From positions 124,001 to 188,000 of the forward strand of contig NZ_FYDE01000003.1 of assembly GCF_900186535.1 (NCBI RefSeq): 64,000 nt of DNA. The letters run 5' to 3'. The stretch is from Marasmitruncus massiliensis (lineage in GTDB: Bacteria; Bacillota; Clostridia; Oscillospirales; Ruminococcaceae). The translations under genes were made by a program, and so were the position numbers. This document shows, piece by piece, positions 1 to 64,000 of this stretch (its first letter is position 1; each line of letters begins with the position of its first letter). The notes beneath the pieces were generated by a model, which was given only the letters and a program-made list of their open reading frames with translations, searched no databases and was not told the origin of the DNA.

Positions 1-801
1 CAGAATCTCAAAAAAGAGGATTTTGTAAAGGAAGGCACGGCAACCGGAGAAATGCTGGATTTCCTCTCGGAATGCCTGAGATACGGCATTTCGGTGTGCG
101 TGGCAGGCGCGACTTCATCTGGCAAAACCACCGTGGCGGGCTGGCTCCTGACCACAGTTCCCGACACCAAAAGGATTTTTACCATAGAAAACGGTTCGCG
201 TGAGCTGGCGCTGGTTCGGGAAAAAGACGGCAAGGTCGTAAACAGCGTCATCCATACACTTACGCGCTCCAGCGAAAATGAAAAGCAGGACATCGATCAG
301 GATCTGCTTCTGGATATGGCGCTCCGCTTTAATCCGGAAATCATCTGCGTCGGCGAAATGAGAAGCGCGGAAGCCTATTCCGCGCAGGAGGCCGCCCGAA
401 CCGGGCATACGGTGCTGACCACCATCCACTCAAACAGCTGCGAGGCTACCTACCGCAGGATGGTAACCCTGTGCAAACGAAAATACGACATGGCCGACGA
501 TACCCTCATGGACTTAGTGACCGAGGCATTCCCGATTGTTGTTTTCACAAAGCAGCTTGAAAATAAACAACGCAAAATGATGGAAATCATGGAATGCGAG
601 ATTCTGCCTGATGGCACCCGCAACTTCCGCACTTTGTTCAGGTTCCGCATCACAGAGAACCGCATTGATGGCGATAAATTCATCATCAACGGTCACCATG
701 AACAGGTCAGCCGGATTTCCGACAGTCTGCAAAAGCGCTTCCTTGAAAACGGTATGCCGCAGGAGGTGCTTGACCGGCTCGCGAAGGGAGGCGTTGCCTG
801 A
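1..801 (+). CDS. CpaF/TadA-like secretion ATPase (5' end outside window)
   Basis: The reading frame is open from base 1, so this is the C-terminal part of a longer protein; the ATG at 52 is internal. It contains a Walker A loop GATSSGKTT (codons 36-44), an Asp box-like stretch, FNPEIICVGEMRSAEA as Walker B, and TGHTVLTTIHSN, all typical of type II/IV secretion (VirB11/CpaF/TadA) hexameric ATPases. Such ATPases power pilus assembly from the cytoplasmic face of the membrane. The gene overlaps the following TadB-like gene by one base (TGATG), so the two are translationally coupled. Together with the next two genes it forms a Tad-like module inside the conjugation region. Confidence 0.9.
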   Translation, partial: QNLKKEDFVKEGTATGEMLDFLSECLRYGISVCVAGATSSGKTTVAGWLLTTVPDTKRIFTIENGSRELALVREKDGKVVNSVIHTLTRSSENEKQDIDQDLLLDMALRFNPEIICVGEMRSAEAYSAQEAARTGHTVLTTIHSNSCEATYRRMVTLCKRKYDMADDTLMDLVTEAFPIVVFTKQLENKQRKMMEIMECEILPDGTRNFRTLFRFRITENRIDGDKFIINGHHEQVSRISDSLQKRFLENGMPQEVLDRLAKGGVA

Positions 802-1730
802 TGACTTTCATACAACTGATTGCATGCATTGGCCTGATCGCCGGTGCTTTTATTTTACTTGGCATTTCGCCGATTGCATTCACGGACGGCCTGTTCAGTT
901 TTCTGATCAAGCGTCCAAGAAGTATCCGAGATGAGATTAACGAGGCAGCCAGAAGGAAAAAGCCATCCTTTTTGCGCCGTGAGATTACGGAAGCACAGGA
1001 TATTCTTGTCCTAACCGGACGAAGCAGCCGTTTCTCTCTTGTATGCGCATGCTCGCTGCTGCTGTTTGCTATTGGCGCGAGCATCGCCATCCTGATGCAA
1101 AATGTGTTCCTCGTGCCGGTGCTGGCAATCGGATTGATGTTCCTGCCGTTCTGGTACATCCGGCTCACCGCGACGCATTACAAAAAGAACATCGCCGCCG
1201 AGCTGGAAACGGCGCTGTCCATCATCACCACGGCCTATCTCAGAAATGAGGATATCCTTACCGCCGTGGAGGAAAACATCCAGTATCTGAACCCGCCCGT
1301 TCAGGGTGTATTCAGGGATTTTCTCACGAGAATAAAGCTCATCAACCCGGATGTGGACGCGGCGCTCAAGGCGATGAAACCCAAGATCGAAAACGAGGTT
1401 TTTCAGGAATGGTGCGACGCTATGGCTGCCTGCCAGTATGACCGAAGCCTCAAAACTACTCTGACGCCTATTGTCGGCAAGCTGTCAGACATGCGGATCG
1501 TCAACTCGGAGTTGGAGTACCTTGTGTTTGAGCCGCGAAAGGAATTTATTATTATGACGCTCCTTGTGGTCGGCAATATTCCGCTGATGTATTTTCTCAA
1601 TAAGAGCTGGTATGAAACGCTGATGCACACCGCTGTCGGTCAGATCGTCCTTGCGGTCTGCGCTGCGGCGATTTTTATCTCTACGGCCTTTGTCATCAAG
1701 CTGACCAAGCCCATTGAGTACAGGAGGTGA
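801..1730 (+). CDS. TadB-like type II secretion F-domain membrane protein
   Basis: This 309-residue protein has an N-terminal membrane segment, a central pair of hydrophobic segments near residues 75-115, a cytoplasmic helical domain and two C-terminal membrane segments (about 245-300). That layout matches TadB/GspF platform proteins, which couple the CpaF ATPase to the pilus. The ATG overlaps the stop of the ATPase gene. Its own stop lies inside the ribosome site of the next gene. Family membership is inferred from layout and position; sequence motifs in this family are weak. Confidence 0.75.
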   Translation: MTFIQLIACIGLIAGAFILLGISPIAFTDGLFSFLIKRPRSIRDEINEAARRKKPSFLRREITEAQDILVLTGRSSRFSLVCACSLLLFAIGASIAILMQNVFLVPVLAIGLMFLPFWYIRLTATHYKKNIAAELETALSIITTAYLRNEDILTAVEENIQYLNPPVQGVFRDFLTRIKLINPDVDAALKAMKPKIENEVFQEWCDAMAACQYDRSLKTTLTPIVGKLSDMRIVNSELEYLVFEPRKEFIIMTLLVVGNIPLMYFLNKSWYETLMHTAVGQIVLAVCAAAIFISTAFVIKLTKPIEYRR

Positions 1731-1738
1731 CGGATAGG

Positions 1739-2608
1739 ATGACATTGTTATTTTTGTTCGCAGTCCTGCTTGCCACAGGGCTGTTTTTCATCTTTGCCGA
1801 CGCACTGAAGTTGCCGACCATGGGTGCGGCCAAAGCTATGCTTAGTGCCGGGAAGGAAAGTAAAAAAGCTTCCAAGACTGTGGAAGCGTATCTCATGTCC
1901 GGCGCTGTAAAGCTTTCAAAAATCATCCGCATGGACGAGTACAAAAAAAGCCGGATGCAGAATGTTCTCAAGGCGGCGGACATTGCCATGACACCGGAAA
2001 TCTACACAGCCTATGCAATCGTCAAGGCGGGGGCGATCCTGCTCGGCGTGATTCCATGTCTGCTCCTGTTTCCGCTGCTTTCGCCGGTGCTGGTGTTCCT
2101 TTCGGTACTGGTCTACTTTAAAGAAATTCGTAAAGCTGATGAACAGCTCAAAGCAAAGCGGGAGCAGATTGAAAGCGAGCTGCCCCGTTTTGTGGCCACC
2201 GTTGAACAGGAACTGAAAAGCAGCCGTGATGTGTTGTCCATTCTGGAGCACTTCAAGAAAAACGCAGGCGCGGCTTTCGCCAAGGAACTGGACATTGTCA
2301 CCGCCGACATGCGCTCATCCTCCTATGAGGCGGCGCTTACCCGATTTGAGGCAAGACTCAACTCGCCGCAGTTGTCCGACGTGGTGCGCGGGCTGATCGG
2401 CGTCCTTCGCGGAGATGACGGCGCGATCTATTTTCAGATGCTGGCGCATGATTTCAAGTCACTGGAGCTGCAAAGGCTCAAGGGCGAGGCGCAGAAGATT
2501 CCTCCAAAAATCCGGGTGTTTTCCTTCATTATGCTGCTGTGCTTCCTGTTTACCTATCTGGTGATCATCGCCCTTGAAATTATGAAATCTCTGAATGGGA
2601 TGTTTTAG
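1739..2608 (+). CDS. TadC-like type II secretion F-domain membrane protein
   Basis: The protein is about 289 residues. It has an N-terminal membrane helix, a hydrophobic pair around residues 95-130, a cytoplasmic region rich in charged residues (ESELPRFVATVEQELKSS is typical of the GspF/TadC fold) and a C-terminal membrane helix. I chose ATG 1739 because AGGAGG at 1722-1727 precedes it; an in-frame GTG at 1727 lies inside that ribosome site. It is the third gene of the ATPase-TadB-TadC set and probably the second platform subunit. Confidence 0.75.
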   Translation: MTLLFLFAVLLATGLFFIFADALKLPTMGAAKAMLSAGKESKKASKTVEAYLMSGAVKLSKIIRMDEYKKSRMQNVLKAADIAMTPEIYTAYAIVKAGAILLGVIPCLLLFPLLSPVLVFLSVLVYFKEIRKADEQLKAKREQIESELPRFVATVEQELKSSRDVLSILEHFKKNAGAAFAKELDIVTADMRSSSYEAALTRFEARLNSPQLSDVVRGLIGVLRGDDGAIYFQMLAHDFKSLELQRLKGEAQKIPPKIRVFSFIMLLCFLFTYLVIIALEIMKSLNGMF

Positions 2609-2612
2609 CGGG

Positions 2613-3020
2613 ATGAAAAAATCTGATGTAAAGAAGGTACCCGATATGACGGAAAAAGAAATCAGGAAAAAACTTCAGGACAGGCTGGAAGCCAATTATC
2701 AGGCGTATATCCGGCAACTTCAGAGCAAACCTGCTCCGGATCTGATCGAACAGGCGACGGAAATTGCCGCCGCCAAGCTGGTCTACGACGAACTCTGCGA
2801 CTGTGACTTTCCTGCGGAAAACCTTGAATATCTGCTCCGGTTTGAAAACCCTCTGGAGGTCGTCCGTGACCAATGGCTGCAGGAACAAAACACCGTGCGC
2901 GACGAGGAAATGAGCCATGTTCTCTGGTCGATTGCCGATAAGGGCGACGCAGAGCAGCTCTATGCGTTGCAGGAAGAAACGCGGGGCAGCGCTTTCTCCG
3001 AGGGGGTGCAGATGTGCTGA
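2613..3020 (+). CDS. DUF3848-like small protein
   Basis: This is a soluble, mostly helical protein of about 135 residues. The pattern YQAYIRQLQSKPAPDLIEQA followed by a DELC..DFPAENLEYLL..ENPLEVVRDQW stretch resembles DUF3848 proteins, which occur in Firmicute conjugative elements without a known role. Three starts are possible (2595, 2613, 2646); 2646 has the best ribosome site (AAGAAGG). The 3' end overlaps the next gene by a few bases. It may be a regulator or chaperone of the pilus module, but that is a guess from position only. Confidence 0.6.
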   Translation: MKKSDVKKVPDMTEKEIRKKLQDRLEANYQAYIRQLQSKPAPDLIEQATEIAAAKLVYDELCDCDFPAENLEYLLRFENPLEVVRDQWLQEQNTVRDEEMSHVLWSIADKGDAEQLYALQEETRGSAFSEGVQMC

Positions 3021-3409
3021 AAAAGCTCAAGGACAAACGCGGCGAAGGATACATCGATGTGGCGGTGCTGGTGCTTTGCGCCATGCTGGTCATCGCCCTC
3101 GCCGTGAAAGTGTTCCCCGTATACATCGCAAAAAATCAGCTGGACACCTTTGCCACGGAGCTATGCCGGGAAGCGGAGATCAGCGGCAGGGTCGGCAGCG
3201 AAACCACCCAAAGGGCGCAGGTGCTTAAAGAAAAAACAGGGCTTGATCCCGCCGTCACATGGTCGGAAACAGGAAAAATTCAACTTGATCAGGAATTCAC
3301 AGTGAAGGTATCTATACAGAAAAACATCGGACTGTTCGGAGGCTTCGGCTCCTTTCCCATCACTTTACGGGCGCAGGCCACGGGCAAGAGCGAGGTGTAC
3401 TGGAAATGA
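3014..3409 (+). CDS. DUF4320-like pseudopilin/TadE-like protein
   Basis: The 131-residue product begins with a short basic leader, then GEGYIDVAVLVLCAMLVIAL, a single N-terminal membrane helix of the class III pilin/TadE kind with a Gly-Glu before it. The rest is an extracytoplasmic domain. This matches DUF4320 proteins seen in clostridial conjugative elements. The start is GTG, overlapping the preceding gene, with a G-rich ribosome site just upstream. It is probably a minor pilin handled by the CpaF/TadBC module. Confidence 0.7.
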   Translation: MLKKLKDKRGEGYIDVAVLVLCAMLVIALAVKVFPVYIAKNQLDTFATELCREAEISGRVGSETTQRAQVLKEKTGLDPAVTWSETGKIQLDQEFTVKVSIQKNIGLFGGFGSFPITLRAQATGKSEVYWK

Positions 3410-3466
3410 GCAGCGTGACGCTGCACTCAATTCGCACACTGAGCTTCCGCAAACAGGCAAGCTCAG
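3410..3466 (+). other. Two intergenic hairpins
   Basis: A 6-bp stem (GCAGCG/CGCTGC, 3410-3424) is followed by an 8-bp stem (CTGAGCTT/AAGCTCAG, 3439-3466) between two pseudopilin-like genes. No T-run follows, so these look like mRNA processing or stability structures rather than a terminator. Confidence 0.4.
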
Positions 3467-3493
3467 CGCCTGCGATGAAAGCGAGGTGGTAAA

Positions 3494-4042
3494 ATGGTTA
3501 AACGGCTAAGGCAAACTTTGAAAGACGAGCGAGGAACTTCTTTTCCTCTGATCGTAGCTGTCGCCCTCGCTCTTGTCATCATCCTATGCGGGATTTCCGA
3601 GTACATGCGGCTGATGATTATCGCGTCGGGTGTTCGGGACGCGGTACAGTCCGCCGTTATTTCGACAGTAAACGACAACTATGACGGCGTGTACCAAGGT
3701 GTCCGTGAGGGATATTCGGGAGGATATAAGCCGGACGGTTCTTCGTGGAGTGAAAGCATTAATTACGGCGATGTTTACACACGGCTTGACAAAACGCTCG
3801 GCCTGCGGGATGAAAACGGGTACCATGTGAAATATGCGGGAAAGGCTGTGGAATTCAGGCTTTCCGGGCTGTCGGTAAATATTCGAAACGCGCAGCTGGC
3901 TCCTTCCGATCCAAAAAATGCGCGGGCTTTTCTTGCCGATACATCGATCCTGCTGGAGGTTCCGGTGTCCTTCGGAGGTAAATCGCTGCCACCAATGCAT
4001 ATTAATCTCAAGGTGCAGGCGAAATATATGCCTTTATTCTAG
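3494..4042 (+). CDS. TadE/TadG-like pseudopilin
   Basis: This 182-residue protein has a basic start, the motif KDERGTSFPLIVAVALALVIILC as a single N-terminal membrane helix, and a larger outer domain. The ERG.SF.L start is typical of TadE/TadG-like minor pilins. A GAGGTGG ribosome site precedes the ATG. It follows the DUF4320-like gene and probably forms part of the same surface structure. Confidence 0.65.
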   Translation: MVKRLRQTLKDERGTSFPLIVAVALALVIILCGISEYMRLMIIASGVRDAVQSAVISTVNDNYDGVYQGVREGYSGGYKPDGSSWSESINYGDVYTRLDKTLGLRDENGYHVKYAGKAVEFRLSGLSVNIRNAQLAPSDPKNARAFLADTSILLEVPVSFGGKSLPPMHINLKVQAKYMPLF

Positions 4043-4139
4043 AAACTTATGCAATTCCAATAGACTTCGGAAAACTTCTGTGATATGGTGTGAGCTGTAA
4101 GGAAATGTCAGATGCAAGTGCAAAAGGAGGTCAAATGTT

Positions 4140-4658
4140 GTGAAAAAACTATCAGATAAAAACAAGAGATGGCTGACCATTGCCGGACTCGGCGTAATGT
4201 GCGTAGCCCTCGTGATTGCAATATCTTCTCATTTTCATGCTGAAAAGCCCAAGGATAACATGGCGGTCTCGTCACCCACGGTTTCAGACGAGGTAAACGT
4301 GAAACCTGAATCCGATAAAATAACAGATCAACCCGATGTAACTGTCCCGGCAAGCGAACCGTCCGCGTCATCCTCTCAGGCGTCGGGCAGCGGTGTTTCC
4401 AGCGGGACAAAACAGACCATCCAGTCGGATGTGTCGAAGCCGGAAGCCCCCAAGGAAACTCCTAAACCACAGGGTGATACCACCAATCAGAGCAAGGCTC
4501 CAGCCTACAAGCCGGAGAATACCGAAAAGAAATCGGTGGAAAACAAGCAGCAGGGCGGGCTACCGGGTTTCGATAATGTACCGGACGGCGGTGCCAACCA
4601 AGGCTCATACGCCGGTGACATGTATGAGAACGGAAATAAAATTGGGAAAATGAATTAA
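4140..4658 (+). CDS. Membrane-anchored low-complexity protein (DUF6550-like)
   Basis: The start is GTG at 4140 behind AAAGGAGG. The protein has one N-terminal membrane helix (residues about 12-30) followed by a 130-residue Pro/Ser/Lys-rich tail with no globular domain until the end (GGLPGFDNVPDGGANQGSYAGDMYENGNKIGKMN). It resembles the DUF6550 proteins of clostridial ICEs; this is from memory and unverified. It is probably a wall-spanning spacer. An intrinsic terminator follows immediately. Confidence 0.55.
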   Translation: MKKLSDKNKRWLTIAGLGVMCVALVIAISSHFHAEKPKDNMAVSSPTVSDEVNVKPESDKITDQPDVTVPASEPSASSSQASGSGVSSGTKQTIQSDVSKPEAPKETPKPQGDTTNQSKAPAYKPENTEKKSVENKQQGGLPGFDNVPDGGANQGSYAGDMYENGNKIGKMN

Positions 4659-4680
4659 ATCAAACATATTTTAGGGAATC

Positions 4681-4710
4681 GCACAGCAGAAAGTGCTGTG
4701 CTTTTTCTTT
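4681..4710 (+). terminator. Intrinsic terminator
   Basis: A perfect 8-bp stem GCACAGCA/TGCTGTGC with a 5-nt loop is followed by TTTTTCTTT. It separates the Tad-like genes from the exported-protein gene. Confidence 0.85.
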
Positions 4711-4726
4711 GTAAAGGAGGTGCTGT

Positions 4727-6448
4727 ATGAAACGGTTTTCCAGCATTATATTGGTGCTTATTCTGCTGTGTTCCTCGCTGTTTTCTGTTCCTGCTTATGC
4801 CATCGGGGACGGTAATATGGATGGTGGTGGCGGCGGCATGGGAGAAGGAACGGATCAGAATTCATGGACACCGGGCAACGAAGGTGTGCGTGTCACTGTG
4901 GTTCGTGCCAGCGACCATGCCGTTGTTACAACTCCGATTGATCTGACAAACAAGACACCATCAGCAGGTATTTATCATTTTGGCAAAGTCAGCAAATTGC
5001 AGTACAACAGTGGGGCCTCGCTTAGTCCTATGAAAGGTGGATATGTCTTTAAAAACCCATCACAGGCTCTGCCCAAAATTATCAGCACCAATGGTTCCAA
5101 TAATATTGAAGCAATCAAAAGCTATTTTACTGACGAGCAGGTTATCCGCAGTATTGCGGGTCTTACCGGTATGAACTTTGACGTGCTGATAAGCGGCGAA
5201 TACAAACTGCTGATTGAACCTATCGCCTATTATAAGTTTCAAGGCGTGATGATTGCCACCACCGCAACCGAAGCGGCACTCTATGACCGGCAGCTGGGCG
5301 GTGGACTGCGCAGCAAGATGGTGTCCCTGACGCATAAGAATCTGCCATTGGCCATATTTCTTGAAGTCCCCGATCTCGGCTATCCGGCGTGGTCTGGATC
5401 AACGACAACCGCTGCTTCCGATTCCGATATTATTTCCTCACTTGGACTTGGCATCGTTCGGTTTTCCGAAGCGGAGCCTCCAAAGGTCAGCACTCACAAC
5501 TACACCTACCGTGTCAATACGGAAGTGATAACCTCGGTTACAGTTAGCGGTGGGCAGTCCGATCCTGACCACCCTGTAACAGTGCAGTTTAGTATTGGCG
5601 GCAGGACTTATACAGTCGGCAACGTCTACTATCCGAACGGCGACAGTCAGTTAGCTTGGGCACGATGGACAACACCAGCCACTCCTCAGACCATGACGAT
5701 CCATGTATCGGTGACAGGCGGTGGCAGGACAAGCGAAGGTACGATCACAGCCAATATTGTGGATCTGTCAGGGAAAGACCCACCAAATCCTGTCGCTGAT
5801 GACCGGAACGATTCTTATTCCCGCCCGAATGTTCCGAGCAATCCGCAGACAACCTCGGCCTCATGGGGCGTATGGCGGCCAAAATGGCATGCAAACTGGA
5901 TCTGGCAAAGCGACTGGAACTGGTGCAGCGATGGAAAAGGCGGCGGCCACTGGCGTGACGATGGCCATTGGGTTGACCGTGGCTGGTGGGACTTTGACTA
6001 TAACTCCTACTCGGCAAGCCTTTCCGCATCCATGAGCATAACGCCCGACGCCAAGGTACCGACCGCGTCGGGAAAGACGATGAAGTCTGGATACGGCGTC
6101 AATCAGGTTACAACCGCTAACATCAGCACCAACCAATCTTCTGCGGTGACAGGTGCGCAGACCGCCATAACGTACTTTCCGGAGTTCCAGTATCAAATCT
6201 ATTGGAGACTGCTGGACAGAACCGGTGGTGGGTATAACGCAAGGTTTGAGTTTGCGAAAAACAGGTATTCAACCTATAACCGGCGCACCCATTTCACGCC
6301 GATCTGGATGCCGGACGGGAGCTATACCCCGTACACCTATCTGGAAGATTGCTGGACGCCTGCCGGAATGCTCAGTATGAATCTGACCGATTCGGTGACG
6401 ATCAGTGGAAACTTGTGGTCGGACTGGCACGGTGCGATACGTTCCTAA
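4727..6448 (+). CDS. Large exported protein, gene split by group II intron 1
   Basis: The product has a clear signal peptide (basic start, hydrophobic core, cleavage near AYA-IG at residue 25), a Gly-rich segment, an Ig-like middle (about residues 260-340) and a strikingly Trp/His/Gly-rich stretch (about 380-425). It belongs to the conjugation region and is likely secreted or wall-associated; I recognise no enzyme. As read here the frame ends in intron sequence (GAIRS, stop 6448). Splicing 4727-6431 to 9195-9214 gives a 574-residue protein ending DWHVAPVRP. A GGAGG ribosome site precedes the ATG. Confidence 0.75.
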   Translation: MKRFSSIILVLILLCSSLFSVPAYAIGDGNMDGGGGGMGEGTDQNSWTPGNEGVRVTVVRASDHAVVTTPIDLTNKTPSAGIYHFGKVSKLQYNSGASLSPMKGGYVFKNPSQALPKIISTNGSNNIEAIKSYFTDEQVIRSIAGLTGMNFDVLISGEYKLLIEPIAYYKFQGVMIATTATEAALYDRQLGGGLRSKMVSLTHKNLPLAIFLEVPDLGYPAWSGSTTTAASDSDIISSLGLGIVRFSEAEPPKVSTHNYTYRVNTEVITSVTVSGGQSDPDHPVTVQFSIGGRTYTVGNVYYPNGDSQLAWARWTTPATPQTMTIHVSVTGGGRTSEGTITANIVDLSGKDPPNPVADDRNDSYSRPNVPSNPQTTSASWGVWRPKWHANWIWQSDWNWCSDGKGGGHWRDDGHWVDRGWWDFDYNSYSASLSASMSITPDAKVPTASGKTMKSGYGVNQVTTANISTNQSSAVTGAQTAITYFPEFQYQIYWRLLDRTGGGYNARFEFAKNRYSTYNRRTHFTPIWMPDGSYTPYTYLEDCWTPAGMLSMNLTDSVTISGNLWSDWHGAIRS

Positions 6449-9194
6449 CTGAAAAGGTTAGGCGCAAGGTCGTGTTTTAATAAACACAGTTCTTGCAGAA
6501 CTGATATTCCGATGGGTGGAATGATGGGGTAACGCCCTGAAACGCCCCCTTGATACTACGGTATGCATCAGTCGTGCAATAGATTTGATGTGTAAAGCCC
6601 GTTGAAGTCGGCAGAGAACCGCCCAAACAGGTCAAGCTGTGGAAAGCTGTGTAGAGGTACATGGTGTGGTCTATATGCCGGAGGTCTATCAATACCTATG
6701 GTGAGAATGTGGGTAGTTAGCCCGCTGACGAATTTCCGAATGAAAGGGTCTAAAAGTCGATACAATCGAAAGGTTGTAACCGTGTCATGCGGTGTGCGTG
6801 AGGATAAGTAAAATAGTGCCCATGAAAGTCCTTACGGCATTACAGGTGCCGTCCAACGTACAGGCTCAAAGGAAAACCTAAGGGTATTGGAAATTGGATA
6901 GGAATATCGGAACGTAGAAAGGTCAGGACGTGGAGCGCATTGCAGCGTAAGGAAGCGGTATCAGGGAAAGCGGTCACCGTATAACCTGATTTAATCTGGC
7001 TGAGAGCAGTGGCATAGTACCTATGAAACCGTGGAAACACGGCGGAGGGATAGCCACAAGTCGAGAATGATTCTGAAAAACAGTAAGGTAAAAGCAGACA
7101 ATATCATAGGTTCGAGTAAGACTAAGAAAGGCAGGCCCGCCATTAAAAGCGAGGTGAGCCGACTATGACAGCGACAGGCAAGCAAAGGAAAAAGGCAAAA
7201 TTACGCCATGCTGAATACTACGGCCTTCAGGAAATCTTTGATAAGCTGTATGCCGACAGCAAAAACGGTCGCATTTTCAAAGACCTTATGCCGCTGATAA
7301 CAGCGGAGGAAAATATCAAGCTGGCATACCGCAATATCAGGAAAAACAAAGGAAATAGGACAGCAGGCACAGACAACCGGACAATCGAAAATCTATCCAA
7401 GTTAAGTGATGAACGGCTGGTTTACCTTGTCCAGCGAAAATTGAGTTGGTACGAACCCCAGCCGGTGCGCAGGGTAGAAATACCGAAACCAAATGACCCG
7501 ACAAAAATGCGCCCGCTCGGTATACCAACCATCATGGACAGGCTGATACAGCAATGCGTGTTGCAGGTGCTGGAACCAATATGCGAAGCCAAATTTCACG
7601 ACAACAGTCACGGCTTTCGCCCAAACCGAAGCACTGAACACGCCATAGCGCAGGCGGTTAAAATGATGCAGTTAAGCGGACTTTCTTTTGTGGTTGACAT
7701 AGACATCAAAGGATTTTTCGATAACGTCAGTCATGGGAAACTGCTCAAGCAAATGTGGACAATGGGAATACGGGATAAAACCCTGCTCTCAATCATATCC
7801 GCAATGCTGAAAGCAGAAGTAGCCGGAATAGGATTTCCAGAAAAAGGAACACCTCAAGGCGGCGTCATTTCCCCGCTTCTTTCAAATATCGTGCTGAATG
7901 AACTGGATTGGTGGATAGCAAGCCAATGGGAAAACATGCCTACAAAACGGCAATATTCCACCGGAATTAGTGCAAACGGTGCTCCGATTCACAGCAGTCG
8001 ATATGGCTCGCTTAGAAATCTGACCAACCTGAAGGAATGCTACATTGTGCGTTATGCCGATGATTTTCGCATATTTTGCAGAAAGCGTGGCGACGCGGAA
8101 AAGGTGTTCCATGCTGTTCAGGATTGGCTTAAGCACCGTCTGGGGCTTGAAATCAATCGGGATAAATCACAAATCGTTAATCTGAAAAAGGGATACTCCG
8201 AATTCTTGGGCTTTAAGATGAAGCTGATTCGCAGAGGCGCAAAAGCAAGCGGAGAGCCAAAATATATCGTTAAAAGCCACATCACTGACAAATCAAAGGA
8301 AAAGATTGTCCGAAAAGCGCGCGCACTCATACATGATATTGAGTTCCACACAGACGGAAAAGACGGTCAATATACCGCCGTATCCATGTATAACTCATTC
8401 GTTATCGGAGTGCATAACTACTACAACATGGCTACCCATGTTCAGAAGGATTTTAGGGGAATTGCCTTTCCAATCTACAAGAGCCTGAAAGCAAGACTCC
8501 GTGAACGGCTGAAAACAAAGTCGTGGCTGGAAAGCAGGAAAATTCAATATACCATACCAAAGCACATACAGGAGGCATACGGAAAAAGTGCACAAATCCG
8601 GTTTATCGGCACCAATGATACAAAAGTGCTGGTGCCAATCGGTTATGTGTCTCATAAATATCCCCGTATGAAAGCGAGAGTCGTTAATAAATACACGCCG
8701 GAAGGCAGGGCTGCCATTCATAAAGGGCTGGAGCGGATAGATAAAAACATCCTGCACTACCTGATGAGAAACCCTGTCCGCCATAAAACGGTGGAGTTTA
8801 ATGATAATCGCCTTTCCCTGTACTGTGCACAGCATGGAAAATGTGCGGTCAGCAAACAGATTCTGGACAGAGATGAGGTTCACTGCCATCATATAGTACC
8901 AAAACACTGTGGCGGTACAGATGAATATGCGAACTTAATCATTGTTTCTGAACGGATGCACCAGCTTATTCATGCAAACAATCCTACAACGGTATTTGAA
9001 TTACTCTCGCATTTCAGCTTAACAAAACCGCAAATTAAAAAGCTCAATCAGCTTCGGAAGCTTGCAATCGTTGATAACTGCTTTATCATACCAGAAGAAA
9101 TTCCCGATGGAACGCCGTGTGAGGGGAAACTCTCATGCACGGTGTGAAGCGGGGGAAAATCCGGTGATGACATCAAAGGATTACCTATCGCTAT
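6432..9194 (+). mobile_element. Group II intron 1 (in exported-protein gene)
   Basis: The 5' end GTGCGATACG follows exon base 6431. A structured non-coding stretch of about 730 bp (domains I-IV start) leads to the intron protein gene. Domain V is a 34-nt hairpin at 9112-9145 (8-bp stem, 2-nt TG bulge, 6-bp stem with GAAA loop). Domain VI follows with stem AATCC/GGATT and a bulged A at 9183. The 3' end is placed at 9194 because it ends in AT and closes the host frame; 9188 would also be in frame. Domain V lies inside the last codons of the intron protein. All parts needed for splicing and mobility appear intact. Confidence 0.88.
7165..9147 (+). CDS. ltrA: Group II intron-encoded reverse transcriptase/maturase/HNH endonuclease
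   Basis: This 660-residue protein carries RT domains (GTDNRTIENL, PLGIPTIMDRLIQQ, HGFRPNRSTEHA, DIDIKGFFDN, GTPQGGVISPLL, catalytic YADD around residue 299), a maturase (X) domain with YNSFVIGVHNYYNMA, and a C-terminal HNH domain (CHHIVPKHCGGTDEYANL). It binds the intron RNA, helps it fold and splice, and copies it into DNA. The final codons double as intron domain V. The start ATG follows a GAGGTGAG ribosome site. Confidence 0.95.
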   Translation: MTATGKQRKKAKLRHAEYYGLQEIFDKLYADSKNGRIFKDLMPLITAEENIKLAYRNIRKNKGNRTAGTDNRTIENLSKLSDERLVYLVQRKLSWYEPQPVRRVEIPKPNDPTKMRPLGIPTIMDRLIQQCVLQVLEPICEAKFHDNSHGFRPNRSTEHAIAQAVKMMQLSGLSFVVDIDIKGFFDNVSHGKLLKQMWTMGIRDKTLLSIISAMLKAEVAGIGFPEKGTPQGGVISPLLSNIVLNELDWWIASQWENMPTKRQYSTGISANGAPIHSSRYGSLRNLTNLKECYIVRYADDFRIFCRKRGDAEKVFHAVQDWLKHRLGLEINRDKSQIVNLKKGYSEFLGFKMKLIRRGAKASGEPKYIVKSHITDKSKEKIVRKARALIHDIEFHTDGKDGQYTAVSMYNSFVIGVHNYYNMATHVQKDFRGIAFPIYKSLKARLRERLKTKSWLESRKIQYTIPKHIQEAYGKSAQIRFIGTNDTKVLVPIGYVSHKYPRMKARVVNKYTPEGRAAIHKGLERIDKNILHYLMRNPVRHKTVEFNDNRLSLYCAQHGKCAVSKQILDRDEVHCHHIVPKHCGGTDEYANLIIVSERMHQLIHANNPTTVFELLSHFSLTKPQIKKLNQLRKLAIVDNCFIIPEEIPDGTPCEGKLSCTV

Positions 9195-9214
9195 TAGCTC
9201 CGGTTAGGCCCTGA
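9195..9214 (+). other. 3' exon of exported-protein gene (last codons)
   Basis: After intron removal these 20 bases complete a GTA codon and add A-P-V-R-P before TGA at 9212-9214. The gene therefore loses only its extreme C-terminus if the intron is not spliced. Confidence 0.7.
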
Positions 9215-9238
9215 AGAATATCAACAGAAAAAGAACAG

Positions 9239-9274
9239 GATCGCAGGGCATAAAGCCCTACGGTCTTTTCTTTT
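9239..9274 (+). terminator. Intrinsic terminator
   Basis: The stem GATCG-c-AGGGC / GCCCT-a-CGGTC (one mismatch, one G-T pair) has the loop ATAAA and is followed by TTTTCTTTT. It lies between the exported-protein gene and the DUF3852 gene. Confidence 0.75.
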
Positions 9275-9303
9275 AACAACTAAATGGAAAGGTGGATAGA
9301 TTT

Positions 9304-9561
9304 ATGAAAAAAAGTAAAAAGGTCTTTATTATTTTTTGCGCCGTTACACTTATGGTTTCGATGTTCTGTGTGACCGCTTATGCCGCTGGCAGCGGCGATG
9401 TCGCCGGAGCCGTTCAAGGAACATGGAAAACAGCTTCTCAGCAAATTAAAACCGTTGTCAACAATGTCGTGTTCCCGGCCATTGATCTGATTCTGGCTGT
9501 GTTTTTCTTTGCCAAATTGGGCACGGCTTATTTCGATTGTGCGCCCGTAACGGCGATGTAA
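9304..9561 (+). CDS. DUF3852-like pilin-type membrane protein, gene split by group II intron 2
   Basis: A signal-like N-terminus (MKKSKKVFIIFCAVTLMVSM... cleavage near AYAA) is followed by GSGDVAGAVQGTWKTASQQI and a hydrophobic segment. Splicing 9304-9538 to 12058-12164 restores a 113-residue protein continuing ...AYFDYRKHGQFEWAAPAILF and a last membrane helix. This fits DUF3852 proteins and the VirB2/TrbC-like position just before a VirB6-like gene. Without splicing the frame ends at 9561 in intron sequence. ATG 9304 is preferred over GTG 9292. Confidence 0.75.
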   Translation: MKKSKKVFIIFCAVTLMVSMFCVTAYAAGSGDVAGAVQGTWKTASQQIKTVVNNVVFPAIDLILAVFFFAKLGTAYFDCAPVTAM

Positions 9562-12057
9562 TAATTCTGGACTTGGCAATCCAGCGGGTAAAAGCTCATT
9601 TGCCCGTCATCAACCGGCTTACCTGAGAGGGAAACCTCATAGGGGAAAATAGCACACCGGTAAACCCATGAGTTGGGCAGTTGTCAGCCCACGACTGAAT
9701 GGGAAGATGAAACAGATGATATGAGGATAAAAGCCATACTGCCTGAAGCGCAGTCCGAGAGGTTTATGTAGGAACTTTGGCGAAAGACAGCTATCGCCAT
9801 ACCGCACAGCCACAATACATTAGTCGAGTATATGTGGGTGAGCTTCTGTGTGGCTCAACTCCGTATGGAGAAAAGGACGGAAACGCTATCCGACAATCAT
9901 CTACGCTATTATTACATTGCTAAACGGGGATTGCCTAACCCGAAATGCCGGAAATCCGGCTATGCGTAATGCCTTTGTGGTGATAAATTTCAAGGCTTTG
10001 CCAAGAAAGATGACGCTGAATATTCGGCATGGCAACGGAGCCGCCGTAGTAGTCCGAGTGCGGTAACGCCGCATACATGGCGAAGGGCGGCAGCTTGTTA
10101 TCTTAACAATAGAGAAAGGAAGGTGTGTGATACACCATGAGAAATCCAATCAATATGTTAAGCAGTTTACAGAACCACAGTAGTGACAGGTCGTATACCT
10201 TTGAACGGCTCTACCGCAATCTGTATAACCGTGAGCTGTTTTTGCTGGCTTATCAGAATATCTATGCCAGCCAAGGGAATATGACAAAAGGCACCGATGG
10301 AAAAACCATCGACGCAATGAGCCTGAATCGCATTGATGGCATGATTGCGAGCCTAAAGGACGAGAGCTATCAGCCACAACCATCAAGAAGAACCTATATC
10401 CCAAAGAAAAACGGAAAAATGCGTCCGTTGGGAATCCCTTCTTTTGACGATAAGCTGGTACAGGAATGTGTGCGGCTCCTGCTGGAAGCAGTATATGAGG
10501 GCGGTTTTGCGAAAACCTCGCATGGCTTTCGCCCAAAACATAGCTGCCATACGGCACTTAGTCAAGCACAGGTCTGTTTTACTGGCGTGAAGTGGTTTGT
10601 TGAGGGAGATATTAAAGGCTTCTTTGACAATATCAATCATGAAGTCATGATTGGGATATTAGCGGAACGTATCAAAGATGAAAAATTTCTGCGTCTTATC
10701 CGCAAGTTTCTAAAGGCTGGATATTTAGAGGATTGGCAGTACCATAACACCTACAGCGGTACGCCGCAGGGCGGTATCATCAGCCCCATTCTTGCCAACA
10801 TCTATCTGGATAAATTGGACAGGTATATGGAGGAACTGAAAAAGCGGTTTGATAAGGGAGCTGTCCGTGCTGTCTATCCTGAAACCTATGAGCTGGAGAA
10901 AAAACGTGGGGTGCTTGCCAAGAAATTGCGCAACACCAATTCAGAGGAAGAAAAGCAGGTGCTCACAGAGAAAATTCGTGAGATTGACCGTAAAAAGCTG
11001 ACGATTCCTTATTCCGACCCGTTTGATACCAGCTTTAAGCGACTTCAATATGTCCGTTATGCTGATGATTTTCTTATCGGCGTTATTGGCAGTAAAGAGG
11101 ACGCAATCGCAATAAAGGAACAGGTAAAGGCTTTTGTTGCTGACACGCTGATCTTAGAGCTGTCAGATGAAAAAACGCTGATAACCCATTCCGAAAAAAG
11201 AGCAAGGTTTTTGGGGTATGACATTTATGTACGGCGTTCTACCGCTACCAAAAAGGATAAGACAGGGCGGCTCTGCCGCCACCTGAACGGCACTGTCTGT
11301 TTGGAAATGCCAACGGAGCTTATGCGTAAAAAGCTATTGGAATACAGTGCTATGACCATTGAAAAAACGGTCTATGGCAAAGACAACTGGAAAGCGAAAG
11401 CCCGGTACTATCTCAAGGATAACGATGACCTCGAAATCCTTGACCAGTACAACAGTGAAATCAGGGGCTTCCGCAATTACTACCGTATTGCCAATAACGC
11501 CGCTCATGCCAGCTCTTTTGGCTATATCATGCAGTACAGTATGTTCAAAACCTTTGCGACCAAATATCGCACAACCATGCGCAGAATGATTGAGAAACTG
11601 CGTATCGGCAAGAACTTTGGAGTACGCTTCACTGATAAAGAGGGAAAGACAAAAACACGACTGTTTTACAATGAGGGTTTCGCAAGAAAGCCTTTGCAGA
11701 AAAATGCCGTTGTAGACGTTATCCCCCAAACTGTGATGTATTCCAGTAAAACAAGCTTGATGGCAAGGCTGTCCGCAGGGCAATGCGAGCTGTGCGGCAA
11801 AACTGACTGTGAGATTGAAATTCACCATGTCAGGAAGCTCAAAGACCTGAAAGGTAAAAGCTATTGGGAGCGCTTTATGATTGCGAGAAACCGCAAGACG
11901 CTGGCGCTCTGCTTAGACTGTCACGAAAAGTTACACTCTGGAAAACTGAATTAACAAGTGGAGAGCCGTGTGCATCGAGAGGTGCAAGCACGGTTCGGGG
12001 GCGAGTGTTCGGAAACCTGCCATAGGAATATGGTAAGGCGCTGGGCACTTAGCCCAC
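9539..12057 (+). mobile_element. Group II intron 2 (in DUF3852 gene)
   Basis: The 5' end GTGCGCCCGT begins after exon base 9538. The intron protein lies at 10137-11954. Domain V is a textbook 34-nt hairpin at 11963-11996 (GAGCCGTG ... CACGGTTC, AG bulge, loop GAGA). The 3' end is placed at 12057 (...GCCCAC), where the host frame resumes as Y-R-K-H. Its domain V and 5' end differ from introns 1 and 3, so it is a separate lineage rather than a local copy. Confidence 0.9.
10137..11954 (+). CDS. ltrA: Group II intron-encoded reverse transcriptase/maturase/HNH protein
   Basis: The 605-residue protein has the RT motifs GTDGKTIDAM, RPLGIPSFDDKLVQE, HGFRPKHSCHTAL, DIKGFFDNINH, GTPQGGIISPILANIYL and the catalytic YADD (about residue 306), with a maturase domain (NNAAHASSFGYIMQYSM). 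The C-terminal HNH domain has paired Cys (CELCGKTDCEIEIHHV ... CLDCHEKLHSG). It should promote splicing and homing of intron 2. An AAGGAAGG ribosome site lies upstream. Confidence 0.95.
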   Translation: MRNPINMLSSLQNHSSDRSYTFERLYRNLYNRELFLLAYQNIYASQGNMTKGTDGKTIDAMSLNRIDGMIASLKDESYQPQPSRRTYIPKKNGKMRPLGIPSFDDKLVQECVRLLLEAVYEGGFAKTSHGFRPKHSCHTALSQAQVCFTGVKWFVEGDIKGFFDNINHEVMIGILAERIKDEKFLRLIRKFLKAGYLEDWQYHNTYSGTPQGGIISPILANIYLDKLDRYMEELKKRFDKGAVRAVYPETYELEKKRGVLAKKLRNTNSEEEKQVLTEKIREIDRKKLTIPYSDPFDTSFKRLQYVRYADDFLIGVIGSKEDAIAIKEQVKAFVADTLILELSDEKTLITHSEKRARFLGYDIYVRRSTATKKDKTGRLCRHLNGTVCLEMPTELMRKKLLEYSAMTIEKTVYGKDNWKAKARYYLKDNDDLEILDQYNSEIRGFRNYYRIANNAAHASSFGYIMQYSMFKTFATKYRTTMRRMIEKLRIGKNFGVRFTDKEGKTKTRLFYNEGFARKPLQKNAVVDVIPQTVMYSSKTSLMARLSAGQCELCGKTDCEIEIHHVRKLKDLKGKSYWERFMIARNRKTLALCLDCHEKLHSGKLN

Positions 12058-12164
12058 ATCGCAAGCACGGACAATTCGAATGGGCCGCGCCAGCGATTCT
12101 CTTCGCCTGTCTGGTGTTCACCTTGACCGCTCCGTTATACATCTGGAGTGTAGTGGGGATGTAA
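12058..12164 (+). other. 3' exon of DUF3852-like gene
   Basis: In the spliced frame this encodes the end of codon Y then RKHGQFEWAAPAILFACLVF and a short hydrophobic tail ending WSVVGM, stop TAA 12162-12164. The hydrophobic segment is the second membrane helix of the protein. Confidence 0.8.
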
Positions 12165-12166
12165 TA

Positions 12167-12206
12167 ATTCAGCCGGACAAGTTGAGAACAGCTTGTCCGG
12201 CTGAAT
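12167..12206. terminator. Strong hairpin between convergent genes
   Basis: A perfect 15-bp stem (12167-12181 with 12192-12206) with a 10-nt loop lies between the DUF3852 exon and the convergent YkvA gene. Only short T-runs flank it, so it probably works in both directions, at the junction of backbone and cargo. Confidence 0.7.
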
Positions 12207-12210
12207 TTAT

Positions 12211-12579
12211 CTAAAACCATATTGCCTTAACAACTAAAAATACGATCAGCAGCCACACTACCAGAATTGGCAACGCGTAATACCATCTCTTAGGCTTTCC
12301 GGCTGACCAAATTCCTTCTGCCTCCTCGCGGCATGCGTCGAAAACATCCGATGGAATCATCCGTATGGTGAGTGCCACCAGTGCTGGAAGCAGAATAATG
12401 TCATCTATGTAGCCCAGCACAGGAATAAAGTCGGGAATCAGATCAATTGGAGACAGTGCATACGTAACTGTCAATCCGGCAATTATCTTGGCTCCAATCG
12501 GAGTCTCTTTCTTTTTCATGGCAATAAATACTGCAGGAATATCTGTTTTGAGCTTTTTGGCCCGCTCCTTCAGGTTCAT
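12211..12579 (-). CDS. YkvA family (DUF1232) membrane protein
   Basis: This 122-residue protein contains the DUF1232 core ALSPIDLIPDFIPVLGYIDD and a C-terminal membrane helix. The function of YkvA proteins is unknown. A GGAGG ribosome site precedes the ATG, which lies three bases beyond the stop of the upstream permease gene, so the two form a two-gene operon. This cassette points against the surrounding conjugation genes. Confidence 0.85.
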   Translation of the reverse strand: MNLKERAKKLKTDIPAVFIAMKKKETPIGAKIIAGLTVTYALSPIDLIPDFIPVLGYIDDIILLPALVALTIRMIPSDVFDACREEAEGIWSAGKPKRWYYALPILVVWLLIVFLVVKAIWF

Positions 12580-12582
12580 CCG

Positions 12583-13299
12583 TTATCCTCCGAATATCAG
12601 CATATATGCGCCTACAACACAGAGTAAAACGGCAACATATATCTGAAATTTCCCCTTTTCCATTTTCTTAATAATACGGTTTGACGCAAAGGTTCCGGCT
12701 ATCATTGCCGCTCCCATTGCAAGCCCTGTAAGTAATGCCGATAAGTCAAGACCGATCAGTTTGCTGTATATGACAGTTTTCAGAATGTGCATTGCTGTGG
12801 CAGTCGTGGCTTCACTTGCAATATAGGCAACAGGCGGCAATCCAAGGGTCAGAAATGCCGCCGCTCCAATAGGCCCACCGCTTCCGGCAAGACCGGACAG
12901 AAGGCCGGTGGCCGCGCCACCGATAATCATGGCCCTTTTGCCATTTTTGAACTCCAATTTCTTAATCACCTTAATCAACACAAGGATAATCAAAACCCCG
13001 CCGATACAGCGAGTAACCATATCTTTCGGAAGCACAGAAAAGCCTAACGCACCCAGCGCAGCCAGCGGAAGCGCCGTTGCGCAAAACAATCCGACCGATT
13101 TCCAGTCGATCTGCTTTATTCCGAATGCCATACGAGAGAGATTCCCAATTAGCTGGGCAATGGTCAGCACAGGTACGGCGACTTCCGCGCCGACACAGGC
13201 AGTTACCACTGGCAGCAGTAAAAGAGCGCCACCGAAACCAGCGGCACCCGAAACAAAAGCTGCGATAAAGCTGGATAGTATTAAAATAGCGTAGATCAT
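12583..13299 (-). CDS. TauE/SafE (TSUP) family membrane permease
   Basis: This protein of about 238 residues has seven to eight hydrophobic helices. It carries the duplicated TSUP signature: FVSGAAGFGGALLLLPV near the N-terminus and GLLSGLAGSGGPIGAA in the second half. TSUP permeases move sulfite, sulfonates or other small anions; the substrate here cannot be told. ATG 13299 has AAGGCGG upstream; an in-frame TTG at 13311 is possible. A TATACT-like -10 box (AGTATA on + at 13335-13340) lies upstream. Confidence 0.85.
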   Translation of the reverse strand: MIYAILILSSFIAAFVSGAAGFGGALLLLPVVTACVGAEVAVPVLTIAQLIGNLSRMAFGIKQIDWKSVGLFCATALPLAALGALGFSVLPKDMVTRCIGGVLIILVLIKVIKKLEFKNGKRAMIIGGAATGLLSGLAGSGGPIGAAAFLTLGLPPVAYIASEATTATAMHILKTVIYSKLIGLDLSALLTGLAMGAAMIAGTFASNRIIKKMEKGKFQIYVAVLLCVVGAYMLIFGG

Positions 13300-13465
13300 A
13301 TCCGCCTTCAAAAATCAAAAGTATTTTCAATTTAAGTATAACACGGAAAGAGTGACATTCACATCTTTATGCAAGCACTGACTTGGTAGTTTTATGGATA
13401 CAAGGACGTAAGCGTAATGAAATTATGGTTCCCGTTCTTTGTCTAGAAAGGAGTGGTGGCTTTAA

Positions 13466-14368
13466 ATGTTCATATGGGACTTTGTCGCCGACACTGTTCT
13501 CGGTCAGATTGTGGACTGGATCTACGGTCAGATCGTGGGCTTTCTCGGCGATTTTTTTATGCAGATGGGCAACATGGGAGCAGACCTGTTCGATATGCCA
13601 TGGGTACAATCAATCGTGCTGTTTTTCTCATACCTTGCATGGGCTTTATATGGTGTCGGCCTTGTTGTGGCTTGTTTTGAATGTGCCATTGAGTATCAGT
13701 CTGGCAGGGGCAGCATCAGGGATACGGCACTCAACGCCATCAAGGGTTTTATGGCAGTGGGGCTTTTCACAACGGTTCCGGTGGAACTGTATAAGCTGTC
13801 GGTGTCCCTGCAAGGCAGCTTTACCGCAGGCATTACTGGGCGAGGCACCGACTTTGGAACGGTAGCCGCGAATATTATCAACACGCTCAAAAGCGCCGGT
13901 GATGTCAATCAGGCCATGAGCAGCAATGTGTTCGGTGGTTTGACCGCCATCACGAGTCCGATCATGATGATCTTTATCCTCATCCTGATGGGCTATGCGG
14001 TCATCAAAGTGTTCTTTGCCAATCTGAAACGCGGAGGCATCCTGCTCATTCAGATTGCCGTAGGAAGCCTCTACATGTTCTCTGTTCCGAGAGGTTATAT
14101 CGACGGCTTCGTGGGCTGGTGCAAGCAGGTCATAGGGCTGTGTCTGACGGCCTTTTTACAGGCTACGGTGCTGATTGCCGGGTTGATGGTGGTAAAGGAT
14201 CACGCCCTCCTCGGCCTTGGACTCATGCTGGCGGCGGGTGAAATTCCCCGAATTGCCGGACAGTTCGGACTGGACACCAGCACAAAGGCAAACCTCATGG
14301 GAACCGTCTATGCGGCGCAGACCGCCGTGAACATGACGCGAACTGTGATACAGGCGGTGGCGAAATGA
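13466..14368 (+). CDS. VirB6/TrbL-like conjugal transfer membrane protein
   Basis: This 300-residue polytopic protein has about six membrane segments, including SIVLFFSYLAWALYGVGLVVACFE near residues 50-75, SPIMMIFILILMGYAVIK near 170-190 and a C-terminal hydrophobic pair. Size, layout and place between a pilin-like gene and PrgI/VirB4 fit the VirB6/TrbL channel subunit of Gram-positive type IV secretion systems (probably DUF6045). AAAGGAGTGG precedes the ATG. The end overlaps the next gene as ATGA. Confidence 0.8.
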   Translation: MFIWDFVADTVLGQIVDWIYGQIVGFLGDFFMQMGNMGADLFDMPWVQSIVLFFSYLAWALYGVGLVVACFECAIEYQSGRGSIRDTALNAIKGFMAVGLFTTVPVELYKLSVSLQGSFTAGITGRGTDFGTVAANIINTLKSAGDVNQAMSSNVFGGLTAITSPIMMIFILILMGYAVIKVFFANLKRGGILLIQIAVGSLYMFSVPRGYIDGFVGWCKQVIGLCLTAFLQATVLIAGLMVVKDHALLGLGLMLAAGEIPRIAGQFGLDTSTKANLMGTVYAAQTAVNMTRTVIQAVAK

Positions 14369-14928
14369 GTGAGAATAAGCTGGTCTATATCTGTTCGCCA
14401 TACGCCGGTGACATAGAGAGAAATGTCGAATTTGCAAAGACGGCCTGCAGGTATGCCATGCGGCAGAATTGTACGCCGGTTGCTGTCCATCTTTTGTATC
14501 CGCAGCTTTTGGATGATTCCGAACCTGTCCAAAGACAGGCGGGCATCCGTATGGGGCTTCGGGTTTTAGAGGCCGTAGATGAACTGTGGTGTTGTGGTGA
14601 CCAAATCTCCGCAGGCATGTGCGCGGAGATAGCCGCCGCCAAGCGGCTTGAGATCCCTGTAAAAGAAATACCGGAATCAGAAATCCAAGGAGGAATTGAT
14701 ATGGAGCAGTATGGAGTATGGGCGGTTCGCAGCGCCAATTCCGTATGCGGAGCAGCACAAAGCTGGTGTAAGCACAACGGCGAACCGATCAAATTTGATA
14801 CTTACGAACAGGCGGCGGCTCATGCAAAATCTCTGAATGAAAATGCGTACAGCCCAAATGTTCATTATTACCCGAAAGAAATGGAGCCGGAACTGAAGCA
14901 ATCTCCCGGCATGAGCATGAAGCTCTGA
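14365..14928 (+). CDS. DUF4406-like protein with an extra C-terminal domain
   Basis: Residues 1-110 resemble DUF4406/nucleoside 2-deoxyribosyltransferase-like folds (VYICSPYAGDIERNVEFAK; ELWCCGDQISAGMCAEIAAA). The last 80 residues (MEQYGVWAVRSANSVCGAAQ...) look like a separate small domain. The ATG overlaps the VirB6 stop, so it is translationally coupled to the transfer genes. Whether it acts on nucleotides is unknown. Confidence 0.65.
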   Translation: MSENKLVYICSPYAGDIERNVEFAKTACRYAMRQNCTPVAVHLLYPQLLDDSEPVQRQAGIRMGLRVLEAVDELWCCGDQISAGMCAEIAAAKRLEIPVKEIPESEIQGGIDMEQYGVWAVRSANSVCGAAQSWCKHNGEPIKFDTYEQAAAHAKSLNENAYSPNVHYYPKEMEPELKQSPGMSMKL

Positions 14929-14941
14929 AGGAGGTCTGAGA

Positions 14942-15211
14942 ATGTATATTTACCCCGATAACTTAAAATCCAAGGCTACCCTATGGCTGTGGCAGCTCCG
15001 CGATATCGGCATCATCGGTGTGGGCGCTTTGATTTCCATCCTCGCACTGACACAAATAAGGCTTATACCGCCGATTGTCATAACTGCCGTTTATGCCTTT
15101 CTGACCATCCGTTTTGAGGACACAAGTATACTGGATTTCATCCGGTATGCCTGTGCCTTTTTTATTGGTAAACAGCAAACTTACGAATGGGCGACTGAGC
15201 CTGCACACTAA
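14942..15211 (+). CDS. PrgI family conjugation protein (VirB3-like)
   Basis: The 89-residue protein starts MYIYPDNLKSKATLWLWQLRD, followed by two short membrane helices (about 24-45 and 48-62) and a basic/aromatic tail. This is the usual PrgI pattern, a small inner-membrane subunit directly upstream of VirB4 in Gram-positive conjugative elements. GGAGGTCTGAGA lies before the ATG. Confidence 0.85.
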   Translation: MYIYPDNLKSKATLWLWQLRDIGIIGVGALISILALTQIRLIPPIVITAVYAFLTIRFEDTSILDFIRYACAFFIGKQQTYEWATEPAH

Positions 15212-15279
15212 TCGCGCAATAAACATTGCGGAATTCGCAGCACGGTTTCCGCGTCTCGGATTTTGCGGAAAGGAAAGCT

Positions 15280-15867
15280 ATGAGCAGAAAGAAAAAAGAG
15301 GCCAAACAAAAAGCGTCCACAAGACATCTCATGAACACCAAGGCCATCACGGATTACAGTTTACAGACTTATGGTCACGGTGAGCTGGTATATTTTCTGA
15401 TAAAACCAAGCAACATCTCCGTTTTGTCGGAGGAAAGCATCGGCGCACGAATTTATGCCCTGATGACGGTTTTGAAAGGAATCGCCGAGATCGAAATGCT
15501 GTGCCTCAACAGCCGTGAAAATTTTGAGGACAACAAACAGTTTCTCCACAGCCGTATGGAGCAAGAACAGAATTCGGTTATTTGCAAGCTCCTTGAAAAA
15601 GACCTGAATTTCCTCGACCGGATACAGGTGCAGATGGCCACTGCCCGTGAATTCCTCATCATCATCCGTCTGCGTGATGAGAAGCAGAGTGAGGTGTTTC
15701 CGTATCTGTCCCGAATCGAAAAGTCCCTCAAGGAGCAGGGCTTCATCGCCAGCCGCGCAGGCAGTGAGGACATTAAAAAGCTGCTTGCTGTTTACTTTGA
15801 ACAAAACGTGACTACGGAAAAGTTTGAGGATTTTGACGGAGAAAGATGGGTGATTCTGAATGAATAA
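15280..15867 (+). CDS. Type IV secretion protein preceding VirB4
   Basis: The protein of 195 residues has a lysine-rich start, then YGHGELVYFLIKPSNISVLSEESIGARIY, a soluble alpha/beta region and no membrane segment. It resembles the N-terminal, non-ATPase part of VirB4 proteins (the ...FLIIIRLRDEKQSEVFPYLSRIEKSLKEQGF region fits). Proteins of this sort commonly sit between PrgI and VirB4. AAAGGAAAG precedes ATG 15280. The ars-type cassette now separates it from virB4. Confidence 0.6.
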   Translation: MSRKKKEAKQKASTRHLMNTKAITDYSLQTYGHGELVYFLIKPSNISVLSEESIGARIYALMTVLKGIAEIEMLCLNSRENFEDNKQFLHSRMEQEQNSVICKLLEKDLNFLDRIQVQMATAREFLIIIRLRDEKQSEVFPYLSRIEKSLKEQGFIASRAGSEDIKKLLAVYFEQNVTTEKFEDFDGERWVILNE

Positions 15868-15880
15868 AGATATGTATAAA

Positions 15881-15918
15881 ATCAGGTCAATAGTTTCTCA
15901 TAAAGCTGTTGACCTGAT
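15881..15918. terminator. Hairpin between convergent genes
   Basis: A perfect 10-bp stem ATCAGGTCAA/TTGACCTGAT with an 18-nt loop and A/T-rich flanks lies between the transfer gene and the convergent thioredoxin gene. Confidence 0.65.
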
Positions 15919-15945
15919 TGATTTATAATTACACTCCCGATCAAT

Positions 15946-16293
15946 TCATCTTACTTTTTGCAGTATTTTAATGACCTCCTCAGTTTTAAGAACCTTACCG
16001 TAAGAAACTACTTTGCCGTCTACGACGAGAGCTGGTGTTGTCATCACACCATAGGCCGCAATCTGTGAAAAATCGGTTACATGGTCAATTGTTGTATCCA
16101 TCCCCAATTGCTCCAGTGCAGCTTTGGTTGCGGCTTCAAGCTGATTGCATTTTGCGCAGCCGCTTCCCAGTACCTTGACACTTGCGCCTTCAGCTTTAGA
16201 ATTTTCAGCCCTTGCCATGTTTTCAGCATCACAGTTGCCGCCACAGCAGCTTGAGGTTTCTTCCTTTTTCTTACCAAAGTTAAATAGTGCCAT
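15946..16293 (-). CDS. Thioredoxin-like small redox protein
   Basis: A Cys-rich head (SSCCGGNC) precedes a thioredoxin/glutaredoxin-like domain with the redox motif GSGCAKCNQLE and a cis-Pro region VMTTPALVVDGKVV. This is the archaeal/bacterial small thioredoxin type (MTH895-like) commonly next to ArsP-like permeases. It probably reduces the permease partner or a bound metalloid. It is the last gene of the permease operon. AAAGGAGAA precedes its ATG. Confidence 0.85.
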   Translation of the reverse strand: MALFNFGKKKEETSSCCGGNCDAENMARAENSKAEGASVKVLGSGCAKCNQLEAATKAALEQLGMDTTIDHVTDFSQIAAYGVMTTPALVVDGKVVSYGKVLKTEEVIKILQKVR

Positions 16294-16328
16294 ATTTACA
16301 TTCTCCTTTATTAATTAATTTTTTTACA

Positions 16329-17090
16329 TCAACAGCAGTTGCTGCCGCATGAGCAGGATGACTTATTGTTCTTACCCTCAAAAAATGCTTTCAGATTATC
16401 CGGCAGTTCATATCCTCCATAATTATCGCCGCTTGGTGTGCCGAATACAATTTTCAGAATTGCTTCGGCTAACATTGTCTTGGGTGGAATTTCGTAGCTC
16501 GCGCCTTCATATTCAAATAACCGGCAATCAACATCGCTCCCGCTGATTTCACTGCAGCAACCGCAACTGTTTTCTTTGACGGACTTGCAAATATCATGTC
16601 CGTTTATACGGATTGTGGGAGAAGATATAAATTGGTACCTTTCGGCAAGCTCTGCCGTTTCTATCTCGATTTTTTTGAACTCAACCTCATATCCTGCAAG
16701 CTTTAGGGCAGGAGTAAGCGTCATCAAAATCTCATCAAGAACGCTGTCTGTCCCAATGCATCGGTCGCAGGTCTTCAGATCGAGATACAGATATTCCACC
16801 AAGACTATCTTTTCAGTGGACGCACCACATCCGCAGGAACAGCAAGATTCAACTTCATGCTGTTTGCCGTTAGACGGCATCCAACCTGTGTTATCTCCCA
16901 CATAAGTAATTGCTCCAACCGGACAGCGATTGCCACATCCATGACAATGGTCGATGCAGGATTCCGGATTTCTTACGACAGGTGATGGAGCCTTTGCGGC
17001 ATCATAGACACTGTGCGGGCACTTTGCAACACAAGTTCCGCACTCGATGCATAGAGTATAATCGATAATCGGGTACCAGCTTTTAGCCAT
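16329..17090 (-). CDS. Ferredoxin plus DUF2703 (thioredoxin-like) fusion
   Basis: Residues 1-65 carry two 4Fe-4S clusters' worth of cysteines (CIECGTCVAKCPHSVYD; CIDHCHGCGNRCPVGA). The rest is a DUF2703-type thioredoxin-like domain (LDLKTCDRCIGTDSVLDEIL; SSPTIRINGHDI) with Cys clusters, ending SCSCGSNCC. Such fusions sit with ArsP/YraQ-type permeases and ArsR in clostridia and suggest a redox or metalloid-binding role. AAAGGAGAG lies before the ATG. Confidence 0.85.
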   Translation of the reverse strand: MAKSWYPIIDYTLCIECGTCVAKCPHSVYDAAKAPSPVVRNPESCIDHCHGCGNRCPVGAITYVGDNTGWMPSNGKQHEVESCCSCGCGASTEKIVLVEYLYLDLKTCDRCIGTDSVLDEILMTLTPALKLAGYEVEFKKIEIETAELAERYQFISSPTIRINGHDICKSVKENSCGCCSEISGSDVDCRLFEYEGASYEIPPKTMLAEAILKIVFGTPSGDNYGGYELPDNLKAFFEGKNNKSSCSCGSNCC

Positions 17091-17104
17091 AATACTTCTC
17101 TCCT

Positions 17105-18118
17105 TTATACTAATAAAAATTGAAACGCGTTAAACGCATAGCCGATGATCATGATTCCTACAGCAACGATGCCGACAAATACTGCGAGCAGCTTCGGCTT
17201 GACCGCGCGACGCAGCATGATAATGGATGGAGCTGAAAGCGCGGTGACCGCCATCATGAAGGACAGGATTGTACCAAGCCCCACACCCTTATAGAACAGT
17301 GCTTCGGCAATTGGAATGGTTCCAAAAATATCTGCATACATCGGAATCCCTACCACTGTGGCAAGAATCACCGAGAAGGGATTGCGATCTCCGAGGACAG
17401 CCTGTATCAATTCGGTCGGAATCCAATCATGGATAACGGCTCCGATGCCTACGCCGATCAGCACATACAGAATGACCTTTTTCACTGTTGCCTGTACCTG
17501 TTCTTTGGCATAAACTAAGCGGTCACGTTTAGTAAGTTCGGGCGCTTCAATGTCCACGCTTCCGGCAGATTTTATAAAGTTTTCAACATACTTTTCCATT
17601 CCTAATTTTTCTATCAATGAACCGCCGATAACCGCGAGTATAAGTCCCACAATCACATAAGCCACGGCAACCTTCGTGCCGAATATGCTCATAAGAAGGA
17701 CAAGCGATCCTAAATCCACAAGCGGAGACGAAATTAGGAAAGAGAATGTAATGCCGACTGGTAGACCCGCACTGGAAAAACCTATAAACAAAGGAATGGA
17801 CGAGCACGAACAAAACGGCGTGATTGTACCCAGCAGAGCAGCTAATGTATTTGCTGTCAGGCCATGGAAACGTCCCAATATCTTTTTTGTCCGTTCCGGA
17901 GGGAAGTAGCTCTGAATGTAGCTGATAATAAAGATCAACACAGACAAAAGCACTAATATTTTGATTGTATCGTATATGAAGAACTGAACGCTTCCTCCTA
18001 AACGGCTGTTTATATCAAGACCAAGAGCAGATAATCCGCCGCCGATCAGACTGTTTAGCCACTTCATACCGAGGATCTGGCCCTGAAAAAAATCCCAGAT
18101 AGCTTTCATTATTTGCAT
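17105..18118 (-). CDS. ArsP/YraQ-type permease (DUF318)
   Basis: The 337-residue polytopic protein contains the family hallmark TPFCSCSSIPLFIGF (about residues 100-115) and SSPLVDLGSLVLL, with a second repeat (FGTIPIAEALFYKGVGLGT). These permeases export (organo)arsenicals or related compounds; the substrate here is inferred from the ArsR partner. It is the first gene of a three-gene operon whose upstream region carries an ArsR-type operator at 18157-18172. Confidence 0.85.
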   Translation of the reverse strand: MQIMKAIWDFFQGQILGMKWLNSLIGGGLSALGLDINSRLGGSVQFFIYDTIKILVLLSVLIFIISYIQSYFPPERTKKILGRFHGLTANTLAALLGTITPFCSCSSIPLFIGFSSAGLPVGITFSFLISSPLVDLGSLVLLMSIFGTKVAVAYVIVGLILAVIGGSLIEKLGMEKYVENFIKSAGSVDIEAPELTKRDRLVYAKEQVQATVKKVILYVLIGVGIGAVIHDWIPTELIQAVLGDRNPFSVILATVVGIPMYADIFGTIPIAEALFYKGVGLGTILSFMMAVTALSAPSIIMLRRAVKPKLLAVFVGIVAVGIMIIGYAFNAFQFLLV

Positions 18119-18156
18119 AGTGTGTGAACCTCACTTTCTTATAAGTAGACAATCAT

Positions 18157-18172
18157 ATCAAATATTTTTGAT
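18157..18172. promoter_or_regulatory. ArsR-type operator upstream of permease operon
   Basis: This is a perfect inverted repeat, ATCAAA-TATT-TTTGAT. The same 16 bp, with a few extra flanking bases on both sides, occurs in opposite orientation at the arsR promoter (18541-18556). Two identical sites in front of the two transcription units support joint control by the local ArsR protein. Confidence 0.8.
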
Positions 18173-18185
18173 GTGTTGTGCCTTT

Positions 18186-18211
18186 AAAAAGCCATCGTTC
18201 AGATGGCTTTT
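18186..18211 (-). terminator. arsR terminator
   Basis: On the - strand this reads as a perfect 10-bp stem (AAAAGCCATC/GATGGCTTTT) with a 5-nt loop and a T-run at its 3' side, directly at the end of arsR. Confidence 0.8.
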
Positions 18212-18527
18212 AATTTTTGTTACAGCAATTATCATCTTTAATAACTATGTTCGGTGTTGTAAGCTCCTTTAGCAGTTCTCCGGCATAGGCGCTGCCGCTT
18301 TCACTGATTTTATAGTGTGTCCATTTGCCTTCCTGGCGACTTTCCACAATGCCTGATTCGACCAGTATCTTCATGTGGTATGAAAGTGCCGACTGTCCCA
18401 TATCTAGCTGGTCGATCAAAACGCAGGCGCATTTTTCACCGCCGCGCAATAGTTCAAGTATCCGCAGACGCTTGTCATCACAAAACGCCTTGAACACTTT
18501 CGCGTGTTCCTCATAGATCGTTGTCAA
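18210..18527 (-). CDS. arsR: ArsR-family transcriptional repressor
   Basis: This winged-helix protein of about 105 residues has the sensor motif ECACVL-like GEKCACVLIDQLD, recognition helix SALSYHMKILVESGIVESRQEGKWTHYKI, and a C-terminal Cys pair (DDNCCNKN). It should repress until metalloid binds the cysteines. I chose TTG 18527 (with GGGGTG upstream), because the in-frame ATG at 18542 lies inside the operator at the expected transcription start. Its own promoter is a consensus site at 18565-18593. Confidence 0.9.
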   Translation of the reverse strand: MTTIYEEHAKVFKAFCDDKRLRILELLRGGEKCACVLIDQLDMGQSALSYHMKILVESGIVESRQEGKWTHYKISESGSAYAGELLKELTTPNIVIKDDNCCNKN

Positions 18528-18540
18528 GTTATCACCCCAC

Positions 18541-18593
18541 ATCAAAAATATTTGATATGTTATTAGTATATGCATCAAATCAAATTTTGTCAA
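18541..18593 (-). promoter_or_regulatory. arsR promoter with operator
   Basis: On the - strand: -35 TTGACA (18588-18593), 17-bp spacer, -10 TATACT (18565-18570), then the operator ATCAAATATTTTTGAT (18541-18556) at the start site. A repressor bound there would block initiation. Confidence 0.85.
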
Positions 18594-18620
18594 TATGAAA
18601 TCAGAAAGAAGGAACCTGAA

Positions 18621-20210
18621 ATGATTACCAAACAGAAAATCAAAAATGTGGAGGATGGTGAAATAAAAAAATTCCTCGACATGATCGCGCCTTCCATCAT
18701 TAAATTCAATATTGACCATTTTATCTGCGGCAATACCTTCAGGTGTGTGTGGGCGCTTCGGGAGTACCCGACATCCACCGATGAGCAGGCAATCCTCCGG
18801 CACCTCGGCGAAAAGGACGGCATCACGCTGAGAATCTATACCCGCCATGTCACGCCTGTTGAGGAAAAAAAGATCATCAGCAATGCCGCTAATAAAAACC
18901 GCATGAACAAGAGCAATACTAATGATCTGCAGCAGACCGTTCTCGCGGAAAGCAACCTGCAGGATGTGGCTACCATCGTGGCACAGATGCACCGGAACCG
19001 TGAACCGCTGCTTCACGCCGCCGTATATATCGAGCTGTCTGCTCACGATATGGATCAGCTCAAGCTGCTGCAGACCGAAGTGCTGACGGAACTGATTCGA
19101 TCCAAGCTCAATGTCGACCGTCTGATACTCCGCCAGCAGCAGGGCTTTCTCTGCGTCATGCCAAGCGGCTGGAACGTGTTCGGTGACCAGTTTGAGCGTG
19201 TGCTTCCTGCATCATCGGTCGCTAATCTTTATCCCTTCAATTACTCCGGCAAGACCGATCAGCATGGCTTTTACATCGGGCGGGACAAATTCGGTAGCAA
19301 TGTGCTGGTGGATTTCAATAAAAGAGCCGACGATAAGACCAACGCCAACATCCTCATCCTCGGCAATTCCGGTCAGGGAAAGAGCTATCTTCTCAAGCTC
19401 ATTTTGTGTAATCTGAGGGAATCCGGCATGAATGTGATTTGCCTCGATCCCGAAATGGAGTACGAGGATCTCACCAATAACCTCGGCGGCTGCTTCATCG
19501 ACTTGATGTCCGGAGAGCATATCATCAATGTTCTGGAACCAAAAACATGGGACGAGAACGGCAGCCCGGATGACAAAGACGCACCGCAGGCATTCCGCTG
19601 TACATCCAAACTCAGCCAGCACATCAGCTTCCTCAAGGACTTTTTCAGGACATACAAGGATTTCTCAGACCGGCAGATCGATGTGATTGAAATCATGCTC
19701 CAGAAGCTCTATGAAAAATGGGGTATCACCGATCGCAGTAACTTTGACCGGCTGAAGCCTACGGATTATCCCATCCTATCCGATCTTTACGCTTTGATTG
19801 AGGCCGAATATAAAGATTTTGATACGAGCAGCCGCCAGCTCTATACCGCCGAACTTCTGCAGGAAATCCTCCTTGGCCTCCACTCCCTGTGTAAAGGGTC
19901 GGATGCCAAATTCTTTGACGGCCACACCAACATCACGGACGTCAGCTTCATTACCTTCGGAGTCAAGGGCTTGCTGCAGGCAAGTAAAAGTATCCGCAAC
20001 GCCATGCTGTTTAATGTTCTTTCCTACATGAGCAACGAGCTGCTGACCACCGGAAACACCGCTGCCAGCATCGATGAATTTTATTTGTTCCTGACCAATC
20101 TCACAGCAGTGGAATATGTCCGAAACTTTATGAAGCGTGTCCGTAAAAAGGACAGCGCCGTGATCCTCGCCAGTCAAAACCTCGAAGATTGTGCGAAACG
20201 TTGTGCATAA
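18621..20210 (+). CDS. virB4: VirB4/TraE conjugation ATPase, gene split by group II intron 3
   Basis: Residues 1-523 come from 18621-20190, then splicing to 23001-23254 gives a 607-residue ATPase. Walker A GNSGQGKS lies near residues 248-255, with NVICLDPEMEY after it and the second acidic motif ASIDEFYLFL near 493. VirB4 drives substrate transfer and pilus assembly at the inner face of the membrane. Unspliced, the frame ends in intron sequence (LEDCAKRCA, stop 20210). ATG 18621 has AAGAAGGA upstream; the earlier ATG at 18570 lies in the arsR promoter. Confidence 0.88.
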   Translation: MITKQKIKNVEDGEIKKFLDMIAPSIIKFNIDHFICGNTFRCVWALREYPTSTDEQAILRHLGEKDGITLRIYTRHVTPVEEKKIISNAANKNRMNKSNTNDLQQTVLAESNLQDVATIVAQMHRNREPLLHAAVYIELSAHDMDQLKLLQTEVLTELIRSKLNVDRLILRQQQGFLCVMPSGWNVFGDQFERVLPASSVANLYPFNYSGKTDQHGFYIGRDKFGSNVLVDFNKRADDKTNANILILGNSGQGKSYLLKLILCNLRESGMNVICLDPEMEYEDLTNNLGGCFIDLMSGEHIINVLEPKTWDENGSPDDKDAPQAFRCTSKLSQHISFLKDFFRTYKDFSDRQIDVIEIMLQKLYEKWGITDRSNFDRLKPTDYPILSDLYALIEAEYKDFDTSSRQLYTAELLQEILLGLHSLCKGSDAKFFDGHTNITDVSFITFGVKGLLQASKSIRNAMLFNVLSYMSNELLTTGNTAASIDEFYLFLTNLTAVEYVRNFMKRVRKKDSAVILASQNLEDCAKRCA

Positions 20211-20911
20211 ATTTAGCTTAACAGGCTAAGTGAACAGCACCCGTCAGTTGCACTAAAACATTAGAAAATACTGATGAGAACTTAAATCTCGAATTCAAGG
20301 GGGCAGTACCCTTGCCGTGCAGAATTAACGCCGATGATGAAATGTTAAAATCTATGGCGGCACGAGAAGATGATACTCCACTGTGCGTTAGGCGACTGTA
20401 ATCGCCTATGGTACAAAGCGTGGTAAAGTCGTAATTTGATGTTCTTGGCAACAAGGGCTATATAATGCGGTCATCTTGAACCTATGGTTATGATAGAAAA
20501 AGTTATGCAGCATCGTAAAGGTTTAGGGTCGAAAGACCAGCAAATGAAAAGGGGTATTTCCGTAGTCTTTGGGGGTACTCGCTCACGCTTGAAATAACGT
20601 GGGAAAGCATACGCCAACTGTAATTCAAAGTATGCTCAATTTTCACGGTGTAAGGTAACAACCTAAGGGTTCAGCATAAAAAGATAGAGATTTAGGAACG
20701 TTTGAGAGCCTGCACACGGAGTGTTACAGCACGATGAAATGTGCAGGAAGTCAGCCGTCCCATAGTAGTCCGAGATTGGGAAAGCCAATTACATGAGGCT
20801 GAAATGCCTCACGGCGAAGGGGACGAGTCAATTTGATTAACAGATTTCAAAACCGAAAATCCGTAACTCCCTGAAATATGGGTAGCGAACTGCAAAGGAA
20901 GTGATTGCTTT

Positions 20912-22789
20912 GTGCATATAAACGCTGGATTTTCAAACGAAACAGAGCTTAGAAAATTAACCGATCTGCTGTACGAAAAATCCAAACAAGGCACTACGTT
21001 CACAGGTTTAATGGAAGCGATTTGTAATGAAGTGACAATCATTACGGCAATTCACAATATCAAAGCAAACGCAGGCAGTAAAACCGCAGGGGTTGATCGC
21101 AACAAAATGGACAAGTACCTGCAAATGCAAAAAGAAGCGGTGATAGAACTAATTTCTCGCACTGTAAGCAACTATAAGCCCAAGCCCGCCAAGCGAATCT
21201 ACATCGAAAAGGCGAACGGTAAACAAAGACCTCTGGGCATTCCTACTGTGCTTGACCGCATCATACAGGAGTGTATCAGAATTATCATTGAACCAATATG
21301 CGAAGCAAGATTTTATCCGCATAGCTATGGGTTCAGACCGTATCGGGCACAAAAGCACGCTGTACGAGACATCGTGAACATCATTAACGGTTCAAACAAG
21401 TCGGACAGTATGCCGACCTATGCGTTAGAGGGCGATATAAAAGGCTGTTTTGACAACATCAATCACAGAATACTTCTAAGTAAACTATGGAAAATGGGAG
21501 TACACGACAAGCGACTTTTAAAAATCATAAGTCAAATGCTAAAAGCTGGATACATGGAAAAAGACCTATTTTTCGACACATCGGTTGGAACTGGTCAGGG
21601 TAGCGTCCTGTCTCCGTTGCTGGCAAATGTATATCTCAACGATTTTGATTGGTACGTCGGACGCAAATACTATCACCCTTTCCCGAAACTCAACCTAAAA
21701 AGCAGTGACATGAGAAAGCTACGGCAACAGGGTGTTTTCCCGAAATATAACATCCGTTTTGCCGATGATTGGGTTATCCTCACCACTGCTGAAAAGGAAG
21801 CACACAGGCTGAAAAAGGAGCTCACCAAATACTTCAAGCACCGTCTGAAGCTTGATATATCCGAAGAAAAGACGGTCGTAACAAACATGAAGTGTGATGG
21901 GGTGAAGTTTCTTGGGTTCAAAATCAGAGTAGCGAAAAGCGAGAAAAACAAGGGCAAACAGATAGTTCGTTGGGTGGCAAAACCCTACCCTGACTACATC
22001 AAATTGGGCAAAAAGGTTAAAAACTTGCGCTCAGCAATTCAGGAAATTAAGGAGCATAAGGCACTGAATTGTCGGGTGGCTCAAATTGAATATGTGAATT
22101 CGGTCATCATGGGCATATCGGAATATATCAAAAGCAGTATCAGTTCCCATGCCTTTAACATGATTGATTACAGGGTAAACAACATGGTGTTTGCAGTTTG
22201 GAAGCGAATGTACCCCAAGAATTATTTGCAGATGAAGGTGGAGTTGCAGAAACTGAGCAACCTTCCTGCAAGGCACGAGGGGCATGAAACCAAAACTTTT
22301 GCTGTGAATTATCAAGGTAAGTGGGTAGGTATCACCTATGCATTTCTCACCCATGTGCAGTATGAAAAGAAACCCTTTAACCAAAATATGACACCGTATA
22401 CTGCCGAGGGGAGAATGCTCTACCAGAAATACTGTTCTGCTAAAAAGCAATTTCTGCGTGACCGCCCTGCTCTGTATAGCCCAGACCTACTCAAAATGTC
22501 AGTCTACAAAAGCAAATACAATTTTGAATACTACATGAACCGTGAATACGCCTTTAACCGAGATAAAATGGTTTGTCGCTGCTGCAAACAACCACTTTTA
22601 CACACAGAACAACGTGAATGTCACCACGTTAATCCTACCCTTCCATTGAATCAACTGAACAAAGTTCCCAATTTAGCGTGGGTTTGTACCGAATGTCATA
22701 AACAGATACACGGTAAGGAAATTCCACAAGGTACAGAAGTCAAAATCAAATGCAAAATCATTTCGTTTAGAGATAAACTTAACAACTGA
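20912..22789 (+). CDS. ltrA: Group II intron-encoded reverse transcriptase/maturase/HNH protein
   Basis: The 625-residue protein has RT motifs (AGVDRNKMD, RPLGIPTVLDRIIQE, YGFRPYRAQKHAV, GDIKGCFDNINH, GTGQGSVLSPLLANVYL), a maturase domain and a C-terminal HNH domain (CRCCKQPLLHTEQRECHHV ... CTECHKQIHG). The catalytic motif is FADD rather than the more usual YADD; both aspartates are present. The start is GTG 20912 behind AAGGAAGTGA. It is more like the protein of intron 1 than that of intron 2 in intron context. Confidence 0.94.
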   Translation: MHINAGFSNETELRKLTDLLYEKSKQGTTFTGLMEAICNEVTIITAIHNIKANAGSKTAGVDRNKMDKYLQMQKEAVIELISRTVSNYKPKPAKRIYIEKANGKQRPLGIPTVLDRIIQECIRIIIEPICEARFYPHSYGFRPYRAQKHAVRDIVNIINGSNKSDSMPTYALEGDIKGCFDNINHRILLSKLWKMGVHDKRLLKIISQMLKAGYMEKDLFFDTSVGTGQGSVLSPLLANVYLNDFDWYVGRKYYHPFPKLNLKSSDMRKLRQQGVFPKYNIRFADDWVILTTAEKEAHRLKKELTKYFKHRLKLDISEEKTVVTNMKCDGVKFLGFKIRVAKSEKNKGKQIVRWVAKPYPDYIKLGKKVKNLRSAIQEIKEHKALNCRVAQIEYVNSVIMGISEYIKSSISSHAFNMIDYRVNNMVFAVWKRMYPKNYLQMKVELQKLSNLPARHEGHETKTFAVNYQGKWVGITYAFLTHVQYEKKPFNQNMTPYTAEGRMLYQKYCSAKKQFLRDRPALYSPDLLKMSVYKSKYNFEYYMNREYAFNRDKMVCRCCKQPLLHTEQRECHHVNPTLPLNQLNKVPNLAWVCTECHKQIHGKEIPQGTEVKIKCKIISFRDKLNN

Positions 22790-22944
22790 AATCTGTTAAG
22801 CGACCATACGCCGTGAGGTCTATGGTTGTATGAAAGCCCAAGAGGGCTATGAAATCAAATTGATGGTGCGCCGGGTGCGCTGAAAGGCGCATGCCCGGTG
22901 TGAGGTGGGGGAAAATTCGGAGATAATTTCAAAGAATTACCTAT

Positions 22945-23000
22945 CACAACAAAGTATCTACCCTGCGTATGCCTTACGGCAACGCAGGGATGGTACACAT
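22945..23000 (+). ncRNA. 3' extension hairpin of intron 3
   Basis: Downstream of domain VI lies a stem of at least 8 bp (CCCTGCGT at 22961-22968 with ACGCAGGG at 22982-22989; loop ATGCCTTACGGCA), flanked by TCTA/TGGTA. It is non-coding in the virB4 frame and is inferred to be intron RNA because splicing after it restores the protein. Similar stem-loop extensions are known from Bacillus cereus-group introns such as B.c.I4. Confidence 0.65.
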
Positions 23001-23254
23001 TTGCCATCCCCGGAATTGCCGAGCTGACAAAGCCGCTGTTTTCTATTCCAACCCATGCATTTTTGTTCAACGCAGGCAATATTGACAAGCGGTTTTATAT
23101 GGACACCCTCCAGCTTGAAGAAAGCGAATACAATCTGATCTGCTTTCCCCAGCGTGGTGTATGCCTGTACAAGTGTGGTAATGAACGGTACAATCTCGCT
23201 GTTCATGCTCCTATCTATAAGGAAAAGCTCTTCGGAAAGGCGGGCGGACGATAA
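23001..23254 (+). other. virB4: 3' exon of virB4
   Basis: In the spliced frame this encodes F-AIPGIAELTKPLFSIPTHAF and the rest of the conserved VirB4 C-terminus (LQLEESEYNL, RGVCLYKCGNERYN, EKLFGKAGGR), stop TAA 23252-23254, which overlaps the ATG of the next gene by one base. Confidence 0.88.
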
Positions 23255-23721
23255 TGAGAAAAGCAACAGAATATGAGCAGCTCTTGACGGTCATTCTTGA
23301 AGATTTGCGTATGTGCTTACGCTATACGCCCAATCGTGAGAATGACCTTTTGTGCTTTATGGAGCAATACCTCAAAGCACAAAGTGATGCTCGCCCCAAC
23401 ATTTTAGAAAATTTACGCGCCTGCATGGATGGTAAAGCCTACCCTAATCCCTATGCCGATTATCAGCATTATGGCGAGACTGAAATCAGCCTGCTGGAAC
23501 ATCTTCTCCGAGGCTATCCTGAAGATATGCAGAGCTCTGCCGACAAAGGGACTGTTCTGACAAACCTCATTGCTACAATAAATGACCTGCAGGATAGAAG
23601 CTTAGGTCAGCTCATCGACCGCTGGAGAAAGGATCACCTGATACAATTACTGGTTTTGGCGGCCAAGGAGGAAGGCTACCCCCCACTGGTTTCTCTCATC
23701 GACTCTCAGTGCCGATGGTAA
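23254..23721 (+). CDS. Hypothetical protein after virB4
   Basis: This is a soluble, helical protein of 155 residues with no motif I recognise. Its start overlaps the virB4 stop (TAATG), so it is translated together with virB4. The next gene follows within 15 bases. A role tied to the transfer machinery or to the amidoligase behind it is possible but not shown. Confidence 0.6.
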   Translation: MRKATEYEQLLTVILEDLRMCLRYTPNRENDLLCFMEQYLKAQSDARPNILENLRACMDGKAYPNPYADYQHYGETEISLLEHLLRGYPEDMQSSADKGTVLTNLIATINDLQDRSLGQLIDRWRKDHLIQLLVLAAKEEGYPPLVSLIDSQCRW

Positions 23722-23736
23722 GGACGGTGATGATAA

Positions 23737-24795
23737 TTGGATTTAAGAGAACAAAACTTCGGCATAGAAATTGAAATGACAGGCATTACTCGCCGCCGAG
23801 CCGCTGAAGTCGTTGCTGAATATTTTGGCACACGCTCCATCTATGATGGTGGCGGTTATGATGCCTATCATGTCGCAGATAGCGAAAACCGCAAGTGGAA
23901 AGTGATGAGTGATGCCAGCATTATGTGCCAGAGGAAGGACGGTAACCGTAAGGTAGCGGCAGGGCGAGAATACAGCGTAGAGCTAGTCAGCCCAATCTGT
24001 GTATACGATGATATTGAAAAGATACAGGAAATTGTGCGAGCCTTACGGCAAGCCGGCGCCTTCGCCAATGCAAGTGTAGGCATTCATATTCACATCAATG
24101 CCGCTCCGTTTGAAACAAAGCAGCTTCGCAATCTTGTCAATATTGTAGCTGCCAAGGAGGATATGATCTACAAGGCGTTGCAGGTGGAATCTCGCAGAGA
24201 ACAGAGATATTGCAGAAAAATTGATGCCGGTTTCTTGGAGCGGATCAATCGGGAGAAGCCAACCACCCGTGACCACCTCAAGCGTATCTGGTACAACGGT
24301 GAGGATGGCAGCTACCAGCATTATCATGATAGCCGCTACCATTGCCTAAATCTGCATTCGGTGTTCCAAAAGGGAACCATTGAATTTAGAGCCTTTAACT
24401 CGGGTGATTCCGGGAGCAAGGGTGCTATTCACGCAGGCAAAATCAAAGCATATATTCAGTTTTGCATGGCCATTACCGCACAGGCATACAACCAGAAATA
24501 TGCCAGCCCCACCAAAACCGTTTCGGAAAATGAAAAGTACACCTTTCGTGTGTGGCTTTTGCGCCTTGGCATGATTGGAGATGAATTCAAATCTGCGCGG
24601 ACCCATTTGCTTAATCACCTGGAGGGCTGCATTGCATGGAAGGACCCTGCACAAGCGATTGCTCAGAGAGAGCGGCTTCGCAAAAAGAGAGAGGAAGAAT
24701 TGACACAAAGCCAGCAGCCGGAAACAGAATTTGATACAGAGCAGGAGCAATCCACCGAGAATGCCCCTGCTTTTTCTATGTCCATGACTATGTAG
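23737..24795 (+). CDS. Amidoligase family enzyme
   Basis: The start is TTG at 23737. The N-terminal FGIEIEMTG, the KWKVMSDASIM strand, GREYSVELVSPI, SVGIHIHINA and GTIEFRAFNS follow the amidoligase (COOH-NH2 ligase, glutamine-synthetase-like) pattern of metal- and ATP-binding strands. These enzymes form amide bonds between a carboxylate and an amine on small peptides or proteins. A 40-residue Glu/Gln-rich tail follows. The next gene encodes a gamma-glutamylcyclotransferase-like protein, a known partner, which suggests a shared pathway. Confidence 0.85.
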   Translation: MDLREQNFGIEIEMTGITRRRAAEVVAEYFGTRSIYDGGGYDAYHVADSENRKWKVMSDASIMCQRKDGNRKVAAGREYSVELVSPICVYDDIEKIQEIVRALRQAGAFANASVGIHIHINAAPFETKQLRNLVNIVAAKEDMIYKALQVESRREQRYCRKIDAGFLERINREKPTTRDHLKRIWYNGEDGSYQHYHDSRYHCLNLHSVFQKGTIEFRAFNSGDSGSKGAIHAGKIKAYIQFCMAITAQAYNQKYASPTKTVSENEKYTFRVWLLRLGMIGDEFKSARTHLLNHLEGCIAWKDPAQAIAQRERLRKKREEELTQSQQPETEFDTEQEQSTENAPAFSMSMTM

Positions 24796-24805
24796 GAGGT
24801 GCAAT

Positions 24806-25306
24806 TTGAGCAAAGATAAAATTTATGTTGCTTATGGCAGTAACCTGAATCTGCCCCAGATGGCGCAGCGATGCCCTACCGCCAAGGTGCTTGGCACATC
24901 GGAAATAAGAGATTATGAGTTGCTATTTCGGGGCTCCAGAACCGGCTGCTATGCTACCGTTGAACCCTCAGAGGGCAAGACTGTGCCGGTGCTCTTATGG
25001 AGCGTGAAACCCCAAGATGAAAAATCCCTTGACCGCTACGAGGGCTATCCCTTGTTTTATGATAAAGAAGCAATGACGCTCTCCCTTGGCGGTAAAGAGG
25101 TCAATGCTTTTGTCTATGTGATGAACGAGGGACATCAGCTTGGAATGCCCTCACAGCATTATGTGGATGTGATTGCAGAGGGCTACCAGAGTGCAGGGCT
25201 TGATTTGAATATTTTGCAACAGGCCATCACGGAAACAGCCCAGCGAATGTCGGAAGAACCGGAGCAGCAAAGTATGTTTGGATTCGGCGGCATGAAATGG
25301 CGGTGA
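24806..25306 (+). CDS. Gamma-glutamylcyclotransferase-like (AIG2/GGCT) protein
   Basis: The motif YVAYGSNLNLPQMAQRCPTA near the N-terminus is the GGCT/AIG2 substrate loop. The catalytic Glu is probably in SLDRYEGYP (about residue 78), followed by VNAFVYVMNEG. GGCT enzymes release 5-oxoproline from gamma-glutamyl conjugates. The pairing with an amidoligase suggests one enzyme builds and the other removes a glutamyl-type amide. The start is TTG behind AGGAGGTGC. Confidence 0.88.
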   Translation: MSKDKIYVAYGSNLNLPQMAQRCPTAKVLGTSEIRDYELLFRGSRTGCYATVEPSEGKTVPVLLWSVKPQDEKSLDRYEGYPLFYDKEAMTLSLGGKEVNAFVYVMNEGHQLGMPSQHYVDVIAEGYQSAGLDLNILQQAITETAQRMSEEPEQQSMFGFGGMKWR

Positions 25307-25312
25307 TGAACT

Positions 25313-26398
25313 ATGGCTAACCCTGCAACAATCGGACTGGCGGTTAAAGCTGCCGCCGCTCTGTCTGATGAACGGCTGCGCAAAACCATCGGCTGGATCA
25401 TTGCCGCCATCCTCTCTCCTCTCGTTTTACTGCTGGTCATCATTTGCTCGTTGCTCTCCGGCACGGCGGATCACAACAATACTGCTGTGGGCTTGTGCTT
25501 TGATGGCGGCGTGATTTCGGGCAATATTCCCGAGAGCTACCGTAGCTATATTGAGGATATGCGCGGCAGCTTCACACTTCTGGACGGCAGTATCGTCAGC
25601 ATCAATTCCGAGATGGAAGGCAGCGATAGCCTTGATTCAGTGAGAATCAAGGCTATTTTCTATTCTCTGTTTTTCGGCGCTGATAGCCCTTCTCGCAAAG
25701 ACCACCGTCGCTTTGCAGAGTGCTTTGTCACCTATGAGGAACGCACTCGCACGGTGGAAAACGAGGATGGTACTACCAGCGAGGAAACCTACACTGTGGC
25801 AGTTCCCATTAGGGAACTGCCCGTGGTATACGCAAACATCTCGGCGGCTATGGAAATTTCCATCACGCCCGAAAACCAAGCTAACGCTTCGGAAATCTAT
25901 TACCGTGTGCTATATGGCAGACCGGCACCCACCTACGGACAGGAATTTGATGAATGGTCAGACGGCCTGCCACTTTCGGACGCACCGTTTATCGGAGTGG
26001 ACGGTTTCTGTTCCCCGTTAGGTGAGAATTGGCGCAGCATGGTTACCTCGGAGTTTGGCTACCGCAAAGACCCCTTTACTGGGCAGACCAAAGGGCACAG
26101 CGGCCTCGACCTCGGCGCTGGAAAAGGCACACCCATCCGAGCAGCACTGCCGGGAACGGTGTATGTGGTGCGCTATTCCACCAGCGGCTATGGATACCAT
26201 GTGATGGTCGACCACGGCGGTGGTTTTGTTACTTTATATGCTCACTGCTCCAAAATTCTCGTCACCGAGGGGCAGACAGTGAATGTCGGAACGGTCATTG
26301 CCGAGGTGGGCTCTACCGGCCGCAGCACTGGTAATCACCTGCATTTTGAAGTGAGAATTAACGGAGAGAAGCAGAATCCCAGAAGCTATTTGCCGTAA
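25313..26398 (+). CDS. Membrane-anchored M23 peptidase of the conjugation system
   Basis: An N-terminal membrane helix (about residues 27-48) is followed by a linker domain and a C-terminal M23 lysostaphin-type domain: TSEFGYRKDPFTGQTKGHSGLDLG, VMVDHGGGFVTLYAHCS, STGRSTGNHLHFEV. The zinc ligands H..D and HLH are present. It should open peptidoglycan for the transfer apparatus. It has no Slt domain before the M23, unlike many VirB1-type proteins of Gram-positive elements. Confidence 0.88.
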   Translation: MANPATIGLAVKAAAALSDERLRKTIGWIIAAILSPLVLLLVIICSLLSGTADHNNTAVGLCFDGGVISGNIPESYRSYIEDMRGSFTLLDGSIVSINSEMEGSDSLDSVRIKAIFYSLFFGADSPSRKDHRRFAECFVTYEERTRTVENEDGTTSEETYTVAVPIRELPVVYANISAAMEISITPENQANASEIYYRVLYGRPAPTYGQEFDEWSDGLPLSDAPFIGVDGFCSPLGENWRSMVTSEFGYRKDPFTGQTKGHSGLDLGAGKGTPIRAALPGTVYVVRYSTSGYGYHVMVDHGGGFVTLYAHCSKILVTEGQTVNVGTVIAEVGSTGRSTGNHLHFEVRINGEKQNPRSYLP

Positions 26399-26413
26399 GG
26401 AAGGAGTTCGAAT

Positions 26414-26788
26414 ATGAAAGAAAACAAGATAAAAGTGTTGAGCGTTGCACCGGGACAGCCGCCTGCTGTCAAGGAAATCGGCAACGACCTTGCCAGTTTG
26501 CAAGCCGAAGTTGGAGGACTGATTGAATGCATCAGCTTCCCCAACGGCTGCGTGGTGGTGTGCAATGAGGAAGGCAAGCTCAATGGAATGCCGACTAACA
26601 GACGGCTGGGTGCGGACATCATCTGCGGCCCGTTTTTTGTTTGTGACACCATCCGAAACGGAGATTTTTCCTCACTGAGTAAAAGCAAAATTGCGGAGTA
26701 CAGCAATCTCTTTGCCGAAGTTCCTGCTTTTAGCGGGGCGGAACCGGAGCTTGAACCTCGCATGACCTTTATCGGATTTAATTATTAA
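26414..26788 (+). CDS. DUF3846-like protein
   Basis: The 124-residue protein shows the DUF3846 pattern: IKVLSVAPGQPPAVKEIGND, GLIECISFPNGCVVVCNEEGKL, PTNRRLG...GPFFVCDT. The function is unknown; such proteins occur beside conjugation and mobile-element genes. The ribosome site is AAGGAAGGAG. Confidence 0.8.
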   Translation: MKENKIKVLSVAPGQPPAVKEIGNDLASLQAEVGGLIECISFPNGCVVVCNEEGKLNGMPTNRRLGADIICGPFFVCDTIRNGDFSSLSKSKIAEYSNLFAEVPAFSGAEPELEPRMTFIGFNY

Positions 26789-26802
26789 GGAGGATTTACA
26801 GT

Positions 26803-27063
26803 ATGAAGAAAGAGAACATCACCATCAGCATGGAGGCTGATAAGCTCCGTGCAACCAAGCGTTACATGGAGAAAAAGGATGCCGACTTGGAGGGTGAGCT
26901 GGCGGACGCTTTGCAAAAGCTCTATGAAAAATATGTGCCTGCCCCCGTGCGAGAGTATATTGACGAGGGCGGCGAGGATGCCCCCGCACCGGCGAAAAAG
27001 CAAAAAGAAAAAAGTAAGGCAACTGCCGCCGCAAACAGCGGCACTGTGACACCGAGCCTGTAA
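26803..27063 (+). CDS. DUF6103-like small protein
   Basis: This 86-residue helical protein (SMEADKLRATKRYMEKKDADLEGELADALQ) has a Lys/Ala-rich tail. It resembles small ICE proteins named DUF6103 whose role is unknown. It is the last gene before the candidate oriT region, behind AAGGAGG. Confidence 0.7.
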   Translation: MKKENITISMEADKLRATKRYMEKKDADLEGELADALQKLYEKYVPAPVREYIDEGGEDAPAPAKKQKEKSKATAAANSGTVTPSL

Positions 27064-27142
27064 GGTGGAGAGCTTCTCACCCAACCGTTGCCGCCCTGTC
27101 GCCCCTGTGTGGGCTTTTGGCAGGCGGGGTGGCATCTGTACA

Positions 27143-27173
27143 CCCTCACACCGCTTCAAGGACGGTGTGAGGG
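27143..27173. terminator. Perfect 11-bp hairpin before the oriT-like region
   Basis: CCCTCACACCG and CGGTGTGAGGG pair perfectly around a 9-nt loop. Only CTTTG follows, so it is a weak terminator candidate; it could equally be an oriT stem. It lies 80 bp after the last transfer gene of this block. Confidence 0.5.
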
Positions 27174-27257
27174 CTTTGTGCCGAGGTGTGGCAATCGCCC
27201 CCATCCGCCAGCATAATCACGCTGAACCCCCCGGTCGAAAATAGAGCAGGAGAAAGC

Positions 27258-27455
27258 GAGGTGCTGTAAACGCACCTCACGGTCACAGCGGACGGCAGTG
27301 CCGACCGCTTCTAAGGCGAAAATACAGCATTTTTGCACGACGCATTTCTTTTGCCAAAGGTGCTGTAAATCGGCTTTTTCGCTGTCCAAGGTGCTGTAAC
27401 CCACATGAAAGCCCCACCGCATCAGCATTTCTAAGGTGCTGTTTGGGGTGCTAAC
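27258..27455. repeat. Iteron-like repeats upstream of relaxosome genes (candidate oriT)
   Basis: AGGTGCTGT occurs four times in direct orientation (27259, 27358, 27389, 27434; the first three continue AA). There is a degenerate fifth copy (GGTGCTAAC, 27447) and an inverted partial copy (TACAGCA, 27323-27329). The first copy lies in a hairpin GAGGTGC-TGTAAAC-GCACCTC (27258-27278). The whole 27064-27480 stretch has no gene and directly precedes the relaxosome and relaxase genes, the usual place of oriT. The nick site is not identified. Confidence 0.6.
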
Positions 27456-27480
27456 ACAAAACAGAAGGAGATTTGAGTCT

Positions 27481-27903
27481 ATGAATGAAAATAGAAACGA
27501 ACTAAAGCAGCGGGTAGTGGCATGGCTCTACCCGGATATGATTAAAACCATGGAAGCCATGATGCAAGAAAAGGCCATGAAGAATCACACCGAATTTGTT
27601 TCCCAGGCAGTGGACTTCTATATCGGATATTTGAGCAGCCAAAACAGCACGGCTTTTCTCTCACAGAATTTGCTGGGAGCGATTCAGGGCACTCTGCAAA
27701 ACACCGAAAATCGTGTGGCAAATAATCTGTTCCGCCTGTCGGTGGAGATCAGCATGATGATGCATCTGCTGGCAACCACGCTGGAGGTTACCGATGATGA
27801 GCTGAGTAGTCTCCGTGGCCGATGCGTTGCCGAAGTGAAAAAGACGAGAGGTAAAATCAAGCTTGATGATGCAGTGCAGTTCCAACAGGGTGCTGATCTT
27901 TAA
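27481..27903 (+). CDS. Relaxosome accessory protein (MobC/RHH-like)
   Basis: This helical protein of 140 residues has an N-terminal segment like a ribbon-helix-helix DNA-binding unit (RVVAWLYPDMIKTMEAMMQEKAMKNHTEFVSQAVDFYI). Its stop overlaps the start of the relaxase gene (TAATG). Position and size suggest it binds the repeats just upstream and recruits the relaxase. The start ATG has GAAGGAG upstream. Confidence 0.7.
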   Translation: MNENRNELKQRVVAWLYPDMIKTMEAMMQEKAMKNHTEFVSQAVDFYIGYLSSQNSTAFLSQNLLGAIQGTLQNTENRVANNLFRLSVEISMMMHLLATTLEVTDDELSSLRGRCVAEVKKTRGKIKLDDAVQFQQGADL

Positions 27904-30782
27904 TGGCAAGGCTGGTCATTAAAAACGGATACCTCAAGGGAGGTAAAGCTGCCGCACACCTTCATCATCTGGTGAAATATATTGCTACCCGTGATGGCGT
28001 AGAAAAGATTCCGAATGGTCGGGAGCTGTGGCATAGCACAAAAAACCAGCAAGCACTCATTGCACACATCGTTTGTGAGTTTCCGGAGAGCAAGGAATCA
28101 TTGGAATACGAGGACTATATCGCTCAGCCTAACCGTGAAAATGCTTCTGAGTTTATCTCTATCACGCTGGAGCAGCACATTGAACAAATCGGTGACCGAG
28201 AAAAATATCTCGATTACATCGCAAATCGTCCTCGCGTAGAAAAATTTGATACCCACGGTCTGTTCACAGCCAGTGATACGCCGTTGGTGATGGAGCAAGT
28301 AGCAAACGAAGTGTCAGAGCATACCGGAAACGTGTGGACGCCGATTATTTCTCTGCGCCGTGAAGATGCGGACAAATTTGGATTTGAAAATGCGGCGGCG
28401 TGGAAAGCACTAATTTCCTCCAAGGCAATGGAATTTGCGGATAGCCTAAAAATTCATCCGGACCATCTAAAATGGTATGCGGCCTTTCATAATGAATCCC
28501 ACCACCCTCATGTACACATGATTTGCTACAGCACAAATCCGCAGGAGGGCTACCTCACCAAGCCGGGCATTCGCAAAATGAAGTCAGCACTGTCAACTGA
28601 GATTTTCCGCCAGGAGCTGATACCGCTGTACGGAGAAAAAACGCAGCGGCAGGATGAGCTTGCCAATCAGTCACGCACGGCACTTCGGGAATTGCTTGTA
28701 CGGATGCAAGGCGGTACCTTGCAAAATGAAAAGATAGAACAGCTGCTTACACACCTCGAAGAAAGACTGAAACACACCACTGGCAGAAAGCAGTATGGCT
28801 ATCTTAAAGCGGAGTTAAAAAATGTGGTAGATGAAATCGTGGACGAGCTGGCTCGGGATGAGCGTGTGGCGGAGGCCTATCGTCTGTGGCAAGAGGTAAA
28901 AAGTCAGATTAATCATTTTTACAGTGATCAATCGTCAGAGCCGCTCCCGCTTTCCAAATGTGATGACTTCAAATCCATCCGTAATATGGTCATCAAGGAA
29001 GCCATACAGCTTGCAGACGGTACGCTCACCTTTGAAGAACCGACCGCTATGGACTCCGCACTACCGGAACTCACAACAGATGATGATATACCATCACCCT
29101 CAATGGAGGATGATACTGCCGAGCCGGAGTATTCCCCGCGGCAAGAGCGAATTGGTCGGTCTGGATATGGCAACAAAAGTAAACACCTAAACTGGTGGAC
29201 GGACGAATACAAGCTGGCAAAACAATGTCTGCATGGTGATGAGGACAAGGAAATTGCTCAAGATTTTGAAAAAGCGCAGGAGCTGTTGCTTTCACAAGCG
29301 GGGCAGGATAATCCTCTCGCTATGTTCGACCTCGGAAGAATGTCTGCTGACGGTCTTGGCTGTGAAGCTGATACCGATGTTGCTCAGCAGTGGTACGCAA
29401 AAGCCCTCGCTACTTTTCAAATTGCTGAAGCGGAAGAAACTTGGAAGTACACCGAATATCGTATTGGCAAAATGTACGCAGCGGGGCTTGGCACTGAGCG
29501 GGACTACGAAGCAGCGGCGCACTGGCTCACCTCGTCTGCCAATGAAAAATATAAGTATGCCGAATATTCTCTTGGCGGTCTGTACTATCATGGCAAAGGC
29601 GTGGAACAAAATCATGAAACCGCCCTTGACCTGTACATCCGCTCGGCAAGCCAGAGCTTTCCCTATGCCAGCTTCGAACTGGGTAAAATGCTCCGTGATG
29701 GGATCGGGTGTGCAAAAAACAAATTGGATTCCGATAGCCGCTTTGCAGAAGCCTTTGTGGGTTTCACTTCTTTGGAGCAGCAGAGCCATGACGATAAACT
29801 CCAATACCGACTTGGCTGGATGCTACTAAATGGCATCGGCACAGAAAAAGATGAAGCGGCGGCGAAAGTCTACTTGGAAAAGTCGGCATCGGTGGGAAAC
29901 CCCTTCGCCGGTTACCAGCTTGCAAAACTCATTCTCTCCGATGAAGCCGCTCTGCCGCAGGACGTTCAAAAGGCGTTGGTGTTTTTGAAGCAGGCGGTGG
30001 CGGTCGAAAATCCCTACGCACAATATTTTCTCGGCAAGCTCTATGAGAAAGGTCAGCACGTTCCACAAAATGTTGTAGAAGCGATACAGCTTTATAAACT
30101 GTCGGCCGCACAAGAAAACGGCTTTGCGGCATACCGTCTCGGCAAGCTCTATCTTGGCGGTGAGGGTGTGCTAAAAGATATGGAGCAAGCACTACGCTGG
30201 CTACATTTTGCCGCAGATAAGAAAAATCAGTTTGCGGAATATGCCCTCGGCGCTCTCTACCTCAAGGGCGAGAATATTCCCAAAGATGCTGAAAAGGCAA
30301 TCTTGTTTTTTAAGAGAGCCGCCCAGCAGCATAACCAGTTCGCACAGTATCGGCTGGGCAAGATTTATCTCACGGCTGAGGATGCGCCAAAGGATGTGGA
30401 AACGGCAATCCGCTACCTCACCAGTGCCGCTGAACAAGGAAATCAGTATGCGCAGTACACTCTCGGCAAGCTGTATCACATCGGCAAGGACGTACCGAGA
30501 GACAAGGAAACCGCCGTCCGGTGGTTCGCACTGGCGGCGGTGCAGGGGAACATCTACGCTCAATTTTTCCTCGACCATATCAACGAGTTCAAAGGCCCGT
30601 CTGTGATGCTGGCCGCCACAAGGTTACTCCATCACATGAGTCGTATCATCGGTGACACCGCACCGGCACGAATGCCGCCAAACCCACAGGTGGATCGTAA
30701 ACTGATGCAGAAAATCCGTGCCAAAAAGCAGGCGCAGGGTCACGCCCGAGATGACCACGAACAAACTATGCATACACTTTAA
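27903..30782 (+). CDS. MobP3-type relaxase with C-terminal Sel1-like repeats
   Basis: The 959-residue protein starts MARLVIKNGYLKGGKAAAHL and carries the MOBP histidine motif (HNESHHPHVHMICYS, about residue 197-211) used for metal-dependent nicking at oriT. From about residue 455 to 900 it holds roughly eleven Sel1-like (TPR-type) repeats with the signature A.Y.LGKLY..G..V..D.E.A. Sel1 repeats mediate protein contacts. The gene is translationally coupled to the relaxosome protein. Its C-terminus is much longer than in minimal MOBP relaxases. Confidence 0.85.
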   Translation: MARLVIKNGYLKGGKAAAHLHHLVKYIATRDGVEKIPNGRELWHSTKNQQALIAHIVCEFPESKESLEYEDYIAQPNRENASEFISITLEQHIEQIGDREKYLDYIANRPRVEKFDTHGLFTASDTPLVMEQVANEVSEHTGNVWTPIISLRREDADKFGFENAAAWKALISSKAMEFADSLKIHPDHLKWYAAFHNESHHPHVHMICYSTNPQEGYLTKPGIRKMKSALSTEIFRQELIPLYGEKTQRQDELANQSRTALRELLVRMQGGTLQNEKIEQLLTHLEERLKHTTGRKQYGYLKAELKNVVDEIVDELARDERVAEAYRLWQEVKSQINHFYSDQSSEPLPLSKCDDFKSIRNMVIKEAIQLADGTLTFEEPTAMDSALPELTTDDDIPSPSMEDDTAEPEYSPRQERIGRSGYGNKSKHLNWWTDEYKLAKQCLHGDEDKEIAQDFEKAQELLLSQAGQDNPLAMFDLGRMSADGLGCEADTDVAQQWYAKALATFQIAEAEETWKYTEYRIGKMYAAGLGTERDYEAAAHWLTSSANEKYKYAEYSLGGLYYHGKGVEQNHETALDLYIRSASQSFPYASFELGKMLRDGIGCAKNKLDSDSRFAEAFVGFTSLEQQSHDDKLQYRLGWMLLNGIGTEKDEAAAKVYLEKSASVGNPFAGYQLAKLILSDEAALPQDVQKALVFLKQAVAVENPYAQYFLGKLYEKGQHVPQNVVEAIQLYKLSAAQENGFAAYRLGKLYLGGEGVLKDMEQALRWLHFAADKKNQFAEYALGALYLKGENIPKDAEKAILFFKRAAQQHNQFAQYRLGKIYLTAEDAPKDVETAIRYLTSAAEQGNQYAQYTLGKLYHIGKDVPRDKETAVRWFALAAVQGNIYAQFFLDHINEFKGPSVMLAATRLLHHMSRIIGDTAPARMPPNPQVDRKLMQKIRAKKQAQGHARDDHEQTMHTL

Positions 30783-30798
30783 AAATTGGAGGAATCCC

Positions 30799-30915
30799 AT
30801 GAATAAGCAAAAACAGATTGTAAAGTTGTTGCCCAAGAATAAAATATTGCCTCAATTGCGCCGCCCGGTAAAAAGGGCGGCGCTTTTTCATCGCAAGGGC
30901 AGCAGAAACAGTTAA
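30799..30915 (+). CDS. 38-residue basic ORF spanning a terminator
   Basis: ATG 30799 has a good ribosome site (TTGGAGG) 17 bases after the relaxase stop. The product is short and very basic (Lys/Arg-rich). The coding sequence runs through the intrinsic terminator at 30858-30888, so a translating ribosome would disrupt the hairpin. It may be a leader controlling read-through into the next gene, or simply a decayed remnant. Confidence 0.4.
   Translation: MNKQKQIVKLLPKNKILPQLRRPVKRAALFHRKGSRNS
30858..30888 (+). terminator. Intrinsic terminator
   Basis: A perfect 9-bp GC-rich stem (GCGCCGCCC/GGGCGGCGC) with an 8-nt loop is followed by TTTTT, between the relaxase and DUF3991 genes. Confidence 0.85.
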
Positions 30916-30926
30916 AGGAGGGCGCT

Positions 30927-31868
30927 ATGACAACCTATGTGCATTTTACAGACGAGCAGAAATATCTCGCAAATAATGTTGATCTTGCCGATTTTCTAAC
31001 CCGACAGGGTGAAAAGCTGATTGCCAGCGGCAGAGAAAAGCGGTTGGCATCGGATCACAGCATCACCGTCCGAGGTAATGAGTGGTACGACCATGCCATA
31101 GAAAAGGGCGGCTATGCCATCGACTTTGTGCGCCAGTTTTATAACATCTCATTTCCCGAGGCGGTGACTATGCTGCTGGGCGGCGAACAGGGGCAGAGCT
31201 ACCAGCCCTCCGATCAGAAAAAGCAGGAGCCGAAAAAGTTCTTTGCACTACCGGCCACCCACACCGATATGCGCAGAGTGTACGCTTACCTTGTCAAAAG
31301 CAGGCTCATTGACCGCGAGGTGGTGTCTTTCTTTGCAAAGCAGAAGCTCCTATATGAATCTTGTGAAAAATCCAAGGATGGTACCAAGGAATATCACAAT
31401 GCCGTGTTTGTCGGCTTTGATGAAAACGGTATCGCCCGCCATGCCCATAAGCGTGGACTTTATACCGAGGGCAAGGGCTTCAAGGGCAATGTAGATGGTG
31501 GCCTACCTCAATACAGTTTTCATTACAACGGCACAGACAATATGCTGTTTGTGTTTGAGGCACCCATTGATATGCTTTCCTATATCACCCTGCATCCGCA
31601 GAACTGGCAGCACCACAACTATGTGGCTCTTTGCGGTGTGGGTGGTCAGGCAATGATGAAAATGCTTGAACTCAATCCACAAATCCAAGAGGTGTCACTG
31701 TGCCTTGATAATGATGACGCCGGACATAAGGCATCGGAACGACTGGAAAATCAGCTTGTAGAAAGCGGATGCCAGTGTCGCAGACTAATCTCTCAGGAGA
31801 AGGATTGGAACGATGACTTGATAAATGGTCAGCAACAGCAAAGTAACTTTGAAATGAAAATGTCATGA
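30927..31868 (+). CDS. DUF3991/TOPRIM primase-like protein
   Basis: The 313-residue protein has a zinc-finger-like primase start region (LASDHSITVRGNEWYDHAIEKGGYAIDFVRQFY). A DUF3991 region follows (YLVKSRLIDREVVSFF) and a TOPRIM domain with VFEAPIDMLSY and LCLDNDDAGHKA. This type is common in conjugative elements and probably primes or processes the transferred strand. AAAGGAGGGCGCT precedes the ATG. Confidence 0.88.
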   Translation: MTTYVHFTDEQKYLANNVDLADFLTRQGEKLIASGREKRLASDHSITVRGNEWYDHAIEKGGYAIDFVRQFYNISFPEAVTMLLGGEQGQSYQPSDQKKQEPKKFFALPATHTDMRRVYAYLVKSRLIDREVVSFFAKQKLLYESCEKSKDGTKEYHNAVFVGFDENGIARHAHKRGLYTEGKGFKGNVDGGLPQYSFHYNGTDNMLFVFEAPIDMLSYITLHPQNWQHHNYVALCGVGGQAMMKMLELNPQIQEVSLCLDNDDAGHKASERLENQLVESGCQCRRLISQEKDWNDDLINGQQQQSNFEMKMS

Positions 31869-31902
31869 AAAAAAGGCAGAGTGGCTTTACAGCCGCTCTG
31901 CC
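31868..31902 (-). terminator. Terminator for the small - strand gene
   Basis: A stem GGCAGAG(t)GGC / GCC(g)CTCTGCC is followed on the - strand by seven T (A7 on +). It faces the 31971-32255 gene and may also stop transcription from the + strand. Confidence 0.7.
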
Positions 31903-31970
31903 TAAACCTTTAGGGTTATAAGCTTGGTTGTGTACCAATGTATTTCAGTAAGTAGTGCATTCAAAACGAA

Positions 31971-32255
31971 TTAGAAAATGAGATTTAATAATTGGTCGTA
32001 TATCGCTTGGTCTACATTAGCCAGACACCTTTTACCGTTTTTAAATTTGATCTCCACTTTAGTAATTTTTAAACCGAACACTAAAACTAAATCTGTATTG
32101 CTATCAATCACATTAATGCTTTCAACGGTATTTTTATTGAGTTCTATCTTGGTATTTCCCAATAGACCATTTTTAATCAAAACAATTTTTTTCCCGGTGA
32201 GGGATAACTTTATTTCCCCACCTTTATAATCACCAGCGACTATATTTTTACCCAT
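31971..32255 (-). CDS. Small hypothetical protein (PH-like beta-rich)
   Basis: The product is about 94 residues, beta-rich (KGGEIKLSLTGKKIVLIKNGLLGNTKIELNKN), with an alternating pattern reminiscent of bacterial PH-like/DUF4429 domains; the match is weak. ATG 32255 has GAGGTG upstream; a GTG at 32264 is an alternative. It is on the strand opposite to the transfer genes and is AT-richer than its neighbours, which suggests separate acquisition. Confidence 0.55.
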   Translation of the reverse strand: MGKNIVAGDYKGGEIKLSLTGKKIVLIKNGLLGNTKIELNKNTVESINVIDSNTDLVLVFGLKITKVEIKFKNGKRCLANVDQAIYDQLLNLIF

Positions 32256-32405
32256 AATGTTCACCTCGTCAAATATAAAATTAATTTACTACCGCTCGAA
32301 TCAACTCACTTCGAGATCAAAAAACATTTTCTACATGACCATCTGCAATGCAGGCGTTTTACATTATTATACAGCGCAATGATAGAATTGGAAAGGAGTA
32401 TCCTC

Positions 32406-34232
32406 ATGCACGAACCTGTATTCATTCTCATAGCCGCAGGTGTCATCATGTTCGCCGTTATCGGCGGCTTATCCCTGCTGGCGCATTATTACACCTTAAA
32501 CGGCATCAAGTCCCGTACCGTGGGCGACGGTCAGCATGGCACGGCGCGCTTTGCCACTAAGCAGGAAATCAAAAACACCTACCAGCACATTACGTTTACA
32601 CCCAAGCTGTGGCGTCAAGGTTTAGCATTACCACCGACAGACCGGCAAGGGCTTATCTTGGGCAGCACAGGCAAGAAAGGCGAGGTCACCGCACTGGTGG
32701 ACACCGATGATGTCCACTGCCTTATGATTGGTGCATCCGGCGTGGGCAAGACGGCATTTTTTCTCTATCCAAACCTCGAATATGCCTGCGCCAGCGGCAT
32801 GAGCTTTCTAACAACCGATACCAAGGGTGACCTCTACCGCAACTATGGCGCAATCGCCCATGACCACTATGGCTACCATGTGGCGGTCATCGATCTCCGT
32901 AATCCCACCCGCTCAGACGGCAATAATATGCTGCATCTTGTCAACAAATATATGGATGTCTATCGCGCCGATGAAAACAACCTTGTGGCAAAGTCGAAAG
33001 CGGAGAAATATGCCAAGATTATCGCTAAGACCATCATCAATGCCGGGGATGAAAACTTTGGTCAAAATCAATTCTTTTACGATGCGGCGGAGGGCTTGCT
33101 CACTTCGGTTATTCTACTGATTGCGGAATATCTGCCGCCCACTGAGGTGGATGGCAAAAAGGTGGACTGCCGACACATTGTCAGCGTGTTCAAGCTGGTG
33201 CAGGATTTGATTGGCCCATCCAATGTCAAGGGCAAGAGCCAGTTTCAGCTCCTCATGGATAAATTGCCGAGTGACCACAAGACCCGCTGGTTTGCGGGTG
33301 CTGCTCTCAACTCCGCTGAGCAGGCTATGATGTCAGTACTATCCACTATTCTGTCCCGACTCAACTCATTCCTCGACTCGGAAATGGAACAAATTTTGTG
33401 CTTCGATACCGCTATTGATGCGGAAAAGTTCTGCAAGGAAAAGTCTGCACTGTTCATTGTTTTGCCGGAAGAAGATCTGACCAAATATTTCATGGTATCG
33501 CTTATGATTCAGCAGCTCTACCGTGAAATCCTTGCGGTGGCCGATGAAAACGGCGGTAAGCTGCAAAAGCGCGTTGTGTTTTACTGTGACGAGCTAGGCA
33601 CGTTGCCAGCCATCCAGTCACTGGAGCTGATTTTTAGTGCTAGCCGGTCGCGCCGGTTGACTATGGTGCCGATCATCCAATCCTTTGGGCAACTCGAAAA
33701 AAACTATGGCAAAGAAGGTTCGGAAATAATTGTTGACAACTGCCAGGACACTATCTTCGGCGGCTTCGCACCCAATAGCCAGACTGCCGAGATTTTGTCC
33801 AAGGCAATGGGTAGCCGCACCGTTATGAGCGGAAGCATCAGCCGCGGCAAGAACGACCCCAGCCAGTCATTGCAAATGATGGAACGCCCGCTGATGACGG
33901 CGGATGAGCTAAAATCCATTCCAAAGGGCAACTTTGTAGTGATGAAAACCGGTACCCACCCGATGAAAACTAAGCTGCGCCTGTTTTTAGATTGGGGCAT
34001 TATCTTCGATGGCACTTATACCGTGTCGGAGCGTGCTCATCGTAAGGTTTCCTATGCCGACAAGCAGGTATTGGAGGAAAATATCGCTCGAAAGCACGCT
34101 GCCTGCGTGGTGGTGGATGAGGATACCGGCGAACTACTGGAGCTGCCCACAGGAACCGGCATACTGCATACCCCTGTAGCAGAGCAGACGCAGGAACCCC
34201 TAAAACGCAAAAGCCATGTCAGAACCCAGTGA
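32406..34232 (+). CDS. VirD4/TraG-type coupling protein
   Basis: This 608-residue protein has one N-terminal membrane segment, Walker A GASGVGKT (residues about 109-116), TTDTKGDLYR, Walker B VFYCDELGTLPAI and the TraG motif ASRSRRLTMVPIIQS. It links the relaxase-DNA complex to the secretion channel. ATG 32406 has GGAAAGGAG upstream, which is why I reject the longer frame from 32379. Confidence 0.93.
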   Translation: MHEPVFILIAAGVIMFAVIGGLSLLAHYYTLNGIKSRTVGDGQHGTARFATKQEIKNTYQHITFTPKLWRQGLALPPTDRQGLILGSTGKKGEVTALVDTDDVHCLMIGASGVGKTAFFLYPNLEYACASGMSFLTTDTKGDLYRNYGAIAHDHYGYHVAVIDLRNPTRSDGNNMLHLVNKYMDVYRADENNLVAKSKAEKYAKIIAKTIINAGDENFGQNQFFYDAAEGLLTSVILLIAEYLPPTEVDGKKVDCRHIVSVFKLVQDLIGPSNVKGKSQFQLLMDKLPSDHKTRWFAGAALNSAEQAMMSVLSTILSRLNSFLDSEMEQILCFDTAIDAEKFCKEKSALFIVLPEEDLTKYFMVSLMIQQLYREILAVADENGGKLQKRVVFYCDELGTLPAIQSLELIFSASRSRRLTMVPIIQSFGQLEKNYGKEGSEIIVDNCQDTIFGGFAPNSQTAEILSKAMGSRTVMSGSISRGKNDPSQSLQMMERPLMTADELKSIPKGNFVVMKTGTHPMKTKLRLFLDWGIIFDGTYTVSERAHRKVSYADKQVLEENIARKHAACVVVDEDTGELLELPTGTGILHTPVAEQTQEPLKRKSHVRTQ

Positions 34233-34245
34233 AAGGAGTGAATAA

Positions 34246-34512
34246 ATGAGCTATTTTAATCGTATATACACAGCCTCGCCCGATGAACTTCCTCATCGGG
34301 CGAGATCTGTCTATATGTATCTTAAAGATCGCACTGGCAATGGATCAGACTGCTGGCCTGCGGTAAACACCATTGCTACCGATATGAATCTCTCTCGCAG
34401 TACCGTCAAGCGCGCATTGAATGATTTGGTCAAAGCGGGACTGATTGAAAAGGAACCTCGCTATCGGGAAAACGGCAGCAACACCAGCAATCGGCTCGTT
34501 TTGAAAAAATAA
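34246..34512 (+). CDS. Small helix-turn-helix DNA-binding protein
   Basis: The 88-residue protein has a winged HTH: CWPAVNTIATDMNLSRSTVKRALNDLVKAGLIEKEPRYRENGS. It resembles the small replication-initiator-like HTH proteins that follow VirD4 in clostridial elements. The ribosome site AAAGGAGTG lies 13 bases after the VirD4 stop, so it is cotranscribed. Confidence 0.8.
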   Translation: MSYFNRIYTASPDELPHRARSVYMYLKDRTGNGSDCWPAVNTIATDMNLSRSTVKRALNDLVKAGLIEKEPRYRENGSNTSNRLVLKK

Positions 34513-34529
34513 ACTACCGATGAAACACG

Positions 34530-34571
34530 AAAACGCATAGCTTCCCGCCAAGGGGATACTATGCGTTTTTT
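34530..34571 (+). terminator. Intrinsic terminator of the transfer operon
   Basis: An 11-bp perfect stem (AAAACGCATAG/CTATGCGTTTT) with an 18-nt loop ends in a T-run. It closes the + strand conjugation block. Confidence 0.85.
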
Positions 34572-34691
34572 GTGAACCGAGCTGCGGTTCACAGTGAACC
34601 CACCAGAAGGACTCACTCTAAGAGATTTATTACAGAGAAAGAACAAGTAGTAGGTATTAAGAAAGGAATAGCCAGTTAAAAACAAAGGTTG

Positions 34692-34754
34692 ACCTTCGAG
34701 CAATTATCCAAAGTGTATAGGGGAAATGCAGTGCATATCCGCAGGCTCGAAGGT
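34692..34754. repeat. Nested inverted repeats in a gene-free stretch
   Basis: A perfect 10-bp inverted repeat (ACCTTCGAGC 34692-34701, GCTCGAAGGT 34745-34754) encloses a smaller near-palindrome (GGAaATGCAgTGCATaTCC). The rest of 34572-34874 shows only short ORFs of no evident meaning. The structure could be a small RNA, a replication/single-strand origin element or a remnant of a terminator array. Confidence 0.45.
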
Positions 34755-34874
34755 AATGTTAGCCTCCAGCTTTTTCTTTTTCTGAAGATGAGCCATGTGC
34801 AGGCACCTCAGCAGGCTATCTTCTGCTGGAGCATCTTTTAGAACAAATTGTGATGCTTACAGGAATTAGAGTTA

Positions 34875-35729
34875 TTAAAGCTGTTCCGTCCACCGTTCGC
34901 AAACCTCACGCAATGGAGAGTCAAGGTAATCCATTGCTCTATCCTTTATCCAATCAGGAACCCCATATGCGGCTTCGGCAATGCTTCCGGTAATCGCAGC
35001 AAGCGTATCGCTATCTCCGCCGAGGGAGATCGCATTGCGGATGGCGTCCTCGAAATCCGTGCTTTCAAGAAAAGCGGTAATTGCTTGGGGAACGGTGTCT
35101 TGACAACTTTCATTAAACCGATAGGTTGGGCGAATCTCGTCAAGCGATTTGCTCAGATCGTAGCCGTATTCACTCTCGATGTGTTCTCTGATTTGTATTT
35201 TATACTGCTCAAGGTTCAAGCGTTCTTTTATGGGATTACCCATATCATCCCCATAACCGCCGGCGTAAAAGCGACACATGAATATTGCATCTGTCACAGC
35301 CAATGCACCTTTTATACCTTCGGGATGGCTGTGCGTCACTTCGGCGGATAGTTTTGCTCTTTCCCTGCCGTTTGAAGGCCACATACCTGTACGGGCGCAG
35401 AAACCGCAATCCATAAGCCATGCACATGGTGAAATTCGCATCGCCGAGCCGTTGCCCCAACTGTTATACGGCCCACGGTCATCAGAAAAAATCCAACGAC
35501 CGAACCGGCTGCCATAGCCCGCATCGGGATAATGCCGACCCCATTTTTTGTAGGAGTCTATAAAGTCATCGGGCTGCCCGCCTTTCAAAAGAGCGTCTGC
35601 TGTAGCGATGGTCATCACGGTATCATCCGTGAAAAAGCAGTCGTCACGAAAGAGAGGGAAGTCCTTTGTTTTGATATTGTTCCACTCATAGACCGAGCCT
35701 ACGATGTCACCGATAATTGCTCCGAGCAT
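34875..35729 (-). CDS. ADP-ribosylglycohydrolase (DraG-like)
   Basis: The protein starts MLGAIIGDIVGSVYEW at 35729. It has the metal-site motifs FFTDDTVMT (residues about 32-40), SWGNGSAMR and GGDSDTLAAITGSIAEA, which bind the two Mg ions in DraG/ARH enzymes. Members remove ADP-ribose from proteins or nucleic acids. Its ATG overlaps the stop of the VWA gene by one base (TAATG), so the two are coupled. It is the last gene of the defence island. Confidence 0.9.
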   Translation of the reverse strand: MLGAIIGDIVGSVYEWNNIKTKDFPLFRDDCFFTDDTVMTIATADALLKGGQPDDFIDSYKKWGRHYPDAGYGSRFGRWIFSDDRGPYNSWGNGSAMRISPCAWLMDCGFCARTGMWPSNGRERAKLSAEVTHSHPEGIKGALAVTDAIFMCRFYAGGYGDDMGNPIKERLNLEQYKIQIREHIESEYGYDLSKSLDEIRPTYRFNESCQDTVPQAITAFLESTDFEDAIRNAISLGGDSDTLAAITGSIAEAAYGVPDWIKDRAMDYLDSPLREVCERWTEQL

Positions 35730-36382
35730 TATTTTTGACCTCCCCTCCGGCAAACGTCCTTGCGGATTTCTTCAAAGCAAGCACTGTCTACCGCGCCCGC
35801 TTCTCGGAAAGTAGTTACAGCCGCACTCATTACTTTGAAGTTCAACTCGGTTCCTTCGCTGTCGGACAGATAATCGACCGCCCTGTCAGGAGCGATGCCA
35901 AACCGTCCGGCGGTCTGGACAGCATCAATATTCGCACCAAGGAAAATAAACTCCCAATGATACTCTGTTTTTTGACGCTCAATTTGAGCCTTTACCTTGT
36001 CAGAGGAGTATTCATGACTGGCATTTTCTTCGCCGTCTGTGATGATGACGAACATTACTTTTTCGGCACGATAATCATCGGCAGTGTGCTTTTGCGCATT
36101 GCCGATCTTTTTGATAGTTTTACCGATGGCGTCGAGCAGAGCGGTGGAACCACCGACAGAATACTCCTTATCGGTAATCGGGCTGACTGCCTTGATGTCA
36201 ATGCGGTCGTGGAGCAATTCGTAATTGTTGTCGAACAGCACTGTTGTGATGTGGCACTCGCCCTCGACAGCCTGCTGCTTAGCCAGCATGGAATTGTAGC
36301 CGCCGATAGTGTCCTTCTCCAAGCCACCCATCGAACCGCTTTTATCGAGAATAAAAACCAGTTCAGTAAGTCCTTTTTTCAT
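35729..36382 (-). CDS. VWA-domain protein
   Basis: The 217-residue protein is essentially one von Willebrand A domain: VFILDKSGSMGGL (MIDAS DxSxS), GGSTALLDAIG and VMFVIITDGEENAS. No signal or membrane segment is seen, so it is cytosolic. The coupling to the ADP-ribosylglycohydrolase gene suggests a shared complex or target. AGGAGG precedes the ATG. Confidence 0.88.
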   Translation of the reverse strand: MKKGLTELVFILDKSGSMGGLEKDTIGGYNSMLAKQQAVEGECHITTVLFDNNYELLHDRIDIKAVSPITDKEYSVGGSTALLDAIGKTIKKIGNAQKHTADDYRAEKVMFVIITDGEENASHEYSSDKVKAQIERQKTEYHWEFIFLGANIDAVQTAGRFGIAPDRAVDYLSDSEGTELNFKVMSAAVTTFREAGAVDSACFEEIRKDVCRRGGQK

Positions 36383-36444
36383 TGTGATAGTCCTCCTAAG
36401 ATTTATTTGATGCTCTTAGGATACTACTTTACGAATGGCTGGAG

Positions 36445-36487
36445 GTCGCTTGGAAAGCGACAAGTCAATTAACCCATAAATGGGTTA
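36445..36487. other. Two adjacent hairpins before the VWA gene
   Basis: GTCGCTT-GGA-AAGCGAC (36445-36461) is followed by the 18-bp palindrome TAACCCATAAATGGGTTA (36470-36487). They lie between the DUF4268-type gene and the VWA gene and could be a terminator or an operator controlling the last two genes separately. Confidence 0.5.
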
Positions 36488-36510
36488 GCAGCAAACCATA
36501 CAATGCAGGT

Positions 36511-37620
36511 TTATCCTTTCATAATACCATCAAGCAACGGCTTAAAAATTTTTATCAAAGCTGCAAGGTTATCTGCAAGCCAGTCAATAATCTCGCTCCA
36601 ATGTTCCTCGTGGTTGAGTCCGTAATCATGATACTGAGCGCAGATTCTACACGCTCTTTTTCCGGGAAGGTCTTGCCAAATAAGCTCACCGGGGAAAGCG
36701 GCGGCAATTTCGCTCTCTTGGGATTTTAGCGCATCATATATACTCATATTCCGAATATCATCACCTGTGTCAATATACAGCTCCGCCCGCGCTCCATCCA
36801 TTCTGATAACCGGATTAAATACGACACCGCTATGACCGCTTGCTCCGGTAAGCCAATTATCCTTTCCAGGAGAAACATTGTTGTAAATGCCTGTCTTAGA
36901 ACGCAGTACAGGCAATGCCGTTTCCCAAAATCTATACCGCGTTTTGTAGCGTGTAGCTTCCTCTTTTGATGAAATTGTTTCTTCTTGTTTTTTTGCCGTC
37001 AAACGAATTTGATAATCGCCGATGTCTTGCATCGGGATAATCTGCTCGGGGTCAAGGTATAACTTTTCGTCGTCCTTATACGGCGTCACTTTAATACAAG
37101 TAATATCAACACCGTGATAGTTGCGTAGCCAAAGAACGGTAGAGGTCACTTCCTTGCGGAAGTTCGCGGCAACGAGAATAATGCGCTGATCGCCCTCCAC
37201 AGGATTCAAGCGAATGCTCTCATAATCCTGCCCATCATAAAATTCCGAGATTTTGTCCTGTGCAACGGCTGATGTTCCAAGATATTTCTGATAAACCTCG
37301 CAAATCTCACTTTTGGTCAATGTGGCACAGTAGGAAACATATTTTAAGGCTTGCCAAACAACATCTTTGCCCGAATCGTCAAGCTTATTTTCAATGATGA
37401 CGAGTTTGCCACTTTCATCAAGGGCGAGGAGATCAAGACGCTCATTCGTGTCGGGGAAGCCATCAAACTCTTTTTGAATTATCAAGAGATTCTCGCCGAG
37501 GATCAACGGATTATCCGCAATCCACTCCTGCAAATCATAACGCTCGGACAATTTGAGTTCCGAGAATGATTTCTTTTCAAGGGAAACCGCCTTTTTATTT
37601 TGTGTGTCAATTAAAAACAT
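36511..37620 (-). CDS. DUF4268-type protein with PD-(D/E)XK nuclease domain
   Basis: The protein has 369 residues. Near the N-terminus NERLDLLALDESGKLVIIENKLD (about 62-84) is a PD-(D/E)XK nuclease core, and the C-terminal part (TRYRFWETALPVL..., RMDGARAELYID) fits DUF4268. Such proteins are often found in defence islands. ATG 37620 uses GGGAGGAT from the linker repeat just upstream. It is followed by two hairpins before the VWA gene. Confidence 0.75.
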   Translation of the reverse strand: MFLIDTQNKKAVSLEKKSFSELKLSERYDLQEWIADNPLILGENLLIIQKEFDGFPDTNERLDLLALDESGKLVIIENKLDDSGKDVVWQALKYVSYCATLTKSEICEVYQKYLGTSAVAQDKISEFYDGQDYESIRLNPVEGDQRIILVAANFRKEVTSTVLWLRNYHGVDITCIKVTPYKDDEKLYLDPEQIIPMQDIGDYQIRLTAKKQEETISSKEEATRYKTRYRFWETALPVLRSKTGIYNNVSPGKDNWLTGASGHSGVVFNPVIRMDGARAELYIDTGDDIRNMSIYDALKSQESEIAAAFPGELIWQDLPGKRACRICAQYHDYGLNHEEHWSEIIDWLADNLAALIKIFKPLLDGIMKG

Positions 37621-37624
37621 ATCT

Positions 37625-37711
37625 ATCCTCCCAGTCATGGTTGGTAATAATGGAACAGCGCTTTGCTGATTTCAAAGATTTCGAGTCTGCTGCTCGCCAT
37701 AAAATACTTAG
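37625..37711 (-). repeat. Linker repeat copy 3 (degenerate macro-gene tail)
   Basis: On the - strand this is about three quarters identical by eye to the last 85 bp of the macro-domain gene (copy 1). It includes CTGTTCCATTA and the shared ribosome site GGGAGGATA. Its frame is broken (HYYQP then stop). It lies between the Cys-rich gene and the DUF4268-type gene. Confidence 0.75.
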
Positions 37712-37720
37712 TTGCACATA

Positions 37721-37894
37721 TTATGATTGCGATTCATGCAGACTGCATTTAAACTCATCACAGTATCCTATCCCGTCGCAAAAATCTCCATCCTTGCCCT
37801 TGGAGCAGTGGTTAGGAACACCATTTTCATCATGTTCGCAAAACCAACAAAAATCACAAACGGGGTCGCAAACAGGGTCGTTGCAGACATACAT
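37721..37894 (-). CDS. 57-residue cysteine-rich protein
   Basis: Ten cysteines in 57 residues (MYVCNDPVCDPVCDFCWFCEHD ... GYCDEFKCSLHESQS, split here as CNDPVCDPVCDFCWFC) suggest zinc or iron-sulfur binding. There is no signal peptide. ATG 37894 has the ribosome site GGGAGGAT supplied by linker copy 2. I know no family with certainty. It may be a cofactor or regulator for its neighbours. Confidence 0.55.
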   Translation of the reverse strand: MYVCNDPVCDPVCDFCWFCEHDENGVPNHCSKGKDGDFCDGIGYCDEFKCSLHESQS

Positions 37895-37900
37895 TTTGCA

Positions 37901-37949
37901 TCCTCCCAGCACCGGCTGATTGTAATGGAACGGCATTTTGTCAATCTCG
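37901..37949 (-). repeat. Linker repeat copy 2
   Basis: On the - strand, TTCCATTACAATCAGCCGG and GGGAGGAT match the macro-gene tail almost exactly over about 35-45 bp. It begins inside the last codons of the upstream membrane-protein gene and supplies the ribosome site of the Cys-rich gene. Confidence 0.75.
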
Positions 37950-39226
37950 CAAGTAAAAGTATTTTCCATCCTTGATAATAATTTGGACATCGTTATCATA
38001 TACGGCTTCAGGCTCAGTGAGCATCAATTGCTGTCCGGCCTTTTGAGCGTTAATTTTTCGAGACATCCCATCTTCAAGTTCCTTGTAACGCCATTTGTCA
38101 TCAATGAGGCTGGGTATCGCTGCAAAGAAACTTTCAATCCCTATTTTGTTTCTGCGGTTCTTATCCATGTCAATCCCGAGCGAATTCACTTGATTTTTAT
38201 GCCAATCCTCTAATTTTGACCTAATCTGATTTGACTGATCTAAGAAGGTATTAAAAGAATAATAGCTCATTTCTCTTGAGTTTTCACCTTTTCCAAGCAG
38301 ATAGATCAACTTGCTGATTTCTTCCAAAACAGTTATCAAAATGTGCTGATATTCAAGCAAAGGCATAAGCTCATCCACTTTTTCTTGATAGTCCCTGTAA
38401 TTGGGAGTTTGATTTTTCTTTATTACTTCGTCAACAGATAAATTGACCTGTTGGAGTAATTGGGCACCCTCGGCTTTCAAATCATCTAATGTATGTAATT
38501 TGCGGTTTCGCAAAGTATCACTTTCCATAATTTCCGAATCGAATTTTGAGATTTCTCCAACTAAGGGAAGCAACACGAGAATCCGGCTTCTAAATTCTCT
38601 GTTTTGAAAATCACTGATTTTGTCTATGCTCTTTGTCATGGTTTCCATCTTGGCGCTTATCTCAGACATATAATATTGCCCGACCACTAAAGACCCGACA
38701 TTCATCACATTTGCAACACCATTAGCGACAGTAGTAGCTTTTGTGACTTTACTCATATCAACTTTACTTAAATTTGCTTGTGCCGCTACACCTTTACCTC
38801 CGTGGATATAACCTCTTGCGGCACCTACTACATCTTTCGACTTCGTGAGTCGTGAAAATGGAATATCCAGTTTTACTAACTCTACACCTTTTAGAGAGTT
38901 GAGAGCGTTGTTTGCTATCAGTCTTGTCCCTGTTTGAGATGTAAAAGGTATTAGTTCTGAAATGCGAGAAATCACCGTTTGATCTGTGATTTGAAACAGG
39001 CGTTTTTCCTCAATGTGGGTTGTTGCTGGCAGTAGTTCAATCGGTATGGCTATTATATTGTTTTGAATATGATCTGCACCAAGCATCCCTGAATCACTTG
39101 AAGAGGATACTAGGGAAACCAGAGCATCGTTGCCACTGAGCTTAGATTTTTTTCTTAGATAGAAGACCAGCCCGGCTATTAAAGCAACGGCTATTATGGT
39201 TGATACCGTTATCAAAATGTAGTCCA
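37941..39226 (-). CDS. Membrane-anchored coiled-coil protein of unknown function
   Basis: The 428-residue protein has one N-terminal membrane helix (YILITVSTIIAVALIAGLVF), a Gly-rich segment (AARGYIHGGKGVAAQ), a hydrophobic stretch (TTVANGVANVMNVGSLVVGQ) and a long helical C-terminal half. I recognise no enzyme. ATG 39226 uses the ribosome site GGAGGAT at the end of the macro-domain gene, so its translation is tied to that gene. Confidence 0.6.
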
Positions 39227-39231
39227 TGATT

Positions 39232-40230
39232 TTATCCTCCAAGCACCGGCTGATCGTAATGGAACAGCACCTCGTTGATTTCAAAGATATCGTATCTGCC
39301 GCCCACAATGAAATACTCAACAATCACATCAAACTTTTGGCTGTGGGAGAGAGCATATCCCGCCCGATTCAAAAAATCTTCCGTTTCACTAAGCGTCAGC
39401 TCCAAGGCAATGGCCAATGCAATTGCGGTCCGTTTACTCGGCATATACGCCTTACCGCTCCTGATTTTTGAGAACAGGCGGCGGTCGATATTGGCACGCT
39501 TATATACCTCGACATCGGTTTTACCCTTGGCATCAATCAACCGCAGGAGCGTTTGCGAAAATGGTTCATCGAGGTTTTCAATCACTTCATCCAGTCCCTT
39601 CGCTGCAGCAGCGATGGGCATGGGCATGGCTTCTTCTGCAAAAATTGCGGAACGCTCTACATCCAGTAGACTAATCCCGCGACGGCGATCTATATGTTCA
39701 TTGACATAATGCTCATCGATGTAGCTTTCTACACCGCCCAGCAATTGTTCACTGATAGTAAATGCGTCTTTATCAAACACGGCAAGATATACATCCATAT
39801 CATGTTCGTCAAGATAGTCTTGTATGGCCTGCGTTGCCACTTGCAAGGCATTCGTCTTCGGGTAGCCAAATATACCGCTGGAGATCAGCGGGAAAGCAAT
39901 GGATTCACAATCATTCTCCGCCGCCACGGTAAGCGAGTTTATGTAGCAAGCTCGGAGCAGATCTGCTTCACCATGCTTACCGTCACGGTAGACCGGGCCT
40001 GCCGTATGGATGATATGTTTTGACAAGAGGGCAAAGCCAGGCGTGATTACGGCTTCGCCTGTCTGAATTGGCGAGAGCCTATTGCAAGCAGCTTGCAGCT
40101 CTTTTACCCCAGCAGCCTTGAAAATTGCACCACAAACCCCGCCACCCATTTGAAGCTCGGTGTTGGCGGCGTTGACAATGGCATCGGTCTGCATTTTGGT
40201 TATATCGTTGCGGATAATGGTAAAGGGCAT
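39232..40230 (-). CDS. Macro-domain (ADP-ribose-binding) protein with C-terminal HTH-like region
   Basis: Residues 1-165 are a macro domain: TDAIVNAANTELQMGGGVCGAIF and FPLISSGIFGYP bind ADP-ribose. The C-terminal 100 residues (VYKRANIDRRLFSKIRSGKAYMPS...) look like an XRE-like HTH plus a conserved tail (FEINEVLFHYDQPVLGG). It may hydrolyse or sense ADP-ribosylation. ATG 40230 is preferred because GAGG lies upstream. The last 45-85 bp are repeated twice downstream. Confidence 0.85.
   Translation of the reverse strand: MPFTIIRNDITKMQTDAIVNAANTELQMGGGVCGAIFKAAGVKELQAACNRLSPIQTGEAVITPGFALLSKHIIHTAGPVYRDGKHGEADLLRACYINSLTVAAENDCESIAFPLISSGIFGYPKTNALQVATQAIQDYLDEHDMDVYLAVFDKDAFTISEQLLGGVESYIDEHYVNEHIDRRRGISLLDVERSAIFAEEAMPMPIAAAAKGLDEVIENLDEPFSQTLLRLIDAKGKTDVEVYKRANIDRRLFSKIRSGKAYMPSKRTAIALAIALELTLSETEDFLNRAGYALSHSQKFDVIVEYFIVGGRYDIFEINEVLFHYDQPVLGG
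39234..39318 (-). repeat. Linker repeat copy 1 (3' end of macro gene)
   Basis: This is the intact parent copy: the end of the macro-domain gene with GGAGGATAA, where the last Gly codons serve as the ribosome site for the next gene. Copies 2 and 3 lie at 37901-37949 and 37625-37711. Confidence 0.75.
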
Positions 40231-40426
40231 ACGGCAATCCTCACTTTTCAGGTGCTGATGCTCCATCAAGTCGATGGCATCTCATCACGCACTTCATCCA
40301 TCAATTTGCGGTTTCTTTATTTGCAACATCTGTCCAGTTGGTTATGGTACATTTGTTACCTCCGTATAGCAATTTGTTTGTTAAGTAGCAATTAATATTC
40401 TGTCTTCTATGGTTTTGTCTCCTGGA

Positions 40427-42502
40427 CTACTCCAATCCAAGAGCCTTGAACACAGCATCCTCGGGGCTTGTATAGAAGGAGGTTTGGAACTTCGCAAACA
40501 ATTCTGAGGGCACAGTTCCTATGTCGACAGCCGAGGACATAGGCAAAAGCAACTTTTTTGCTCCTGCGTCAAGGCAGACCTGCATGGTGCTTGCAAGTTC
40601 CTCGACCTTGCTGATGGTACCGCCTATGCTCATATTACCTAATACGCACATCTGTGATTGAATAGGCTTTCGAAGGGATGCACTGCAGAGCGCCACAAAA
40701 GCACACAACGCCAAATCTGGCGTAGAGCCGATGCCCTGACAATCAGCGACGTGCATCAGAAAGTTACTATCGTCAATATTGATTGAACCGCTAATTATCT
40801 TCTCATTAGCCTTGAAGTAATTTTGTGCCGTTTTAAGATTTTCTTTTGCTTCGCGGTCATAACCAATGCCCGTCACTTCAAATTTACCGTTACCGCCTAC
40901 AAGCTCGGTTTCAAGTTTGTAAACGCCAAGCATTCCTGTATCGCCGCGGGAAACGGTATATATATGACCGGACTTTCCTTGCCCTTCAGGGATCAACTTG
41001 CCTGAACCTTGCTCTGGCACAGATACAAAGTGTTCATCAAAACTATTATTGTCCAAATATGAAAAATGGACATCGTAAAACTCCATGCCGCCGATTTTTT
41101 TGAGCTGCTCTTTGACGCGCCGGCGTCCCTCAAGGGCATACTCCAATACCTCTGCAACATCGTCACGGTCAAACTCTCCATGAGGATACAGGAGTTTCAA
41201 CAGGCCTGATACACTTTTACGAACAGCGATAACATCTCGTTGATTTAAGTCTTTGCCGAAACGAAAGAATTGCTCAATCGCATCGCCGAAAGAGCGCTTT
41301 CTCATTTCCCGCAGAAATTCGGCGAGATAATCAGTGATAAATCCATATTCATTCGTAAAATACTCAGGACGCATTTTCGGTATTTCCCACCCTGGCAGAT
41401 AGTAGTGCATACGGTCGAAGAAGGCGCTGTCATATGCCATTGCAGCAGGAAACGGCTCAAATAGATGAGAAGTCTTCATCAGCACATCAACGCTTTGGTT
41501 GATATTCCCGACAAACACCATAGAAGCATTTGCGTTCTTTTCCTCCTTGCCACGAGCAAACGAGCCTGATGCCATGAAGTCCTTCATGATTTGGATACCG
41601 TCTTTATCCTTGAATGTAATTCCAGCGACCTCATCAAAAGCGACGCAATCCCACATACCGACAAGTCCGATAGTTTTATTCCCCATGTTATAGAACAGGT
41701 TAGCAACCGTGGTTTGACCTCCCGAAATCAGAATTGAGTTCGGAGAAATCTCTTTGTAGATATGAGATTTTCCTGTGCCGCGCGGCCCTAGCTCACACAA
41801 GTTATAGTTGTTCTCGACGAGTGGCACAATACGTTCAAGCAAATGCCACTTTACTCGGGTTTCAAATTGTGTGGGCTCCATACCAACGCTCCGGAGCAGT
41901 ATATCAATCCACTCGTCTTTGGTAAATTGCCGTCTGCCCTCAAAGAACTCCTGCATATCCATGTGAGGAAGTTGAATCGGGGTCAATTCCTCTATTTCAA
42001 ACGGGCTGACACGGTTTTTCTTGCTGCCCTTCGGGGCATCATTGTCAAACTCGTCGTATCTGTCCTCAAGTCTGTTATAGTTCATGCGGATAATGCACCA
42101 GATGCCACCCGACAACAGTTTTTCAAACTGCTTGATATACGAATCAGAAACAATGACATTCTTTAAATTTAAGTTGGAGAATACAGCGCGATATGTATCG
42201 CTGTCCGGGTCAAGTTTGGCCTCCACCTTGTCAATGACAGTATAGCTGCCCATTTCACGGATTTTGGATTTAATTTTCTCCGCTTCGTCTGGACGCACGA
42301 AATTATCCGCCAAAATATTCTTAACACGGCTTACGCCTGCCTCAATGCTTGCCTCGTCATCGGCAGCACAATACATCCCAAGCAGGTATTCAAGCACATA
42401 AATAGGCACATTTGCGCCTTCTTTAATTTTTTTAGTTAAGTCTTTTCGGACAATCTTGCCCGAAAAGGCTTCCTTTAGCGAGTTGTTTAAGTTCTCAGCC
42501 AT
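40427..42502 (-). CDS. brxL: BrxL, Lon-like AAA+ protein of type I BREX
   Basis: The 691-residue protein has the BrxL N-terminal region, Walker A LGPRGTGKSHIY (residues about 238-249), CVAFDEVAGI as Walker B, and a Lon-protease-like C-terminal domain (KPIQSQMCVLGNMSIGGTI ... AGAKKLLLPMSS). In type I BREX it is the last core gene and is needed for phage exclusion. It follows pglZ at 16 bp. A downstream gap of about 200 bp contains only degenerate short frames before the macro-domain gene. Confidence 0.95.
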   Translation of the reverse strand: MAENLNNSLKEAFSGKIVRKDLTKKIKEGANVPIYVLEYLLGMYCAADDEASIEAGVSRVKNILADNFVRPDEAEKIKSKIREMGSYTVIDKVEAKLDPDSDTYRAVFSNLNLKNVIVSDSYIKQFEKLLSGGIWCIIRMNYNRLEDRYDEFDNDAPKGSKKNRVSPFEIEELTPIQLPHMDMQEFFEGRRQFTKDEWIDILLRSVGMEPTQFETRVKWHLLERIVPLVENNYNLCELGPRGTGKSHIYKEISPNSILISGGQTTVANLFYNMGNKTIGLVGMWDCVAFDEVAGITFKDKDGIQIMKDFMASGSFARGKEEKNANASMVFVGNINQSVDVLMKTSHLFEPFPAAMAYDSAFFDRMHYYLPGWEIPKMRPEYFTNEYGFITDYLAEFLREMRKRSFGDAIEQFFRFGKDLNQRDVIAVRKSVSGLLKLLYPHGEFDRDDVAEVLEYALEGRRRVKEQLKKIGGMEFYDVHFSYLDNNSFDEHFVSVPEQGSGKLIPEGQGKSGHIYTVSRGDTGMLGVYKLETELVGGNGKFEVTGIGYDREAKENLKTAQNYFKANEKIISGSINIDDSNFLMHVADCQGIGSTPDLALCAFVALCSASLRKPIQSQMCVLGNMSIGGTISKVEELASTMQVCLDAGAKKLLLPMSSAVDIGTVPSELFAKFQTSFYTSPEDAVFKALGLE

Positions 42503-42518
42503 ATCAAATACCTACCTT

Positions 42519-45065
42519 TCAAAAGCGTATACTGCCACCAAAGATAAGGTCGATAACAAACGGAATCCGCTCCATCTCGGAGTTCACAAGCTCGTCCTCA
42601 TCTTTGAGTATTAGGTAATAGGACGCACCCTTGTCATATGCCATGTCTTTGAGAGTGAATTTTTCTTTATATGTCCGTTCTTCCGGCTTACCGCTGGTGC
42701 TTTCTGCAATGATGATATTCTCATTTGAAATACGGTTTCCGGCTTCATCGGCAAAGTATGCTGTGATACGAAGCGGTAAATGCTTTTCGTCAACCGGCTC
42801 ATTCTGGAAGAAGGTAAAATGTGTAATCACACTCGTAATTTTTCTTGAGAGGTCGGTCAAGCGCAAAGACACCTTTTTGGCACTCATGGAGCGGCTCAGG
42901 TTTTTATCACTCTTGAAGCGGATAACCGGAATAGCAACCTCTTGCAAAGCGGCGCCACCGTGAACATAGCGGCTCCCTGCACCCTGAACCTTAAAGCAAT
43001 TGGTAGCACGCGGCAATATCGCATACATCCCATTACTATTTTTCGTAAGATATTCCATCGAGAAGTTTTGAGTGCCTTGCTTCTCTATGTTTTCCTGTGC
43101 CAAAATAAAGCGGCGCTTTGACTTGATACCCGCCATATTTTCTTTTGGGGTCTTATCTCGCTCGGCAAGTGGTGTCTGGCGATAGATATATCCGTGATCA
43201 GCAGTTATGACGATATTGATTGCACTGATATCATTACGGAGCTTGCGCACAAGCCCCGACAATTCCTTAAAAGCCTTATCGGTTGCTTCGAACACTTCAT
43301 TTTCAGTTGGCGCATTGTCTCCACGCGCATCAATTGTGTTGTGATAAATATAAATCAGCTTCATGCCCGAAAGAGTCTCGCTGAGCTGCGGCTTTTTAAG
43401 AGCCATTACATCATCGTATTGAATAGCGATGGCTTCTTGTTTTGCCAAGCGGAGAATTTTGGTTCGGTTTTCCGTTCCCTCTGTTGATATTCCCTGTATC
43501 TCGAAGTCGGCTTTATCAGTAATATCAAGCTGCTTATGGGGCAGAAGCGAAGCCATGCCCAACGCTGTGTAAGAGGGAATAACACCCAGCATCACATCAA
43601 GCTCACTTGCACCTTTTTGCTCTCGGTTGAGGATATTATTCAGCTCAACGGCAGACTCATAGCGCAGGGCATCGGAAATGATAACAACCAACCGCTCATT
43701 GTCAGTCACAAATCGGCGGGCATATTTTTCATAGAATCCTTGCTGAGATGTGATTCCAGGCAACTGCCAGGTACTCTCATCATCCCAAAGGGCACACCAT
43801 TTCATGGATAGGTCGTTCAGATACCAATTAGTATAGCTGTTTTCAATCATATCAAAGAGGAGAGTGTAGTCACTATTATCATCAAGTCTGTCATACGCAA
43901 AGAGGAAGTGTCGATAGCTGGAGTCTAACTTATAATAGCTTTTCACATAGTTATCAAAGAGTGATAGCGTGTTCGCACCTTGCAAGTCCTTGTAAGTTAA
44001 TGCCAGTTCAAGGTATTCACAGGCATAGAGCAACACATCGTACTCTTTTTCAAACTGAGAATAATAGCGGCGATTTTTTCTGCTGTTGATTATCTTGCGG
44101 TAATGACCGTATTCTCCCGCATTCTGTGTGATGTTTGCGGTTATACGGTTGATAATGCTGGTGTCAAATTCTTCAAAGGTGTCGCAGTCAGTAATTTGGT
44201 CAATCGTCCATTTCGCAGTACGCTCTGATAATGCCAGTTTATTCGCAACGAAGTTGGCGAGGTTATTATAATCCTCGACCAACTCACTGTTTTTCATAAA
44301 ATTGTCTACAAAAACGTAGCAGTTAGGGTTGTCCGAAACATAAACATCCCATTCTTTCGGCATATTCCCGTTGATGCTATGGGAGAAATGACTGCATAGC
44401 AGCAGGATGGCCAATCTTTCGAGGCTCTGCTCTGTGAACTTATAGCCATAGAACTTATTGACCAATGACCAAAACGCGTCAAGATTGCCAAACTTAGCAA
44501 TGCTGTCATAAATTGTGGTTTCTCCGCTTGCCATTTCGGTGAGTAGGATTCGTACCACATTATCAAGGTTTGGGGCAGGCAGTTTACAGAGCGCAGACAA
44601 TACGCCGAGATCAATTTTCGGCTCCGAATAGGGCGCAAGGGCATAGCCCTCAAACCGTTTGCTCCGCTCGTTGCTGCGGAAGAACAGCTTGTACTTGGTA
44701 ACCACGCTTCGGAGAGCATTGTCAATTTTGTAGTTAAGCAATATGAGTGAGGTTTCATCCGTAGAGAATGTCTGACTATATTTGATGGTGTCCGTCAGCC
44801 AATTTTCCCGGTTAGCAGGGCGAGGCAAAGGAGAGTAGACCAACAGATTGCTCTTGCGGTCAGTCTCCTCTATGTACAGCTTCATAGCAAACATATTGTT
44901 GCCGTAAAGCTTAATAATCTTCACATTATCGAGCGACAGCGTATCAATGGAATCGGCGAAAACACCTTCCTCATCGTACCAAAATACGATGTTGCGTTTA
45001 CTGCCCTGCATGAGCTCGCGGGCAAACTGTCGCTCTAAGGATTTTTTAACTTCGGTTAGGTTCAT
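42519..45065 (-). CDS. pglZ: PglZ (BrxZ), alkaline-phosphatase-fold BREX protein
   Basis: The 848-residue protein carries the PglZ metal-binding motifs: VVIISDALRYESA (about 460-472) and NIVITADHGYIYR (about 617-629). PglZ is a hallmark of all BREX types. ATG 45065 is preferred over GTG 45077 because GGGGTGG lies at a good distance. It is separated from pglX by a two-gene insertion. Confidence 0.96.
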   Translation of the reverse strand: MNLTEVKKSLERQFARELMQGSKRNIVFWYDEEGVFADSIDTLSLDNVKIIKLYGNNMFAMKLYIEETDRKSNLLVYSPLPRPANRENWLTDTIKYSQTFSTDETSLILLNYKIDNALRSVVTKYKLFFRSNERSKRFEGYALAPYSEPKIDLGVLSALCKLPAPNLDNVVRILLTEMASGETTIYDSIAKFGNLDAFWSLVNKFYGYKFTEQSLERLAILLLCSHFSHSINGNMPKEWDVYVSDNPNCYVFVDNFMKNSELVEDYNNLANFVANKLALSERTAKWTIDQITDCDTFEEFDTSIINRITANITQNAGEYGHYRKIINSRKNRRYYSQFEKEYDVLLYACEYLELALTYKDLQGANTLSLFDNYVKSYYKLDSSYRHFLFAYDRLDDNSDYTLLFDMIENSYTNWYLNDLSMKWCALWDDESTWQLPGITSQQGFYEKYARRFVTDNERLVVIISDALRYESAVELNNILNREQKGASELDVMLGVIPSYTALGMASLLPHKQLDITDKADFEIQGISTEGTENRTKILRLAKQEAIAIQYDDVMALKKPQLSETLSGMKLIYIYHNTIDARGDNAPTENEVFEATDKAFKELSGLVRKLRNDISAINIVITADHGYIYRQTPLAERDKTPKENMAGIKSKRRFILAQENIEKQGTQNFSMEYLTKNSNGMYAILPRATNCFKVQGAGSRYVHGGAALQEVAIPVIRFKSDKNLSRSMSAKKVSLRLTDLSRKITSVITHFTFFQNEPVDEKHLPLRITAYFADEAGNRISNENIIIAESTSGKPEERTYKEKFTLKDMAYDKGASYYLILKDEDELVNSEMERIPFVIDLIFGGSIRF

Positions 45066-45084
45066 TATGTAGGCCACCCCGCTA

Positions 45085-45588
45085 CTAGCACTTTAACAAG
45101 CCATACTCCCTGGCTTGCAAATGATTTATTGCGACAACGTCTAATCCCCATGTCTTAATCTGCCTTTTAAGCTTCCTTGTTAATGCATCTGTAATTGGGG
45201 GTAACCACTCTGTTCTATGTCCGTTAATTACCAATACAAATTTAATGTTAGCTTTAGAATAATCGGCTGTCTTAAAACAATCAGGCATATCATTTGCACT
45301 ATCATGGATTCGTTTCAGCACTAAGCCGAAATACAAATCAATCGAGTGTGCAACTTTGATAAAGATTTCATCAATGAAGGAATCAAAATCTGCTTGATTA
45401 CTGGGCTGAGGCGAACTCGACTTTGCTTCAACCATAAAGATGTTATCGTCCTTCTTGTATAGCACAAACTCAACTGTTGCGACTCCCTTTCCTAAAGAAA
45501 TATAGGCAGCTGATTTTTCTGCATGAAATAACTGTGACTTTTCATATTCACCAAAGCACAAACCAGACTCATCAATGGTGATTTTCAT
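45085..45588 (-). CDS. PD-(D/E)XK nuclease-like partner of the AAA ATPase
   Basis: The 167-residue protein shows VEFVLYKKDDNIFMVEAKSSSP, with the E-x-K core of restriction-endonuclease-fold nucleases, and a helical C-terminus. Its ATG overlaps the stop of the ATPase gene, so the two are made together. I infer an effector nuclease controlled by the ATPase. The family is not identified with certainty. Confidence 0.6.
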   Translation of the reverse strand: MKITIDESGLCFGEYEKSQLFHAEKSAAYISLGKGVATVEFVLYKKDDNIFMVEAKSSSPQPSNQADFDSFIDEIFIKVAHSIDLYFGLVLKRIHDSANDMPDCFKTADYSKANIKFVLVINGHRTEWLPPITDALTRKLKRQIKTWGLDVVAINHLQAREYGLLKC

Positions 45589-46607
45589 TCCATCACCTTC
45601 TTTACTTCTTCCTTGTATAAGTCGATGGATTGTTTCAATATGCTGTTGTTTTCCAGCAAAGCGAAGTCGCTTTCGCTTTCATGCTGGATAGAATCATTTG
45701 ACTTATACAAAGCGTGATAAAGAATGTGGTTTTCTTTTGTTTTTCTGGCATCAAGGTATTTAGCTAAAAAATAATCGTGTGTTGCAATAAATATTTGAAC
45801 CCCATCTTTCTGCAAATCTAAAAGGAGATCAACAATAGCTGGAATATTTTGCGGATTAATATTTGCCTCAGGTTCATCCCAAAAAAGAACAGACCCTTTT
45901 TCTAAAGTTCCATTTTTTATTAACTGCCATAAAAGAGCTATTTTTCTAAGACCTTCCGCAACTAATTGAAACTCAAGTTTTGATTGAGACTGACCAGTCG
46001 GCAAAAGATAAAATTCCTCATTTTCGATTTTAACTCTGCCCTGGGTTATTGTCTGAAGCCGCCTTAAATATTTCGTCTTACGCTCATTATCAGGTCCACG
46101 GCTCACATTCACACTTGCAGCAGAAATAATATCCTTATAAGTGTCATCAAAATCAACATTGCCAGCATTAATGGCTTGTACCAGATTGCGGGAGTGAGAC
46201 AATATTTCTTTAGCTGGAATAAAAGTGCTTGTTAATTCTGCAAACTCTTTTTCCCATTTTTCAGAACCTGTTGTTTCTACATTCTTTTTAAACTTAGAAT
46301 GAAACGACAGCACTAAATTGCTTTTGTTTGAAAATACTTTTACAGATGAATTGCTTGCCCCGACACCGCGTTTTGATAAGCGCAGCAAAGAAAACTCGTC
46401 AGGACGAAATACTTTTACTATCTTTGTTTGGAAGTCTATCCCTGTTTTTTTTGATTGGGCAGCTTGACAAGCAGCGTAAAGCAATTTAATAATATGGGTT
46501 TTTCCAGTTCCATTTTCCCCAATAAAAACATTGATCCCATCGCAAAAATCAATTTCCATTTTGCTAAATACAGTAAAATTCTCCAAACTTATTTTTTTCA
46601 GTGACAT
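45585..46607 (-). CDS. AAA15/OLD-like ATPase inserted in BREX
   Basis: The 340-residue ATPase has Walker A GENGTGKTH (about residues 29-37), a signature-like VAEGLRKIALLWQLI, Walker B VLFWDEPEANI and the H-loop IFIATHDYFL. This is the AAA15/AAA21 type common in two-gene defence systems. It is AT-richer than pglX and pglZ. ATG 46607 has GAGGAG upstream. With the following nuclease-like gene it makes a nested pair between two BREX core genes. Confidence 0.85.
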   Translation of the reverse strand: MSLKKISLENFTVFSKMEIDFCDGINVFIGENGTGKTHIIKLLYAACQAAQSKKTGIDFQTKIVKVFRPDEFSLLRLSKRGVGASNSSVKVFSNKSNLVLSFHSKFKKNVETTGSEKWEKEFAELTSTFIPAKEILSHSRNLVQAINAGNVDFDDTYKDIISAASVNVSRGPDNERKTKYLRRLQTITQGRVKIENEEFYLLPTGQSQSKLEFQLVAEGLRKIALLWQLIKNGTLEKGSVLFWDEPEANINPQNIPAIVDLLLDLQKDGVQIFIATHDYFLAKYLDARKTKENHILYHALYKSNDSIQHESESDFALLENNSILKQSIDLYKEEVKKVME

Positions 46608-46646
46608 GATAATCGCTCCTCTCAATATAAATACTTTTATTATGCC

Positions 46647-49600
46647 TCAAATTTTTGCTAATAAATCCATCTTCTCTGTTTTGCCGTTGTCCTTCGGTAC
46701 TTCCACGCCTTGGAACTTCTCGTAGTTGACCTTTACGCCGTCATCGAAGTCAAGCTCAATCTGCTGATGGGCGATATGCGATACCACCTGGTCATAGGCG
46801 CGGCACTCGTCAATCTTGGCTTGCAAAGCGTCAATTTCCTTGCGATAGGCGGCTTTGTCCCGGGCGTTGTCGGTGGCTGTTGCCAGCATTTCTAACCGCT
46901 TGATTTCTGCTTCATATTTTCGCTGGAGCGGGTGCAGATAGTCTGTACGCACTCGCGCGATGGTATACTTGTCATATCTGTGAAGATAGAACAGCGCCTT
47001 AAACCCATCCTTTTTGCCGCTGTCAAGCAGCCAATAGATAGGTCTTTTCTGATATATTTTCAAATGATCCTTGTAAAAATCGTTCAGAAAATAGCGACGT
47101 ATTTTCTCCTGTGCCGAGCCATTGCCGGTGGGGTAGAGGGCATCGGCAATAAAATTCAGATTCTCACTTAGCGTATCGTTACCGTATACTGTGCGGACGA
47201 ACTCAACAAAGCGGACAACAATATCATCCTCAAAGTAGTCGGCGCTGCCGATGGGGAGGACGTTGTCCTCCTCGGGCAGATAGGTTTTATAGCGCTGTTT
47301 ATCAAACTGGCCGCCGGCAAACACAAGCCCCGGCTGGTCCAAGCTATACCGCCCGAACATACAGCCCACAGCATAGCTGATAAAGCTGCGGATATCCCGC
47401 CCAAGGTCAGCTTTGCGGATGGTGACATCCTTGTCCTCGACCCCTGGCGTAAGCTCATCCTGCAAGCCGTATATATCGATGAAAATACGGTTGAGTTCTT
47501 CCTCGTTGACTTTAAGCTGAGAAAAACGACCCTCACATAACATTTCCCACGCTTTGTAGGCTGAACTAAGGCGTTTGGTGGGCTCATCATCCCCCCAAGA
47601 GAATGCTCCAGCCATTGATAGTTGCACCAGAGGATGCGTTTTGAAATCCCATGAGGTTTCAAAGCTGTCCCAATCTGCTCTCGAAATATCAACGCACGAT
47701 TTGGATATAGTTTCAACATCACCTAACCAGGCATTATCAACAATAACAGGCATTGCTTTTACATCTTTGACTTGCAGGGTAATTGTTGCGTTAAAAGTTT
47801 TTAAGTAAAGCGTTGCTATCTTTGTATTAAACAGTGCAAGCACATAATACAAATGCTTCACATTTACGATCGAAGGTCCTTTTATATCAAATATCGAATT
47901 TGGAACCAAATATCTAAATCCGTTTACAGAACTACTCAAAGAGGTATATGTAACCCCTTCCTTGAACCTATATTTATCCGCAAGGAGATTAGATGTTGGA
48001 TTATTTTGATAAAAGGAGATAGCTGTAGGTGACCAATCTATAACTAACTCAATATTGCCATACCAACGCCTAAATTCTCCACCTTTGGTATAGAATTGCC
48101 ACTTGCCCTCCTTGCCTATATCTGTTCCGAATACTTCCCACCATGTTCGTAGAAATCTATCATTATCTGCTGTTTTATGCTGAGAGCCTGTAAAGTCGCT
48201 AAGAGTATCAACGCTTACTCCGTTATCAAAGTTTTCAATAAACTTCTTACTAACCCAATAAGCCAAAGGAGCACATGGAATTTGCAAAAAGTTTTCCTGT
48301 TGAGCAGTAAACTTTCCAATTCCATCAAAAAACCATTGTTCTTTTTTTTCAACGTTATCGACGGCTCCTTGTTTAAAAAAAAGGCGATGATAATTTGCAA
48401 CATATGAAATAATCTTGTGTTTGTTAATTACAAATGCGGTTGTTCCGAAATCCGCCCCAAATATGCCCCTTCCCAAGTGAAGCATATCTATTATTGTTCT
48501 GTCTTGAAAGAGTTTATATCTCAATTTTTCATAGCTTGATAAAAACATCCAAACAGGGATGTTAATCATTGACATATAGCCGTAAGAATTGCATAATTCC
48601 AATGCCTTTTCCATGAAAACTGTACTCATATCACTCTTGCTATCCGGATAATGCTTCTTCACATACTCTGACAGGTTTGCATCCATACCTGAACTACCCA
48701 TATAAGGTGGGTTCGTCACTACCACATCATACTTTTGTACAAGAACTTCAGCGATATCAATCAGGGCATCAAGGTGTTCTGCCTGCGACATAAAATCAGT
48801 GTCGTCCATCGCTATTTGCCCGGTTGCAAAGTCATGGACATATTTTCTAAGCCGCCCGAAATCAATCTCACGCTCAATTTTTATGGCAGAGCCGAAGGTC
48901 TTGCCTTTATCGTCGCCCAAAATTTCTGCAAGACACAGCAAGTCCTGATATGCGGCCTTTCTGTCGCTTCCGGCCATGCTAACGCCAAGCCATTTTTCAA
49001 TGCCTACGATAAACCATTTTCGTTCGGGGAAGCTGTAAACCATCGGCTGAGGAATAGTATTCTGACGGAAAAAACGCCGGTTGTAGCTCCGTGCCTTTAT
49101 CATCAGAGCAAAATAGGCAAGCTGACCGGCACGGTCATCAACATCCAGACCATAGAGATTATTTTGCAAAATCAGATTGGGTATCTCACGCTCAGCGTAG
49201 CCCTGACTCAGATAAATTTGATACAGCACCTCGAAAGCGTACACCAAGATATGACCGCTGCCCATGCAGGGGTCAATCAGCTTGATATCCTCCGGACGTT
49301 TGATGGAGCTTTGAGAGCGCAGGAGACGCAGCTGCTCTGCAACCTCTGGGGTTTGCTCCGCATCCTCAACGTAATATTTCCAGCCATAATAGCTGGCGTT
49401 CATGATATCGTCGGACAATCCCGATTCAGTCTTGTCACGGTCGAGCCACAGCCGTCCCAAGCTGTTCTCCACCATGTATTTTACAATCCACTGCGGTGTG
49501 AAAAGCTGTGTAGCAGCGGGGATGGTGTCTTTATTGATCTTCACATTCTTTTTCAGCCCGGCAAATACCTCATCTTTTTTCTCAGAGATATAAAACTGGT

Positions 49601-50276
49601 ACAGCCAGCCTATAATTTCAATCTGCCCCTGCTTTTCCATATGAAAATTGTCCTCATGAATCATGTTCACAAGGTCATGGACGATGCCGCCTTTGGATAG
49701 CAGCGCATCGGGCAAGAGAAGCTCCGTGTAGTCATTCTCTTTCTCAAACATACCCGGCAGTATTTTATGCAAGGCGTTGCACTGAGAAATAAGGATGTAC
49801 TTGTACAGCTTCTCGGAAGCGTTTATACCCGTATCCGCTCTTAATTCAGCGACTTTTGCTTGATTCACATAATCAAGGTGTTCAACCTCGCGCAAGGCAT
49901 CGGGCTCCACACGCCCCGGCTCTTGGCTCGACAAAATGCGGGTGTTGGAGGGCAGCCACTCGTTGACCTCCATAATCCGCAGCGCAATCAAGCGGTTGAA
50001 CCATGTGCAAGCTACGCTTTCCATAACACGGTTGTAGATTGCGGGCTTATATGGCATATCTTCATGCAGCAGCTCGTCATACAGCCGTCTGCGAGCATTT
50101 AGCTGATCAGCGGACAGGAAGATGCCGTCTGCCTGCAGGCGTTCAATCTCCGCACCGGGGCGCAGGGTTTTTGCGCTGTCCTCAAATATATATAGTTGCT
50201 GCGCCTTCAGCTTCACCGCTTCAATTAGTTTGCGGCGAGCTTCAACGGCATAATTTCTTATCGCTGTTTTATCCAT
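46647..50276 (-). CDS. pglX: PglX (BrxX), BREX adenine-specific DNA methyltransferase
   Basis: The 1209-residue protein has SAM motif I DPCMGSGHIL (about 335-344) and catalytic NPPYMGSSG (about 522-530), typical of N6-adenine methyltransferases, with a long C-terminal recognition region. It marks host DNA in type I BREX. ATG 50276 has AGGGGG upstream and starts two bases after the stop of the preceding gene; the longer frame from 50306 would overlap that gene. Confidence 0.96.
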   Translation of the reverse strand: MDKTAIRNYAVEARRKLIEAVKLKAQQLYIFEDSAKTLRPGAEIERLQADGIFLSADQLNARRRLYDELLHEDMPYKPAIYNRVMESVACTWFNRLIALRIMEVNEWLPSNTRILSSQEPGRVEPDALREVEHLDYVNQAKVAELRADTGINASEKLYKYILISQCNALHKILPGMFEKENDYTELLLPDALLSKGGIVHDLVNMIHEDNFHMEKQGQIEIIGWLYQFYISEKKDEVFAGLKKNVKINKDTIPAATQLFTPQWIVKYMVENSLGRLWLDRDKTESGLSDDIMNASYYGWKYYVEDAEQTPEVAEQLRLLRSQSSIKRPEDIKLIDPCMGSGHILVYAFEVLYQIYLSQGYAEREIPNLILQNNLYGLDVDDRAGQLAYFALMIKARSYNRRFFRQNTIPQPMVYSFPERKWFIVGIEKWLGVSMAGSDRKAAYQDLLCLAEILGDDKGKTFGSAIKIEREIDFGRLRKYVHDFATGQIAMDDTDFMSQAEHLDALIDIAEVLVQKYDVVVTNPPYMGSSGMDANLSEYVKKHYPDSKSDMSTVFMEKALELCNSYGYMSMINIPVWMFLSSYEKLRYKLFQDRTIIDMLHLGRGIFGADFGTTAFVINKHKIISYVANYHRLFFKQGAVDNVEKKEQWFFDGIGKFTAQQENFLQIPCAPLAYWVSKKFIENFDNGVSVDTLSDFTGSQHKTADNDRFLRTWWEVFGTDIGKEGKWQFYTKGGEFRRWYGNIELVIDWSPTAISFYQNNPTSNLLADKYRFKEGVTYTSLSSSVNGFRYLVPNSIFDIKGPSIVNVKHLYYVLALFNTKIATLYLKTFNATITLQVKDVKAMPVIVDNAWLGDVETISKSCVDISRADWDSFETSWDFKTHPLVQLSMAGAFSWGDDEPTKRLSSAYKAWEMLCEGRFSQLKVNEEELNRIFIDIYGLQDELTPGVEDKDVTIRKADLGRDIRSFISYAVGCMFGRYSLDQPGLVFAGGQFDKQRYKTYLPEEDNVLPIGSADYFEDDIVVRFVEFVRTVYGNDTLSENLNFIADALYPTGNGSAQEKIRRYFLNDFYKDHLKIYQKRPIYWLLDSGKKDGFKALFYLHRYDKYTIARVRTDYLHPLQRKYEAEIKRLEMLATATDNARDKAAYRKEIDALQAKIDECRAYDQVVSHIAHQQIELDFDDGVKVNYEKFQGVEVPKDNGKTEKMDLLAKI

Positions 50277-50277
50277 T

Positions 50278-50862
50278 CTATATATCCCCCTTATCAAGGA
50301 CAACATAACGTTTTATTTTTCTTGAGGTCTCTCCATTTGGCAAAGTCTCATTTATGTAAGTAATAAGGCCATTTTCGAGCAATTCCTGTAAAATTCTGTG
50401 GGCGTATGCGCGTGATATAGCTAATTCATCAGCTAATTCGGAGGCAGTAACGCCATTGTTCTTAACAGACATTATTTGTATTACTTTAATGAACTTATCA
50501 TATTTCTGCGAATTATTTACAGAGATATTATTCAATAAAGACAGTTGAATGCTTTCCAGTTCATCCGCAATATTGGGGTTATTTAGCTTGACCTCTTCAA
50601 TTTTCTTGTCAACTTTTGCCGCACTTAACAATTGCATAAAGTTATCTTCGTTAGAAAAGTCGCTTGGAGCGTAGAGGACTTTGTGGTTGCGGTTAAGTGT
50701 CAGGAAAAAGATGACAACAAGTAGAACTGGAAAGCCCATCACATACCAAATGAAAATACGCTGCAATTCAGAAGAAACAAGTGGAAGTACGGCAGTTCCC
50801 GCTACCTCTGCAATCCCGGCAAAGATACCAATTATCGTTAAAGGATTAGATATTTTCTTCAT
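50278..50862 (-). CDS. Two-helix membrane protein with C-terminal winged HTH
   Basis: Two membrane segments (about residues 10-30 and 37-58) are followed by a helical linker and a C-terminal HTH (NNGVTASELADELAISRAYAHRILQELLENGLITYINE). A membrane-tethered HTH between brxC and pglX is not part of the BREX core. It could be a sensor or a regulator. ATG 50862 is preferred to GTG 50871. It ends two bases before the pglX start. Confidence 0.65.
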   Translation of the reverse strand: MKKISNPLTIIGIFAGIAEVAGTAVLPLVSSELQRIFIWYVMGFPVLLVVIFFLTLNRNHKVLYAPSDFSNEDNFMQLLSAAKVDKKIEEVKLNNPNIADELESIQLSLLNNISVNNSQKYDKFIKVIQIMSVKNNGVTASELADELAISRAYAHRILQELLENGLITYINETLPNGETSRKIKRYVVLDKGDI

Positions 50863-50898
50863 TTTAACCACAACCTTTCGTGTGTCTCTTTTAGCGAA

Positions 50899-53800
50899 TT
50901 AAATAATCTGTATCGTCGTGTCATCCTCAAGCTGCGCTTCAAGCTTCTTTCGCAGCTCGTCAAGCAGACGGTCAATATCCTGCCTGCTTGAAATCTGGTT
51001 CGTACCACCGAACAGCACCTTTGCACTCACTGTTTTTGTCTTATGAATGGGAGGGGACGGCACATCATCGCCGGCCTTGGCCGCAGCGGCGGCAAGACGA
51101 GCCTCCTCATCGATAAACATCTGAATAAACCGCTGCTTCATGCGGTCGCTTTCAGTTTGCATGGCAATCGCTTCGTAAATGTTGTTGGCGTGAGAAAGCC
51201 TGTCAATCAGCGCACTAAAGTCTTTGCGCACTTTCTCGGCGTACTTATCCTTAAACGAGCGTTGGTTCAGGTCAGTGCTGGTGATTTCCCAATCCGTGTT
51301 TATGCTTGCGCGAATAGGCTCACACTCATCTTCCAACAACTGAGCAAAGCGATTTGTAAATTGCTCTATGAGCTCAGGAAGCTTGTGGATTTCAGAGTAA
51401 GGCGACTGTAGGCGCGTAATTTTTTCAATTTGCTCGACCAATGTGATTGTCTCAGGATCAAGCACATAGGAACGGTTGCCCTCGTAAATGGCAAGCATCT
51501 TTAAGGCATTGTCGAAGATAGGGCGTTGGTTCTTGAAGAACTTTTTCACATCCTGAACATCTTCTTCGTAGTCGAGTAATGCATCTTTTTCACGCTGCAG
51601 ATACTCGTAGAATGCTTTAATATCTTTGATACGGTCAATTTCCTCTAAAAGTTTTTTGCCATTCTCCAATACTGCCTTGCCCGGATAGCGGGTATTACTG
51701 TACTCGTGAAGCAAATCTTTTATGCTGTCACTATTTCCGGAGAGTTCAGCGGCAGCAAAGTCCTTAATGCGAAGCATCAAGCCATCTTCATCACTCGGGA
51801 CATCGCTTCTTCCAAACACTTCTTTTGCGAGATTTTTTGCATTTGCCAGAAGTGAAGGGTTGACAATATCTCTCCACTTCACCACAAGGCGGTCGAGGTA
51901 TTCACGCTTGGTGATGTAGTTAATAACGCTCAAATCGCTTGTAGAGATATTCTCACCGTTCATCTCAAAGCGGATCTTCTGATTTTTGAACAGCGTCAAT
52001 ACGATTCCCGCAATGTCCATGTCTTTCCATCCATATGGAATCTTGCTAAACTGCTCCGTAATACTCCGCATGGTAACAGCTAGATTCTTGAAATGGCTGC
52101 GCTCGATAACTTCAAGCATCTCGGTCAGCGCAAGGTGATTTGGCGGGGTTTGCTGCATACCGTCAAGAGTGAGTTGATTATCCTTTGCCGTGAGGATTTC
52201 ACGGAGGCTGTCTGCTGTGAGGTATGGGCTGACAATGTAGTTCTGCTTTGTGTAGATGCCCTCAATCAAGGTTCGGAATGCATCGTTAATGCGCTGCTCC
52301 GGCTGTTTTTCTTTTATGTCAAGACGAATACCATTCACATAGATTGCCGCCGTTTTGAGCGACTCCACAATCAGGTCACGGCAGCGTTCGGCTCTCTGCC
52401 GACCTTCTTGTGTTTTAGTTACCTTGATTATCTCTGCCTCGCTCGTTGCTGTTCTGCCAGAATTTCTACGAATATAGGTTTCGATTTGAAGGGACTGTTC
52501 CATTTCCTCCAAGAAACCAGTGTCGGGGGGCATGGCTACAACGACATTACGCTCACGAATGGAGATGCCTTTCATCTCCATGTCATCAGCACCACCATGG
52601 GCATATATCGGGGTGATTACTTTTAGCCCGATTTCTTCTTTCTGTGCTCCGATGGGGCGGTCGTCAATTATAGTATTAAAGCCAAAGTCATAGCGCTCGT
52701 TGTAACGGAATTTTTTGTTCAAGCCAAATAGGACGGAGAAGATTTCGCCGCCCACTTTATCTATAATTTCCGACTGCTCTATGCGAATTTCCCGAATTTC
52801 ACGGTTGATGTCTTGCTCCTCGTTGGTAAGGAAGATGAAAACATCACCGTTTTTGCTAATCAATTTTTGCTCTTCCAAGCGGCGCAGAGAAGCATCCACT
52901 TTCTTCTTTGCTTCAATTTTATCCTGGTCAATATTTTGCAGCATGATGGTGGTGATGTTTTCAAGATTTGCAGGAAGAACATTGGGGATGTACTTCACCA
53001 TAAACAGAACCTTAAGAACTTCAACATCATACGCCTGCAACGCACCACCGCGCTCCGCGCTCTCCTCCGCGTCTAAAATTACCTTGCGAATATTGTGATC
53101 GAGGAATGTTTCGACCGTCCGATAAAAAGCGTCAAAAGGTATCAGAACTCCGTCCTCGAAGTTTGCATACTGCATGGCAGCCTCTTGGAACGCATTGAGC
53201 AGTGAACGCTCGCCCTCTGACAGATGTTTGCCCGAGGCCCCATGAGTACGGATACCATTGAATACGGCTTGCAGTAGATTGAACTGATAGGGGATAAACG
53301 GATATACATCAGCAAACTCTTCTGCGGAATCGTATAGCCGTTTTTCGGGAGTTTCCTGCGAAAAGGTAATAAGGTTTTTAAGGATAGCGGACTTATCTGC
53401 GTAAACAAGGCGCAGCTTTTTAGCCGCCGTATCCGTTTTAGCAAGCAACCTTTTTTTGATAACTTCATCCACGTTCGCTGAGGACAGTGAGAGCCTTGTA
53501 TCAAATCGTCCGATAATTTTTGAGAAAGCATCACGATTCACATTCGTTATGGAGTCAATATCTTCCTGCCCGGTGCATATAACCCAAGCTTGTCCGCCGC
53601 ACTCGTTACCAAGCCCTTCAACAATGTTCTGGAGGTTGAGCATGAGCGCACCGGAGCTGCCAATATACTGGCCGACCTCATCGCACAGAAAAACAACAAA
53701 CTGCTTCTTTCCGGTTTGGGTTTGCTTAGCTTCAATATATTCGCGTACCCGACGGGCAAAGGAGTTGATGTCGAGAGCGTAGTTTTCTTCCGCTTTGTTG

Positions 53801-54477
53801 TACCATGAGAGAGCAGCATCGATACTCATCTTTGTAGTGTCTGCCAACGCCTGCACGATATTGTCCTGCTCAAAGTAGAAATCTTCGCGTCCATCTTCCC
53901 ACTCATTACCGGAAATTTCTTTAAAGCGAGCACGGAAAGCGTCATACTTTCCGTCCTTGACCATCTGCCGCTCTAAATCAGCAATCCATGGCATAGAGCC
54001 GCAGAAGCCTTGCATCTTGTTAAAGACCTTCATAAAAACCTTAACGATAGGGTCTTTGTTGGTCTTGGAATCGGAATCCGCTTCCGCATCTATATTGAAA
54101 AGAATAACATCCGTACTTGTGTTGGCGGCAACCTGCATATCAGCCATAATACGGCTGTCGGCAATTTTGCCCTCAAAGAAAGTAATTGCCTTTTGACCGT
54201 CATATGTACCACTTCCCAATAGGTAGGAAAGTATTTTTAAGAAGTGTGATTTACCGCTCCCAAAAAAGCCGGAGATCCACACGCCAATCTTGTCGGTACG
54301 GTGTTGCGTCCCCTTGCGGTATCCCTCGAAAAACTTATCAAAGTGACGGTTTAGTTCTTTGGTAACGACGTACTCGTCCAGCTCATCCCTTATCATTTCG
54401 GGTGAATCCTGACCAATTTTCACTACGCCTTGAATTGGTCTGCTAATTCGTTTATGAAACATCTCGTTAATCTTCAT
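50899..54477 (-). CDS. brxC: BrxC, large BREX ATPase
   Basis: The 1192-residue protein starts MKINEMFHKRISRPIQGVVK and carries Walker A GFFGSGKSHF (about 70-79). VVFLCDEVGQYIG near residue 263 fits Walker B. It matches BrxC/PglY (DUF6079-like) ATPases. It follows brxB closely (11 bp) with GGGGTGGAG as ribosome site. Confidence 0.96.
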   Translation of the reverse strand: MKINEMFHKRISRPIQGVVKIGQDSPEMIRDELDEYVVTKELNRHFDKFFEGYRKGTQHRTDKIGVWISGFFGSGKSHFLKILSYLLGSGTYDGQKAITFFEGKIADSRIMADMQVAANTSTDVILFNIDAEADSDSKTNKDPIVKVFMKVFNKMQGFCGSMPWIADLERQMVKDGKYDAFRARFKEISGNEWEDGREDFYFEQDNIVQALADTTKMSIDAALSWYNKAEENYALDINSFARRVREYIEAKQTQTGKKQFVVFLCDEVGQYIGSSGALMLNLQNIVEGLGNECGGQAWVICTGQEDIDSITNVNRDAFSKIIGRFDTRLSLSSANVDEVIKKRLLAKTDTAAKKLRLVYADKSAILKNLITFSQETPEKRLYDSAEEFADVYPFIPYQFNLLQAVFNGIRTHGASGKHLSEGERSLLNAFQEAAMQYANFEDGVLIPFDAFYRTVETFLDHNIRKVILDAEESAERGGALQAYDVEVLKVLFMVKYIPNVLPANLENITTIMLQNIDQDKIEAKKKVDASLRRLEEQKLISKNGDVFIFLTNEEQDINREIREIRIEQSEIIDKVGGEIFSVLFGLNKKFRYNERYDFGFNTIIDDRPIGAQKEEIGLKVITPIYAHGGADDMEMKGISIRERNVVVAMPPDTGFLEEMEQSLQIETYIRRNSGRTATSEAEIIKVTKTQEGRQRAERCRDLIVESLKTAAIYVNGIRLDIKEKQPEQRINDAFRTLIEGIYTKQNYIVSPYLTADSLREILTAKDNQLTLDGMQQTPPNHLALTEMLEVIERSHFKNLAVTMRSITEQFSKIPYGWKDMDIAGIVLTLFKNQKIRFEMNGENISTSDLSVINYITKREYLDRLVVKWRDIVNPSLLANAKNLAKEVFGRSDVPSDEDGLMLRIKDFAAAELSGNSDSIKDLLHEYSNTRYPGKAVLENGKKLLEEIDRIKDIKAFYEYLQREKDALLDYEEDVQDVKKFFKNQRPIFDNALKMLAIYEGNRSYVLDPETITLVEQIEKITRLQSPYSEIHKLPELIEQFTNRFAQLLEDECEPIRASINTDWEITSTDLNQRSFKDKYAEKVRKDFSALIDRLSHANNIYEAIAMQTESDRMKQRFIQMFIDEEARLAAAAAKAGDDVPSPPIHKTKTVSAKVLFGGTNQISSRQDIDRLLDELRKKLEAQLEDDTTIQII

Positions 54478-54488
54478 ATCTCCACCCC

Positions 54489-55070
54489 TTATCTCTCAAT
54501 GAGCTTGAACGCTCTATAATAATTATCGTCCGTAATCTCCCCGAATAGGCGCAGCTCGTTTGTATAGTTACCTGGGAAGAACATAACGAGCGGATTCTTA
54601 TCTACCTTGCTGTGCAGATTGTTAAGTATCGTATGAGAGCGGACGATAGGCCACGCTTTCCCGATGCCCGTTAGAAAGATAATATCTTGCTCAGGCTTAA
54701 GGTTCTCTACGATTTTCCCAATGATTAAGTCGCCGTCTTCGGTCAGTCGGAGCGTCCGTTTAATCGGGTTAATAATGGCATCACTGCCTTTTGCTTGTTC
54801 CATCTGCTTCACCTTGTCAAGGTAATTCTTTGACCTCAACACATCAAGCATAAGGGTGTATAAATCAAAATGCACAATTCTAACATCGTCATTCTTGCCA
54901 TTTATACGGTTCACCAAGAACTCAATATGGGCGCGCACCGCCATCTCATCCTCGGGGTCATAATCGAATATCCAGAAGTTGACCTCATTCGCAGTTCCAC
55001 GACCGGTGCGAAAACTCTTTTCAAGTATTTTCGGCTCAATGAGGTCAAGCCGCTTATTCAAATTCATCAT
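54489..55070 (-). CDS. brxB: BrxB (DUF1788)
   Basis: The 193-residue protein (LNKRLDLIEPKILEKSF ..., NEVNFWIFDYDPEDE, PLVMFFPGNYTNELRLFG) matches BrxB/DUF1788, a type I BREX core component. It starts three bases after the brxA stop. GGAGG lies in the end of brxA, which points to translational coupling. Confidence 0.95.
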   Translation of the reverse strand: MMNLNKRLDLIEPKILEKSFRTGRGTANEVNFWIFDYDPEDEMAVRAHIEFLVNRINGKNDDVRIVHFDLYTLMLDVLRSKNYLDKVKQMEQAKGSDAIINPIKRTLRLTEDGDLIIGKIVENLKPEQDIIFLTGIGKAWPIVRSHTILNNLHSKVDKNPLVMFFPGNYTNELRLFGEITDDNYYRAFKLIER

Positions 55071-55073
55071 GTG

Positions 55074-55676
55074 CTATACCTCCATGAGCATTGCCTTGAT
55101 ATATACTTTATCCGTTTCGTCAAACAATACACGAAGCGTGTCATCAATGATAGGGCGCTGTATCAATAGAGCATTGCCATTTCTTTTAGCAAGTTTTGCA
55201 TCACAAAGGGCACTTTTAATTTTGCTACGAACGCTTGCGAGATTACTCACAGACCACTTTGCAACAACTGTGCTGTTCTGTGCCTTACGCTCTATAAAGT
55301 CTAAAAAATCTTTATCCGTGATCTCGTCAAAACCCGCTTGAAATCTATCTGCATAGACCTCGTACATATATTCAAAAAGTAACCGATCTGCTTTCATCAG
55401 TGCAAGAAACGAAATCAATCTCGCCTCATCATCACGTCCGTGCGCGATAACTTTTAAGAGTGGCTGGTTGATGGTTAGTAGCCGCTTTATCATTCGTAGA
55501 GGTACATCCCGGCGACGCTTTTCTTTATCAAGTTGGTATATGTTTTTCTCCATTGACAACCGAACAATCTCATCGGCATTTTTATTCTCGCATAAAAGTA
55601 ATGCTGTTCTTTTCATCTCGGAAAACATCAGAGGCATATCTTTTATCGAGGAAGTATATTGCAGTTCTTTTGCCAT
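55074..55676 (-). CDS. brxA: BrxA (DUF1819)
   Basis: The 200-residue protein (YTSSIKDMPLMFSEMKRTALLL ... FDEITDKDFLDFIERKAQ ... ALLIQRPIIDDTLRVL) matches BrxA/DUF1819, the first core protein of type I BREX. I chose ATG 55676, preceded by AAGGAGGAAG; earlier in-frame starts lie within the preceding gene. Confidence 0.95.
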   Translation of the reverse strand: MAKELQYTSSIKDMPLMFSEMKRTALLLCENKNADEIVRLSMEKNIYQLDKEKRRRDVPLRMIKRLLTINQPLLKVIAHGRDDEARLISFLALMKADRLLFEYMYEVYADRFQAGFDEITDKDFLDFIERKAQNSTVVAKWSVSNLASVRSKIKSALCDAKLAKRNGNALLIQRPIIDDTLRVLFDETDKVYIKAMLMEV

Positions 55677-55689
55677 AGCCGCTTCCTCC

Positions 55690-55914
55690 TTATTCATCTT
55701 GATTCTCATCTTCAGAAGTTGCCTTATCAGCCGCTCCGCCGCTACGAATCCATTCGTCTATATCACTGACCTTAAACTTCCATTGCCGCCCGACCTTATG
55801 CGCAGGCATATCGCGAAGATTTATCCACTTCAAAATTGTTTCACGGCTTATATCAAGATAGTCGGTTATAAAGTCCATAGAAACCCATTTTTCAACGTTT
55901 TGCTTATTGTCCAC
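55690..55914 (-). CDS. Small excisionase-type HTH protein
   Basis: The 74-residue protein has a MerR/excisionase-like HTH (WVSMDFITDYLDISRETILKWINL, GRQWKFKVSDIDEWI) and an acidic tail. The start is GTG behind GGAAGG. It lies between the ABC-3C ATPase and brxA on the same transcript, 18 bp after the former. It may regulate the BREX operon in place of the WYL-type BrxR seen elsewhere. Confidence 0.8.
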   Translation of the reverse strand: MDNKQNVEKWVSMDFITDYLDISRETILKWINLRDMPAHKVGRQWKFKVSDIDEWIRSGGAADKATSEDENQDE

Positions 55915-55932
55915 TTTGGAACCTTCCTTTCA

Positions 55933-57732
55933 TCACCGAGCATCCATTAAAAATCCGTATCTACCTATTGTCTCATCTTTGGTAAAACGGATGATGGTAG
56001 TGCCATTTCCATAGTCTATTTCAGGGATGTTGTTTTCTATAATGATTGTCTGTACGTTGCTTTGGTTCTCCGTCATGTACTGGAATAGTGCAGTTTTCAT
56101 TGAGTCGGAAGCCTGTTCATCCGATGTGAGTTCTTCACAAGGTTCTGTCAGTGACAGTATGGGTGAATCCACGACCAATAAACCAGGCGAATATTTCGCA
56201 CTCTCTGTCAGGAACGCTGCTAACGCAAGTGCAAAGGCTGTATTGAGAAAAGCACGGTAGCCTTTTCCAAAAGTGCCTTTATCTTTTTCATTGACAAGAA
56301 CATCGAAGCTGCTTAGCCCTAATCGTGCAGAGCCAAACCCCTCATATTTACACGATCTGAGCACATTTTCGATATGTCTATCAAAAACATCTAAAATAGA
56401 GCGGTCAAAGCGGCTTTTGATGCTAAATTCAATTTCTGATTCCTCGTCCTCCATTTCTGCATCAAACAGTTCACTTTTCATGCTGATTTCCAAACTGCTG
56501 ATAAACGAAAACTCATCGTGGACTTCCATAGCCTTACGGTATTCAGCGAGTGTCTTTTTAAGAATGACCGCCCTGGGCTTCAACTCATTGTTGAGTAATT
56601 CCTCGACTGTTTCTTTCTCAGCATTAAGAGAAGCTATTCTACTTTCTATCTCATGGCGCTCGGTAACAAGCTCCGTTTCCGATACACATAAATCCTGAAT
56701 TTGAAGCTGTATTCTATGGAGTTCAGCATGGGAAGCCTCAATGTATGAAGCCTCGCTGTCTATCTCAATATCGTGATCACAGAACGGACATTTTGCGCTG
56801 ACAGGATAGTTTGCTTGACGATATTCTCCCTCAACGATAAATGCTAACCGCCTTACATCTGACTTATATTGGCTCTGCAATGCGATATATCTGCCGTAGA
56901 GTGTATCGCATTCCGTCAATTGCTCGTTGAGTGCGAATATCTGCCGTAAGATATTCTTGTTTCTGCGAGAAGTATCGGCAATGCGATTTTCAGTTTGACT
57001 TATCTCGTCAATAATATCCTCAACTTGAGATTGTAGGTCAATCGAATCGGGCACATCGAAATCATCCAGCGCACCTTTCCGGTCAGCAAAATAAGCAAGC
57101 CGGCCTCTTATGTAATCGGCAACAGCAGCTTTCCGGGCAACGCGTATTTTCTTTTCTTCTCGAGGGTCAGCATCAGCAAAGTCCTCACCTGTTATCAAAT
57201 AGAGTAGAGAGGCAAGCGCTCCAGTAGTCGCAGTGTTTTGATTGGGCAACAGAATAGAAGAGCGCTGGATAATCCTATCTTCCTTTATCAAAAACATATG
57301 TAGGAAATACCGCCATGTAAGGGCTTTCTTTTCAAATGTCTTCTTCCATATAACAGAGTGGCGTTCCTCAATCCCTATGAGCTTTAGCCACAGGTCGGTA
57401 TTGGCATTCAGTTTGCCACTTCTTGTTCCGTATTCACCCGTCTCAACACGCGGGTCGGTGCTGCTAACGCTCAACTTATTGGTATTAAAAAACCGTTCCG
57501 CTGTGACAGTGCCTTGCGATGTTTCAACAATCATCTTGACGCAATCATAGCCCTCTTTAGGGTCGATGGGTATGGTACTTCCGCCAAAAATATAGTCGAT
57601 ACATTCAATGATATAGCTTTTTCCCGTATCAGAAGGACCACAAACAATGTTCAATCCTTTACCAAAGGTAATAATAGAAGGTTCTTTACCTTGACCAGTT
57701 ACTGTCAACTTTTTAATGTAGAATCTATCCAT
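55933..57732 (-). CDS. DUF3732-type SMC-like ATPase (ABC-3C ATPase component)
   Basis: The 599-residue protein has Walker A VCGPSDTGKSYIIECID (about residues 31-47), a central coiled coil with a zinc-hook-like CPFCDHDIEID, and the Walker B region SPGLLVVDSPIL. This is the DUF3732 layout of three-component ABC systems. It is predicted to act on nucleic acid in a defence context. It overlaps the preceding component by eight bases. Confidence 0.8.
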   Translation of the reverse strand: MDRFYIKKLTVTGQGKEPSIITFGKGLNIVCGPSDTGKSYIIECIDYIFGGSTIPIDPKEGYDCVKMIVETSQGTVTAERFFNTNKLSVSSTDPRVETGEYGTRSGKLNANTDLWLKLIGIEERHSVIWKKTFEKKALTWRYFLHMFLIKEDRIIQRSSILLPNQNTATTGALASLLYLITGEDFADADPREEKKIRVARKAAVADYIRGRLAYFADRKGALDDFDVPDSIDLQSQVEDIIDEISQTENRIADTSRRNKNILRQIFALNEQLTECDTLYGRYIALQSQYKSDVRRLAFIVEGEYRQANYPVSAKCPFCDHDIEIDSEASYIEASHAELHRIQLQIQDLCVSETELVTERHEIESRIASLNAEKETVEELLNNELKPRAVILKKTLAEYRKAMEVHDEFSFISSLEISMKSELFDAEMEDEESEIEFSIKSRFDRSILDVFDRHIENVLRSCKYEGFGSARLGLSSFDVLVNEKDKGTFGKGYRAFLNTAFALALAAFLTESAKYSPGLLVVDSPILSLTEPCEELTSDEQASDSMKTALFQYMTENQSNVQTIIIENNIPEIDYGNGTTIIRFTKDETIGRYGFLMDAR

Positions 57733-58186
57733 TATAGTTTCCCCCTCTGAGCGAGGATATTGAGTTTCGATTTATCAATCTCAAAATCTCTCTATCGGTT
57801 TTATCAGCAAAGCTTTCACGCACAATTGCCGCTAATTCACGGTAACTCTGTGCGTAACTGCTTTCAATTTTACCGCAATAATCGCCTCCACTTTTGCTAA
57901 GTGTGTATACAAATCCATCTTGACCCAATTTTACATCTGTAAGTTTTCGAGCTACCAAAGCTTTAAGGGCTTCCTTTACCATCTCTCGGCGCAAAGCAAA
58001 CTCACTGTACTTAAAACTGTTTACGCCATGCAGGTTTTCAGTAGCAATGTCGAAATCCCCGCTATAAACAGTAATAAAGTCTGATGCGGCAATCAAATCT
58101 GCCGTCCACCATTGTAAAGGCGCAGATTCAAGCGTGAGCAACACACGAAGCGAAATTTCAAACGATGTATTAAATATATTATTCAT
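57725..58186 (-). CDS. ABC-3C middle component-like protein
   Basis: The 153-residue protein starts MNNIFNTSFEISLRVLLTLE and has a winged-helix-like core (WWTADLIAASDFITVY ... GVNSFKYSEFALRREMVKEALKALV). Size and order (CTD protein, middle component, DUF3732 ATPase) fit ABC-3C systems. It overlaps both neighbours by eight bases, so the three are coupled. Assignment is by context. Confidence 0.65.
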   Translation of the reverse strand: MNNIFNTSFEISLRVLLTLESAPLQWWTADLIAASDFITVYSGDFDIATENLHGVNSFKYSEFALRREMVKEALKALVARKLTDVKLGQDGFVYTLSKSGGDYCGKIESSYAQSYRELAAIVRESFADKTDREILRLINRNSISSLRGGNYNG

Positions 58187-59180
58187 CACGCACCACCCAG
58201 CTAATTCTGCCATCATTCGCGAGAATGTGGCAGACACCTTTTTTCTCCTTGTTCCCAATCCATTCTGGCAGCTTACTGAGGGAGCACTTGTTTATCTGAA
58301 TGGAAGAAACCTGTGTCATTACCTTTAAAAGACGATCATAGCCGCTTTTATAATCTTGTGAGTGTATGTCAAAGATGCCATCATAGGTTTCTTCTTTGAG
58401 CAATTCGAACTGGTCAGCATCCGATTCTTTGAACACCTCCCGTGTACCGCGACGAATCGTTTCAGCGGCATAGTATTCCTTTCTTCTTTGCCGCAGGTCA
58501 TTATTGTATTTCGGATAACCACTTAATGCTGATCGCGATAACTCGGTGACACCCGCTGCTTCGGCATATGCTTCCAATAATTGAGTTATATATGCCAGTT
58601 CTTCGTCAGTTGGCTCGTTGGGTACAACCATTTCTTTTGGACGAGGATATTTGGAATAGATTTTATTCAATAATGCTATGTCGTCCGGTGCAATCTCTGT
58701 CGCAACCTCCATGTCATATTTGCCAACTGCGGCTTTGTTTGACCTGTTGAGGGCATACAAGTAGACCTCAGACAAGAAACATGAAAGGTCATCTTTATCA
58801 ACAAGAGATAACAGGTCTTTCTTCTTGTTTGGTGCGATGCTCATATCACCATCAATTAGCCTGCGCAGGCTTTCTTTCATATCTTCAATTTGCGTAGGCT
58901 TCAAGTAGGGAACCACCTTTGAGACAAAACTCTCTGGCATAGACTCTATAATCTTTTCAGTTGATGCAAGTGCAATAATGTCCCCATGTACGTCATCTTT
59001 GAAGTTAAATAACCTGCTGATTTTTTTAGCACTCGTTGAGTAATCGGGGCTTAATTGCCCATCCAAAGCCTTATCTGTTATTAAGCCCATTAGCAATTCA
59101 GCGACAGCCTGATTGCTATCGGGCTTTTGTATTGCGCTTTGCACTATCCTTGCAAATGTCCCAAAACATAAGCTATTCAT
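58179..59180 (-). CDS. ABC-3C C-terminal-domain component-like protein
   Basis: The 333-residue soluble protein has no motif I can name with certainty. It has a helical N-terminal half and an acidic C-terminal domain. Its place at the head of the ABC-3C set, directly behind a consensus promoter and a GGGAGTGG ribosome site, supports the role of variable effector/sensor component. Confidence 0.55.
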   Translation of the reverse strand: MNSLCFGTFARIVQSAIQKPDSNQAVAELLMGLITDKALDGQLSPDYSTSAKKISRLFNFKDDVHGDIIALASTEKIIESMPESFVSKVVPYLKPTQIEDMKESLRRLIDGDMSIAPNKKKDLLSLVDKDDLSCFLSEVYLYALNRSNKAAVGKYDMEVATEIAPDDIALLNKIYSKYPRPKEMVVPNEPTDEELAYITQLLEAYAEAAGVTELSRSALSGYPKYNNDLRQRRKEYYAAETIRRGTREVFKESDADQFELLKEETYDGIFDIHSQDYKSGYDRLLKVMTQVSSIQINKCSLSKLPEWIGNKEKKGVCHILANDGRISWVVRDE

Positions 59181-59339
59181 TAGCTGCCACTCCCTTATCG
59201 GAAAATTTGAGGTAAAAACAGGGGAAACACAGGGGAAAGGAATTTTCGGACAACCCTGTTATTCTTATATCAACGGTTAGCGAAGTTTGGCACAGCAATA
59301 AACTACAACTAAATCCGAAGATATTTATAATTAAACAAT

Positions 59340-59368
59340 ATTATATTGCTCTATTAGATAAATGTCAA
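59340..59368 (-). promoter_or_regulatory. Consensus promoter of the defence island
   Basis: On the - strand: -35 TTGACA (59363-59368), 17-bp spacer, -10 TATAAT (59340-59345). The leader to the first gene is about 150 bases. The palindrome GTGTAATTACAC (59389-59400) lies 20 bp upstream and could be an operator. All genes down to brxL follow with small gaps. The rest of 59181-59452 shows no gene. Confidence 0.85.
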
Positions 59369-59455
59369 CATTTATACTATTTATTGAAGTGTAATTACAC
59401 ACTAATCGACTTTAATCGTTGATTAGAATTTGGGACTAAAAAGGAGGGAACTGTG

Positions 59456-59659
59456 GTGGAAAAAGATATTCGTACAAAACACGGAAAGCTCATTGGCAAG
59501 CTTGATGAACTGGCGGGTATTCTCAGCATTAAGGACGGAAACAAGATAACATTCATTGAAATACCGCCGGACGGACTTAATCTTAGCTATACCGCCGGTG
59601 ATGGAATTACAGAAAAAATCCATATTGAATTTGAAAAGAGTAATCACCAAGTAGCATAG
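59456..59659 (+). CDS. Small hypothetical protein
   Basis: The 67-residue product (KHGKLIGKLDELAGILSIKDGNK, IEIPPDGLNLSYTAGDGIT) has no known motif. The start is GTG 59456 (or 59453) behind AGGAGGG. It is divergent from the defence island. A strong hairpin follows it. Confidence 0.55.
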   Translation: MEKDIRTKHGKLIGKLDELAGILSIKDGNKITFIEIPPDGLNLSYTAGDGITEKIHIEFEKSNHQVA

Positions 59660-59691
59660 CGTTTACTATATCCAAGTCCGCCAGATTGCTT

Positions 59692-59745
59692 AGACGACAG
59701 CGCGGAGGAACACCCAACCGGGTGAACCTCGCCTGCCGTCTTTTT
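59692..59745 (+). terminator. Terminator after small gene
   Basis: A long imperfect stem (AGACG-CAG-GCG-AGG ... CCT-CGC-CTG-CGTCT) is followed by TTTTTATT. Confidence 0.75.
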
Positions 59746-59898
59746 ATTATTTAAAAAGTGCGGTGTGAGGTTCCCATAAAAAGGAGCTGGCACCGTGACT
59801 ACATATCCATTACACCACATCTTTGTTAATGTACGAGCCCCTCCGCTTCTGACGTTTTGATTCACCATCAAAATTTCAGAAAGACGGAGGAAAGCCTT

Positions 59899-60366
59899 AT
59901 GGCATTTAATTACGCAAAGGAAAAACGAGATTTTGACCGTGAATGGTCGAAGCTGCGCGACGAGTACAAAGCCGTGGGCATGACCACAGCGGACATTGAA
60001 GAGCTGTATAAATTTGATCTGAACTGGTTTTGCAGCCGCCGCAGATTTATGAACCATACGCAGAGCCTCCCGGCAGAGGTCATTGCCGGAGAGGACAGCC
60101 GAGAGCAGTCCTCACTGCTTCGTAAGTTCGCGACTTTTTCTGTCAGCCTTGATGAATCTGCAATGGGCGGCAGATACGGCTGGGTGGAGGAAATTGATAA
60201 TCCTCGCCTGTTGGACAAGCTTCGAAAGCTCTCATATGAGGACTTGGAGCTACTGACACTGCTCGCTATAGACGGACATACACAGACAGAAATCGCACTT
60301 TTCAAAGGCTGTTCACAGAACGCCATTTCAAAAAAATACCTCAGAATTAAAAAAGTTTTGAAATAG
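59899..60366 (+). CDS. Sigma-70 region 4-like regulator
   Basis: The 155-residue protein ends in an HTH of the sigma region 4/response-regulator kind (LSYEDLELLTLLAIDGHTQTEIALFKGCSQNAISKKYLRIKKVL). The N-terminal part is helical and lacks region 2 motifs, so it may not be a full sigma factor. It is common before integrase modules of clostridial elements. GGAGG precedes ATG 59899. Confidence 0.75.
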   Translation: MAFNYAKEKRDFDREWSKLRDEYKAVGMTTADIEELYKFDLNWFCSRRRFMNHTQSLPAEVIAGEDSREQSSLLRKFATFSVSLDESAMGGRYGWVEEIDNPRLLDKLRKLSYEDLELLTLLAIDGHTQTEIALFKGCSQNAISKKYLRIKKVLK

Positions 60367-60372
60367 GGTTGT

Positions 60373-60416
60373 AGAAAAGGGCTTCTCGCTGCCTACGCAG
60401 TGAGGGGCTCTTTTCT
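60373..60416 (+). terminator. Intrinsic terminator
   Basis: The outer stem AGAAAAG/CTTTTCT and inner stem CTCGCTGC/GCAGTGAG end the sigma-like gene with TTTTCT. Confidence 0.8.
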
Positions 60417-60432
60417 CATTCCCCCACCGCAC

Positions 60433-60919
60433 CTTGAAAACTGAATATCCGATGACCTAAATACGTTAGCTGACGGTTCCGTGACGAGCGGAGCAGCGAC
60501 CTCGGAGGATGCGCCAAGACCACCTGTGGGTTACAGCAGAAAAAACGAAACCACTATTTCACTTGTTCGTGTTGTTTTCTGCCATACCCATCAAAGACGG
60601 CCAAATAAGGTGCAAAGCGTTACCCATCCGACCGTAAAACAGGCTTTGGCAGCCTGTTTCGCAATGATCCCGTCAGCCTACAATGATACTTCTGTCCCGT
60701 CCTAAAGTCGAGCGTGAAAAAACCGTCGCAACAAAGGAGGGCAGCCAGCGGAGATCCCGGTGGGGGTGAAAGTCCCATGATGCGGTGTAGCTAACCGCAG
60801 TTTAGGTTGTCGCCATTTCGTGCTTGGGGAGTAGTGTCGAATTAAGCACAGAAAAAGTAAGACTTAATGTTAGAAGCAATGGGGATCGCTCTGCCCAAAA
60901 CAGGGCGATCCCTATTTTT
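60433..60919 (+). ncRNA. Candidate structured RNA region
   Basis: The gap 60367-60953 has no convincing gene. It contains at least six stem-loops: TGGGT..GCAGAAAA / TTTTCTGC..ACCCA (60527-60590), AAACAGGCT/AGCCTGTTT (60637-60659), TGGG/CCCA (60761-60777), TGCGGT/ACCGCA (60781-60799), GTGCTT/AAGCAC (60820-60849), and the terminator GGGATCGC-t-CTG/CAG-g-GCGATCCC with TATTTTTG (60881-60919). A weak promoter (TTGAAA, 18 bp, TAAATA) starts near 60433. The segment GGGGTGAAAGTCCC recalls group II intron domain I, so a remnant is an alternative. Confidence 0.45.
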
Positions 60920-60953
60920 GTGATATTAAGAATATCAAAGGAGGTTACATATC

Positions 60954-61322
60954 ATGCAGAAAGAGAAAACTGATATTTATCGTGGCGAAGTGTACTTTGC
61001 TGATTTAAGTCCCGTTATTGGATCAGAGCAAGGAGGTGTTCGTCCGGTATTGGTTTTGCAAAACAATATTGGAAACCGATATAGCCCCACAATTATAGTT
61101 GCAGCAATTACGGCTCAGTATAAAAAGCCTCTTCCCACTCATGTGGAAATCCATGGGGTTGACACATTGAGTAAACGCTCCGTAGCTTTGTTAGAACAGA
61201 TACGAACCATTGACCGTAGCCGGCTTAGGGAGCGTGTGGGCAGGCTTAACAATCAATCCCTTAGCAGAGTTGATGAGGCACTGAAAATCAGCGTCGGGCT
61301 TACCCCGGCGCATTTTTTATAA
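60954..61322 (+). CDS. MazF/PemK-like protein
   Basis: The 122-residue protein has the MazF fold signature: [56 protein letters not shown]. MazF toxins cut mRNA at short sites. No MazE-like antitoxin gene lies directly upstream, where a structured RNA and terminator are found instead. The gene downstream is a 51-residue ORF. AAAGGAGG precedes the ATG. Confidence 0.88.
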
Positions 61323-61341
61323 CCGAAACGGAGGAATCTTC

Positions 61342-61497
61342 ATGCAGATAGAAAAAATCAGCCAAAACCAGTTTGCAGTGATGGTAGAGATGCTTTTTAC
61401 TCTGCTTCAAAAGGGTATCATCACCCGAGCGGAGGCGGACAAAACGGCTCAACGCATTGCTTCTCAAAATGAACTCGCATTTATTTATCTTTGGTAG
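61342..61497 (+). CDS. 51-residue protein between MazF-like and recombinase genes
   Basis: ATG 61342 is behind ACGGAGGAATCTTC, 19 bases after the mazF-like stop. The product is a helical hairpin-like peptide (ISQNQFAVMVEMLFTLLQKGII, ADKTAQRIASQNELAFIYLW). Such short ORFs lie in front of serine recombinases in many clostridial elements. It could be an antitoxin in the reverse order or a recombination factor; neither is shown. Confidence 0.6.
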   Translation: MQIEKISQNQFAVMVEMLFTLLQKGIITRAEADKTAQRIASQNELAFIYLW

Positions 61498-61563
61498 GAT
61501 TGGGTATAGCTTTTGAACTCTCGTTGTGGTAGTGTTGGTGACTAAGAAAGGAGGCGAAAAACC

Positions 61564-63144
61564 ATGAATACATTGATAACACAGGGCTCCAGTGCTCTGA
61601 CTCCCGAAAGGGAAATTATACGCATAAAGGCAACCGCAACGGAAATTCACACAAAGCTCCGTGTTGCAGGATATGCCCGTGTCAGCAGTGACTCCGCCGA
61701 TCAGCTTAACTCTTTTTCTGCCCAGGTCAACTACTACCAAAGGCTGATAGAGAAAAACAGTGGCTGGGAGCTTGCTGAGATTTATGCGGACGAAGCGGTT
61801 TCGGGCGTATCCACCGACAAGCGAGATGATTTTAGTAGAATGCTTGCCGATTGTCAAAAGGGCAAAATCGACCGTATCATCACCAAGTCCACCAGCCGCT
61901 TCGCACGAAATACGCTGGATGCCATCCGCGTCATTCGAGAGCTGAAGGATATGGGCGTAACGGTTTACTTCGAAAAGGAAAACCTTGATACCGCAACGCT
62001 GACCAGTGAAAACCTACTGACCCTATACTCCCTGTTCGCACAAGAAGAATCGCTCAGTATTTCGAAGAACTGCAAAAAAGGCAATCGGATGCGAATGGAA
62101 AAAGGTGTCTATGTGTCCTCGAATCCTCCCTACGGTTATCGGCTCATAGAGAATCAGCTTGTAGTCTACGAACCAGAGGTAGAGATTGTCTGCAGGATTT
62201 TTACTGAATATCTCGGCGGAAGCAGCATTACACGCATCGCACAGGTATTGATGGAGGATGCAGTCCCGTTTAAAAACGGAAGAATGAAGTGGCGGCATCA
62301 AGCCATTTCCAACATTATTAAAAATGAACGTTACGTCGGGGATATGCTCCTGCAAAAGACATATAGCGAAGATGCCTTGCCATACCGCAAATGCAAAAAT
62401 AAGGGTGAGCTTCCCAAATACTATGTGAGAAACACCCATGAACCCATTGTAGAGCGCATCCAGTATGAGCTGGCAAATATTCTGCTGAAAGAGCGCGGCG
62501 AACATATCAACAGCGAATGTGGAGAATATCCACTCAGCCGCAAAATCAGGTGCAAAGAATGCGACACAGCCTACCGCAGAAAGATCACCAATCAAATCCC
62601 ATATTGGGTGTGCCGCCAGCATGACAACAATAAAGCTGACTGTGGTGGTGAACGTCTCAGAGAAGATACTGTGCATGAAGCATTTGTTAGACTATACAAC
62701 AAGCTCAAACAGAATTACGCCGGTATCCTTCTGCCAATGCTCTCGGGACTTGAAAAATTGCAGGAGCTAAAAACCAGAAACAATCCCGAGATTAGCACCC
62801 TCAACAAACAAATAGCAGAGCTTTCCGAGCAGAATCATGTGATGAATGGACTACTGTCCAAAGGCATCCTTGATTCTGCTCTTTTTATATCCCAAACCGA
62901 TGAGCTGAACCGCAAAATCCGGTCGCTCAAGGTGGCAAAGGCAAGACTGCTTTCCGAGCAGGAATCAGATGGTGTGCTGGATAAAACAGAGGATTTGGTG
63001 GAAATCATGGAAAACGGTCCCGACCGCATCAGCGGGATGGAAACCACACTTTTTCATGAGATGGTGGAGAAAATCATTGCTCACGACACTCAAACCGTAG
63101 ATTTTATCTTAATAGGCGGCTTGGTGCTGACAGAAAGGTTGTGA
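61564..63144 (+). CDS. Large serine recombinase (integrase/excisionase of the element)
   Basis: The 526-residue protein has the resolvase catalytic domain (VAGYARVSSDSADQLNSFSAQ with the nucleophile Ser, ITKSTSRFARN), a recombinase domain (NPPYGYRLIENQLVVYEPEVE), a zinc ribbon (CKECDTAYRRK ... CRQHDNNKADC) and a C-terminal coiled coil. It should integrate and excise the element. AAAGGAGGCG precedes ATG 61564. Confidence 0.94.
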   Translation: MNTLITQGSSALTPEREIIRIKATATEIHTKLRVAGYARVSSDSADQLNSFSAQVNYYQRLIEKNSGWELAEIYADEAVSGVSTDKRDDFSRMLADCQKGKIDRIITKSTSRFARNTLDAIRVIRELKDMGVTVYFEKENLDTATLTSENLLTLYSLFAQEESLSISKNCKKGNRMRMEKGVYVSSNPPYGYRLIENQLVVYEPEVEIVCRIFTEYLGGSSITRIAQVLMEDAVPFKNGRMKWRHQAISNIIKNERYVGDMLLQKTYSEDALPYRKCKNKGELPKYYVRNTHEPIVERIQYELANILLKERGEHINSECGEYPLSRKIRCKECDTAYRRKITNQIPYWVCRQHDNNKADCGGERLREDTVHEAFVRLYNKLKQNYAGILLPMLSGLEKLQELKTRNNPEISTLNKQIAELSEQNHVMNGLLSKGILDSALFISQTDELNRKIRSLKVAKARLLSEQESDGVLDKTEDLVEIMENGPDRISGMETTLFHEMVEKIIAHDTQTVDFILIGGLVLTERL

Positions 63145-63148
63145 AGAT

Positions 63149-64000
63149 ATGGCACAAAACAGATATTTACCTTATGGGTACAAAGTTGAAAACGGTAAAA
63201 TAACCACTCAGCCGCAGGAAGCTGAAATTATCCGCAGGATTTACAGCCGATATGCCGAGGGGCTGTCCTACAAGAAAATCGCAGAGCAGCTCACCGAATC
63301 GGGAGTACGGTATATGCCGGATAAACCGCAGTGGAACAAAAACATGGTGGCTCGTATCCTGCAAAATCAGAACTACCTTGGCACAGAGAAATATCCTGCC
63401 ATCATAGAAAACAGCCTTTCCCATGCGGCGCAGCAGATGGCAAAGCCCTATACCCACACCGAATCGGCAGACATAAAGCTGCTCAAGCCACTGTTTACCT
63501 GCGGCATCTGCGGTGCGCAGGTAAAGCGGCGCCTGAAAACCTCCGGTGAGGAACGGTGGTTCTGTCCCAACGATGGAAAGCATATCGCAGTGGCAATGAC
63601 CGATGAAACACTGCTGGCAGGGATCGAAAAGCTGCAAAATCACCTTACTGCCAACAGGCAGCTTGCAAAAGCTCGGCAGGCTACCCAAGAGCAGGTTGAC
63701 CTCGGGGTGGTGCGGTTGCAGAATCAAATCGACCTTGCGCTGAACCAGCCAGCCCCCAACCTTGCTGAGCTTCAGCAAAGCATCATGGCACTTGCCTCGC
63801 AAAAATATGCCCTCATACAAGACACTCACTGCGATGAAAAGGAACTACAAGCAAAAATCGCACAGCTTTCAGACTCCTTGCTTAACAGCAGACTGCTAAA
63901 GGAAATAACGGCACAGATAAATCTTGCACATACAACAGCAACAGCCCTCATACTTAAAAATGGACAGACCATATCGCTTCCCACAGCGGAGAAAGGAGTG
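63149..64000 (+). CDS. Second serine recombinase-family protein lacking the catalytic domain (3' end outside window)
   Basis: ATG 63149 lies five bases after the first recombinase stop. The protein begins directly with a recombinase domain (YLPYGYKVENGKITTQPQEAE), followed by a zinc ribbon (CGICGAQVKRRL ... WFCPNDGKHI) and a coiled coil, with no resolvase domain or catalytic serine before it. The frame is open to base 64000. It may assist the first recombinase as a DNA-binding partner. Confidence 0.85.
   Translation, partial: MAQNRYLPYGYKVENGKITTQPQEAEIIRRIYSRYAEGLSYKKIAEQLTESGVRYMPDKPQWNKNMVARILQNQNYLGTEKYPAIIENSLSHAAQQMAKPYTHTESADIKLLKPLFTCGICGAQVKRRLKTSGEERWFCPNDGKHIAVAMTDETLLAGIEKLQNHLTANRQLAKARQATQEQVDLGVVRLQNQIDLALNQPAPNLAELQQSIMALASQKYALIQDTHCDEKELQAKIAQLSDSLLNSRLLKEITAQINLAHTTATALILKNGQTISLPTAEKGV

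Follow-up and report, generated by a model that had tools for sequence, protein, structure and literature searches.

In the 64,000-nt stretch of Marasmitruncus massiliensis DNA analysed here (the window), a virB4 gene is interrupted by a group II intron that appears to continue beyond domain VI. Where does this intron end, and what is the segment that separates domain VI from exon 2? Exon 1 of virB4 (18570–20190; exons and intron are all on the + strand), which begins at the start given by the ORF tool, ends with ...SQNLED followed by a T, and its assignment to the VirB4 family is based on matches to NF045975 and NF045971, both under the curated cut-offs. Exon 2 (23001–23254) completes a phenylalanine codon, continues with AIPGIAELTKPLF and reaches its stop after AGGR, resembling the C-terminal part of intronless VirB4 relatives. 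The intron between them (20191–23000, 2810 nt, GTGCG...ACAT), delimited by an identical second copy and by the exon frame, starts with GTGCGAAACG. It contains domain I (20276–20481; Rfam RF02004, 45.8 bits, E = 1.2e-6) and a 625-residue reverse transcriptase/maturase with a GTG start (20912–22789; RVT_1 and TIGR04416, the latter with a profile score of 310.6 bits, above the cut-off of 300). Domain V (22868–22901) was located with Rfam RF00029 and by folding, and the domain VI helix (22905–22947) by folding; the Rfam match to both domains spans 22866–22950 with 55.1 bits. The features of a group II retroelement are thus all present, namely domains V and VI with a bulged A, a GUGYG start, an AY end and a maturase.

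The interrupted virB4 gene appears to belong to an integrative conjugative element, which holds another two group II introns on the same strand (window 6432–9194 and about 9539–12057), each with its own maturase and a plain-looking 3′ end, making three in this one element. Directly upstream of virB4 is a block of minus-strand ORFs (15946–18540), by eye permease-like, thioredoxin-like and an ArsR-type regulator; beyond the block lies a 213-aa ORF, a relative of which is located close to virB4 in the other element. A pemK RNA motif is found at window 60680–60780 (65.9 bits).

Three AY ends are available near the end of domain VI, at 22944, 22947 and 22950, and exon 2 is out of frame with all three, as the preliminary description of this locus had stated; intron ends at 22947 or 22950 would produce GAT TAA, a stop at once. 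With an end at 23000, the virB4 frame continues as LED-F and then AIPGIAELTKPLFSIPTH. The shift of the splice site beyond domain VI that had been proposed is therefore supported, with the predicted intron end placed at 23000, 50 nt past 22950. The position of the branch point had to be revised. It had been put at 22939, which is 4 nt off, because in the minimum-energy fold A 22943 is the one base that bulges out of the 3′ strand of domain VI towards the intron end (position 82 of the folded stretch 22862–23000; the base itself was confirmed). From this predicted bulged branch-point A to the splice site there are 57 nt with an end at 23000 and 7 nt with an end at 22950, the typical distance being 6–7 nt according to passages of a 2022 review (PMC9294222).

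A second copy of the intron lies on another contig of the same genome (locus L002). Window positions 20191–23000 are identical to L002 1497–4306 over all 2810 nt, and a base-by-base check showed that the identity continues just 1 nt outside each end. The flanks of L002 are a diverged virB4 allele, whose exon 1 product is 77% identical to that of the window. Since this copy is identical to exactly 23000 in a diverged allele, the 50-nt segment is part of the mobile unit. Across the intron, the window reads GAT T|GTGCG...ACAT|TT GCC and L002 reads GAC T|GTGCG...ACAT|TC AAC; with an end at 23000, and only then, LED followed by F would be restored in both virB4 alleles. Relatives of virB4 turned up in 11 of the 147 genomes of an order-level search, one of them the own genome. 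At all 12 virB4 loci in the 10 other genomes, where the junctions were read, the 50-nt segment is missing, and ED (ND in L055) runs straight into F and then into a conserved xLTKPLF-like sequence. The comparison with intronless relatives proposed in the preliminary description therefore does not refute the late splice site. A VirB4-like locus of the own genome (L048, 29% identity) was left out of the empty sites because the motif was not found in it. A free-standing repeat was considered as the source of the hairpin and rejected; within the own genome the hairpin, with up to three mismatches, occurs only in the two intron copies.

Maturase searches gave 20 loci, a further search gave matches in 15 of 295 genomes, and the 3′ ends were then read. 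Extended introns were recognised, besides the two own copies, at L003, L004, L024, L009, L018, L022 and L013, which makes nine copies spread over eight genomes; besides the own genome and G217 there are six named hosts, all clostridial. The introns of L003 and L004 interrupt virB4 at the same codon as the window intron, that of L024 another VirB4 type (TQNVED|L), those of L009, L018 and L022 a DEAH-type helicase gene (DExHxYKN|LF), and that of L013 an exon resembling, by eye, a coupling protein. In the two VirB4 types the related introns sit at QNLED/QNVED. The codon just after the DEAH-like DExHxYKN motif is occupied in L012 and in the extended L009, L018 and L022, and also by plain introns in L005, L006, L007, L010, L011, L014, L021 and L025. 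These plain introns share the insertion codon with the extended ones and have related maturases and the same GTGCGAAACG start, but they end right after domain VI (for example with CGCTAT) and have no extension. The difference can be seen in the distance that separates the branch-point A from a conserved Lys-Met codon of the helicase, which is 23 nt in seven plain introns and 73, 73 and 70 nt in the extended L018, L022 and L009, respectively, with L008 (exon 2 unlike helicase), L012 (exon 2 differs) and L025 (viewed separately, plain) left out of this tabulation. On our reading, the homing targets are the most conserved stretches of mobile-element ATPase genes. In the pair L005 and L072, the maturase of an intron on a scaffold deposited as phage (MT840029.1) lies at zero branch length from that of Clostridium sp. 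AT4, and both introns have an extra hairpin in the domain VI loop.

Some of these relatives may be inactive, two of them extended, because the maturase reading frame is broken up in L014, L018 and L020 and contains one stop in L024. Such broken maturases would fit the idea that the window intron is itself dead, with neither 3′ site in use and virB4 merely disrupted. We consider this highly improbable, given that two identical copies imply recent movement, that the maturase frame is open in both, that domains V and VI as well as the extension fold well, and that both exon pairs remain in frame.

What, then, is the 50-nt segment? The 3′ extension (22951–23000), recognised by its fold, its covariation and its presence in the second copy, folds with −27.0 kcal/mol (z = −6.3), and none of 200 shuffled sequences was equally stable; all six S1-less extensions that were folded (S1 being a stem known from Bacilli, see below) give a stable structure. 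The perfect 8-bp stem pointed out earlier, CCCUGCGU/ACGCAGGG, is real and forms part of a longer hairpin (22954–22996), which consists of 5 bp, a 2 × 2 internal loop (UA/AU), 8 bp, a bulged A (22969), 4 bp and a UUAC loop, and which is followed by the terminal ACAU (22997–23000), with the predicted 3′ splice site after 23000 as the exon frame indicates. The seven distinct clostridial extensions all follow a common plan of a 5-bp base, a UA/RU internal loop, 8 bp, a bulged A, 4 bp, a small loop and ACAU, except that L024 has 3 bp above the bulged A instead of 4 and that L018 and L022 have one added unpaired base by the basal stem. All seven have the bulged A in this position, 8 bp from the internal loop, where it may serve as a contact point.

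For the covariation count these seven extensions were used, L002 and L004 being dropped as identical here to the window and to L003, respectively. Of the alignment cells, 97.5% are paired versus 77.5% in shuffled alignments; 11 of 17 pairs are altered on both sides versus 5.9 (1 of 500 shuffles reaches 11), there are 24 double-changed cells versus 8.1 (0 of 500 reach 24), and the covariation score is 0.664 versus 0.260 (0 of 500 reach it). Shifting the partners by 1–3 columns lowers the pairing to 22.7–55.8%. A weaker measure, the number of further pair types, gives 18 versus 15.1, a value attained by 34 of 500 shuffles. Judging from these aligned sequences, the pairing of the hairpin is maintained while its sequence changes, with strong compensatory change. 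In a rival reading, the intron ends normally at 22950, and the 50 nt come from something unrelated, for instance a small palindromic repeat, which inserted next to the intron and broke virB4; the segment is a near-perfect palindrome and the AC end at 22950 looks normal. However, both genomic copies and the seven copies in seven other genomes share a matching hairpin located at one and the same point past domain VI, and its pairing is preserved by compensatory change, which makes such an insertion extremely improbable.

Another possibility is that both 22950 and 23000 serve as alternative 3′ splice sites. The AC end at 22950 exists, and its use would join GAT T to AA with an immediate stop and a truncated VirB4, a way in which the hairpin could adjust how much VirB4 is made; passages of PMC4424553 report alternative 3′ splice sites for B.a.I2 and C.te.I1. 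Nevertheless, the proximal site is not kept by all extended relatives. The linker at the position of S1 is short and unpaired in the seven distinct clostridial extensions, and that of L009 is different and shorter. Alternative splicing at both sites is thus quite unlikely, and a single late site at 23000 is retained as the preferred reading.

Extensions of this kind have been described in Bacilli. According to passages of Tourasse et al. 2011 (PMC3261151), extensions of 53–70 nt made up of stems S1 and S2 occur in class B introns of Bacilli, S1 being highly conserved in sequence and S2 having an invariant internal loop, a putative tetraloop receptor (11-nt). The same passages report that splicing of Bacillus domain VII introns was measured, and that removal of the extension strongly inhibits the second step in B.th.I6a and gives a larger share of linear intron in B.c.I4. 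A domain VII is recognised as an extra stretch of approximately 50–70 nt that separates domain VI from the 3′ splice site, a range that includes the 50 nt of the window extension. S1 folds in all four Bacillales extensions (B.psf.I1, L068, L135 and L136), whereas it is absent from the seven distinct clostridial ones. Above the basal stem, the S2 internal loop is UA or UAC/AU in 4/4 Bacillales, the loop of the S2-like hairpin is UA/RU in 7/7 clostridial extensions, and three of the four Bacillales extensions also end in ACAU, B.psf.I1 being the exception. The window maturase is 38% identical to that of B.psf.I1 over its length and falls in the same tree clade, and on this identity the window intron would be classed as class B-like.

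As for the likeness to B.c.I4 that had been suggested, the position of the extension agrees, as does the S2-like hairpin with its UA-containing internal loop, but stem S1 is missing here. Compared with B.c.I4, B.th.I6 and B.psf.I1 together, the window intron shares an extension between domain VI and the 3′ splice site, an S2-like hairpin with a UA-containing internal loop just over the basal stem, movement of the extension with the intron, and conjugation-type genes among the hosts; it differs in the missing S1, in its occurrence in Clostridia instead of Bacilli and in the length of 50 versus 53–70 nt. Since the S2-like hairpin is kept and S1 is missing, it is an S1-less variant of the Bacillus-type domain VII. 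C.te.I1 of Clostridium tetani is likewise a clostridial group II intron with unusual 3′ splice-site use; as described in passages of PMC4424553, it has several DV/DVI repeats for alternative splicing and no maturase gene, and domain VII is unmentioned for it in those passages.

How widespread is this form? In a maturase tree of 36 rows, the S1-less hairpin needs 4 changes, which are forced by the supported branches too, and any domain VII needs 7; the trees leave out L017 (frame broken), and a second tree is also without 12 more distant maturases. The extended L018 and L022 and the plain L025 are close relatives at the same insertion site. This scatter over the intron tree implies repeated gain, loss or exchange of the hairpin. 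Tentatively, and with somewhat less than even confidence, domain VII may be regarded as a transferable module, in which the S2 hairpin alone would be enough to move the 3′ splice site, S1 was added in Bacillales (or lost in Clostridia), and the module was gained, lost or swapped several times among introns of one homing site. Searched with a covariance model (R1), 26 of the 398 genomes from the phylum gave matches (E 1e-8), as did 16 of 400 from the family of G125 and 3 of 295 from that of G217 (E 1e-18); the genome samples may overlap, and weak matches are lost to the filters. Scores typical of extended introns were reached by two genomes alone, the own genome (160 bits) and G217 (151.8 bits), both of them within the model; no other listed match exceeds 96.2 bits, and the form accordingly looks rare among the sampled genomes. 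Among phages, AR9 and LPJP1 match the query past domain VI, yet neither has an extension on reading; the AR9 intron looks plain, as does L134, also read among the phage-search rows. In viral contigs, two maturase searches confirmed no relative, the 16-nt pattern running from domain VI into the extension gave 64 stretches, none with an upstream domain VI motif, and the S1 pattern gave 0 matches. Among plasmids, no record covered 80% of the window DVI-extension query.

A small domain I hairpin (window 20662–20705) was also considered as a partner of the extension inside the ribozyme. In the alignment of the 5′ region (columns about 537–552), 10 of 10 plain introns of the clade have it, whereas 6 of 7 extended ones do not. 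We make no claim on it, because the plain outgroups L016, L019 and L020 also appear without it and, once kinship is allowed for, only two of four independent pairs differ (p = 0.5, not significant).

Taken as a whole, the locus very probably contains a mobile group II intron of class B-like type in which the 3′ splice site would be displaced to 50 nt past the usual domain VI end, because a 50-nt one-hairpin domain sits between domain VI and the splice site. Group II introns splice by branching followed by exon ligation. Here, the first step would be an attack of the bulged A 22943 on the 5′ splice site (20190/20191). The hairpin would then fold aside in the second step and offer the terminal ACAU as the splice junction, for which plain relatives would use a short tail, such as UAU. 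Splicing after 23000 would restore virB4, and the intron RNA with its maturase would home into empty virB4 sites, carrying the hairpin along. By analogy, the hairpin likely has a second-step role like that in Bacillus introns.

The extension type itself is already known from Bacillus and relatives; the S1-less domain VII in Clostridia appears to be new. In the literature searched, which took in few subscription papers, there was no earlier report of domain VII-type introns outside Bacilli or of an S1-less form. The function of domain VII extensions is called a mystery in passages of the 2022 review (PMC9294222). The one-hairpin form, together with plain relatives at the same codon, provides natural matched pairs for studying roles in the second step or in 3′ splice-site choice. 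The form also matters for genome annotation, since conjugation genes would come out truncated or frameshifted if introns of this kind were cut where domain VI ends.
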